Shown: piece after piece, positions 1-31,217 of the stretch
How the letters are laid out: each line of letters starts with the position of its first letter
Numbering within the stretch: the first letter of the stretch is position 1
IMG/VR virus record: IMGVR_UViG_3300021960_008380
Span: 1 to 31,217 of that record
Direction: 5' to 3' (one strand)
Length of the DNA: 31,217 bases
DNA from: a virus
Notes under the pieces: model-generated
Told to the model about the DNA's origin: nothing
What the model saw: the letters and a program-made list of their open reading frames with translations, nothing else
Databases searched by the model: none
Position numbers and translations under genes: made by a program

Positions 1-924
1 TTAGAAAACAAGATAGCAAAAAAATATAAGAGGAAATACGCCGTGGGAGTGGGTAGTGCCACGGATGGTTTATATTTCGCATTGAAGTCCTTGGGTATCA
101 CGAAAAACGATTCTGTGATGTGTCCGGCACTCAGTTATGTGGCAACGGCGGGGGCCATAAAAAGATTGGGGGCTAACATACACTTTGTCGATACGGATGC
201 GAATGGCAATATAGGCGAATTGGGAATTATGGGTTTGCCAAAAGCAATTCTGTATGTGAACCTATTTGGTAACCCAGCCGACTATGACAGACTGAAAAAT
301 TATTGTGGTGCGTACAGGATTCCTCTGATCGAGGACGCCGCGCAATCGCAAGGTGCGTACCATGGCAGGATGCCGTCTGGAGCGTTAGGAGATGTCAGTG
401 TGTTCAGTTTCGATCCCATGAAGAATATGCCCAGTTTTGGATCCGGCGGTATGGTTTTGACCGATAGCAAGGATGTTTATGAATCTGTTAAATCTCTGAG
501 AAGACACGGGTTCAATAGTGACATGTCATACGGATACAACAGTTTGATATCAGAAGACCATGCTCACCAACTGCTATTAATCCTTGACAAGTTTGACAGG
601 CTACAGAGAATGCGGACCAAGGTGTTCGCGAGATACAAAAAAAATCTACCAACGATTAAATTTATAGAAGCCCGAGCGAACACGCAGTCCAGTCATCACA
701 AGTTGGTGATGTTATCCGATAGGCGTGATGAGTTAGCGAAGTACCTGGACAAGAATGGTATAGAGACCAAGATACATTACAAGAGCACATTAGACAGTGG
801 CAATAGATACATGATTGCTGAAAGCATTTGTGCCAAGGCCATAAGCCTACCCATATATCCGCACCTAAAAATGGAAGAGGTCGATTACGTCTGTGAGAGG
901 ATAAAGAAATTCAATGGCATTTGA
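1..924 (+). CDS. DegT/DnrJ/EryC1/StrS-family PLP aminotransferase, 5' truncated
   Basis: The reading frame is open to the left edge, and the 14 residues before the first GTG (position 43) fit the family's N-terminus, so the gene begins outside the window. Family members transfer an amino group to nucleotide-linked keto-sugars using pyridoxal phosphate. Counting from the codon at 43, visible landmarks are the early GVGSATDGL block (about residues 2-10), the EDAAQSQGA cofactor block (about 98-106) and the Schiff-base lysine in FSFDPMKNM (about residue 127), followed by GSGGMVLT. About 307 residues are visible, against roughly 360-400 usual for the family. The stop overlaps the next gene by 11 bases, so the two are probably co-translated. 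It may act in making a sugar for surface or DNA decoration; the substrate is unknown. Confidence 0.88.
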   Translation, partial: LENKIAKKYKRKYAVGVGSATDGLYFALKSLGITKNDSVMCPALSYVATAGAIKRLGANIHFVDTDANGNIGELGIMGLPKAILYVNLFGNPADYDRLKNYCGAYRIPLIEDAAQSQGAYHGRMPSGALGDVSVFSFDPMKNMPSFGSGGMVLTDSKDVYESVKSLRRHGFNSDMSYGYNSLISEDHAHQLLLILDKFDRLQRMRTKVFARYKKNLPTIKFIEARANTQSSHHKLVMLSDRRDELAKYLDKNGIETKIHYKSTLDSGNRYMIAESICAKAISLPIYPHLKMEEVDYVCERIKKFNGI

Positions 925-2212
925 TAGTGTACAGGTCAGGTTTAAAAACACGTCACACATAGAATCACCATTTGCTCACACTCGAGTGGTCCCGTTCATA
1001 GGAAGTTATTTTGAGATTCTCAAAAGTGTAGTGGGAGACATCAAAACCGAATACTTCTGGTTCTTTTCTAATTTCGTAAAGATAGAAGACATAGATTTAG
1101 ATTATATACCAGAACAGCACGAACGTGATCAGATCCATGTCTGGTACACTACTGATCCCATGGGAGGACTGAACAGTGAAGGTAACATAATGTTGATACC
1201 CACAAAGAAGTTTAAAGAACAGATGAATAGCATTTCTTTTTTGAGAGATTTTAGGGATATAAACTATCATGCACATCAGTCACTGTTCCAACAACCGATA
1301 ACAAAAACACTCTTCAAGTTGAAAGATCCCATAAAGGCATATGACGGAAATAAAACTTTTTATCAATGGATGCTGAATAAAGATCTGGAAAACATACAAC
1401 TACCGAATTTCTATCCCAGTTTCTGGGAAGATGAAAAGTTGTACACCTGGGGCAAAACCAAGGACATCATGTTGATGCCTGGTGATAGACAACTCAAACA
1501 GTTGTATGACATAGACAGGAGTGTGCATTTTGATTTAGATTACGATGTACGTCCCATGGACATTATATTCCTATCATATGACGAGCCAAACGCTGAGGAG
1601 AACTGGAAGAAACTGAAGGAGAAATTCCCCAGAGCCAAGCGTAGTCATGGGGTCAAAGGACGCACCCAAGCATATCACACAGCGGCCGCCATGAGCGAGA
1701 CCGATTATTTTTTCGCCGTGTTTCCCACGATAGAGATAGCGGACGACTTTGATTTTGAATTCCAACCTGACAGGTTACGAGAGGCATGTCATTACATATT
1801 TCATTGCAAGAATCCCGTAAATGGTTTGGAGTACGGTCACAGGGCCGTGATACTCTACAACAAGCATCTTTGCCTGTCCACTATACATCCGAGATTGGAT
1901 TTCACACTGTCACAACCACACACTGTGGTACCTAAGTTGTGTGGGACCAGTCACTTCAACACCACACCCGAGATAAGTTGGCGTGTGGCATTCCGTGAAG
2001 TGATCAAACTGTGTGAGATGAATCCAACAGTGGAAAGCAGGTTCAGGCTGAAGAAATGGTGTGAGCTGGGTACAGGCGATCATGCGGAATGGGTACAGAA
2101 GGGCGCTTTGGACGCCGTCGAATACTATAAAATAAACAATGGCAATAAGAATGCCTTGATGCTTTCTTATGAGCTATCTTGGTTGAAAGAAAAGTTTAAA
2201 TCTATTTCTTAA
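914..2212 (+). CDS. Conserved phage protein with an internal repeat, possibly glycosyltransferase-like
   Basis: A 432-residue protein overlapping the upstream aminotransferase gene by 11 bases. Two stretches align with each other: about residues 45-100 (starting TEYFWFF) and about 263-318 (starting TDYFFAVF). Both continue through an acidic I-x-D-D/I-D-x-D segment and a P-x-G/N-G-L turn (TTDPMGGL and HCKNPVNGL). The second copy follows a segment beginning DIIFLSYDEPNAEENW (about 216-231), which recalls the start of GT-A-type glycosyltransferase folds, and the TDYFF region sits where such enzymes carry an acidic metal-binding motif. No clear DxD is seen there (VFPTIEI instead), so activity is doubtful. 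Similar proteins occur, from memory, in marine T4-like phages without assigned function. The tail end overlaps the convergent gene by 11 bases. Confidence 0.75.
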   Translation: MAFDSVQVRFKNTSHIESPFAHTRVVPFIGSYFEILKSVVGDIKTEYFWFFSNFVKIEDIDLDYIPEQHERDQIHVWYTTDPMGGLNSEGNIMLIPTKKFKEQMNSISFLRDFRDINYHAHQSLFQQPITKTLFKLKDPIKAYDGNKTFYQWMLNKDLENIQLPNFYPSFWEDEKLYTWGKTKDIMLMPGDRQLKQLYDIDRSVHFDLDYDVRPMDIIFLSYDEPNAEENWKKLKEKFPRAKRSHGVKGRTQAYHTAAAMSETDYFFAVFPTIEIADDFDFEFQPDRLREACHYIFHCKNPVNGLEYGHRAVILYNKHLCLSTIHPRLDFTLSQPHTVVPKLCGTSHFNTTPEISWRVAFREVIKLCEMNPTVESRFRLKKWCELGTGDHAEWVQKGALDAVEYYKINNGNKNALMLSYELSWLKEKFKSIS

Positions 2213-2546
2213 AAGTCTTCGCCATTAATAACGAAGTTTTTGATTCCATGTCTCTTTTCAACGCAGGTATATCAAATTTTAGGTCTACAGATTTTATCTT
2301 GAGATAATTGGCCTCTATAGTTTCCTTGAGAAACCGAGCTATTGTTGCCTGCTTCTTCTTACGCAGTTCCTTGGCTATATCGTAGTGTATGGTGATGTTG
2401 TTCTTGAGGATTATGTTGATGTACATAAGGTACTTGACCGGCATGTTCTGGAATTGTAGTCCTTCCAGTACCTCCGGCCATTCCTTGACGAAGTCCTTCG
2501 TCAACTGTACCCAAGTGCTATTCTTTGGCGGCTGTCGCTTTGGCAT
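2202..2546 (-). CDS. Conserved hypothetical phage protein (114 aa)
   Basis: No function recognised. The protein has a mixed charged, probably helical composition, with a basic KELRKKK stretch near the middle and a Lys-rich C-terminus (AKTFKK). The W-V-Q-L-T-K-D-F-V-K-E-W-P-E-V-L segment near the N-terminus resembles small conserved proteins of marine T4-like phages from memory only. It is the last gene of the leftward series. It overlaps the 3' end of the preceding gene by 29 bases and, tail to tail, the 3' end of the rightward gene by 11 bases. The start at 2546 has only a weak ribosome-binding site; a shorter start at the internal Met about residue 35 would remove the conserved-looking N-terminus, so the long form is kept. 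Confidence 0.7.
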   Translation of the reverse strand: MPKRQPPKNSTWVQLTKDFVKEWPEVLEGLQFQNMPVKYLMYINIILKNNITIHYDIAKELRKKKQATIARFLKETIEANYLKIKSVDLKFDIPALKRDMESKTSLLMAKTFKK

Positions 2547-3078
2547 CCGCTTTCTTGGTTGTGGTCTTTTTGACCGGTGCTTTCTTCTCGACTGCTTCGG
2601 GGTCTGCGGCCAACTCTTTGACAGTGATGCCCTTCTCCTTGGCTATCATCTCGTTCAACTTGTTCAACAGGATCCTGCCGTCCGTGCCTGATCCGTAGGT
2701 GACCATTATCTCCTTGGTCTTGAACTTCTTGATGTAGTTGTCGTTGTGTAGCATGGCCAACATGTTGGTGCCGTCAGCGAATGTCTGTCTTCCGATGTAG
2801 TCCGCCAGTTCATCCGCCTGTTGTCCACCTTCTGATTCCACGGCCTTCATCAGACCATTGTGGTACATGTCTGGTAGGAACTTGGTCCCCACCACTAGGC
2901 AATTGTCCGCCTCGCCTGGCACAGTCCTGTACAGTATCACCACTTTGGCTTTTGATTGATCCGCTAACTCTCCGATGTGTTTGAAGTGTCTCTTTGGACC
3001 GGTCTGACCGTCGCCCGCCTGTCCGGTGTTGTCACCCATTGGCATGGCCTGGTTGTTCACGTTCATTAGTGTTGACAT
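2518..3078 (-). CDS. Conserved hypothetical protein with Lys/Ala-rich C-terminal tail (186 aa)
   Basis: No function recognised. A Gly/Gln-rich N-terminus (about 1-28) precedes a compact central region (about 30-150) with KVVILYRTVPGE and YHNGLMKAVESEGGQQADEL segments. The last ~25 residues are a low-complexity tail of Lys, Ala and Thr (KKAPVKKTTTKKADAK). The start codon shares one base with the stop of the upstream gene (TAATG), so translation is probably coupled. The upstream gene also has a Lys/Ala-rich tail, at its N-terminus. Such tails suggest nucleic-acid or protein scaffolding, but this is inference. The central region resembles conserved marine T4-like phage proteins from memory. Confidence 0.8.
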   Translation of the reverse strand: MSTLMNVNNQAMPMGDNTGQAGDGQTGPKRHFKHIGELADQSKAKVVILYRTVPGEADNCLVVGTKFLPDMYHNGLMKAVESEGGQQADELADYIGRQTFADGTNMLAMLHNDNYIKKFKTKEIMVTYGSGTDGRILLNKLNEMIAKEKGITVKELAADPEAVEKKAPVKKTTTKKADAKATAAKE

Positions 3079-3389
3079 TATTTCTTCTCCTCAGCAGTTG
3101 CTTCTGCTTTCTTATCTTCAGGTTTCTGTTCCGGTGCCACTTTGGCCAGGAACGCCTGTAGTTTGTTGTATAAGAATCCCACACCCGCCATCTCATTGGC
3201 CTTGAACGCACCCCTAGTGGATGCCACGTCAAGTATGGTTGAAAGATTCTTGAGATCGCCAATTGACAAAGCAGTAGGATCCGGTTGTGGAGCCTGCGTG
3301 CCTGCCGGTGCCTGTTGCGGTTGCGCGGCCGCTTTTGGTTGGGCAGTCTTCTTGGCAGTCTTCTTCAAGTTCTTTTTCTTTGTTGCCAT
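3078..3389 (-). CDS. Hypothetical protein with Lys-, Ala-, Gln- and Pro-rich N-terminal tail (103 aa)
   Basis: The first ~40 residues are low complexity: a basic start (MATKKKNLKKTAKKTAQ), then Gln/Ala/Pro. A short folded segment follows (about 42-88), with LSTILDVASTRGAFKAN and MAGVGFLYNKL, which I associate with conserved small proteins of marine T4-like phages. The C-terminus is again charged (Lys/Glu). A good ribosome-binding site, AGGAGA, lies about 10 bases before the ATG, and a sigma70-like promoter with two palindromes lies just upstream, so this is the first gene of its unit. Downstream coupling is through TAATG. Function unknown; the long disordered basic tail may contact DNA. Confidence 0.8.
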   Translation of the reverse strand: MATKKKNLKKTAKKTAQPKAAAQPQQAPAGTQAPQPDPTALSIGDLKNLSTILDVASTRGAFKANEMAGVGFLYNKLQAFLAKVAPEQKPEDKKAEATAEEKK

Positions 3390-3404
3390 TTGTTATTTTC
3401 TCCT

Positions 3405-3437
3405 ATTAATCGATTAATATAATATACGTATATTATA
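3405..3437. promoter_or_regulatory. Two abutting perfect palindromes in the P1 leader, possible operator
   Basis: ATTAATCGATTAAT (3405-3418) and TATAATATACGTATATTATA (3418-3437) are both perfect inverted repeats and share one base. The second contains the -10 box of P1; the first ends just before the AGGAGA ribosome-binding site. Two dyads centred about 16 bases apart (roughly one and a half helical turns) look like binding sites for a dimeric repressor or activator. AT-rich sequence makes short palindromes easier to find by chance, so the role is inferred. Confidence 0.45.
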
Positions 3438-3461
3438 CTATAAATTAATTATGGTGAGCAA
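3432..3461 (-). promoter_or_regulatory. Sigma70-like promoter P1
   Basis: Read on the minus strand, TTGCTC (3456-3461), an 18-base spacer and a perfect TATAAT (3432-3437) stand upstream of the 103-aa gene. The -35 box matches consensus at 4 of 6 positions. The -10 box is embedded in the end of a 20-base palindrome. The ribosome-binding site and start codon lie about 40 bases downstream. Confidence 0.6.
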
Positions 3462-3464
3462 CGG

Positions 3465-3731
3465 TTATTTTGAGTACTTCTGAGCGATGCCGCTGAGTGC
3501 GAACAGTGTGAGGTCACCAGGTTCCTCGAAACCCAAAACGGTCACTGATCTCGATGTGTCACCCTCGAATATGACATCTTTGGTAATTGAGTAACGGCCC
3601 GAGCAGTTCTCGTAGATCCACCTACGCATCTCCTCCACATTGGCCTCGTGTGTCTTGACCACCGTGTTCACGAAGTGTGGTGGTAATATGTCTAACTCCC
3701 TGCCGAAGAAGTTGTTGGGATTAATCCTCAT
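3465..3731 (-). CDS. Hypothetical protein (88 aa)
   Basis: No function recognised. The chosen ATG at 3731 gives MRINPNNFFG and has an AAGGAG ribosome-binding site about 7 bases upstream. A longer frame from 3749 would start with TTG and lacks such a site. The protein is small and soluble, with acidic and aromatic residues and no membrane segment. It overlaps the 3' end of the preceding gene by 11 bases and is the last gene of the unit that starts with the MoxR ATPase; promoter P1 lies beyond its stop. Confidence 0.72.
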   Translation of the reverse strand: MRINPNNFFGRELDILPPHFVNTVVKTHEANVEEMRRWIYENCSGRYSITKDVIFEGDTSRSVTVLGFEEPGDLTLFALSGIAQKYSK

Positions 3732-4080
3732 ACTTGTACTCCTTGTCAAAGTGTTCGTCCACTATCGTGGCATCTAGGCCCTGTTGTTTGCTGGTGTTCC
3801 TGAAATGCTCGATCAGTTTGATCGCCTGTTGCCTGTATCCTGGTAACACGCCTTCCATTGCGTCCCTCACGAACTGCTGTGGTTCCGTGTGTACTATGGT
3901 CTTGAATCCTCCTGGTATGTGGTCTATCCAGTTTCCGGCCTTGGTCATATCCGCGTTTATGGTGTGGGCCTCGGGCATCAGTTGATACTCCTTGCCGTGT
4001 AGCCTGAATAGCCTCCTGGTGTTGTCTATCAGCACTGACATCAGGTTCTGGAAGTAGTCCATATTGGAGATGTCTCTCAT
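3721..4080 (-). CDS. Hypothetical protein (119 aa)
   Basis: No function recognised. The sequence is soluble and mostly helical in appearance, with a Gly/Pro turn in the middle (IDHIPGGF) and a charged C-terminus (DKEYKYED). The start codon directly abuts the stop of the upstream membrane-protein gene, and the 3' end overlaps the next gene by 11 bases, so it belongs to a tightly packed unit with the MoxR/VWA pair and two small membrane proteins. Confidence 0.75.
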   Translation of the reverse strand: MRDISNMDYFQNLMSVLIDNTRRLFRLHGKEYQLMPEAHTINADMTKAGNWIDHIPGGFKTIVHTEPQQFVRDAMEGVLPGYRQQAIKLIEHFRNTSKQQGLDATIVDEHFDKEYKYED

Positions 4081-4437
4081 CTAGGCACCCCAGACGTCGT
4101 CATACATGGGAGGCTCGTTTTTATCTGCCCGCATGGTGTATGGTTTCTTGTGGAATTGTTTGAATGTGTAGTAGGCCACGAATATCACCGCGAGGTGTCC
4201 CAGGAACCAACTTAACCATAGGTCCGTTCTGATGCCCCAGAAATAGATCGTGAATGCGGTGCTCCATAGGAAGCTCAGGGTCAGTAGTATTTGTAGTCTC
4301 ACGGTCTTTGGCAGTGCCCGTAGGTCATTCTTGCTGTCGTCGAACAAAATGGTTGCGGTGTCTATCATCCAGTTCCGTAGGCATTTGACCTTTTCCATTT
4401 TGCCCGAGTATGGATTGGTGTTTGGGAACAACATCAT
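4081..4437 (-). CDS. Small membrane protein with two predicted transmembrane segments (118 aa)
   Basis: From the ATG at 4437 the protein starts MMLFPNTNPYSGK. It has two hydrophobic helices, roughly residues 49-68 (ILLTLSFLWSTAFTIYFWG) and 75-94 (LWLSWFLGHLAVIFVAYYTF), and an acidic, Met/Pro-rich C-terminus. The frame extends upstream to 4530, but 4437 is preferred: a GGAG lies 9 bases upstream, and the start overlaps the stop of a hidden 41-codon gene as ATGA, the usual arrangement for coupled translation. The position in the MoxR/VWA unit suggests an envelope-associated role, but none is known. Confidence 0.7.
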   Translation of the reverse strand: MMLFPNTNPYSGKMEKVKCLRNWMIDTATILFDDSKNDLRALPKTVRLQILLTLSFLWSTAFTIYFWGIRTDLWLSWFLGHLAVIFVAYYTFKQFHKKPYTMRADKNEPPMYDDVWGA

Positions 4438-4559
4438 GTGAGATAACTCCACAGTGCTATGGCCAACAATCCAAAACTCATTATGGATATGGACACCTCG
4501 TTCAGGAACCAGTCCTTGAAGGTCTCCCATAACAATGATACAAATTGCCTATCAATCAT
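4434..4559 (-). CDS. Very short membrane-peptide ORF (41 aa)
   Basis: An ATG at 4559 overlaps the stop of the metallopeptidase/VWA gene (ATGATTGA) and opens a 41-codon frame ending in a TGA that overlaps the next gene's ATG. The peptide starts MIDRQFVSLLWETFKDW and continues into a hydrophobic helix, about residues 22-40 (rich in Ile, Leu, Ala, ending LWSYLT). Head and tail overlaps of this kind on both sides, plus one amphipathic and one membrane helix, support a real gene. The alternative is that this stretch is a 5' extension of the next gene in another frame, but that extension has no ribosome-binding site. Function unknown. Confidence 0.5.
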   Translation of the reverse strand: MIDRQFVSLLWETFKDWFLNEVSISIMSFGLLAIALWSYLT

Positions 4560-5793
4560 CGTACTGCACCGTAAGTCCGAATGGAGCCTCGATGTCCCTC
4601 TCGTATGGATTGTTGATTAAGAATATCGTGTCGCAGTAGTCAGGGTCACCCCAACTGTCAAATGGCCAACCGTCCGTGAACATCACGAACTTCTTGGGCT
4701 CTATGCCCTGGTCCTTCATGTATTTCCAGTTGCATTCGAACTCAGTACCACCTCCTGAACCCAGTTTGTAGTCCAACAACTCGTCCGCGTTGTCTGGTGT
4801 GAACACCACAGGGTTGAACACCTCTGTGTCAAAACTCCAAAGATGTATCCTGAAGTCCTTGTATTGGTCCATTATGTTCTTGACCTCTGTCAGGAACTCC
4901 GTACACTGTTCGTTGCTGATCGAACCACTGGCATCAAGCGCCAAGCATATGTCGATCATCTCGTCATTGTTCTGTCCTGGCAGTATGGCAGACGTGTGCC
5001 AACTCTTCCTAGATGGTCTCATCCAAGTGTAGTCAGACTTGATGGTGCTCATTATCTGTTGTTGCAGTATCTCCCTCCAGTCCATCTTTGGCTCCGTGAG
5101 TTGTGATACCAATCTCTGTAGTGCGCCTGGTAGGTTGCTGGCACCCGTGCTCTGTGCCGCTGACACCATCGCTTCTTTTACTTCGTCTCGGATCTTCTTT
5201 AATTCTTCCTTGGTGTACACAGGCTTGCCCTTGCCACCACTCTTGCCGTCACCTTTGCCTTTGTCTTTTGCGTCACCATCGCCTTTGCCCCACTCCTGGT
5301 GATCGTCCATCAGCTCGCCTAACTTTTCCAAGAACTTCTTGCCGTTCTTCTTGGCGGTCTTGTAGAGGTCATCATATATCCTCTCTGATGCCCAGTCCTT
5401 GTACTTGTCGTCCTGGAACCCCTTGTTCTCGCCCTTCTCACCTTTCGGCATGTCACCGATGTTGCTGTCCTTCAGTATCTGGTTCACTGCGTAGTCCGCC
5501 GCTATGTTCCAAAGTTGTGGATCCCTGTCTCCGATCCTCACCAGCATGTGTTCGAATACGTTGTGTAGCACCTCGTGTCCAAACAGGAACTCCGCCTCCT
5601 TGGGTGTGAGTGAATCTATGAACTTGGTGTTGTAGAAGAAATGCCTGCCGTCTGTGCCCGCAGTTGGACACCAGTCATCCGCGTTCACAAGTTTCAATCT
5701 TGTTGCCAGGTTGCCAAAGAACGGATGTTTCAGTAGCAGTGCGATCCGCGCCGTTACCAGTTTGTCTATGATCTTCTGTTCCCTGTAGTCCAT
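4552..5793 (-). CDS. Metallopeptidase-like / VWA-domain protein, partner of MoxR ATPase
   Basis: 413 residues. The N-terminal part has a zincin-type HEVLH at residues 73-77 (third His at 82), as in the putative metallopeptidase domain of DUF2201-type proteins. A charged linker rich in Gly, Lys and Asp spans about 168-190. The C-terminal half is a von Willebrand factor A fold with the metal-ion-dependent adhesion motif DASGS at 287-291, preceded by strand IDICLAL, and a later MFTDGWP. VWA proteins of this class work with MoxR-type AAA+ ATPases as chaperone or cofactor-insertion systems, and the ATPase is encoded immediately upstream (TAATG). Phage MoxR/VWA pairs occur in T4-like marine phages, as I recall; the client protein is unknown. 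Confidence 0.82.
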   Translation of the reverse strand: MDYREQKIIDKLVTARIALLLKHPFFGNLATRLKLVNADDWCPTAGTDGRHFFYNTKFIDSLTPKEAEFLFGHEVLHNVFEHMLVRIGDRDPQLWNIAADYAVNQILKDSNIGDMPKGEKGENKGFQDDKYKDWASERIYDDLYKTAKKNGKKFLEKLGELMDDHQEWGKGDGDAKDKGKGDGKSGGKGKPVYTKEELKKIRDEVKEAMVSAAQSTGASNLPGALQRLVSQLTEPKMDWREILQQQIMSTIKSDYTWMRPSRKSWHTSAILPGQNNDEMIDICLALDASGSISNEQCTEFLTEVKNIMDQYKDFRIHLWSFDTEVFNPVVFTPDNADELLDYKLGSGGGTEFECNWKYMKDQGIEPKKFVMFTDGWPFDSWGDPDYCDTIFLINNPYERDIEAPFGLTVQYDD

Positions 5794-6899
5794 TATTTAG
5801 ACTCCATAGCAGTTATGACGTACTTGCCAAACTTCTTATGGAACCTATCAAATGATTTCAACTTGCTAGGATCGAACGGAAGTTTGTAGTTCGTGAGTGC
5901 TATCTTGGCACCCATCACCACAAGCTCAGTCTCGAAGTTGTCCATCATGTAGTTGAAGAACCTGTCAGCCATGTCGTTCCACTTCTTGTCACCGTTCTGG
6001 TGTGCCTGTTGTAGTTCATAGCACAACGAAACTGTGAGTGAGTACATCGCTGATATTTCTTTTGTTTTTAGATCTCTTACTTTACCGCTCAAGATATCAG
6101 ACGGGTTAGGTAACTGACCGCTAATTTTACGATGATTCATAAACTTAACGGCCAGTCCTTCTCCTACGCAACCTGCTACGAGGTCAGTGAGCGTACTTTC
6201 TGGCAGGTCGTCTGATAGAAGTTGGCTTACGAAACTCCATGATCTTGGAGTTGCGAATGATCTCGAACTTCCTTTTGGATCGAAATCATATAAATCTTGT
6301 TTGGCGAATGTGCAGTAACCCACAACGTCCGCGTGTACGTGTTGTTCTGTGGCCCATTGTAGCCAGTCCTCGAAGTCCACCCTTAGTTCAACGTGTACGA
6401 ATCTGTTGGCCAACGGAGCCGGCATCCTGTATGTCACACCCTTGTCTGAGTCCCTGTTACCCGCCGCCACGATCGAAACGCCTTCAGGTAGGTGATACTG
6501 TCCAACCCTTCTGTTAAGGATCAACTGGTACGCCGCCGCCTGTACAGCCGGTGCCGCAGAGTTCAACTCGTCCAAGAACACAATAGCAGTTGACTTGGGA
6601 TCAGTTGGCAGTTCTGCCGGTGATGCCCACACCATGTTGTTTTCTTTTGAATTGTAGTAAGGGATACCTTTGATGTCTGTGGGCTCCCATAGTGGTAATC
6701 TGATGTCTATGACTTCTCTGCCTTCCGCGTCCGCGATCTGTTTTACGATGTCCGATTTACCAATACCTGGTGCTCCCCACATCATTATGGGTCTCTGTAA
6801 TTTGATACAATGTGTTAATGCTGATTTTGCCTCGTTTGGTGATACAGTTCTGTTCTGAGAACCTACCGCCGCCTCTTTGTTTTTGTTTGCTCTTGCCAT
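5793..6899 (-). CDS. MoxR-like AAA+ ATPase
   Basis: 368 residues. Walker A GAPGIGKS is at 42-49, Walker B IVFLDE ends at residue 111, sensor-1 Asn is in AAGNRDS (about 148), and an arginine in APLANRF (about 166) fits the arginine finger. The order and spacing match the MoxR branch of AAA+ proteins, which remodel client proteins together with a VWA partner; that partner is the next gene, coupled by TAATG. It is the first gene of its unit and has a strong upstream promoter and an AGGAG ribosome-binding site. The region about 60-160 carries the usual MoxR insertions. The substrate of the phage pair is not known. Confidence 0.88.
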   Translation of the reverse strand: MARANKNKEAAVGSQNRTVSPNEAKSALTHCIKLQRPIMMWGAPGIGKSDIVKQIADAEGREVIDIRLPLWEPTDIKGIPYYNSKENNMVWASPAELPTDPKSTAIVFLDELNSAAPAVQAAAYQLILNRRVGQYHLPEGVSIVAAGNRDSDKGVTYRMPAPLANRFVHVELRVDFEDWLQWATEQHVHADVVGYCTFAKQDLYDFDPKGSSRSFATPRSWSFVSQLLSDDLPESTLTDLVAGCVGEGLAVKFMNHRKISGQLPNPSDILSGKVRDLKTKEISAMYSLTVSLCYELQQAHQNGDKKWNDMADRFFNYMMDNFETELVVMGAKIALTNYKLPFDPSKLKSFDRFHKKFGKYVITAMESK

Positions 6900-6932
6900 T
6901 TAGTACACTCCTGTTTAAATGTTTATAGTATC

Positions 6933-6960
6933 ATTATAGCAGGAATGTGTGTACGGTCAA
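6933..6960 (-). promoter_or_regulatory. Sigma70-like promoter P2 with extended -10
   Basis: Minus-strand TTGACC (6955-6960), 16-base spacer, TGC immediately before a perfect TATAAT (6933-6938). The leader to the MoxR start codon at 6899 is about 27 bases and carries AGGAG, so this unit has an ordinary leader. Confidence 0.75.
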
Positions 6961-6991
6961 CCGCACAGAAGTCGCTATTTCATTGACTTTT

Positions 6992-8119
6992 TTAGATGTA
7001 ATTGTGAAAATCTGGGATATAATTGGTAATTTTTATGCTACGTTTGTTGTCTAGAGCTTGTATCTGTTTCTTAAGAGAGTCTATGGTATCATCATCACAA
7101 GACGAACTTAACATTTTTTTCAGTATTAGCTGTAATTGTATATAAAAATGTTTATTTCTTTTTTCATCTGGGTGATTGAGAAAGAATTCATCAACATCTT
7201 TTTTAAACTTTTGTTTTAATTTTTCTGGAGCATTGAATAGATTATAGATTTTAGGAGTGATCACTTTCATAGCGATCATTTTAAAAGCACTATTTCTCGA
7301 AGCAAATTCTTTTTTCATTGTTAGATACCATTTTAAAAATTTATCATAATTGAATAATGATAAAATTTGTATACTATTGAAAACTTCAACTTCTATTTTA
7401 CTGTTCATTTTTGAAATCTTGATTAGATTGTTTGTAATTTTGTCAAAATTGCTCGGAAACCTTATGTAATCATTTGCACGACCAAAAGAATCAATGCTAA
7501 CTCCCAATGTTACACTTTTGAACTCTTTCAAATATTCAAAGAAACGGTTGTTGATATTAGTCAAATTTGTTATAACTTGCAATTTGATGTTTCCTATAAG
7601 GTTATTTTCCTTAAGATATTTAAAATATTCCTCAAACTCTGGCATGATAGAAGGCTCTCCACCCTGTATTACTAACTCTTCTAGTTGGTGTGATAATTCA
7701 CATGTGTCTTTGAAGACTCTTGGTGAGACAGCTCTGATTCCGTTGGTGTTTTTGTTAATTCCTAAATCTTTTGCCCATTGTGAACTACGATTCGGTCCAC
7801 ACATAACACACTTTAGATTACAGAAATTACTGAAGTCTAGATCTAGTTTAGTGGGAAGGTCTCTTATTTTTGTATTCTTATTTGAATTATGTAGTTGTCT
7901 TATGCTCAGGATTCCACGATCTTCAGCATCATAACAGGGTTGGCATTGTTTGACCCTAACTCCGTTTTTTTGTTTTTCCAGTAATAATTTTCTTTCTGCA
8001 CTGTGCCAGAATTCCAAAGGATCCAGGTTATAATATTGATTACTCTCGCAACATAGACCAACTCCGCGATCACTGATAAACATACCGTTGGTTGGGAAAG
8101 TGCAGTAGGTTTTATTCAT
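6992..8119 (-). CDS. Radical SAM protein with N-terminal SPASM/twitch-like cysteines
   Basis: 375 residues from the ATG at 8119. The frame extends to a TTG at 8134, but neither start has a strong ribosome-binding site and ATG is preferred. The radical SAM signature is CNLKCVMC (cysteines at about 100, 104, 107), followed by the GGEP motif in QGGEPSIMPE. Before it lie further cysteines: C6, CC at 23-24 and a CQPC at about 59-62, typical of an N-terminal twitch/SPASM-like auxiliary cluster site. Such enzymes modify peptides, proteins or sugars by radical chemistry; this substrate is unknown. It shares its layout with the radical SAM gene at 23.5-24.7 kb. Its coding sequence is much more AT-rich than its neighbours. 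Confidence 0.85.
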   Translation of the reverse strand: MNKTYCTFPTNGMFISDRGVGLCCESNQYYNLDPLEFWHSAERKLLLEKQKNGVRVKQCQPCYDAEDRGILSIRQLHNSNKNTKIRDLPTKLDLDFSNFCNLKCVMCGPNRSSQWAKDLGINKNTNGIRAVSPRVFKDTCELSHQLEELVIQGGEPSIMPEFEEYFKYLKENNLIGNIKLQVITNLTNINNRFFEYLKEFKSVTLGVSIDSFGRANDYIRFPSNFDKITNNLIKISKMNSKIEVEVFNSIQILSLFNYDKFLKWYLTMKKEFASRNSAFKMIAMKVITPKIYNLFNAPEKLKQKFKKDVDEFFLNHPDEKRNKHFYIQLQLILKKMLSSSCDDDTIDSLKKQIQALDNKRSIKITNYIPDFHNYI

Positions 8120-8507
8120 TTTTATTTTCGTCAACTTTGCTCATTGCCCTCGCGAGCCCGTATTTGGTGATGTCTCCGGCGAACAGCATCAGTTGTAGCG
8201 CCATTTTCTCCATGGTCACAATGATCTGTTTCTTGTCAACGAAGTAGGGACAGTCAACGAACTCATCCAACCACAGGTAGGTCTGTGGGGTGAATATGAC
8301 CTTTGCTGGGAATTTGATGGTGTAGGTCTTGAGGTCCAAATTCTCCAACATCTCCAGGCCCTGTTTGGTAAGCCTCAAACTCCTGGCTTGGTAACTCTCA
8401 CGTACATTCTGCCACCAAGTGTAGTAATTGGTCTTGATGCTCTCGTCGTGGATTGGCTGTTCCAACAGTTCCATGAAGGTGCGTGTGTATGCGGTCTTGC
8501 GATCCAT
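8112..8507 (-). CDS. Conserved hypothetical phage protein (131 aa)
   Basis: No function recognised. The protein has an aromatic-rich N-terminal part (NYYTWWQNVRESY, about 27-39) and a central region with LRLTKQGLEMLENL that looks like a small helical module. It resembles, from memory, a conserved hypothetical of marine T4-like phages. It overlaps the radical SAM gene by 8 bases. Upstream there is no clear Shine-Dalgarno; instead the heptamer TTAAATA lies 5 bases before the ATG. A similar arrangement, CTAAATA and 5 bases, precedes the methyltransferase gene at 27.7 kb. Confidence 0.75.
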   Translation of the reverse strand: MDRKTAYTRTFMELLEQPIHDESIKTNYYTWWQNVRESYQARSLRLTKQGLEMLENLDLKTYTIKFPAKVIFTPQTYLWLDEFVDCPYFVDKKQIIVTMEKMALQLMLFAGDITKYGLARAMSKVDENKNE

Positions 8508-8528
8508 ACTGCTATTTAACGGGTGGAT

Positions 8529-8816
8529 TTATCGTTTGAATTTTTCGCCTGTCTTTAAGAGGTACACACCAAACTTGTCGGTGTTGTGCTGTGCGTTCAG
8601 TTTCTTGGCCAGGTTCTCCGCGTGTCCGGGGTTAGAGAACGAAACTTTCTTGTATTTTGGACCTGGGTAGTTGGAAACTAAACTTGAGGATTTCAAGTTG
8701 ATGGGTTTACCATCGTAGAACACCGCCCAGATGCCTTCCGCGGCTAGGACTTCATCCATCTTGTACGTGGTTTTATTGCTGTGTTGCAACAGCACTGTGG
8801 GTTTTGGTCTGCTCAT
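8529..8816 (-). CDS. Hypothetical protein (95 aa)
   Basis: No function recognised. The start is placed at the ATG at 8816 (MSRPKPTVLL); the longer frame begins with TTG. The protein is basic, has a conserved-looking GIWAVFYDGKPINLKSS segment and ends in a Lys-rich tail (KTGEKFKR). The 43 bases between it and the upstream gene are AT-rich and contain TATAGT and TATACA hexamers, but no convincing -35 box, so no promoter is called. It sits in the series of small genes downstream of RNase H. Confidence 0.68.
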   Translation of the reverse strand: MSRPKPTVLLQHSNKTTYKMDEVLAAEGIWAVFYDGKPINLKSSSLVSNYPGPKYKKVSFSNPGHAENLAKKLNAQHNTDKFGVYLLKTGEKFKR

Positions 8817-8859
8817 AATTGTATAACTATACAAATATATTTACCAAAAATTTTAGGGT

Positions 8860-9108
8860 TTACTTATCTCCGAACTCGCCGCCGTCCATCTCTATGTTGA
8901 TGGTCTGTGCCTCCCTGGCGGTTTTAAGTGCTTCAATGATCTCTTCCTGTATGGTGACCATGCGTGTCATTACTTGTGTAAGACTATCAGCCAGTTGGTC
9001 TGCTTCCCGGGCGGGTATAGTGATCTGCCTCTCGCCCTTCTGGCGCAGTGTACGGATCCTACCTATTAGATCTTCAATCGGTTTTGTCTGAATTTTTGAG
9101 TGCGTCAT
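8860..9108 (-). CDS. Small helical, probably coiled-coil protein (82 aa)
   Basis: No function recognised. Residues about 10-70 are rich in Leu, Ile, Arg, Glu and Gln with heptad-like spacing (IEDLIGRIRTLRQKGE, then ADQLADSLTQVMTRMV), suggesting a coiled coil or helical bundle. The C-terminus is acidic and Gly-rich (EMDGGEFGDK). The start at 9108 gives a 35-base overlap with the upstream gene, and no other good start codon is available before residue 47. Location after RNase H is the only context clue. Confidence 0.65.
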   Translation of the reverse strand: MTHSKIQTKPIEDLIGRIRTLRQKGERQITIPAREADQLADSLTQVMTRMVTIQEEIIEALKTAREAQTINIEMDGGEFGDK

Positions 9109-9598
9109 TTAGTTGTGCCACCATTTCTGTTTTTGATTTCATGGGTCCTTTATATTTGTATCTTTGTAATGTGATTATTTTAGGACAGTATGCTTTACGC
9201 CAGTTAACAGTTTCGAATTTTACAATGTAATACCCAGCACAAAACATTGATTTTGATTTTGGGGTCTTGGTGTATAAGGGTAAATTTTTTTGTACGTCCC
9301 ATAAAGGATTATATGGTTTCTGACTGCATGGATATCCATGTACGTCATATTCCTCTGCTTGTTTTACGTCCCATTTGTCCACAGATTTTTCCTGTTCTTT
9401 TGTGACCGATTCGTCAAACATGTTGAAGCCAAATCGTGTGAACAGACTCTCCTGCGTGTGGAACACCTGTCGCTGGTCCTTCTTGCTGAGGAACGTCCAG
9501 CCATTGTCATCTTGCTTGGAAAGGGTACCAAGTTTCTCGCCGTTTTGCTCGACTATCCAGAACTTGTCTTTGACTAATGTTTTTGCTCTAACCGTCAT
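9074..9598 (-). CDS. Conserved hypothetical phage protein (174 aa)
   Basis: Recognised only as a type of protein recurrent in marine T4-like phages, with no assigned function. Recognisable segments are KFWIVEQNGEKLGTL (about 12-26), VHGYPCSQKPYNPLWDV (about 86-102) and the AGYYIVKF...CPKIITLQRYKYKGP block toward the C-terminus. It contains several aromatic residues and three cysteines. Its start overlaps the stop of the RNase H gene as ATGA, indicating translational coupling and possibly a role linked to replication; this is inference. Confidence 0.8.
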   Translation of the reverse strand: MTVRAKTLVKDKFWIVEQNGEKLGTLSKQDDNGWTFLSKKDQRQVFHTQESLFTRFGFNMFDESVTKEQEKSVDKWDVKQAEEYDVHGYPCSQKPYNPLWDVQKNLPLYTKTPKSKSMFCAGYYIVKFETVNWRKAYCPKIITLQRYKYKGPMKSKTEMVAQLNDALKNSDKTD

Positions 9599-10581
9599 TG
9601 AGTTAACCTCGCATTAAAAGGCTCAACATACAGTTGCGCCTGCTCACTAATCCTATTTAAATCGTACTTGGCACAGAACCTCATGAATCTGATTCCAACC
9701 TGTCCCACGTTCTTGGCCTCTGATTTGGCCTGCTCTATGGTCTGGTCCAGTTCCTCTATGATGGCCTCTGGTTGTGCGTGTAGATCAACCAACAATCTGT
9801 TTCTCTCGTAGTCTTCCAATACCCTGTGTTCGTTGCCGTCATGATCAACCCACTTGCTCAGCATGAGATTGTTCCACGTGTAGCCCTTTTCGTGTCGGTC
9901 AGCGAAGGCCTCTTGTAGGCCTATCTTGTTTTTTGTGCCCTTGGTACGCACACCTGGGTATGCTGAAAATATGTTATCACTTGGATCTCCCCTCATGGAC
10001 TTTTCGAACACTATCCATTCAGTGTCCGGTGCTGGTTTTGGAGCCTTCAATTTCTTGTCTATCACAGGATTGCCCTTTGCGTCAAACCATCCCTCGTGTG
10101 TGAGCGTGGTCTCGTTTACACCATTATACTGTTTTACTTTGGGTGTTATTAACTGATTCAAATCCTTGTCTGTGCTGATTATGACGTGATTGTCGTCTGG
10201 ATGCTTGTCAATCCATCTCGCTATTAGGTCATCTGCTTCTGCCCTTGGGTTTCGCAGTACCGTTGCGTTGGTCTTGGTCTTGATGAAGTCTACAAAGTCA
10301 TCATACACCTCCCAGAATACCTCGTTCTCTTCCTTTTCCTGTTGGGTCATTGCGTCCGCCATCTCCTTACGATTCCGCTTGTAGGGTGCGTAGTGATCCT
10401 TACGCCATGATCTGCCCTCTAGACAGAACACCACGTGTGTGCCGTTGAAGTCCTGCCATGCTTTCTTTATGGAGTTCATCATGATGTGTATGGCCATGCC
10501 CACTTTCTCTGAGGTGTCTCCACGTATGACGTGTCTAGCACGAAAGAAAGTGTTTGCGGTATCTACTAATATGTGTGACAT
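9595..10581 (-). CDS. rnh: RNase H / 5'-3' flap exonuclease (T4 Rnh-like, FEN family)
   Basis: 328 residues, close to T4 RNase H (about 305). The FEN/PIN acidic residues are in place: D7 in LVDTANTFFRAR, E115-D117-D118 in RAEADDL, D138 and D140 in STDKDL, and D199 and D202 in RGDPSDN. YKRNR (about 67-71) fits the conserved Y-K-x-N-R of the arch region. In T4 this enzyme removes RNA primers and flaps during lagging-strand synthesis, in concert with the clamp and polymerase, which are also encoded in this window. The catalytic Asp at residue 7 confirms the start codon, which matters because a strong promoter ends only 5 bases before it. Confidence 0.9.
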   Translation of the reverse strand: MSHILVDTANTFFRARHVIRGDTSEKVGMAIHIMMNSIKKAWQDFNGTHVVFCLEGRSWRKDHYAPYKRNRKEMADAMTQQEKEENEVFWEVYDDFVDFIKTKTNATVLRNPRAEADDLIARWIDKHPDDNHVIISTDKDLNQLITPKVKQYNGVNETTLTHEGWFDAKGNPVIDKKLKAPKPAPDTEWIVFEKSMRGDPSDNIFSAYPGVRTKGTKNKIGLQEAFADRHEKGYTWNNLMLSKWVDHDGNEHRVLEDYERNRLLVDLHAQPEAIIEELDQTIEQAKSEAKNVGQVGIRFMRFCAKYDLNRISEQAQLYVEPFNARLTQ

Positions 10582-10586
10582 GCTGT

Positions 10587-10615
10587 ATTATAACACTTAC
10601 TTTGCTTTTTGTCTA
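10587..10615 (-). promoter_or_regulatory. Sigma70-like promoter P3, predicted leaderless transcript
   Basis: Minus-strand TAGACA (10610-10615), 17-base spacer, TGT then a perfect TATAAT (10587-10592). Only 5 bases separate the -10 box from the RNase H ATG, so transcription would begin at or within about two bases of the start codon, with no Shine-Dalgarno in the mRNA. Confidence 0.7.
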
Positions 10616-11559
10616 TGTAAGAAAAATGGGTTATCTATGCCATTGAATTTTGGTAAATTTGGATTCATCGCTTTGTAGTGTTCGGGGTATGACATAATGT
10701 AATCAATTATCTGTTGTGTGTCTGTGAAAAAATAATCAGTGAGGGGCATCGTTATAAAATCATTTTGTTTTTCCAACATGGCATACACATAAGCCTGTTG
10801 CAGAATATCTAAACGTGGAACTTCAATGTTTATTTTGTCTTTCACAGCATCAAGCAACATGGTTGTTGAATTATTGGTAGCAATAAACTTGTTGTTATTC
10901 ATAAAAATTTTGTGTATTTCTTCAAATCCTGTAAGATCTAGATCTAGATCAAATTTATCACTTAGGTTGGTTAGATAATTGCGTAGTGAGTGTGAGGTAA
11001 AGAACACATTCACTTCCACGTAATTCATCTTATTGAAAGGTGCTATTTCTTTTTCGATCTCTTGGATGTCTTCCTTGCTTTTAACCACACTACCTTGTGT
11101 ATGCCAGTCGAGGAAACCTAACTTGTATGCGTCACGTAGGAGCCATTTGGGAACAGATGACCCAGACACTTTGTACAAGTTTTGTAATTTTTGATAAAAC
11201 TCTTTATTATACTCCTTGAAGAAACTTATATCATGGTGCAGGTTATGTAAATCTCTATTTTGGTCACCGGCTCTGTTCATGGCAACTCGTTCAAAATACA
11301 ATATGTCATTTGGAAAAATAATTTTTACTACATTTGAATTCTTAATTTTTTGATCATCATGTCCTTCATAATGAACAAATTCAGCATAACCGCTGTAATC
11401 AATGTCTAAATGTGAATTTCCATTTTCGTTAAACGGCAACTCGTTGATGGTCGGAGTCCTTCTACTAAATTTGTCTATCAGATATCTAAGGTAATGTCCA
11501 TGGCAACCTGGACTATTGAATATGTAAATGTGAGGATTAGGAAACTTCGGTCTTGCCAT
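10597..11559 (-). CDS. Unknown protein A, paralogue of protein B at 12775-13716 (320 aa)
   Basis: Shares a domain plan with the gene at 12775-13716. Both have an N-terminal strand and Gly-containing turn (here YIFNSPGCHGHYLRYLIDKF, residues about 12-31), then a P-F/W-x-E-N-G-x-x-H motif (NELPFNENGNSH), and near the C-terminus D-T-Q-Q-I-I-x-x-I-x-x-Y-P (about 287-299). The N-terminal strand-turn-helix recalls a sulfotransferase-type P-loop, but no full family signature is seen, so this is only a suggestion. The gene is AT-rich compared with RNase H next to it and overlaps the upstream gene by 23 bases. Function unknown. Confidence 0.78.
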   Translation of the reverse strand: MARPKFPNPHIYIFNSPGCHGHYLRYLIDKFSRRTPTINELPFNENGNSHLDIDYSGYAEFVHYEGHDDQKIKNSNVVKIIFPNDILYFERVAMNRAGDQNRDLHNLHHDISFFKEYNKEFYQKLQNLYKVSGSSVPKWLLRDAYKLGFLDWHTQGSVVKSKEDIQEIEKEIAPFNKMNYVEVNVFFTSHSLRNYLTNLSDKFDLDLDLTGFEEIHKIFMNNNKFIATNNSTTMLLDAVKDKINIEVPRLDILQQAYVYAMLEKQNDFITMPLTDYFFTDTQQIIDYIMSYPEHYKAMNPNLPKFNGIDNPFFLHRQKAK

Positions 11560-11863
11560 CGTCTCTCCTGTTGATCTGTACGTAGCCAGAACCAGTGACG
11601 TCGATGCCCTGTTCGTTACCTATTGTCTTACACAGTGTCTGGAACCATCTGTCAACAATCTCTTCTTCTGAATTGCCTTGATACCCTGACTGTTTCAGCA
11701 TGTTCACGAACTCGTCGTTCCAGTCTAGTTCAAAGAAACCGTTCCTTGGATTCTCTGGATTCACGTTCAAGTTCAACACCTTGACTATTGGCTCCTCGCT
11801 CTTCTTTGCCTTCTTTGTGGTCTTTTTTTTAAGTGTGCTTTTTGTTGTTTTCTTTACCTTCAT
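11537..11863 (-). CDS. Conserved hypothetical protein with basic N-terminal tail (108 aa)
   Basis: The first ~24 residues are almost all Lys, Thr and Ser (MKVKKTTKSTLKKKTTKKAK), followed by a compact acidic-aromatic domain containing GFFELDWNDEFVNML (about 42-56) and EEIVDRWFQTLCKTIG (about 67-82). This resembles a conserved small protein of marine T4-like phages from memory. It is the first gene of its unit. A near-perfect promoter ends 6 bases before the ATG, predicting a leaderless mRNA. No later Met is suitable as a start without losing the conserved domain. A DNA-binding or structural role is possible but not shown. Confidence 0.78.
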   Translation of the reverse strand: MKVKKTTKSTLKKKTTKKAKKSEEPIVKVLNLNVNPENPRNGFFELDWNDEFVNMLKQSGYQGNSEEEIVDRWFQTLCKTIGNEQGIDVTGSGYVQINRRDDGKTEVS

Positions 11864-11869
11864 ACTTGT

Positions 11870-11898
11870 ATTATATCCTATTTGTTGTTGAAAGTCAA
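11870..11898 (-). promoter_or_regulatory. Sigma70-like promoter P4, predicted leaderless transcript
   Basis: Minus-strand TTGACT (11893-11898), 17-base spacer, perfect TATAAT (11870-11875), then 6 bases to the ATG at 11863. The -35 box lies immediately after the stop codon of queE. Confidence 0.8.
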
Positions 11899-11899
11899 T

Positions 11900-12787
11900 T
11901 TAAGTTCCCCATTTGTTTCCAAATAAATCTACGTGTAGTCTTGGTGAATATTTGTATCCGTTATTCATAGCGATCTCTGCCACTTGTGTTGCAGTCTTTG
12001 CCTGTCCTTCTTGGGTGGCTCCCATAGGCATTAGATATATGTCTGCGTTCACTCCTGCTTTAGTGTACATTTCTCTTGCCTTGTCCACCTCCGCAAGATC
12101 TACATCATCTTGGATCACGAATTTGAAGTAAAGATGTGTGTTTGGTATGTCAGCGTACTGCCTTGCAACATCAGGTCTGATAGCCTTGTCCCATGCTTCG
12201 CCTGATATGCTGAGCTTGGGCGAAGTCGACCATGTTACGTGTACCGGATCGTTTGTGTAATCACCAGCAGTCAATCCATGTAAGAATTTGTCAAAGTTGT
12301 ATTTGAATGGTTGTGTACAGTTAGTTTCGATTGTCACGTTTTTGAGGTCTTTAAAAGCAGGTTGACGTAGTAACTCTTGTGTTTCTCTTTGCCACAGCAT
12401 AGGCTCACCACCTGTAATTATGAAATGCACGTCTTGTCCGTTGTTACATGTCCAAGAGTTGTGTGGTGTGAGTTGTGTGCTTATTTCTGCGATATCGTGT
12501 ACTGTTTCCCAACTCACAAGGTGTTTGTATCTTGATGCCCAACTGGCACTGGCGTCACATCCTATCTCAACCACAGGCAGTTCACTTACGTGTTTAACAT
12601 CTGAAAGGTCCTGCGTGGCGTATGGCATCTCCTCTGGTTTCAACCATTTGCTCTGATCCCTGCCCTGTCCAAATCCATGGCAGTTGAAGTTGCAACCGAA
12701 CACACGAAAGAACACGCTAGGCACTCCCACGAATCTGCCCTCGCCCTGCACCGAGTAAAATATCTCCGAGTATCTTATTTTTTCCAT
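11900..12787 (-). CDS. queE: 7-carboxy-7-deazaguanine synthase QueE, phage variant
   Basis: Radical SAM enzyme that turns 6-carboxytetrahydropterin into 7-carboxy-7-deazaguanine in preQ0 synthesis. QueE hallmarks are the N-terminal YSVQGEGRFVGVPS (about 11-24), FGCNFNCHGFG (cysteines 32 and 36), ITGGEPMLW, ETNCTQPF and WSTSPKLSISGE. The third cluster cysteine expected three residues after C36 is absent (Gly/Phe there); the next candidate is C77 in EIGCDASASW. I recall a similar pattern in some cyanophage QueE proteins. 295 residues is longer than compact QueE (about 210-240), and the insertion lies between C36 and C77. It is the last gene of the P5 unit (cupin, amidinotransferase, protein B, queE) and overlaps protein B by 13 bases. 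Confidence 0.88.
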   Translation of the reverse strand: MEKIRYSEIFYSVQGEGRFVGVPSVFFRVFGCNFNCHGFGQGRDQSKWLKPEEMPYATQDLSDVKHVSELPVVEIGCDASASWASRYKHLVSWETVHDIAEISTQLTPHNSWTCNNGQDVHFIITGGEPMLWQRETQELLRQPAFKDLKNVTIETNCTQPFKYNFDKFLHGLTAGDYTNDPVHVTWSTSPKLSISGEAWDKAIRPDVARQYADIPNTHLYFKFVIQDDVDLAEVDKAREMYTKAGVNADIYLMPMGATQEGQAKTATQVAEIAMNNGYKYSPRLHVDLFGNKWGT

Positions 12788-13716
12788 ATCGTTGGATCTA
12801 TATTTTTTGTTGCTTCGACTAATTCTCTAATTGTATATGACTCTTGCTGTTTTGTCAATGCTTGTTTATCGATCCATGGTAAGTTATGATCTCTTTTCAA
12901 GTAAAGTGGATAGGTACGTATAAATTCAATTATTTGCTGAGTATCATGAAACCACTGTACACCATATGGAAAAAGCAACTGTTGATTTTCTAATTTTGTT
13001 TCTATCCAGGCCTGTTCCAACAGATCGAGATCTTTACAAACCATGTGATTATTAGTTTTGATTGCATTGAGGACTGTGTCTGCACGATCTAATGTTGATA
13101 TTTGTTTTGTACTTTTAACGTGGCTGACTATTGATCCCAGTACATTTCTATCTATTTTTAGTCCTAAATTGAAGGTGTTTGAAAGAGATACTAACGATTT
13201 TTCTAATTTGTTTACATCAAGTAGAGAGTACAAAGGAAATTGGAAATGTTTTGTATCGGACATATGCGCTTTCATGGCATCCCACCACTCATTTTTCTTT
13301 TGGTGAAAAAACAGTTTATAAATTTCCTTTATCACAGCGTCACTTTTGTCATAATTGGGACCAAATGTTTCTTTGAGCCAGACATGATCCTTGTATTTTA
13401 GGAATTCGTTTTTGTTTTCGAGTATTACTCTGTGATAGTACAATCTTTCAGCAAGTAAGAAATGATTTTCTTCGAAGGTAACAACCACAATTGGTTTATT
13501 TCTATCGTATGCTACCCCGCCGGGCGTATGTACATGATGGCATAATTGAAATAATTTGTGATAGGGCCAGTCTTCTTGATGTATGCGGCCATTTTCGTCC
13601 CAAGGAATATTGGAAGTGATTTTTGATCCAGGCAAGAATTTTTCAACACACCATTGTATACAGTTGCCAAAGGTTCCGGGAAAATAAAGGAGTTGTATTT
13701 TTCTTTTTTCAAACAT
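12775..13716 (-). CDS. Unknown protein B, paralogue of protein A at 10597-11559 (313 aa)
   Basis: Matches protein A in three places: the N-terminal strand-turn-helix (LLYFPGTFGNCIQWCVEKF, about 9-27), IPWDENGRIH (about 37-46) and HDTQQIIEFIRTYP near the C-terminus. Elsewhere the two have diverged strongly, so the duplication is old or the copies were acquired separately. It lies directly between the amidinotransferase (6-base gap) and queE (13-base overlap), so it is probably made together with both. The sequence is AT-rich. The Gly turn near the N-terminus could bind a phosphate, as in P-loop transferases, but no complete motif is present. No function can be assigned. Confidence 0.78.
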   Translation of the reverse strand: MFEKRKIQLLYFPGTFGNCIQWCVEKFLPGSKITSNIPWDENGRIHQEDWPYHKLFQLCHHVHTPGGVAYDRNKPIVVVTFEENHFLLAERLYYHRVILENKNEFLKYKDHVWLKETFGPNYDKSDAVIKEIYKLFFHQKKNEWWDAMKAHMSDTKHFQFPLYSLLDVNKLEKSLVSLSNTFNLGLKIDRNVLGSIVSHVKSTKQISTLDRADTVLNAIKTNNHMVCKDLDLLEQAWIETKLENQQLLFPYGVQWFHDTQQIIEFIRTYPLYLKRDHNLPWIDKQALTKQQESYTIRELVEATKNIDPTIWKK

Positions 13717-13722
13717 ATCAAT

Positions 13723-14715
13723 TTAAAAATAATCCTCCATTGTACCTTCACGATATAGGTCTTGTGTTATACAGTGTGTACCACCATCCCAAAAATACCT
13801 GTGCCTAAAGTTGAAAATTATTGGTTCGACTTTATGTTTTTTGAAGTGTGCAAACACATCTTTATTGTAGTTGTTACATATTATTGTGTGCTCGTCTATA
13901 CTTAACATATTGACATCAAACACGGTCTCTTCAACATAACCAACCCAATCTGTTAACCATGTGTTGATGAATTCTATCAGTTGGTCATTGTGTTCCTCGC
14001 CCTTTAACCACCATTTACCGCCAACTTTTTTCTTGATTTTCAAAAACGGATCCACTTTGTCCCAACTTTGATCCGGCAAATATAAAACGTCCCAGCTGGG
14101 AAATTCTTTTTGATAATCTTGTACATTCCTCAATGACACTATACATCCAGGCTTTACAACACAGAACACGGCATCACTGTGATACCCTCTGTTTGAAATA
14201 TGAACTCTAAATCCCTGCGACTCCCAAATACTTGAATATTTTTTTGTAAGATTTGCCGGCGTGCTAGGTTCCACGTCCCAATATAGATCTTTCCCGACTC
14301 TAGAAATTGTTGCAGTTGAAATACAACCTTCAGAAGGTACGATCTCTATATCTTTTCTTTTAATCTGTTTTAAAACATCAGAATAACCAGGACTACCCTT
14401 AGACACCGCATATATTTTTTCACCTATTACTGCAAAAAAATCTCGAGGTGTCACTGGTGGTCTAGTAATATTTTTTAGACTTTTGATTTTTTCCATGTTC
14501 AAAAAACTTCTATATGTAATTACTCCAGCATCTTTTAGAATTTTTTCTAGTGCTTGATAGTCTTCCTCAGTTTCCTCTGCTATCTTTTTGAGAGGATCCA
14601 TAATTTTAGTATTTTTGTAAATTGGAAGGTCTGAAAACCATTCAGTCTGGAAACCAGAACCAATCCAGCAGTGTTTTAACGGATGAAAAGTGGCATATCC
14701 TTTAATAGGGATCAT
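13723..14715 (-). CDS. Pentein-fold amidinotransferase-like enzyme (arginine:glycine amidinotransferase family)
   Basis: 330 residues. The C-terminal FWDGGTHCITQDLYREG carries the nucleophilic cysteine (C315) in the G-G-x-H-C-x-T/Q-x-D-x-R/Y-R context of arginine:glycine and inosamine-phosphate amidinotransferases. The catalytic His and acidic partner fit NRGYHSDAVF (H179, D181), and RPPVTPRDFFAVIGEKIY (about 85-102) fits the conserved R-P-x-x-x-R-D block. Known members move an amidino group from arginine to an amine, or hydrolyse guanidino compounds. The acceptor here is unknown. The gene is separated by one base from the cupin gene and lies two genes before queE in the same unit, which raises the possibility of an amine acceptor linked to 7-deazaguanine. 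Confidence 0.8.
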   Translation of the reverse strand: MIPIKGYATFHPLKHCWIGSGFQTEWFSDLPIYKNTKIMDPLKKIAEETEEDYQALEKILKDAGVITYRSFLNMEKIKSLKNITRPPVTPRDFFAVIGEKIYAVSKGSPGYSDVLKQIKRKDIEIVPSEGCISTATISRVGKDLYWDVEPSTPANLTKKYSSIWESQGFRVHISNRGYHSDAVFCVVKPGCIVSLRNVQDYQKEFPSWDVLYLPDQSWDKVDPFLKIKKKVGGKWWLKGEEHNDQLIEFINTWLTDWVGYVEETVFDVNMLSIDEHTIICNNYNKDVFAHFKKHKVEPIIFNFRHRYFWDGGTHCITQDLYREGTMEDYF

Positions 14716-14716
14716 G

Positions 14717-15112
14717 CTATTTCTTTTTGTTTTTGTCTAGCCTCACGATCTTGCCGTCTGTGTCTTTCAAGTGTCCAACTGACTCCCTCTTGATGTCGTT
14801 GTGTGAGAAGTTAGCCCAGTACAGTTCAAATGCCACGCCGTCTTCCATGCCCTCGAAACTGTGATAAAGTCCTGGTTTTACGGCAGTGAAATCTCCTGGG
14901 TTTAATATGGTCTCGTCCACTAGGTCGTAGTCCTTCTGCCAAACTCGTATCTTAAGTTGACCACTCATGCAGTAGAAACCATTCCACTTCCATTCGTGTA
15001 GGTGTTTGCTACACACTCCACCCTTCTTGTAGTCAATCCTGTGGAACTCCAGTGCGTTGTTGGCAAGGATCAGTTCCGTCTCACCCCATATTTTGCCTGC
15101 TTTGTTTGACAT
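14717..15112 (-). CDS. Cupin-domain protein (131 aa)
   Basis: A single small cupin barrel. Motif 1 is in CSKHLHEWKWNGFYCMSGQLKI (two His of the H-x-H pair, a Glu, then Gly at about residues 37-52), and motif 2 is around PGDFTAVKPGLYHSFEG (about 72-88). Cupins of this size are metal-binding sugar isomerases, epimerases or dioxygenase-like enzymes; the sequence does not decide which. The C-terminus is Lys-rich. It is the first gene of a unit that continues with the amidinotransferase, protein B and queE. The mRNA would have a leader of about 24 bases with AGGAAGG upstream of the ATG. Confidence 0.82.
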   Translation of the reverse strand: MSNKAGKIWGETELILANNALEFHRIDYKKGGVCSKHLHEWKWNGFYCMSGQLKIRVWQKDYDLVDETILNPGDFTAVKPGLYHSFEGMEDGVAFELYWANFSHNDIKRESVGHLKDTDGKIVRLDKNKKK

Positions 15113-15136
15113 AAATTTTGTGCCTTCCTATATTGT

Positions 15137-15166
15137 ATTATACATGGTATTTAGATGAGTTGTCAA
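15137..15166 (-). promoter_or_regulatory. Sigma70 consensus promoter P5
   Basis: Minus-strand TTGACA (15161-15166), 18-base spacer, TATAAT (15137-15142): both hexamers match consensus perfectly. It drives the cupin-amidinotransferase-B-queE series. A GC-rich hairpin lies immediately upstream of the -35 box. Confidence 0.8.
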
Positions 15167-15167
15167 T

Positions 15168-15188
15168 GGGGGAGCAAAAAACTCCCCC
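15168..15188. terminator. GC-rich hairpin between transporter gene and promoter P5
   Basis: GGGGGAG (15168-15174) pairs perfectly with CTCCCCC (15182-15188) around a 7-base loop (CAAAAAA on the plus strand). It lies 6 bases after the stop of the transporter gene and directly before the -35 box of P5, so it may end the transporter transcript. No run of T follows the stem in either direction, so it is not a classic intrinsic terminator. RNA stability is another possible role. Confidence 0.45.
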
Positions 15189-15194
15189 GATGAT

Positions 15195-15845
15195 CTATTT
15201 TTTCTTCTTGCCTATGACCTGTAGTCTGTTCAACAGTATTCCATACGCTGGTAGGAACACTATCAATCCAACAACAATCTTGGTCAAAGTGTTGTTCTGA
15301 GCAACCACGTGCCAGTTAGCACCGATCCAACTTAGATTGCCCTCTGCGTCGAGAGAACCTGCGAACGCCACATAAAAGAATGAGTATGTATCAATTATGT
15401 TCGCCGCGATAGTTGAGATCGCCGGTGCCGCCCACCAATTGTCAGATTTTTCTCTGATCGCTTGGAAAACGTACACGTCAAGCATTGTACCGATTGCGTA
15501 TGCCGTACCTGATGCGAATCCCACCCTGTATGCGTGTGGGTCACCCAGTGCCAACAGTACCAGTACCGATGCCACGATTGCCGGAATGATCGCCATTGCA
15601 ACAACGGCCCTTCCTGCTTGTTTGCCGACCAACCTGACCGTCAGGTCAGTTGCGACTACCACGATCGGGAATGTGAATGCCGCCGCCGCAAGTGGGAATG
15701 ATCCAAACAATGGAAGGTCCGCGCCTGGGAACAGATCAAATCTGATCGTGACTAGATAGTTCGACACAGCGATAACCAGCGTGTGTAGAATAACTAGATT
15801 TCTTACAAGTGTCTTGTCAACACCTGCCAGTAGTGATTTAAACAT
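15195..15845 (-). CDS. yhhQ: Queuosine-precursor (preQ0/preQ1) transporter, YhhQ/VUT family
   Basis: 216 residues with about six hydrophobic helices. The block AFTFPIVVVATDLTVRLVGKQAGR (about 56-79) closely matches the F-P-x-x-x-A-T-D-L-T-V-R signature of YhhQ, the inner-membrane importer of preQ0 and preQ1 in bacteria. The C-terminus ends in KKKK, as expected on the cytoplasmic side. It has its own promoter and an AAGGAGG ribosome-binding site. With folE, the QueD-like gene, queE and the DpdA-like gene in this window, it suggests that the phage can import deazaguanine as well as make intermediates. The GC content is higher than that of the nearby amidinotransferase region. Confidence 0.88.
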   Translation of the reverse strand: MFKSLLAGVDKTLVRNLVILHTLVIAVSNYLVTIRFDLFPGADLPLFGSFPLAAAAFTFPIVVVATDLTVRLVGKQAGRAVVAMAIIPAIVASVLVLLALGDPHAYRVGFASGTAYAIGTMLDVYVFQAIREKSDNWWAAPAISTIAANIIDTYSFFYVAFAGSLDAEGNLSWIGANWHVVAQNNTLTKIVVGLIVFLPAYGILLNRLQVIGKKKK

Positions 15846-15878
15846 TAAGCCTCCTTAAGGTTTTGTTTAATGTTCAGT

Positions 15879-15908
15879 ATTTTAACAGTTTTTTGATTGT
15901 TGTGTCAA
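15879..15908 (-). promoter_or_regulatory. Sigma70-like promoter P6
   Basis: Minus-strand TTGACA (15903-15908), 18-base spacer ending in TGT, then TAAAAT (15879-15884). The leader to the transporter ATG at 15845 is about 27 bases and contains AAGGAGG. Confidence 0.72.
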
Positions 15909-15921
15909 TACAACTTTTGCT

Positions 15922-16383
15922 TTACTTGTCCCACTCTTCCCATGGGAAAACTATCCATGCGGGCACTTCCGCTTTGTTGATCTCGTATCCGTGGTAATCC
16001 ACTTTGACACGGCTGGGCTTGTTGTTGATCAGTGCGGCGAACCTTATGCGATCCTCCCGCTTGCCGAAGTTGTCCAGTATGTACCGGAACGTGTCTCCGG
16101 AGTCGTTGATGTCGTCTATGATCAGTATCTTCTTCTGGAACGCGAACACCTTCTCCAAAACACGTAGGTCGGGTTTGGTGGTGTGGTCTCGTAGTCTTAT
16201 GTCCAACGCCTCGTGTGGCACGTTCAACCTGTGTGAAAGGTACACGCCCGGGATACATCCTCCCCTGTTGATGCCCAACACCACACTTGGCATCCAGTTG
16301 CTGTGCACCATCTTGTCCTCTATCTGTATCAGTGCGTTGCGCATCTGTCCGGTTGTGAAATAACTTTTCTTAACTTCTTCCAT
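15922..16383 (-). CDS. Purine phosphoribosyltransferase (xanthine/guanine type)
   Basis: 153 residues from the ATG at 16383, which shares a base with the upstream stop (TAATG). The frame extends to 16503, but that extension lies inside the upstream gene. The PRPP-binding signature ILIIDDINDSGDT is at about 86-98. An early VVLGINRGGCIPG (about 34-46) matches the first loop of Gpt-like xanthine/guanine phosphoribosyltransferases, which make XMP or GMP from the free base and PRPP. It is the last gene of a unit with GMP reductase and folE, consistent with purine-pool remodelling. The base specificity cannot be told from the motifs alone. Confidence 0.85.
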   Translation of the reverse strand: MEEVKKSYFTTGQMRNALIQIEDKMVHSNWMPSVVLGINRGGCIPGVYLSHRLNVPHEALDIRLRDHTTKPDLRVLEKVFAFQKKILIIDDINDSGDTFRYILDNFGKREDRIRFAALINNKPSRVKVDYHGYEINKAEVPAWIVFPWEEWDK

Positions 16384-16721
16384 TATATCAATCCAAAGTA
16401 TCCTAGGTAGTATCTGAATGCCCCAGACACCAGCATGGCCAGTAGTATGGTGTTCAGTATTATCAAGGCCCTGTCGTGCCATTTGAATCCCACCCACAGC
16501 CATCCCGCCGTGCCCACTATGGAAAACGTGACGTCAAATATCTTGGGTATCTCTTCTACCGATCTGCACAGCACCGCCACGCACACGAATGCCACCGATA
16601 TCCATTTGACGTACCACGTGCTGTCATGCACGGGTGTGACCTTACGCACCTTGCTGAGGCTCTCCTCCAGTGCCTCTATCTTGTCTTCTATCTCGTTGAC
16701 TCTATTTGGTGTAACGCTCAT
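16383..16721 (-). CDS. Small membrane protein with N-terminal coiled coil (112 aa)
   Basis: Residues about 5-27 form an acidic heptad-like helix (VNEIEDKIEALEESLSKV). Two or three hydrophobic segments follow, about 37-53 (WYVKWISVAFVCVAVLC), 62-80 and 86-104. It overlaps the GMP reductase gene by 20 bases and is coupled to the phosphoribosyltransferase by TAATG. No family recognised. A role at the inner membrane is all that can be said. Confidence 0.72.
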   Translation of the reverse strand: MSVTPNRVNEIEDKIEALEESLSKVRKVTPVHDSTWYVKWISVAFVCVAVLCRSVEEIPKIFDVTFSIVGTAGWLWVGFKWHDRALIILNTILLAMLVSGAFRYYLGYFGLI

Positions 16722-17751
16722 AAACCCTGTTGATGTTGTTTTCTACCCTAACGAATGTGGCACACTTGGGCATGTCTTTCAATCTACGTGCACCAATGTA
16801 TGTGGCCGCGGATCTTACACCTCCCAGTATGTCTTCCACCGTTGGGTTCACAGGTCCTCTGTGGGGCAGGCTTATCCATCTGCCCTCGTTACCCCTGTAT
16901 CCGTCTTTTCGTTTTCCGTGTTTCTCACGAGCCCTGTCTGAGCTCATGCCATAGAATTCTACCTTGCCATCCACCACAGGTTGTTCGGACTCGTCGTGTC
17001 CGGCCAGCATTCCGCCAATCATCACCGCGTGTGCCCCGCCACCGAACGCTTTTGCTATGTCTCCTGGCCATACGCAACCGCCGTCCGCCATGATGTGTCC
17101 ATCCACTCCATTGGCCGCGTCAGCACATTCAACTATGGCCGAGAACTGTGGTACGCCAATACCAGTCATCGTCCTCGTGGTACAAACTGATCCAGGTCCT
17201 ATTCCTATCTTGACCATGTCCGCACCGTTTATGATTAGTTCCTCCACCATCTCTGGTGTGACCACGTTGCCCGCTACAATTACTTTGTCTGGATATTCAT
17301 CCCTGACCATCTTGATGAAGTCCACAAAGTTTTGATGGTATGCGTTGGCCACGTCTACTGTTATCATTTTTACGTCTGGGAAACTCCTCAATACGTCCTG
17401 CATTCTAGCGTAGTCCTCTGCTTCTGGATCCCATATCTTGTTAGTACCAGTGCAAACCGAAACACTCTGTAATCTCAATCCCGAACCCACCGCCGCTTTC
17501 CATTGGTCCACAGTGGTGTTCTTGGTGATCACGGTCATCATCTTGTGTTCCTGCAACACTTTTGCCATTGAGAACGTACCCACGCCATCCATGTTTGACG
17601 CAAATATTGGAGTGAAGTTCATGACCTTGCCTGAGTTACGGAAAGTGAATTTACGTGTCATGTCCACATCACGTCTACTGCTCAGTGTGGAACGCTTGGG
17701 TTCCATCAACACGTCATCAAAATTTAATTTTATATCCTCCTTAATCCTCAT
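16702..17751 (-). CDS. guaC: GMP reductase
   Basis: 349 residues, nearly the length of E. coli GuaC (347), and similar along its whole length from memory: MRIKEDIKLNFDDVL, PKRSTLSSR, ASNMDGVGTFSMA, GNVVTPEM, then GIGPGSVCTTR with the catalytic cysteine at 190, DGGCVWPGDIAKAFGGGA, YGMSS, and RGPVNPTVEDILGGVRSA. GuaC reduces GMP to IMP with NADPH. The ATG at 17751 has an AAAGGAG ribosome-binding site 7 bases upstream and is preferred to a start seven codons earlier. IMP dehydrogenase is a related alternative, but the RGPV...DILGGVRSA ending and lack of CBS domains favour GuaC. It shares a unit with folE, which draws on GTP. Confidence 0.93.
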   Translation of the reverse strand: MRIKEDIKLNFDDVLMEPKRSTLSSRRDVDMTRKFTFRNSGKVMNFTPIFASNMDGVGTFSMAKVLQEHKMMTVITKNTTVDQWKAAVGSGLRLQSVSVCTGTNKIWDPEAEDYARMQDVLRSFPDVKMITVDVANAYHQNFVDFIKMVRDEYPDKVIVAGNVVTPEMVEELIINGADMVKIGIGPGSVCTTRTMTGIGVPQFSAIVECADAANGVDGHIMADGGCVWPGDIAKAFGGGAHAVMIGGMLAGHDESEQPVVDGKVEFYGMSSDRAREKHGKRKDGYRGNEGRWISLPHRGPVNPTVEDILGGVRSAATYIGARRLKDMPKCATFVRVENNINRVYERYTK

Positions 17752-18046
17752 TTTCCTGCTCCTTTGCCTCACACATCTTCTTGACGTTGTTGTAGTGATC
17801 CCACGCGTCCTTCAGTGCCGGGTATTTGTCTCTGAGATCTTTGTCGTAATCAAAATTCATCTGTAGGTCTCCAATATCACCAAAGTTCACAGTGGCCGTG
17901 TCTGTAACTGAACCAACATTAGTGGCACCCATGCTCCAGTCGTCTAAGGTGTATATTCCATCTGAACTCATTGAACTCATCTCTATGTTGTCCGACTGCA
18001 TGTTGGCCTGTTCTTTTTTGATTTGTGCTTTGCTTTTCTTAACCAT
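17741..18046 (-). CDS. Conserved hypothetical protein (101 aa)
   Basis: No function recognised. The N-terminus is basic (MVKKSKAQIKKEQ), the middle is Ser/Thr/Gly-rich and probably flexible, and the C-terminal third has YDKDLRDKYPALKDAWDHY (about 67-85), which looks like a helical module and resembles conserved small proteins of marine T4-like phages from memory. It overlaps folE by 8 bases and guaC by 11 bases, so all three are probably translated as a unit. Confidence 0.75.
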   Translation of the reverse strand: MVKKSKAQIKKEQANMQSDNIEMSSMSSDGIYTLDDWSMGATNVGSVTDTATVNFGDIGDLQMNFDYDKDLRDKYPALKDAWDHYNNVKKMCEAKEQENED

Positions 18047-18752
18047 GGCCCTTCATGCTCATACAAATTTTATAGAATTCGTCCCTGGTTGCTGGATCAT
18101 CTTTGAATGCACCCAGCATGATCGCCGTGGTCATGTCCGACTCGTGTTCCCTCACACCTCTGTGTGTCATGCAGTGATGTTCTGCTTTGACAACTACTGC
18201 GAGATTCTCGGTCTTGGCGTATTTTTTCAACTCATCTGCGATCTGTGTTGTCATTTCTTCCTGTATTTGTGGTCTCTCCACGATGTGATGCACGATCCTA
18301 TTAAACTTGCTCAATCCGATAACCTCACCATTTGGTATTATGCCAACCCATGCTTTGCCCACGATGTTCTGGAAGTGATGGGCACACGTCGATCTGATCG
18401 ATATCGGACCACTGGTGTACATGCTCTTGTAACCCATGTTGGGGAAACTGGTCACCCTCGGTGCTGGATTAAACCTGCCACCAAACGTTTCTCTGATGTA
18501 CATCTTGGCCACACGCTTCGCTGTTTCTTGTGTGTTGTGATCGTTTTCAGTGTCAATGACAAGACTGTCTAACACGCCTTGCAGTTTCTCTTGTACCTCT
18601 GCCTGCAATTGATCCATCTCACCGTCTTCTATGAATTCAGCGATGTTGTCATTAGAATGGAATCTCTTACCTGCCTTTTTAATTCTTTCTCTGATCTTTG
18701 TGCTGACGGGTGTATCAGGCATCCAACTGTCTTTCAATATGTCTTCGCTCAT
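18039..18752 (-). CDS. folE: GTP cyclohydrolase I
   Basis: Converts GTP to dihydroneopterin triphosphate, the first step of both folate and preQ0 synthesis. 237 residues, in the usual range. Zinc ligands fit C123 and H126 in STCAHHFQN and C194 in AEHHCMTHRGV; VIGLSKFNRIV (144-154) and QIADEL (169-174) are also family hallmarks. The canonical S-L-C-E-H-H-F is S-T-C-A-H-H-F here. The start shares one base with the galE stop (TAATG). With queE, the QueD-like gene and the DpdA-like gene in this window, a role in 7-deazaguanine synthesis is more likely than folate synthesis, though this is inference. Confidence 0.93.
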   Translation of the reverse strand: MSEDILKDSWMPDTPVSTKIRERIKKAGKRFHSNDNIAEFIEDGEMDQLQAEVQEKLQGVLDSLVIDTENDHNTQETAKRVAKMYIRETFGGRFNPAPRVTSFPNMGYKSMYTSGPISIRSTCAHHFQNIVGKAWVGIIPNGEVIGLSKFNRIVHHIVERPQIQEEMTTQIADELKKYAKTENLAVVVKAEHHCMTHRGVREHESDMTTAIMLGAFKDDPATRDEFYKICMSMKGHG

Positions 18753-19783
18753 TATTGTATTTCCTTCTTGTGTGTCTTGTTATACCATTGTACAGCAGTC
18801 GCCACCACGTTGTCAATACTACTTTGTGTTGGAGACCAATCTAATATTTCCTTTACCTTTGTTATGTCCGCCACCAGGTATGCTGGATCGCCTGGCCTGT
18901 TCTCATGCATCTCTATCTTCATCTCTCCTGTGTATTTCTGCACGGTATCTACTAGTTCCTTGTTTGATGCCGGTGCGCCCGATCCCAAGTTGAACACCTC
19001 TGCTGTTTTATTGTCAGAGGCGTAGTTCAGTGCTTTTATATGAGCATCTGCCAAATCCATCACATGCACGTAGTCCCTCACACACGTACCGTCATCTGTG
19101 GGGTACTTGTCACCAAATATCTTAAATGTTTTGCCCTGTCTTGCGGCGTCTATGGCCAATGGTATGATGTGAGTTTCCTTTTCCCTCAGTTCACCCACTT
19201 CCGCTTCTGGGTCAGCACCCGCGGCATTGAAGTATCTCAGTCCCACACTTGATAGACCGTATGCCCTCAGGTAGTCCTTGCACAGCATCTCCATCATGAG
19301 TTTGCTGGCACCGTAGGCACTGATGGGATTCGCCGGGTCTGATTCCTTGCACAGTTTCAGTCCAGGATCACCATACGTGGCCGCGCTCGATGAATAAACG
19401 AAAGTCTTCACATCACATGCTATCAACTTGTCCAGCAATGACACCGTTGTTATGAAATTGTTCTTGTAGTACAGGGACGGGTTCTCCACGCTCTCGGGCA
19501 CACTGGTGCTACCCGCGAAGTGTATACAACTGGTTATGTTGTATCTCTTTATGATCTCGTCCAATCTGTCCATCTCTTGTGGTAGATTTAAATTATGAGT
19601 TGGTCCAAATGATACTAACCCTTCTCTGTAGTGTCGATCCACAGTCACAGGTAGATAACCGTTCTTGGCCAAGAGTTTGCAGGTGTGTGAGCCAACGTAG
19701 CCCGCACCACCGGTGACCAGCACTGCCTTGTTCACGCCTTTAATATTTGGATTCTGATACTGTGTCTCTGTAGTGTTGTCCAT
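18752..19783 (-). CDS. galE: UDP-glucose 4-epimerase
   Basis: 343 residues, an extended short-chain dehydrogenase. NAD-binding GGAGYVGSH is at 25-33, SSSAATYG at about 131-138, and the catalytic YGASK gives Y157 and K161. RYFNAAGADPEAEVGE and VRDYVHVMDLADAH are typical of GalE, which interconverts UDP-glucose and UDP-galactose. The chosen ATG has GGAGAAGAG directly upstream although it overlaps the glycosyltransferase gene by 44 bases; a GTG 17 codons later would avoid the overlap but has a poorly spaced site. The upstream glycosyltransferase may use its product. The ~17-residue N-terminal extension is not usual in the family. Confidence 0.92.
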   Translation of the reverse strand: MDNTTETQYQNPNIKGVNKAVLVTGGAGYVGSHTCKLLAKNGYLPVTVDRHYREGLVSFGPTHNLNLPQEMDRLDEIIKRYNITSCIHFAGSTSVPESVENPSLYYKNNFITTVSLLDKLIACDVKTFVYSSSAATYGDPGLKLCKESDPANPISAYGASKLMMEMLCKDYLRAYGLSSVGLRYFNAAGADPEAEVGELREKETHIIPLAIDAARQGKTFKIFGDKYPTDDGTCVRDYVHVMDLADAHIKALNYASDNKTAEVFNLGSGAPASNKELVDTVQKYTGEMKIEMHENRPGDPAYLVADITKVKEILDWSPTQSSIDNVVATAVQWYNKTHKKEIQ

Positions 19784-20909
19784 CTCTTCTCCATTGTTCT
19801 CCCTTGCCTGTCATAATGTCTATCATCCTGTCTATGGTACCGTTGGTCCAATCAGATAATTTACCTATACTAGGGGATGGTTTGCTTAATAATACTTCTA
19901 ATTTGTCCATTGCGTCTTCCATTGACCATGGAACGTACATTCTCGTGTGGTCATTCGCGAAAGTCTCAGGGAATGATCTGTATGCCGGAAACAGTGTGTT
20001 GCAACCCATGGCGTCTGCCTCACTGACAGTGTTTGACACCCAGTCCTGTAGAGCACAGTTGAACATGACCCTTGAGTCAGCGAGCAGTTCGTAGTATTCG
20101 TTCTTCTTCAAGTTCTCGTGTATGGTCAGTGTGCCTTGTTTCGCAAGATACTTGGCTTCGTCAACAAAGAACTGATTGTTCGATCTCAATGGACCACCTT
20201 GACATATTGCAAATTCAACATCTGGATGTTTATCTTTGTATTTTAGTGCCAGCGTCATGTAGAACTGTGGCTGTTTCTCTTGATCCCACCTTGCTCCAAA
20301 AATCACTCTCTGTTTTCTTTCTATGAATGGTTTCCTGTCTGGTACTCTACCTTGTACCTCTTCCTTGCCAAAACTCAAACCCGATATGTTGTATATGGGT
20401 GCCGACCAGTTTGCTATTCTCATGTGTGCCACCATCTCTTCATTGGTCGCTAGTATTTTCACGTTGGGAATTTCATTGCACATCTGCTCATACATGCTCA
20501 TCCATTTGCTCATTCCCCACACGTGTACGAAGTCGTCTGGATCTATGGCCTGTGCTAGACATCTCAGATATATTGTTGGCCTATGTTTCTCTTCAACTTG
20601 GTTCAAGATGTACGGCAGTGATTCCATGCCTGGCTGGAACATGTCCTCGAAGAATATGATGTCCTTGTTGGTGACCTCACCGTTACGCATCATCTGTACC
20701 AGGTTCATCATCTGGCTCATGCCGAAGTAACTTCTGCCATGTGCGTCCAACACCTGTCCCACGCTGATGGCCTTGGTATCATCTATGGTTGTGCCCGGAA
20801 CCACCACGTAGTCTATGCCACGCTTCTTGTATGCACGTTCTGTCCAGTCCTGTAGTTGTAGTGTGTATCTGCCTTCGTAGGGCTCTAGACCCATGTAAAA
20901 TATTTTCAT
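19740..20909 (-). CDS. Glycosyltransferase, GT-B fold (GT4-like)
   Basis: 389 residues. The C-terminal domain shows the GT-B donor-site pattern: strand RVIFGARWDQEKQP (about 204-217), DVEFAICQGG, and the E-x7-E-type region LADSRVMFNCALQDWVSNTVSEADAMGC followed by FPAYRSFPETF. The N-terminal half has a Rossmann-like start (MKIFYMGLEPYEGRY). The acceptor is unknown; possibilities are phage DNA, a virion component or the host envelope. It is the first gene of a seven-gene unit and precedes galE, which could supply UDP-galactose. A strong promoter ends 6 bases before the ATG, so the mRNA is predicted to lack a leader. Confidence 0.82.
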   Translation of the reverse strand: MKIFYMGLEPYEGRYTLQLQDWTERAYKKRGIDYVVVPGTTIDDTKAISVGQVLDAHGRSYFGMSQMMNLVQMMRNGEVTNKDIIFFEDMFQPGMESLPYILNQVEEKHRPTIYLRCLAQAIDPDDFVHVWGMSKWMSMYEQMCNEIPNVKILATNEEMVAHMRIANWSAPIYNISGLSFGKEEVQGRVPDRKPFIERKQRVIFGARWDQEKQPQFYMTLALKYKDKHPDVEFAICQGGPLRSNNQFFVDEAKYLAKQGTLTIHENLKKNEYYELLADSRVMFNCALQDWVSNTVSEADAMGCNTLFPAYRSFPETFANDHTRMYVPWSMEDAMDKLEVLLSKPSPSIGKLSDWTNGTIDRMIDIMTGKGEQWRRDGQHYRDTVSESKY

Positions 20910-20915
20910 AGTATT

Positions 20916-20944
20916 AGTATAACAGATTTACTCCCACTTGTCAT
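20916..20944 (-). promoter_or_regulatory. Sigma70-like promoter P7, predicted leaderless transcript
   Basis: Minus-strand ATGACA (20939-20944), 17-base spacer ending in TGT, then TATACT (20916-20921). Six bases separate the -10 box from the glycosyltransferase ATG at 20909. The -35 box lies within the last codons of the SET gene. Confidence 0.68.
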
Positions 20945-21248
20945 TAAAATCATTGTACAAAGTGTATTTTGCTGTTAATTCTTCTCCTTCCTTGATTGGT
21001 TTAGTTGTAATTAGGTATTTGACTGGCAATTGATGCCAAAAACCTGCAACGTTCTTGCAGTTTGGATCATCTGAATGATTGTAGAATGCACCCAAGGCCG
21101 TTCTGATACTTCCGTGCGGAAAATTCTTATTCAACACATGTACAATACCAAGCACAACATCTGCATCAAAATCTCTTGTGGCAAATAGACCCAGACCTTG
21201 TACATCGGAGTTCTTTATTGTCAATCCATCTGGTAAAGGTTTATACAT
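20928..21248 (-). CDS. SET-domain protein, minimal (106 aa)
   Basis: Landmarks of SET methyltransferases in order: GLGLFATRDF (19-28), NHSDDPNCKN (57-66, matching N-H-S-x-x-P-N) and GEELTAKY (88-95, matching G-E-E-L-T-x-x-Y, with Y95 in the catalytic position). SET enzymes methylate lysines in proteins using S-adenosylmethionine. At 106 residues it is near the lower limit for the fold, with no pre- or post-SET parts. The target could be a host or phage protein and cannot be inferred. It overlaps the CDGSH-like gene by 8 bases and ends its unit; promoter P7 begins inside its last codons. Confidence 0.83.
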   Translation of the reverse strand: MYKPLPDGLTIKNSDVQGLGLFATRDFDADVVLGIVHVLNKNFPHGSIRTALGAFYNHSDDPNCKNVAGFWHQLPVKYLITTKPIKEGEELTAKYTLYNDFNDKWE

Positions 21249-21495
21249 TCTTTTCGTTCCATTCTTTTAGTTTAACTTGGTATTCACTTTCGCTTAGACC
21301 ATGCCAACCTATACATTTACCAGTGGGTGATCTGCCGCATGGACACGTTTCTTTCTTTTGTCTTTCTTGTTTGTTTAATATGGACTGCTTCATAGATATG
21401 TCCGTGAGCTCTTTTTCCTTTGCAAATATCTCATCAAAATTCCTCCTATAGGAATCGTTTGATGGCCTGGATTTGCCATCCCAATTACCCGGCAT
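21241..21495 (-). CDS. Small Cys-rich protein with CDGSH-like motif (84 aa)
   Basis: An N-terminal charged helical half (about 1-48) is followed by CPCGRSPTGKCIGWH (C51, C53, C61, H65). This has the three-Cys-one-His ligand order of CDGSH (NEET) iron-sulfur proteins, C-x-C-x2-S-x-n-C-x-G-x-H, but CIGWH replaces CDGSH and the spacer is one residue shorter. A zinc-binding knuckle is the main alternative. It overlaps the peroxiredoxin gene by 11 bases and the SET gene by 8, so the three are likely made together; a redox link to the peroxiredoxin is inference. Confidence 0.72.
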   Translation of the reverse strand: MPGNWDGKSRPSNDSYRRNFDEIFAKEKELTDISMKQSILNKQERQKKETCPCGRSPTGKCIGWHGLSESEYQVKLKEWNEKNV

Positions 21496-22024
21496 TAAGC
21501 CCTTCCAGGTATTTGATCATTGTGTCGGCATCAGACACTTCGAATGGATCGCCGTTCTCGCCTGCGTTGTTTTTGCCTGGTTCTTCGAAAATCTTAACAA
21601 CCTCTCCGTTGTCAACATACATAGAATATCTCCATGATCTCATTCCAAACCCAACATGATCCTTGTTAATCAACATGCCCATTCCCTGTGTGAACACGCC
21701 TGAACCGTCTGGAAGAACTTTCACTTTCTCGATCTTTTGATCCCTGGCCCATGCATTCATCACGAAAGCGTCATTTACACTAAGGCAGTACACCTCATCC
21801 ACGCCCAGTGCTTTGATCTCATCGTACTTCTCCTCGTATCCCGGCAGTTGTTGTGAACTGCAGGTTGGAGTGAATGCTCCCGGCAGTGCGAACACCACCA
21901 CTTTTTTGCCGTCGAATATCTCAGCAGTGTCAATGTCCTTCCATTCTCCACCTATCAGTGCGCAACCGCCCACCGCTTGGTCGTCGCCTATCCTTGTTTT
22001 GAAGTTTGTGTATGGTACTCTCAT
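21485..22024 (-). CDS. Peroxiredoxin, Prx5-type
   Basis: 179 residues. The peroxidatic site is PGAFTPTCSSQQLPGY, with C55, and the length and the VVVFALPGAFTPTC context are those of the Prx5 (AhpC/TSA, redoxin) group, which reduce hydrogen and organic peroxides. KDHVGFGMRSWRYSMYVDNGEV (about 120-141) matches the conserved region carrying the active-site Arg. An AAAGGAG ribosome-binding site precedes the ATG. No fused glutaredoxin domain is present, so the reductant must come from elsewhere. It may counter oxidative stress in the infected cell. Confidence 0.92.
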   Translation of the reverse strand: MRVPYTNFKTRIGDDQAVGGCALIGGEWKDIDTAEIFDGKKVVVFALPGAFTPTCSSQQLPGYEEKYDEIKALGVDEVYCLSVNDAFVMNAWARDQKIEKVKVLPDGSGVFTQGMGMLINKDHVGFGMRSWRYSMYVDNGEVVKIFEEPGKNNAGENGDPFEVSDADTMIKYLEGLNAG

Positions 22025-22028
22025 GTCG

Positions 22029-22355
22029 TTATGCTCTCTCCTTTGTTAGTTTGACCGTGCCGTCATTGGTGTGTTTGATCCTGTGCGAGTTCTGTAGGGC
22101 GAGATGAAGGAATGATTCATACTTGTCATCCTTGACCAACAAGGTGATTGTGTCGTCCATCGCGTCGTCATCACTGAATCCCGTGTGTGACCATATGAAA
22201 TCCCGACCGTACTTCATTCCCAGGTTGCCCGCCGTGGTGCAGATGTTGGCCACCGCGTCCACCGTGTCATAGCCCGCGTTGAGACCACCGCCCTCTATGG
22301 GTAGGTGTCCCATCCTCGTGGTCGCCCGTTTCTGTTTAATCTGTATTTCTTTCAT
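22029..22355 (-). CDS. Hypothetical protein (108 aa)
   Basis: No function recognised. The start is placed at the ATG at 22355 (MKEIQIKQKR), which leaves a 20-base overlap with the QueD-like gene; the frame runs further to 22388 but with a larger overlap. A Gly-rich GHLPIEGGGLNAGYDTVDAVANICTTAG segment (about 16-43) stands out, followed by acidic SDDDAMDD and a basic C-terminal part. Five bases separate its stop from the peroxiredoxin gene. Confidence 0.68.
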   Translation of the reverse strand: MKEIQIKQKRATTRMGHLPIEGGGLNAGYDTVDAVANICTTAGNLGMKYGRDFIWSHTGFSDDDAMDDTITLLVKDDKYESFLHLALQNSHRIKHTNDGTVKLTKERA

Positions 22356-22767
22356 AAACCGCGTGTGATCCGTTCTCACCGTCCTCACTTACATCTATTT
22401 CAATTTTCCTACCTGGATATCTTTTTGTGATTGCCACATATAAATCATCTGAAATCATCTCACAGCTCTTGTAATCCAATTTCATCGTGCCGTCCGCGTA
22501 CATGTTTTCCATCCATCTCTTGAACTGTATGAATTCTATGTCCCTGTCATCGTGGAACACCTCTATGGCCACCTTGAAGTGGAATATGTGTCTGTGTGGG
22601 TGTCCCAGGAAACTGACGTCGTACTCGTCACCTGTTGCCAGTTTTGGATCATCTAGTGCCGCTGGGTACTTGTGGATGCCTTCCTTTTGGAATGTGACCC
22701 ATATCATCTTGCTGGCCTTGTTGGCTTGTTCTCTTAGTGCTTGATCGTGCTGTTGCTCAGTATCCAT
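22336..22767 (-). CDS. QueD-like T-fold protein (6-pyruvoyl/6-carboxytetrahydropterin synthase-like)
   Basis: 143 residues from the ATG at 22767, which has AGGAGA 6 bases upstream; the longer frame to 22857 lies in the previous gene. The layout follows QueD/PTPS: a first His (H32 in KEGIHKYPAA), a GHPHRHIFHFKV block (H56/H58/H60) equivalent to the zinc H-x-H, DRDIEFIQFKRWM equivalent to the D-F-x-x-L-K region, SCEM (101-104) at the place of the P-T-x-E substrate motif, and a final IEIDVSEDG strand. The catalytic Cys between the first His and H-x-H and the L-D-H motif are not seen, so it may be a divergent enzyme. With folE and queE it would complete the steps to 7-carboxy-7-deazaguanine. Confidence 0.6.
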   Translation of the reverse strand: MDTEQQHDQALREQANKASKMIWVTFQKEGIHKYPAALDDPKLATGDEYDVSFLGHPHRHIFHFKVAIEVFHDDRDIEFIQFKRWMENMYADGTMKLDYKSCEMISDDLYVAITKRYPGRKIEIDVSEDGENGSHAVYERNTD

Positions 22768-23285
22768 TTGTTCTCCTGTATTGGTTGATCTTGTTTGTAT
22801 TCCTTCCATGAGGTAAATCCCGCTGACTGTTTGAAGTGATTCATGGTCATGGTCCATACACCTGGGTTGGTTTTGTTGAAATCAACATCATCCACCTTGA
22901 TGCACAGATTATCATCATCTTCTGAATCTGGAAATATAATTGAACAGAATGGAATGAATTTTTCATTTTTCCAAATTAGTTTAAATCTCTTCTTGACCTC
23001 TGTGTGCAGATTGTAGGGATAATCTATTGTGACATAATATCCCTCCTCGATTAGTTTCATCATCTGTGCCAGTTGTAGACCATGATTGTACATGAATGAT
23101 CTGTTAGCACCGTAGTATACGGCCTTAGCATTTACCATTTCTGCAAGTTCTTTGATTTGATCTAGCGTGAGATCATTACGTGCCAGGAACAAAGTTTGTA
23201 ATCCATAAGCGGGTGTGTGTTCTATCTCTATGCCTGAAAAAACACCTACATCTTTACTTTTACCTGTTTTGTAATCTCTGTCCAT
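22734..23285 (-). CDS. Conserved hypothetical phage protein (183 aa)
   Basis: Recognised as a type conserved in marine T4-like phages, with no assigned function. Notable segments are MDRDYKTGKSKDVGVFSGIE at the start, TPAYGLQTLFLARN (about 24-37), YYGANRSFMYNHG (about 57-69), and NPGVWTMTMNHFKQ toward the C-terminus. It is the first gene of its unit and overlaps the QueD-like gene by 34 bases. A perfect-consensus promoter ends 6 bases before the ATG, predicting a leaderless mRNA. Adjacency to the QueD-like gene hints at a link to the pathway, but nothing in the sequence shows it. Confidence 0.8.
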   Translation of the reverse strand: MDRDYKTGKSKDVGVFSGIEIEHTPAYGLQTLFLARNDLTLDQIKELAEMVNAKAVYYGANRSFMYNHGLQLAQMMKLIEEGYYVTIDYPYNLHTEVKKRFKLIWKNEKFIPFCSIIFPDSEDDDNLCIKVDDVDFNKTNPGVWTMTMNHFKQSAGFTSWKEYKQDQPIQENKWILSNSTIKH

Positions 23286-23291
23286 ATTGTT

Positions 23292-23320
23292 ATTATACGA
23301 CGGGTTGATTATTTTGTCAA
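23292..23320 (-). promoter_or_regulatory. Sigma70 consensus promoter P8, predicted leaderless transcript
   Basis: Minus-strand TTGACA (23315-23320), 17-base spacer, TATAAT (23292-23297): both boxes and the spacing are perfect. Six bases follow before the ATG at 23285. The -35 box lies inside the 3' end of the DUF465-like gene. Confidence 0.85.
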
Positions 23321-23503
23321 TGTCTGTTTTGCCCGAATGATAGCATCCTTCAGTGCCAACTTGGTCTTCTTCAACCTCATCAGAAGTGTCTTGCTTTCGG
23401 CACTCCTATCCTTTTTGCGATCCTCAGTGAGTTCTTTGACTTTTCTCTTAAGGTAATCGTGATGATCCTGTAGTTTCTTTAATATTTTACTTTTGTTAGC
23501 CAT
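23309..23503 (-). CDS. Small helical DUF465/YdcH-like protein (64 aa)
   Basis: A short, strongly basic coiled-coil protein. The pattern H-H-D-Y-L-K-R-K-V-K-E-L early and LKKTKLALKDAI at about 44-55 match the two-helix layout of DUF465/YdcH proteins, whose function is not established. It has a good AGGAG ribosome-binding site. It overlaps the radical SAM gene upstream by 8 bases and is the last gene of the polymerase-containing series. Confidence 0.72.
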   Translation of the reverse strand: MANKSKILKKLQDHHDYLKRKVKELTEDRKKDRSAESKTLLMRLKKTKLALKDAIIRAKQTLTK

Positions 23504-24668
23504 TTTTTTCTCCTAGTTGTTTTAATTCTGGTAAAACTTTAAATAATTCCTGTCCTCTCAAACGATCAAGTATTTGCATCCTCTTCAAAAACTCGTCCAC
23601 GTATTGTACGTGCTCTAGATTTTTAGTCAAGAACTCTTTTGTCTCTACCAGACTGGTTTTCAGTTGACCTGTCAATATATCATTATACTTGTTGTCATTT
23701 AAGAATGAACTATTTAGGAAATTATCTATGTCCTTGATGCATTTTTCCTTCATAAATCTAGGTGCATAGATGGGATCGAGGTAGTGAGGATCTGTTACCA
23801 GTTGAAACCAAACGCCGCCAAACGATATACCACAGTTAACGATGTAATCAAATATTTCATCTAGACGTGTCATGTTTAACCATTGTATTGTTGTATTGAA
23901 TGATACTCCCTCACCTATATTTTTAAGATTTTTTTCTATTGTACCCCAATCGCTTGGATATCTAATGTATTTGGCAAGATCACCCACAGCGTCTATAGAT
24001 ACATTATAAGAAACACTCTTGAATTTTTTACTGAGATCTACAAAATCCTTGTTGATATTGGTTGCGTTGGTCGTGAATATCAACTCAACATTATTGCTGT
24101 TTCCAGTATCGACTATTTTTTTTATGTATTCTATGTTACGCTTGATTATTGTTGGTTCACCGCCCGTCATAAAAACTCTTCGCACATAGGGTATCCAGTC
24201 CTCTATAAGTTCCCATGTGTCTTCGTCAAGTGATATTATTTTTTGTGTGGGATTGTCGATCCAATCCTCGTTTGGATTTTCAATTATCTCGCCAGCAATC
24301 TGACTGCTCCATTCGGCAATACACATTCTACACTGTAGATTGCACAGATTACCTAAACGTAGATCTAGATAAAATGGTTGCTGTAGGTTAACATTGTTCT
24401 TTATTTGATCGACATGGTCCTTGTATATCTCGTTGCTGTGCTGTCTAAGACTGCTGAATCCTCTGTCTTCTTTTTTCCAGCATATTGAACATCCTTGGTC
24501 TCTCACGTTTGACAGCATATTTTTTTTGATTTTCTGTAGTTGTCCTGATTCCCAATATTGTTTTTTAGAGTTGAATTTAAGATTGCCAGTATACGCACAA
24601 CAAGGTGTTATCAAGTTTGGAGTGATAAATGCGTGAATAAATGGCAATATACAGAAATTGTCTGCCAT
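23496..24668 (-). CDS. Radical SAM protein with N-terminal twitch/SPASM-like domain (390 aa)
   Basis: Similar in plan to the protein at 6992-8119. N-terminal auxiliary cysteines are C6, CC at 23-24, and CSIC at 60-63. The radical SAM signature CNLQCRMC has cysteines at 109, 113 and 116, followed by MTGGEPTIIKR. The N-terminal FCILPFIHAF start, then CCAY and GCSICWKKE, is typical of twitch-domain radical SAM proteins seen in environmental phages and bacteria. Substrate unknown. It begins 6 bases after the DpdA-like gene and could act on the same pathway or on a peptide. AT-rich compared with the clamp and polymerase genes. Confidence 0.85.
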   Translation of the reverse strand: MADNFCILPFIHAFITPNLITPCCAYTGNLKFNSKKQYWESGQLQKIKKNMLSNVRDQGCSICWKKEDRGFSSLRQHSNEIYKDHVDQIKNNVNLQQPFYLDLRLGNLCNLQCRMCIAEWSSQIAGEIIENPNEDWIDNPTQKIISLDEDTWELIEDWIPYVRRVFMTGGEPTIIKRNIEYIKKIVDTGNSNNVELIFTTNATNINKDFVDLSKKFKSVSYNVSIDAVGDLAKYIRYPSDWGTIEKNLKNIGEGVSFNTTIQWLNMTRLDEIFDYIVNCGISFGGVWFQLVTDPHYLDPIYAPRFMKEKCIKDIDNFLNSSFLNDNKYNDILTGQLKTSLVETKEFLTKNLEHVQYVDEFLKRMQILDRLRGQELFKVLPELKQLGEKNG

Positions 24669-24674
24669 GATGAT

Positions 24675-26123
24675 TTACTCGAATAGTGAACTGAAGTTGT
24701 TTTTACCCTTGCCACCACCAGTATGCCTGGCCCAACGTGTGCCTCTGATGTCTGCAAGGAATGGTCTTGAATCTTTAATCACTTGCATGGGTGTTTCTGA
24801 ATTGAATACATCCTTAATCAAAGAGTTAAAATACAAGATATTTCTAGGTACAAAATTACTCATTTCGTCTGTGTTATCAGACGCTTTTGTTTTTCTCCAG
24901 TGTTTAACTTGTGGTTGATATTTGACACCCTCCACGTCATTTAAATCGTTTGCCACTTGTACTGCCTTGATCTGATTGTATACGTTGTGTGCCATCATCA
25001 AACAATAACTGAAACTGTCCCAACTTGTTGCACCCTCTTTGCCATTTTTATTAAGATCTCCTTCACCATAATAACACACGTCTCCCATAGTTAATCTATC
25101 TCCTATGGCACTATGGAATGGAAATGGTATGTTGGATCCTTTTAGTCTTTTATCATCTGGCGCCTTGTCCATTATAAAAGAGTATCTCTGTGGTGTAAAT
25201 GAATTGCCTGTGTACACTAAACCGTTTGCCGTTGAAAGGAAAGCAGATGCACTATCAAAACTGATTGTAAAATTTTCATTAACGTGTTCACGCACTTGTC
25301 TCTGTATCTGTGTGAGAAAACATGCCCAGTCCAGTTGTGATGTGCCCAGTACGTGCATCCAGTCCTTACCATCAAGTTTCTTCTCATCTCGCATCACAAT
25401 GAGTCTCTTTAACAGTATCTCCATGTCGCACATGTTGATGCCTCCCATAGCCCATCCTTCAAAATCGTATTTCTTGACTTCATCGTACCAAGTGCATGCG
25501 GTCTCCCAATCGTCACCTTGTAGAACGTTAAGAAACTTAGTCTGTCCCAACCTATTCTTCTGGAAGTATTTTAAGTTATAGATAGTGGCATCCAAACAGT
25601 CTTGATAACTGTTTAATCCACTTTTTCCTCTGTTGTGATCATCTGCCGCCCACGTTGGTACATCGAGTGTCATTGCCCAGTCCGATGTAAGTTCAAGCCA
25701 ATTGAGAATATTACTCCTTACTTTGTTTGCTTTGTTGCCCTCGAAGTCTTTCCAGTCAAACTGTATTACACCTTTTGCTATCTGGTAGCCACCGGAGTCT
25801 CCCACTATAGTGCTGAATTCTCTGTCTCTATTCACAATCATGTTGTCTCGGTCATGTACTTTGTCCATGTCCAAACAGGCGTGTCCTGCTGAGTAAAGTG
25901 CTGTGTTGTATGTGAAATATCCTTCTTTTGGATTTATAAAATTTAGACCTTCTACTCCTCTGTCCAGTCCTTTTGGAATCCTGTCCGCTGGAATGTGTTT
26001 GCCTTCAGTTAATCTCTGTTTGGTTACGAATGTCTGGAAGAAGTTTGATATGGCCGGCAAGAAACACGCAAAGTTTCTGTTGTAGTTACCTAGATGTTCT
26101 TGCCTTCCATTATCCGTCGTCAT
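24675..26123 (-). CDS. dpdA: DpdA/TGT-like guanine transglycosylase (7-deazaguanine insertion)
   Basis: 482 residues with the hallmarks of the tRNA-guanine transglycosylase superfamily: VGDSGGYQIAKG (D109), TLDVPTWA (D154), NVLQGDDW (199-206), WAMGGI, VLGTSQLDW (258-266) and ISFDSASAF with the likely nucleophile D290. TGT proteins exchange guanine for a 7-deazaguanine. The C-terminal zinc site of bacterial TGT (C-x-C-x2-C) is not present, and the surrounding sequence is unlike cellular TGT, so it fits the phage DpdA group that modifies DNA. It begins within the clamp stop codon (one-base overlap) in the replication unit, which suits action on replicating DNA. tRNA modification remains possible. 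Confidence 0.8.
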   Translation of the reverse strand: MTTDNGRQEHLGNYNRNFACFLPAISNFFQTFVTKQRLTEGKHIPADRIPKGLDRGVEGLNFINPKEGYFTYNTALYSAGHACLDMDKVHDRDNMIVNRDREFSTIVGDSGGYQIAKGVIQFDWKDFEGNKANKVRSNILNWLELTSDWAMTLDVPTWAADDHNRGKSGLNSYQDCLDATIYNLKYFQKNRLGQTKFLNVLQGDDWETACTWYDEVKKYDFEGWAMGGINMCDMEILLKRLIVMRDEKKLDGKDWMHVLGTSQLDWACFLTQIQRQVREHVNENFTISFDSASAFLSTANGLVYTGNSFTPQRYSFIMDKAPDDKRLKGSNIPFPFHSAIGDRLTMGDVCYYGEGDLNKNGKEGATSWDSFSYCLMMAHNVYNQIKAVQVANDLNDVEGVKYQPQVKHWRKTKASDNTDEMSNFVPRNILYFNSLIKDVFNSETPMQVIKDSRPFLADIRGTRWARHTGGGKGKNNFSSLFE

Positions 26124-26860
26124 TATTGCGCCTGTGCTGGTATAATGTACTGGTACTTGCCCAGTCCCGAGTCAACAGAGACCATCATTGCACCCTCGTT
26201 AGAGAAGTGCAGTGTGACCTTCGCTGAATCAGAAAGTTTCAGTATCTGTAACACCTGCCCCACCGGCCAACTCCAACCCTTGTTAAGTGTGCCCTTAACG
26301 TCGGTTGCGAACGTGAACTCACCACCGTGTGACGCTTGGTCACCGAAGGTGAATATCAGATTTCCATCCTCCGTCCTCACGACGAATGAATTGTGTTCTG
26401 TGTTTGCTGTGGCCTGGAAGTTGAATCTCTGCACACTAGCCACTGTAGGCTCGATCTCGACGTCCCACTTAACACCCTTGAACTTCACGGTCTTAAGTTT
26501 CTCGTTGATGATCTCGGCGTTCATGAACCTGTAGTCGTTCTTGAAGTCACCCTTTTCATTCTCGAAATGGATGCCTGTCGGAACTGTTGCGCCGTTTCTC
26601 TCACCGGACCACACTGTTATGTTCGCCTTCTCCTTGTACTCCGGACATTTGAGGTGGATGTCCAGTTTGCCCATCTGTGGCATTCCGAACGTACCCGTCA
26701 TCTCCGGTTGTGGTTTGTGGAAAGACCCCTGCAAGATCACAGATCTGTCCTCGGCCATTGAGTCGATTGCTGTCTCTTTATCGTCCCCAGTGATCTTGAC
26801 CAGATCTAAGAATCCCAATCCATGCGTGTGTTTAACGATGTCTTTTAAGATGTCTATCAT
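26123..26860 (-). CDS. 45: Sliding clamp, T4 gp45-like DNA polymerase processivity factor
   Basis: 245 residues (T4 gp45 is 228). The start MIDILKDIVKHTHGLGFLDLVKIT and the pattern of short strands, with ILQGSF, FTFGDQAS, GWSWPVGQVLQILKLSD and KYQYIIPAQ at the end, match the gp45 group. Three copies form the ring that holds gp43 on DNA and, in T4, also activates late transcription. It lies downstream of the polymerase and methyltransferase and is followed by the DpdA-like gene with a one-base overlap. A CTAAATA heptamer is about 20 bases upstream of the ATG and could belong to a late-type promoter. Confidence 0.88.
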   Translation of the reverse strand: MIDILKDIVKHTHGLGFLDLVKITGDDKETAIDSMAEDRSVILQGSFHKPQPEMTGTFGMPQMGKLDIHLKCPEYKEKANITVWSGERNGATVPTGIHFENEKGDFKNDYRFMNAEIINEKLKTVKFKGVKWDVEIEPTVASVQRFNFQATANTEHNSFVVRTEDGNLIFTFGDQASHGGEFTFATDVKGTLNKGWSWPVGQVLQILKLSDSAKVTLHFSNEGAMMVSVDSGLGKYQYIIPAQAQ

Positions 26861-26880
26861 AATGTTCTAATTGTATATGA

Positions 26881-26887
26881 TATTTAG
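26881..26887 (-). promoter_or_regulatory. T4 late-promoter-like heptamer upstream of the clamp gene
   Basis: Minus-strand CTAAATA, close to the T4 late -10 element TATAAATA, about 20 bases before the clamp ATG in the 30-base gap between genes. A short AT-rich match, so the evidence is weak. Confidence 0.25.
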
Positions 26888-26890
26888 GTC

Positions 26891-27691
26891 TTAGTCTACG
26901 GTTATTTCAGAAACTTTGTACACAACTGGATTTTGTTTACCAGGCTTGCGGAATATGGCGTAGTTGGCTCCTGGGCGGAACATGTTCATTTCTACTACTT
27001 CATAGCCCTCGTCCTCGATGATCTTGGTCATGGCGGTCTTAGTGTTGTAGTTCCAATATCCCCTCTGTGCCTGCTTGAGATCTATGTCGTAATGGCAATC
27101 CGCATATTGTATGAAAACGTATCCACCATCTATGAGGATCCTCTTTATGTCCTGAAGATATTGCTTGATGTGTTCTTGCGTGAAGAACACAAATGTGTCC
27201 CAACTGAACACGAAGTTACAGGAACCGGTTGGTATTTGATCACACGCTGTCCTATCGGTGGTGTAGAATCTAAGTAATTTTTGGTTGGCGGGATGGAATC
27301 TCCTCCTAATCTTATCTTGTACTTCTAGCAAAACGTCAACGAAGAAATTCAATCTCCATGCTCTAAATTCTTTCGAGAACATGCCTGTTCCTGGTCCTAT
27401 CTCCAGGCTGTTGTAGAGATTGGTTTTTGCGAATTGGAAAATCTTGGTTTGTATCATCCTGTACAATCCATTATCTATGATTGGTTTTGCTCTCTTGATG
27501 TCGAGATCTTTCCTGAACCAGTCAAGTGTTTTGTCCAGTCTGTCGATCATCATGTTGTTATTGGCATCGACTGCCAGCTCGAGATCTTTCAGGATCTTTA
27601 AATTCTGATCAAGAATTGTGTTAAAATCTTTGCCGTCTTTGAGCTTCTGTAATTTCTCTATCAGCAGTTTGATCTCTTCTATGCTTAACAT
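26891..27691 (-). CDS. Class I SAM-dependent methyltransferase (266 aa)
   Basis: The N-terminal ~65 residues are helical and charged (IEEIKLLIEKLQKLKDG, then a second helix). Motif I, LEIGPGTGMF, is at about 96-105, followed by SCNFVFSWDTFVFF (motif IV region) and LIDGGYVFIQYAD (about 187-199), typical of Methyltransf_23/11-type enzymes. No DNA-methyltransferase motif such as NPPY or DPPY is seen, so small-molecule, protein or sugar methylation is more likely than base methylation. It lies between polymerase and clamp. CTAAATA and 5 bases precede the ATG, overlapping the polymerase stop. Confidence 0.82.
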   Translation of the reverse strand: MLSIEEIKLLIEKLQKLKDGKDFNTILDQNLKILKDLELAVDANNNMMIDRLDKTLDWFRKDLDIKRAKPIIDNGLYRMIQTKIFQFAKTNLYNSLEIGPGTGMFSKEFRAWRLNFFVDVLLEVQDKIRRRFHPANQKLLRFYTTDRTACDQIPTGSCNFVFSWDTFVFFTQEHIKQYLQDIKRILIDGGYVFIQYADCHYDIDLKQAQRGYWNYNTKTAMTKIIEDEGYEVVEMNMFRPGANYAIFRKPGKQNPVVYKVSEITVD

Positions 27692-27699
27692 ATGGTTAT

Positions 27700-30363
27700 T
27701 TAGAATTCAAATAATTTATTAAATGTATTCGTGGTTTCTGTTGATTGAACGTCCCACCCTAGAACACCTATTAGGTTGTCTATTTTTTGATCTAGTATTG
27801 TTGCTTCCATGGCATCTGAGTCAAATGGCAGTTCCTTGAACCATTCTGGTATACGCATCTCGTCAACAGGATACGCTATGCTGGTGTAACCCAGTGGGTT
27901 GTTCTTGAGCTTACACACGATTACCTTGGCTCCATCCGTGATGGGCATCGAGTACTTGTCACCATACATCTCCCTGCACCTGTTCCAGTTCATGCTGGCC
28001 CGCACGTGTCCCGGCATGTTGGTCTTGCCCTTCTTGGTCTCCTCCTCAGTGTATTTGGTCATGTTGTTGGCCCTTTTGGGAGATCCTTTCTCCCATCCTG
28101 GTCTGGACTTGAATTCTGCTCTGAACTCGCTTATCTTCTCTAGTACTTCTTTTTCAGGTATGCCCGTCAACACCATGTACAGTAGATCACTCAAGAAGTC
28201 CTGTACGAATACTGGGGTGTCAGAACGTTTGAGATCTAGTCCCATGGCCTTTACTTTGCCCGCTTTGCCTTCTGTGTCCACACGGTTGCCTTCCTTGTCG
28301 TAGTACAGCACCGCGTACCTCTTCTTGGTTATGAACAGTCCCTTGCTGGCCACCAGTTCCCTGCCCGCCGCTATCACTTCTCCCCGTGTGCTTGGTGTGT
28401 GAAATGCTTTTGTCATGAACGCCTTGAATGATCCATTGACCTCATCTGATATCCTGTCATACAGTGCCACGACCGAATCCTTGGTCCATGGTATCACGCC
28501 CTCCGTGATCTCTTTCTTCAGTGTGTTGTATGCCGAGAAGTACACCGAGTCCGTGTCTCCATACACCACGCTCTCGCCCTTGTGGTCATACTTGCCCGCC
28601 ACTATCTCGTTGACTTTGCTGGCCATGTGTTTTGTGATGCATCTGCCCGTCAGTGTAACCGATTGTCCTATCCTGATGTCAAAGAACCTACAGCCCGGAT
28701 TCAATATTGCACCATACAGACTGTTTAGATTAATTTTTTTTACGAGCTGTCTCTTGTCCCAATATTCCCGTTCAATCTCGTTGTCTCCACACTCACGCAT
28801 CTTCTTCTGCATCTCCTGTCTCTCAGCATACCAACGCTTCAACAATCCCGGTATTATGGCCTCGTATTCGTAGGTGAATATGGTGCCGTTCGCACTCAAC
28901 ATCCACTTGTTGTTGCCATCGAATATTATCTCATACAGTTGTGCCGCACTCATCCTTACACTGGTCTTGTCCTCCCAGTCCACTATGATCTCCGTGCCCT
29001 TCTCTTGATTCATCACCGCTTGGTATTCCCAACTGCCGAACTGGCTGTCCCATGCGGCCGCGAATGATTTCTTGGCATGTTTAGCCCTGTTTATTTCTGC
29101 TGATGTAATCACAGGTCTTATTTGTCCTACAATGGTTTCAGGACCCATGTTCAGTGCTCTAATGACTGACGGATACAGAGAGTTTATGTCAATTGATCCT
29201 ACCCAGTCATGTATACCCTTTATCGGGGTCGCCACGTAGGCACCTGCCGCTGGTTGGTTCTCCTCACCCTCCTTCTTGTACTTCCTACCCGGCACCTGCA
29301 TGCCTCTCCTGTGTGTTTCGTTTACTATCGCTTGTTCCGTCACTGCAACTGCACCCATGGTGGTCTGTAGTAGCACGGTGTTCTGGTGTGCTATCTCGTT
29401 GGCCAGTTCTATGAATTTCAATTTCTTTTCAAGTTTGGCCAGCAGTGCGGTGTCTTGCCTGTTGTACTCTATGAACAGGCCAAAATCATTCTTGTAAAGG
29501 TTGTCTAGTGATCCTTCGTAAACCGTTTTCTTCTCGCCCAGTTCATGTTCACCTATGGCATCTAATCTAAATGAATGTCGCTCTTCGTATGTGTACTTCC
29601 TGTAAAGTTCCAACAAGTCCAAGTGTACCCTTCCAACTAGATCAAAACTCAACTGTTCTCTTCCGTATTTTTCAAATACTCTCTTCTTTGGCTTTTCACC
29701 CCAGAAGCACAATCGCCTTGTGTCATCACCACTCAATACTTTCTGTATCCTTCCCACGGTGTATGGGATATCATATCCCTCCGAGTTCCATCCACTCAAA
29801 ATGTCAGCGTCCTCTACCAACTGTAGGAACGCGTCCAGCATGTCCTTCTCCTTCTCGAACAGCATGGTGTTTGGGAACCTCTCTGTCAGCACCTTGGCGT
29901 CATTCATTGAAATCGTCTTGGGTGGCACCGCCAGTGTGACCAGTTGGTCCGTCCAGCCCATGTAACAACTTATGGCAGTTATGGGCATGAACGGATCATC
30001 TGTGGTTGAGTAACCTCGATCTGGATCGAAGTCCACCTCAATGTCGAAAAACATCACGTTCAGTTTTGGGGTCTCCTTGCCGAGATAATTCTCCTCTAGG
30101 CATCTGAACACCGGATTGATGTCGTGTTCGTAGAGTTGCTTGTTTGATCTTATGCGTTGCTCTTTTATGAATTCCTTGTGTGTCTGGCACACCACACGCT
30201 GTAGTGGCTCCCCGGTCATTCCCCTGTGCTTACCTCGGGCATCTGGATAGTAGAACACGTACCTGGCGTCATACTCCGTGAATATACGACCCTTCTTGGG
30301 ATCACGCTCCACCACGTATATCCTGTCCTCGTCCTTCTTGTATAGTGCGTCTATGTAACTCAT
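27700..30363 (-). CDS. 43: DNA polymerase family B, T4 gp43-like
   Basis: 887 residues from the ATG at 30363, one base after the upstream stop; a start 13 codons earlier would overlap that gene by 38 bases. The 3'-5' exonuclease is intact: FFDIEVD (D107, E109), WNSEGYDIPY (D198) and YNRQDTALL (D304). Polymerase motif A is SIDINSLYPSV (D392), motif B KKINLNSLYGA (about 542-552) and motif C YGDTDSVYF (D603, D605). The C-terminus NKLFEF fits a clamp-binding peptide of the T4 polymerase type. It replicates the phage genome with the clamp encoded two genes away. No intein or split is present; the frame is continuous. Confidence 0.96.
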   Translation of the reverse strand: MSYIDALYKKDEDRIYVVERDPKKGRIFTEYDARYVFYYPDARGKHRGMTGEPLQRVVCQTHKEFIKEQRIRSNKQLYEHDINPVFRCLEENYLGKETPKLNVMFFDIEVDFDPDRGYSTTDDPFMPITAISCYMGWTDQLVTLAVPPKTISMNDAKVLTERFPNTMLFEKEKDMLDAFLQLVEDADILSGWNSEGYDIPYTVGRIQKVLSGDDTRRLCFWGEKPKKRVFEKYGREQLSFDLVGRVHLDLLELYRKYTYEERHSFRLDAIGEHELGEKKTVYEGSLDNLYKNDFGLFIEYNRQDTALLAKLEKKLKFIELANEIAHQNTVLLQTTMGAVAVTEQAIVNETHRRGMQVPGRKYKKEGEENQPAAGAYVATPIKGIHDWVGSIDINSLYPSVIRALNMGPETIVGQIRPVITSAEINRAKHAKKSFAAAWDSQFGSWEYQAVMNQEKGTEIIVDWEDKTSVRMSAAQLYEIIFDGNNKWMLSANGTIFTYEYEAIIPGLLKRWYAERQEMQKKMRECGDNEIEREYWDKRQLVKKINLNSLYGAILNPGCRFFDIRIGQSVTLTGRCITKHMASKVNEIVAGKYDHKGESVVYGDTDSVYFSAYNTLKKEITEGVIPWTKDSVVALYDRISDEVNGSFKAFMTKAFHTPSTRGEVIAAGRELVASKGLFITKKRYAVLYYDKEGNRVDTEGKAGKVKAMGLDLKRSDTPVFVQDFLSDLLYMVLTGIPEKEVLEKISEFRAEFKSRPGWEKGSPKRANNMTKYTEEETKKGKTNMPGHVRASMNWNRCREMYGDKYSMPITDGAKVIVCKLKNNPLGYTSIAYPVDEMRIPEWFKELPFDSDAMEATILDQKIDNLIGVLGWDVQSTETTNTFNKLFEF

Positions 30364-30364
30364 C

Positions 30365-30649
30365 TTACCACCAGTAACTGGCCACGCCGTAGCCGTAGAC
30401 ATTTATGATTGAGAAGTAGCCAGTGATCATCATCACGAATGCGGCATTCCTCCGGTAGGCGGCATAACACTGTGTCACAGCACCAATAAAGAATCCCGGA
30501 TAGATAATGGTCATGTCCGGATCCGCGGCCGTGATTGCAAGTGTGAGGCTGGCTCCAACTGTGAATATGAAACTGACCAGTTCGAAATAGAACGCCGTCC
30601 GATCACTTTCAAAACTACGAAGCCAGAATGATCTGACTTTGTCCAACAT
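30365..30649 (-). CDS. Small membrane protein (94 aa)
   Basis: Two or three predicted transmembrane helices: about 21-40 (YFELVSFIFTVGASLTLAIT), 48-63 (IIYPGFFIGAVTQCYA) and 70-92. A basic N-terminus (MLDKVRSFWLRSFESDR) suggests an inside N-terminal end. It resembles small membrane proteins of marine T4-like phages from memory. Coupled to the upstream dsbA-like gene by TAATG and followed one base later by the polymerase gene. Confidence 0.75.
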   Translation of the reverse strand: MLDKVRSFWLRSFESDRTAFYFELVSFIFTVGASLTLAITAADPDMTIIYPGFFIGAVTQCYAAYRRNAAFVMMITGYFSIINVYGYGVASYWW

Positions 30650-30906
30650 TAAAGTTTGCCGGCCGTGTTCAGTATGCTCTCCAGCGTGTCCATCTCGTCT
30701 GCGATGTTCTGGTAGTTGCCTTTGTGTGCCACAGATATGGCCTTGTTGATGAGTGCTGGTTTCAGTTCCAGTTCCTCTGCTATTGCTTTCACTGTGTCCT
30801 TCAGTCCACCTTTCAAGTCCTCGACTTCACCTAGTACCTGTGAGCCCTGTGATATGATCTGGATTAGTTTCTGCTTCTCAGCGTCGTTGAAATTTCTTAC
30901 TGCCAT
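30649..30906 (-). CDS. dsbA: DsbA-like dsDNA-binding / late transcription protein (85 aa)
   Basis: Length and layout fit T4 DsbA (89 aa), which binds late promoters. The central KGGLKDTVKAIAEELELKPALINKAISVAHK (about 32-62) corresponds, from memory, to the conserved core of phage DsbA proteins, and the C-terminal half ends in helical DEMDTLESILNTAGK. It begins with AGGAGA and ATG downstream of a strong promoter and is the first gene of the polymerase unit. Identification rests on the short core alone, so a different small DNA-binding protein remains possible. Confidence 0.6.
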   Translation of the reverse strand: MAVRNFNDAEKQKLIQIISQGSQVLGEVEDLKGGLKDTVKAIAEELELKPALINKAISVAHKGNYQNIADEMDTLESILNTAGKL

Positions 30907-30931
30907 TTGTTTCTCCTGTTGTTATCTCACT

Positions 30932-30960
30932 ATTATATGATATATCTCGTAGGATGTAAA
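30932..30960 (-). promoter_or_regulatory. Sigma70-like promoter P9
   Basis: Minus-strand TTTACA (30955-30960), 17-base spacer, perfect TATAAT (30932-30937). The leader to the ATG at 30906 is about 20 bases and contains AGGAGA. It reads into the polymerase unit. Confidence 0.75.
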
Positions 30961-31217
30961 CTATTTTTTCTTGGTGGCCACGTTCTTGGCTTTACCACGC
31001 CTCTCAGGATTGGGATCCTGCCTGCGTTTCCTCGCGGCCGCGGACTTCCTGCCTTTTTTGCCCAGTGCGTGTGCTTTCGATCTTGGTAAGCATTTGGGCT
31101 TGCCTTCCTTGTCTGATCCCCTGGCACAGTCTCCCCTGATTTTGCCGTCTGGACCAAATCTCACCCATTTGTCCTTGAACCATTTCTTGAGGTTCTCGTT
31201 CAGTGATTCCGCGAATA
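30961..31217 (-). CDS. Basic conserved hypothetical phage protein, 5' truncated
   Basis: The frame is open to the right edge, and the visible sequence upstream of the GTG at 31164 (SLNENLKKWFKDKWVRFGPD) is coding-like, so the gene begins outside the window. At least 84 residues are visible. It has C-x-n-C elements (GDCARGSDKEGKPKCLPR) and a strongly basic C-terminal half (KKGRKSAAARKRRQ, ending VATKKK). It resembles small Arg/Lys-rich T4-like phage proteins of the N-L-K-K-W-F type (DUF5872/DUF6321-like), whose function is unknown. A DNA- or RNA-binding role is possible from the charge. Confidence 0.75.
   Translation of the reverse strand, partial: FAESLNENLKKWFKDKWVRFGPDGKIRGDCARGSDKEGKPKCLPRSKAHALGKKGRKSAAARKRRQDPNPERRGKAKNVATKKK

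Follow-up and report, generated by a model that had tools for sequence, protein, structure and literature searches.

A YhhQ-family transporter gene that recurs beside phosphoribosyltransferase and 7-deazapurine genes in viral contigs

Results

Genes and signals at the locus

The window, that is, the whole stretch of DNA analyzed here, is a 31,217-base piece of the IMG/VR virus record IMGVR_UViG_3300021960_008380. The ORF at its heart is confirmed as a real transporter gene of the VUT/YhhQ family, and it stands directly downstream of a gene for a Gpt-like phosphoribosyltransferase (PRT) and upstream of a gene for a small cupin (Table 1). The start of the PRT gene was set at 16383; a longer ORF would overlap the next gene. 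An Rfam search of the window returned zero matches. In the QueE-like protein cysteines 32 and 36 (CxxxC) are present, and the third cysteine of the usual radical SAM cluster motif is seemingly shifted 41 residues on, to C77, after an insert.

Table 1. Positions of the transporter gene, its signals, and other annotated genes in the window
Feature	Position	Strand	Basis
QueE-like radical SAM protein	11900-12787	minus	phrog_2076, 1e-53
Small cupin gene	14717-15112	minus	PF07883, PF00190
Next promoter, TTGACA-N18-TATAAT, facing the cupin gene	15137-15166	minus	consensus match
End hairpin, GGGGGAG / loop of Ts / CTCCCCC	15168-15188	minus	folding z -3.7
YhhQ/VUT-family transporter gene, 216 aa	15195-15845	minus	ORF from ATG to stop, Vut_1 PF02592
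Shine-Dalgarno AAGGAGG ahead of the transporter ATG	15850-15856	minus	read from sequence; similar in relatives
Sigma-70-type promoter of the transporter gene, TTGACA-N18-TAAAAT	15879-15908	minus	14/14 distinct window-like loci
Gpt-like (6-oxopurine type) PRT, directly upstream of the transporter	15922-16383	minus	PF00156
DUF6552 small protein	16383-16721	minus	PF20189
GMP reductase	16702-17772	minus	PF00478; PRK05096, 463 bits, cutoff 397
GTP cyclohydrolase I (FolE)	18039-18752	minus	profile matches
T4-type DNA polymerase	27700-30402		profile match

The promoter assigned to the transporter gene matches the consensus in 11 of 12 letters. A promoter scan over 16 kb of the window found 37 sites where 32.8 were expected by chance, so the assignment is credible only because of position and conservation: of the 80 upstream regions compared, taken from the window and 79 loci, 53 are distinct, and a site matching at least 10 of the 12 letters near -61 to -66 occurs in every one of the 14 distinct window-like loci and in 0 of the 39 others. 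The hairpin that follows the gene folds at -19.1 kcal/mol (z -3.7), and a G-rich hairpin with a T-rich loop occurs in 11 of the same 14 loci. It was absent from the output of a terminator scan of the window. Because its Ts lie in the loop, with none after the stem, and because a second, perfect promoter that faces the cupin gene begins straight after it, we prefer the term end hairpin to that of a proven terminator.

Family, fold, and constraint of the transporter

The transporter scores above the cutoffs of Vut_1 PF02592 (74.1 bits, cutoff 27.2) and of TIGR00697, "queuosine precursor transporter" (89.6 bits, cutoff 50.95). Its best NCBIfam model is the "preQ0/preQ1 transporter" equivalog PRK11212, where it scores 142.7 bits, below the cutoff of 252. 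The sequence-only reading had described a phage-borne preQ0/preQ1 importer within a mixed strategy of salvage and synthesis, and this description is partly supported: the family assignment stands, whereas preQ0/preQ1 as the substrate is a suggestion from homology, one made less certain by the link to the PRT and the loss of conserved residues described below. Like Escherichia coli YhhQ/QPTR (COG1738), the protein has the Pfam domain, TDLTVR, and other invariant residues, and it is about 40% identical to Salmonella YhhQ; unlike it, the window transporter falls under the equivalog score, groups in a separate phage clade with PRT-linked Bacteroidota proteins, and has otherwise fixed residues changed. 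Specifically, the phage rows depart from 31 other YhhQ rows at positions where the latter vary little or not at all (among them Q33, H51, Q120, and D185 in window numbering), and the same positions are also changed in the PRT-linked Bacteroidota rows. These changes fit a shift in substrate, although they are no proof of one.

An AlphaFold2 model built from 48 rows (mean pLDDT 85.2), which supersedes a poor earlier model from 14 rows (pLDDT 59.9), predicts a six-helix membrane fold. The top 12 rows of a VIA-align search with this model were all ECF-type transporter proteins, the matches being to ECF S components; the best, 3p5n, aligned at 3.3 Å across 160 residues with a Z of 11.5, a middling value for helical bundles that unrelated bundles can reach. 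The predicted fold thus looks like that of an ECF S component. Used by itself, Foldseek found no match at an E value of 0.001 or lower, and no solved structure related to the transporter by sequence was found.

At least 160 relatives of the transporter are present in IMG/VR viral contigs, and the best 80 of 160 were taken further; in a sample of 13 viral relatives, identity to the window transporter is 86-94%. Among 50,697 named phage records, 11 match. Seven of these are phages, at 32-35% identity, and the named phages with YhhQ matches include Vibrio 2.275.O, Vid5, PSTCR4, and PSTCR7; the remaining four records are bacterial DNA or short fragments resembling it. Two short "phage" records, OR845699 and OR850984, have a YhhQ match of the same identity and extent as Salmonella chromosome records, which suggests bacterial DNA recorded as phage. 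Within the viral set, loci L062 and L063 belong to one contig of 31,786 bases that has the transporter region twice, once at each end and facing opposite ways, a pattern resembling an inverted or chimeric assembly.

When 59 distinct phage copies were compared in pairs, dN/dS of the transporter came to about 0.05-0.11 once the closest pairs were set aside, and most pairs are close to saturated in their synonymous differences. Because synonymous sites approach saturation while protein identity remains at 86-94%, constraint on the transporter is needed to explain the pattern, and recent horizontal spread was rejected as the sole cause of the high identity. Choosing the closest relatives favors high transporter identity; independent of that choice is the contrast with the DNA polymerase, QueE, and FolE of the same genomes, which as a rule are far more divergent than the transporter.

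Gene neighborhoods of the transporter

Three main settings of the transporter gene were found among the 80 viral loci. In the window-like setting, GMP reductase, DUF6552, and PRT lie upstream and the cupin downstream; overall, a PRT gene is located upstream of the transporter in 17 of the 80 loci, at 77-82 nt in 13 and at 880-1057 nt in 4. The second setting has the cupin 22-37 nt upstream of the transporter (37/80), and the third has FolE 16-113 nt upstream (16/80), in many cases with a second kind of PRT (29-34% identity) encoded farther downstream. A small cupin is found beside or near the transporter in 57/80 loci, in two different gene orders. Because the latter two settings put the cupin or FolE just upstream, the arrangement as a lone gene is a feature of one clade. 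Of the proposals that the gene is expressed alone, from its own promoter and with a hairpin at its end, the first and second therefore hold for the window-like clade, the first failing elsewhere, and the third is borne out as far as the presence of the hairpin goes, which is not a textbook terminator. The most telling locus for a link between the transporter, PRT, and 7-deazapurine genes is L432, a same-strand run of FolE, two unknown genes, PRT, QueD, YhhQ (54% identity), GMP reductase, a 91-residue ORF, and QueE; the recognized genes of L440 are ordered as in L432.

A sister clade in marine Bacteroidota

The closest cellular relatives of the phage transporter, among the matches listed, come from marine Bacteroidota and are 41-48% identical to it. 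A tree was built from 75 YhhQ rows, taking in 46 of the 80 cellular loci retrieved; its 25 phage rows form one group, which branches together with 13 Bacteroidota rows, apart from all others, with a support of 100/98. A homologue of the window PRT (39-50% identity) is encoded directly upstream, on the same strand, in 12 of the 13 sister-clade loci, the thirteenth being cut by a contig end. Across the genomes concerned there are 14 phage-like YhhQ copies, 13 of them beside a PRT and the fourteenth at a contig end. These genomes also encode a second, higher-scoring VUT protein (13 copies in 12 of the 13 genomes), which has a PRT within about 1.5 kb in 0 of 13 cases. No 7-deazapurine genes were found next to the importer-PRT pair in the Bacteroidota loci.

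A TGT match is absent from 7 of the 13 sister-clade genomes (L113, L114, L117, L118, L119, L123, and L133), and QueA is kept in 12 of the 13, including 6 of the 7 without TGT. Since 12 of 13 genomes keep QueA though 7 lack TGT, TGT loss in these bacteria was dropped as a main argument against a queuosine role; genomes with QueA and without TGT may reflect incompleteness or a true rewiring of queuosine metabolism.

7-Deazapurine genes in transporter-bearing contigs

Gene content was surveyed over the full length of 42 uncultivated contigs, namely 41 locus contigs picked on length out of the 80, together with the window. FolE is present in 24 of the 42 and full-length QueE in 23; QueD is present in 4, the 31-kb window not being among them. 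DpdA and DpdA2, TGT above the cutoff (sought, with the former, using phrog_887, phrog_10773, and PF01702), and QueF were found in 0/42 contigs, which may be fragments, and there was likewise no convincing QueC in the 42, the one partial match, in G017, scoring 15 bits. The controls 9g, nt-1, and 2.275.O were detected where expected. Moreover, five DpdA or DpdA-like queries run against nine sequences (the window, four long contigs, BUCT-ZZ01, phiST, and parts of MT835497 and immuto) matched only immuto's own DpdA and a DpdA2-like gene of BUCT-ZZ01. The sequence-only reading was thus right that genes for early intermediates lie in the same genome, FolE and QueE both being in the window, and the partnership with dpdA that it envisaged is not borne out in the contigs surveyed. 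Its further idea, that the importer may deprive competitors of precursor, is a conjecture.

FolE, QueE, PRT, cupin, and YhhQ are present in all four long contigs (185-237 kb), the PRT of G028 meeting the contig end; GMP reductase is present in three and QueD in two. QueC, QueF, DpdA, and TGT were found in none of the four, which may be incomplete. The long contigs have 34-40% G+C, and only one of the four carries tRNA genes that would call for queuosine, those for Asn-GTT and Asp-GTC.

The phosphoribosyltransferase and its genomic associations

The nearest solved relatives of the window PRT are ordinary purine PRTases (1vdm, 6e-16), and E. coli XGPRT matches at 6e-9. Across 134 PRTs, the aspartates that presumably bind PRPP and serve as the general base are kept in every protein, and the position of the presumed base-contact Lys in the reference PRT is Asn in 94, Lys in 20, and Arg in 20. 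In a PRT tree, the Bacteroidota, window-like, and other phage PRTs form three separate groups; because these stand apart, the tree does not tell the direction in which the importer-PRT pair was transferred.

Thirteen named phage records hold relatives of the window PRT, two being short records resembling bacterial DNA. In BUCT-ZZ01 the PRT gene overlaps QueE by one base, in the order QueE-PRT-x-QueD-FolE, followed by the DpdA2-like gene. Cellulophaga phiST and its near relatives have the PRT, with FolE-QueE-QueD elsewhere in the genome; QueC was found in neither of the isolates BUCT-ZZ01 and phiST. In Flavobacterium phage immuto, QueD, QueE, FolE, DpdA, and QueF surround the PRT. Because BUCT-ZZ01 and immuto hold a PRT together with a DpdA2-like gene or DpdA, the PRT is not simply a substitute for DpdA. 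In MT835497, which represents a fourth PRT lineage, no Que genes were found in the 26.5 kb searched, out of a total of 55.7 kb. A query with the phiST PRT found no relatives in the viral contigs.

Two scans of viral contigs were made for PRT genes with YhhQ disregarded, one with a cyanophage PRT and one with a window-type PRT as the query, each yielding 80 loci, with at least one contig in both. Loci with at least 16 kb of sequence were counted as fully flanked, and FolE, QueD, and QueE were counted within 8 kb of the PRT. With the cyanophage query, at least one of these three genes accompanies the PRT in 23 of the 26 loci that are fully flanked (56/80 at all lengths), and with the window-type query in 38 of 38 (75/80 at all lengths). 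With the same flanks, thyX controls gave 7-deazapurine genes in 0/13 loci (0/34 at all lengths), and peroxiredoxin controls of <60% identity in 1/24 (1/46 at all lengths); the figure of 15/38 for all peroxiredoxin loci is expected because the gene order of the window's own clade is among them. Fisher tests of PRT loci against controls gave 7e-8 and 5e-10, values that overstate the association because the contigs share ancestry and the counts are not independent events. All 274 of the 274 7-deazapurine genes lie on the strand of the PRT, in about 29 gene orders. QueC was found within the flanks of 0 of the 160 PRT loci; DpdA was found in 8 and DpdA2 in 1, all nine in the 80 loci of one scan.

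Discussion

The present study suggests, as a tentative reading that we favor and that may well prove right or wrong, that the phage transporter is a base importer, for a 7-deazaguanine-type or guanine-like compound, which feeds a 7-deazapurine nucleotide pathway. The small six-helix VUT/YhhQ importer would bring the free base into the infected cell, its partners in the module being FolE, QueE, sometimes QueD, the Gpt-like PRT, and GMP reductase. In this pathway, GTP would be converted to 7-carboxy-7-deazaguanine (CDG) by FolE, QueD (of the host or the phage), and QueE; the PRT would couple PRPP to CDG or to a similar base brought in from outside; and the GMP reductase-like enzyme would tailor the resulting nucleotide, the product of which could enter the dNTP pool.

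The proposal is made because the phage module has the kinds of enzyme that make tubercidin, save the decarboxylase and the Nudix hydrolase. In tubercidin biosynthesis, homologues of FolE, QueD, and QueE make CDG; TubE couples PRPP to CDG and not to 7-deazaguanine; the proposed decarboxylase is a UbiD protein; TubD, of the GMP reductase type, performs a reductive deamination; and the tub genes listed in that account do not include QueC (PMC6112128). As in the tubercidin (tub) and toyocamycin (toy) clusters of Streptomyces (PMC6112128), a transporter occurs in the phage module together with a PRT of the purine type, GMP reductase, FolE, QueE, and, in some contigs, QueD, and FolE, QueE, and a GMP reductase above its cutoff (Table 1) are found in the window itself. 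Unlike those clusters, the module is set in a phage, its transporter is of the VUT and not the MFS type, its PRT is a putative CDG enzyme, and Pfam scans of the 30 ORFs of the window, which is part of a genome, found neither a UbiD decarboxylase nor a Nudix hydrolase. Because UbiD was not found in those ORFs, the phage module is only likened in its working to the tubercidin pathway and is not counted as a member.

Several observations weigh against the favored pathway. The activities of all members are predicted ones, and the PRT is kin to ordinary purine PRTases. In addition to the lack of UbiD and Nudix genes in the 30 window ORFs, 38 of the 42 contigs, the window among them, have no QueD. 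PRTs co-occur with DpdA or DpdA2 in BUCT-ZZ01, immuto, and the nine loci of one scan; the Bacteroidota pair has no Que genes next to it; and in many phages YhhQ adjoins the cupin or FolE, not the PRT. Furthermore, the family evidence still favors preQ0/preQ1.

Other phages have been reported with YhhQ near 7-deazaguanine genes, including Vid5, PSTCR4, Vibrio 2.275.O, and the haloviruses HCTV-1 and HCTV-16 (PMC8651126), and the combination of a phage YhhQ with a full preQ0 pathway has already been published or annotated for Vid5 and PSTCR4 (PMC6884629, PMC8651126). In contrast to the window clade, in which none of these genes was found and which has PRT and GMP reductase, Vid5, PSTCR4, and 2.275.O all encode QueC or Gat-QueC, with a DpdA besides in Vid5. 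Phages with DpdA-type DNA modification, such as 9g and nt-1, share FolE and QueE with the window clade; DpdA, DpdA2, and convincing QueC, by contrast, were found in 0/42 contigs of the transporter set. Hutinet et al. noted some phage YhhQ proteins with no correlation with any phage group, left open the use of preQ0-type genes by phages lacking DpdA, and named a route through modified dGTP as possible (PMC6884629). No paper linking a PRT with phage 7-deazaguanine genes was found among the open-access papers searched, two phage papers among them naming only nicotinamide PRT.

More broadly, and with considerably more doubt, many aquatic phages might run a 7-deazapurine route independent of DpdA and QueC, in which a CDG-type PRT would act on a made or imported base, GMP reductase would tailor the nucleotide, and the polymerase would use the dNTP, the Bacteroidota pair being a stand-alone salvage cassette. 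If this is true, then modified bases would enter the DNA as it is replicated and would not be exchanged into it later. That the transporter gene keeps to candidate enzymes of a 7-deazapurine nucleotide pathway, and not to the usual enzymes that modify DNA or tRNA, hints at a little-known phage way of making unusual nucleotides. The importer-PRT-GMP reductase-QueE module offers concrete, testable enzymes, in the cultured phages phiST, BUCT-ZZ01, and immuto as well as in uncultured phages. It also advises caution, in that not every VUT protein should be annotated as an importer of queuosine precursors.

An unlikely alternative, but the one that survives best, is that the transporter is a canonical importer of queuosine precursors, supplying preQ0/preQ1 either to host QueF and TGT for tRNA or to an unrecognized transglycosylase for phage DNA, with FolE and QueE boosting host flux and the PRT recycling the guanine freed by base exchange. 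Characterized family members carry preQ0/preQ1 in E. coli or queuine in Chlamydia (PMC11130926), the best NCBIfam model is that of a preQ0/preQ1 transporter, FolE lies immediately upstream in the third setting, the isolates Vid5, PSTCR4, and Vibrio 2.275.O carry YhhQ beside preQ0 genes, and one long contig has both the Asn-GTT and Asp-GTC tRNA genes. These points must be set against the finding of TGT, DpdA, DpdA2, QueF, and convincing QueC in none of the 42 contigs, the PRK11212 score under the equivalog cutoff, and the changes at positions such as 33, 51, 120, and 185, nearly invariant in the 31 other rows. Twelve of the 13 sister-clade genomes moreover hold a second YhhQ copy apart from any PRT, and seven lack TGT, though QueA persists in 12.

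Ordinary purine salvage appears quite unlikely. Here the importer would take up guanine, xanthine, or hypoxanthine, the PRT would convert it to the nucleotide, and GMP reductase would turn GMP into IMP for the adenine nucleotides of an A+T-rich phage, the Que genes being a separate matter. The resemblance of the PRT to purine PRTases and E. coli XGPRT, the full equivalog match of the GMP reductase, the Bacteroidota pairs without Que genes, and the 34-40% G+C of the long contigs are all in keeping with such salvage, which would explain the importer, PRT, and GMP reductase but not why the PRT travels with FolE and QueE. PRT loci picked without regard to YhhQ still lie beside FolE, QueD, or QueE (23/26), and 94 of the 134 PRTs have Asn where the reference PRT has its presumed base-contact Lys. 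Finally, no VUT/YhhQ member is known to carry plain purines.

Least probable, and indeed improbable, is another substrate, such as a vitamin or a sugar-like compound, tied to the adjoining cupin: the cupin accompanies the transporter in 57/80 loci (22-37 nt upstream in 37), the predicted fold is common to vitamin S components, and the Pfam family name points the same way, but the window cupin has its own promoter, the cupin lies far from the transporter in G032, no vitamin pathway was recognized nearby, and the family evidence favors 7-deazaguanines.

Other genes of the window

Next to the cupin gene, a 330-residue ORF (13723-14715, minus strand) has as its sole match phrog_25854, to which no function is assigned; its C-terminal HCIT motif is one that, by eye, we take to be of the amidinotransferase type. 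A gene for a MoxR-like AAA ATPase adjoins one for a VWA/DUF2201 protein (4552-6899, minus strand), a pair that recurs in long relatives. The window also encodes two twitch-type radical SAM proteins (6992-8134 and 23496-24668, minus strand), and several further radical SAM genes are present in relatives.
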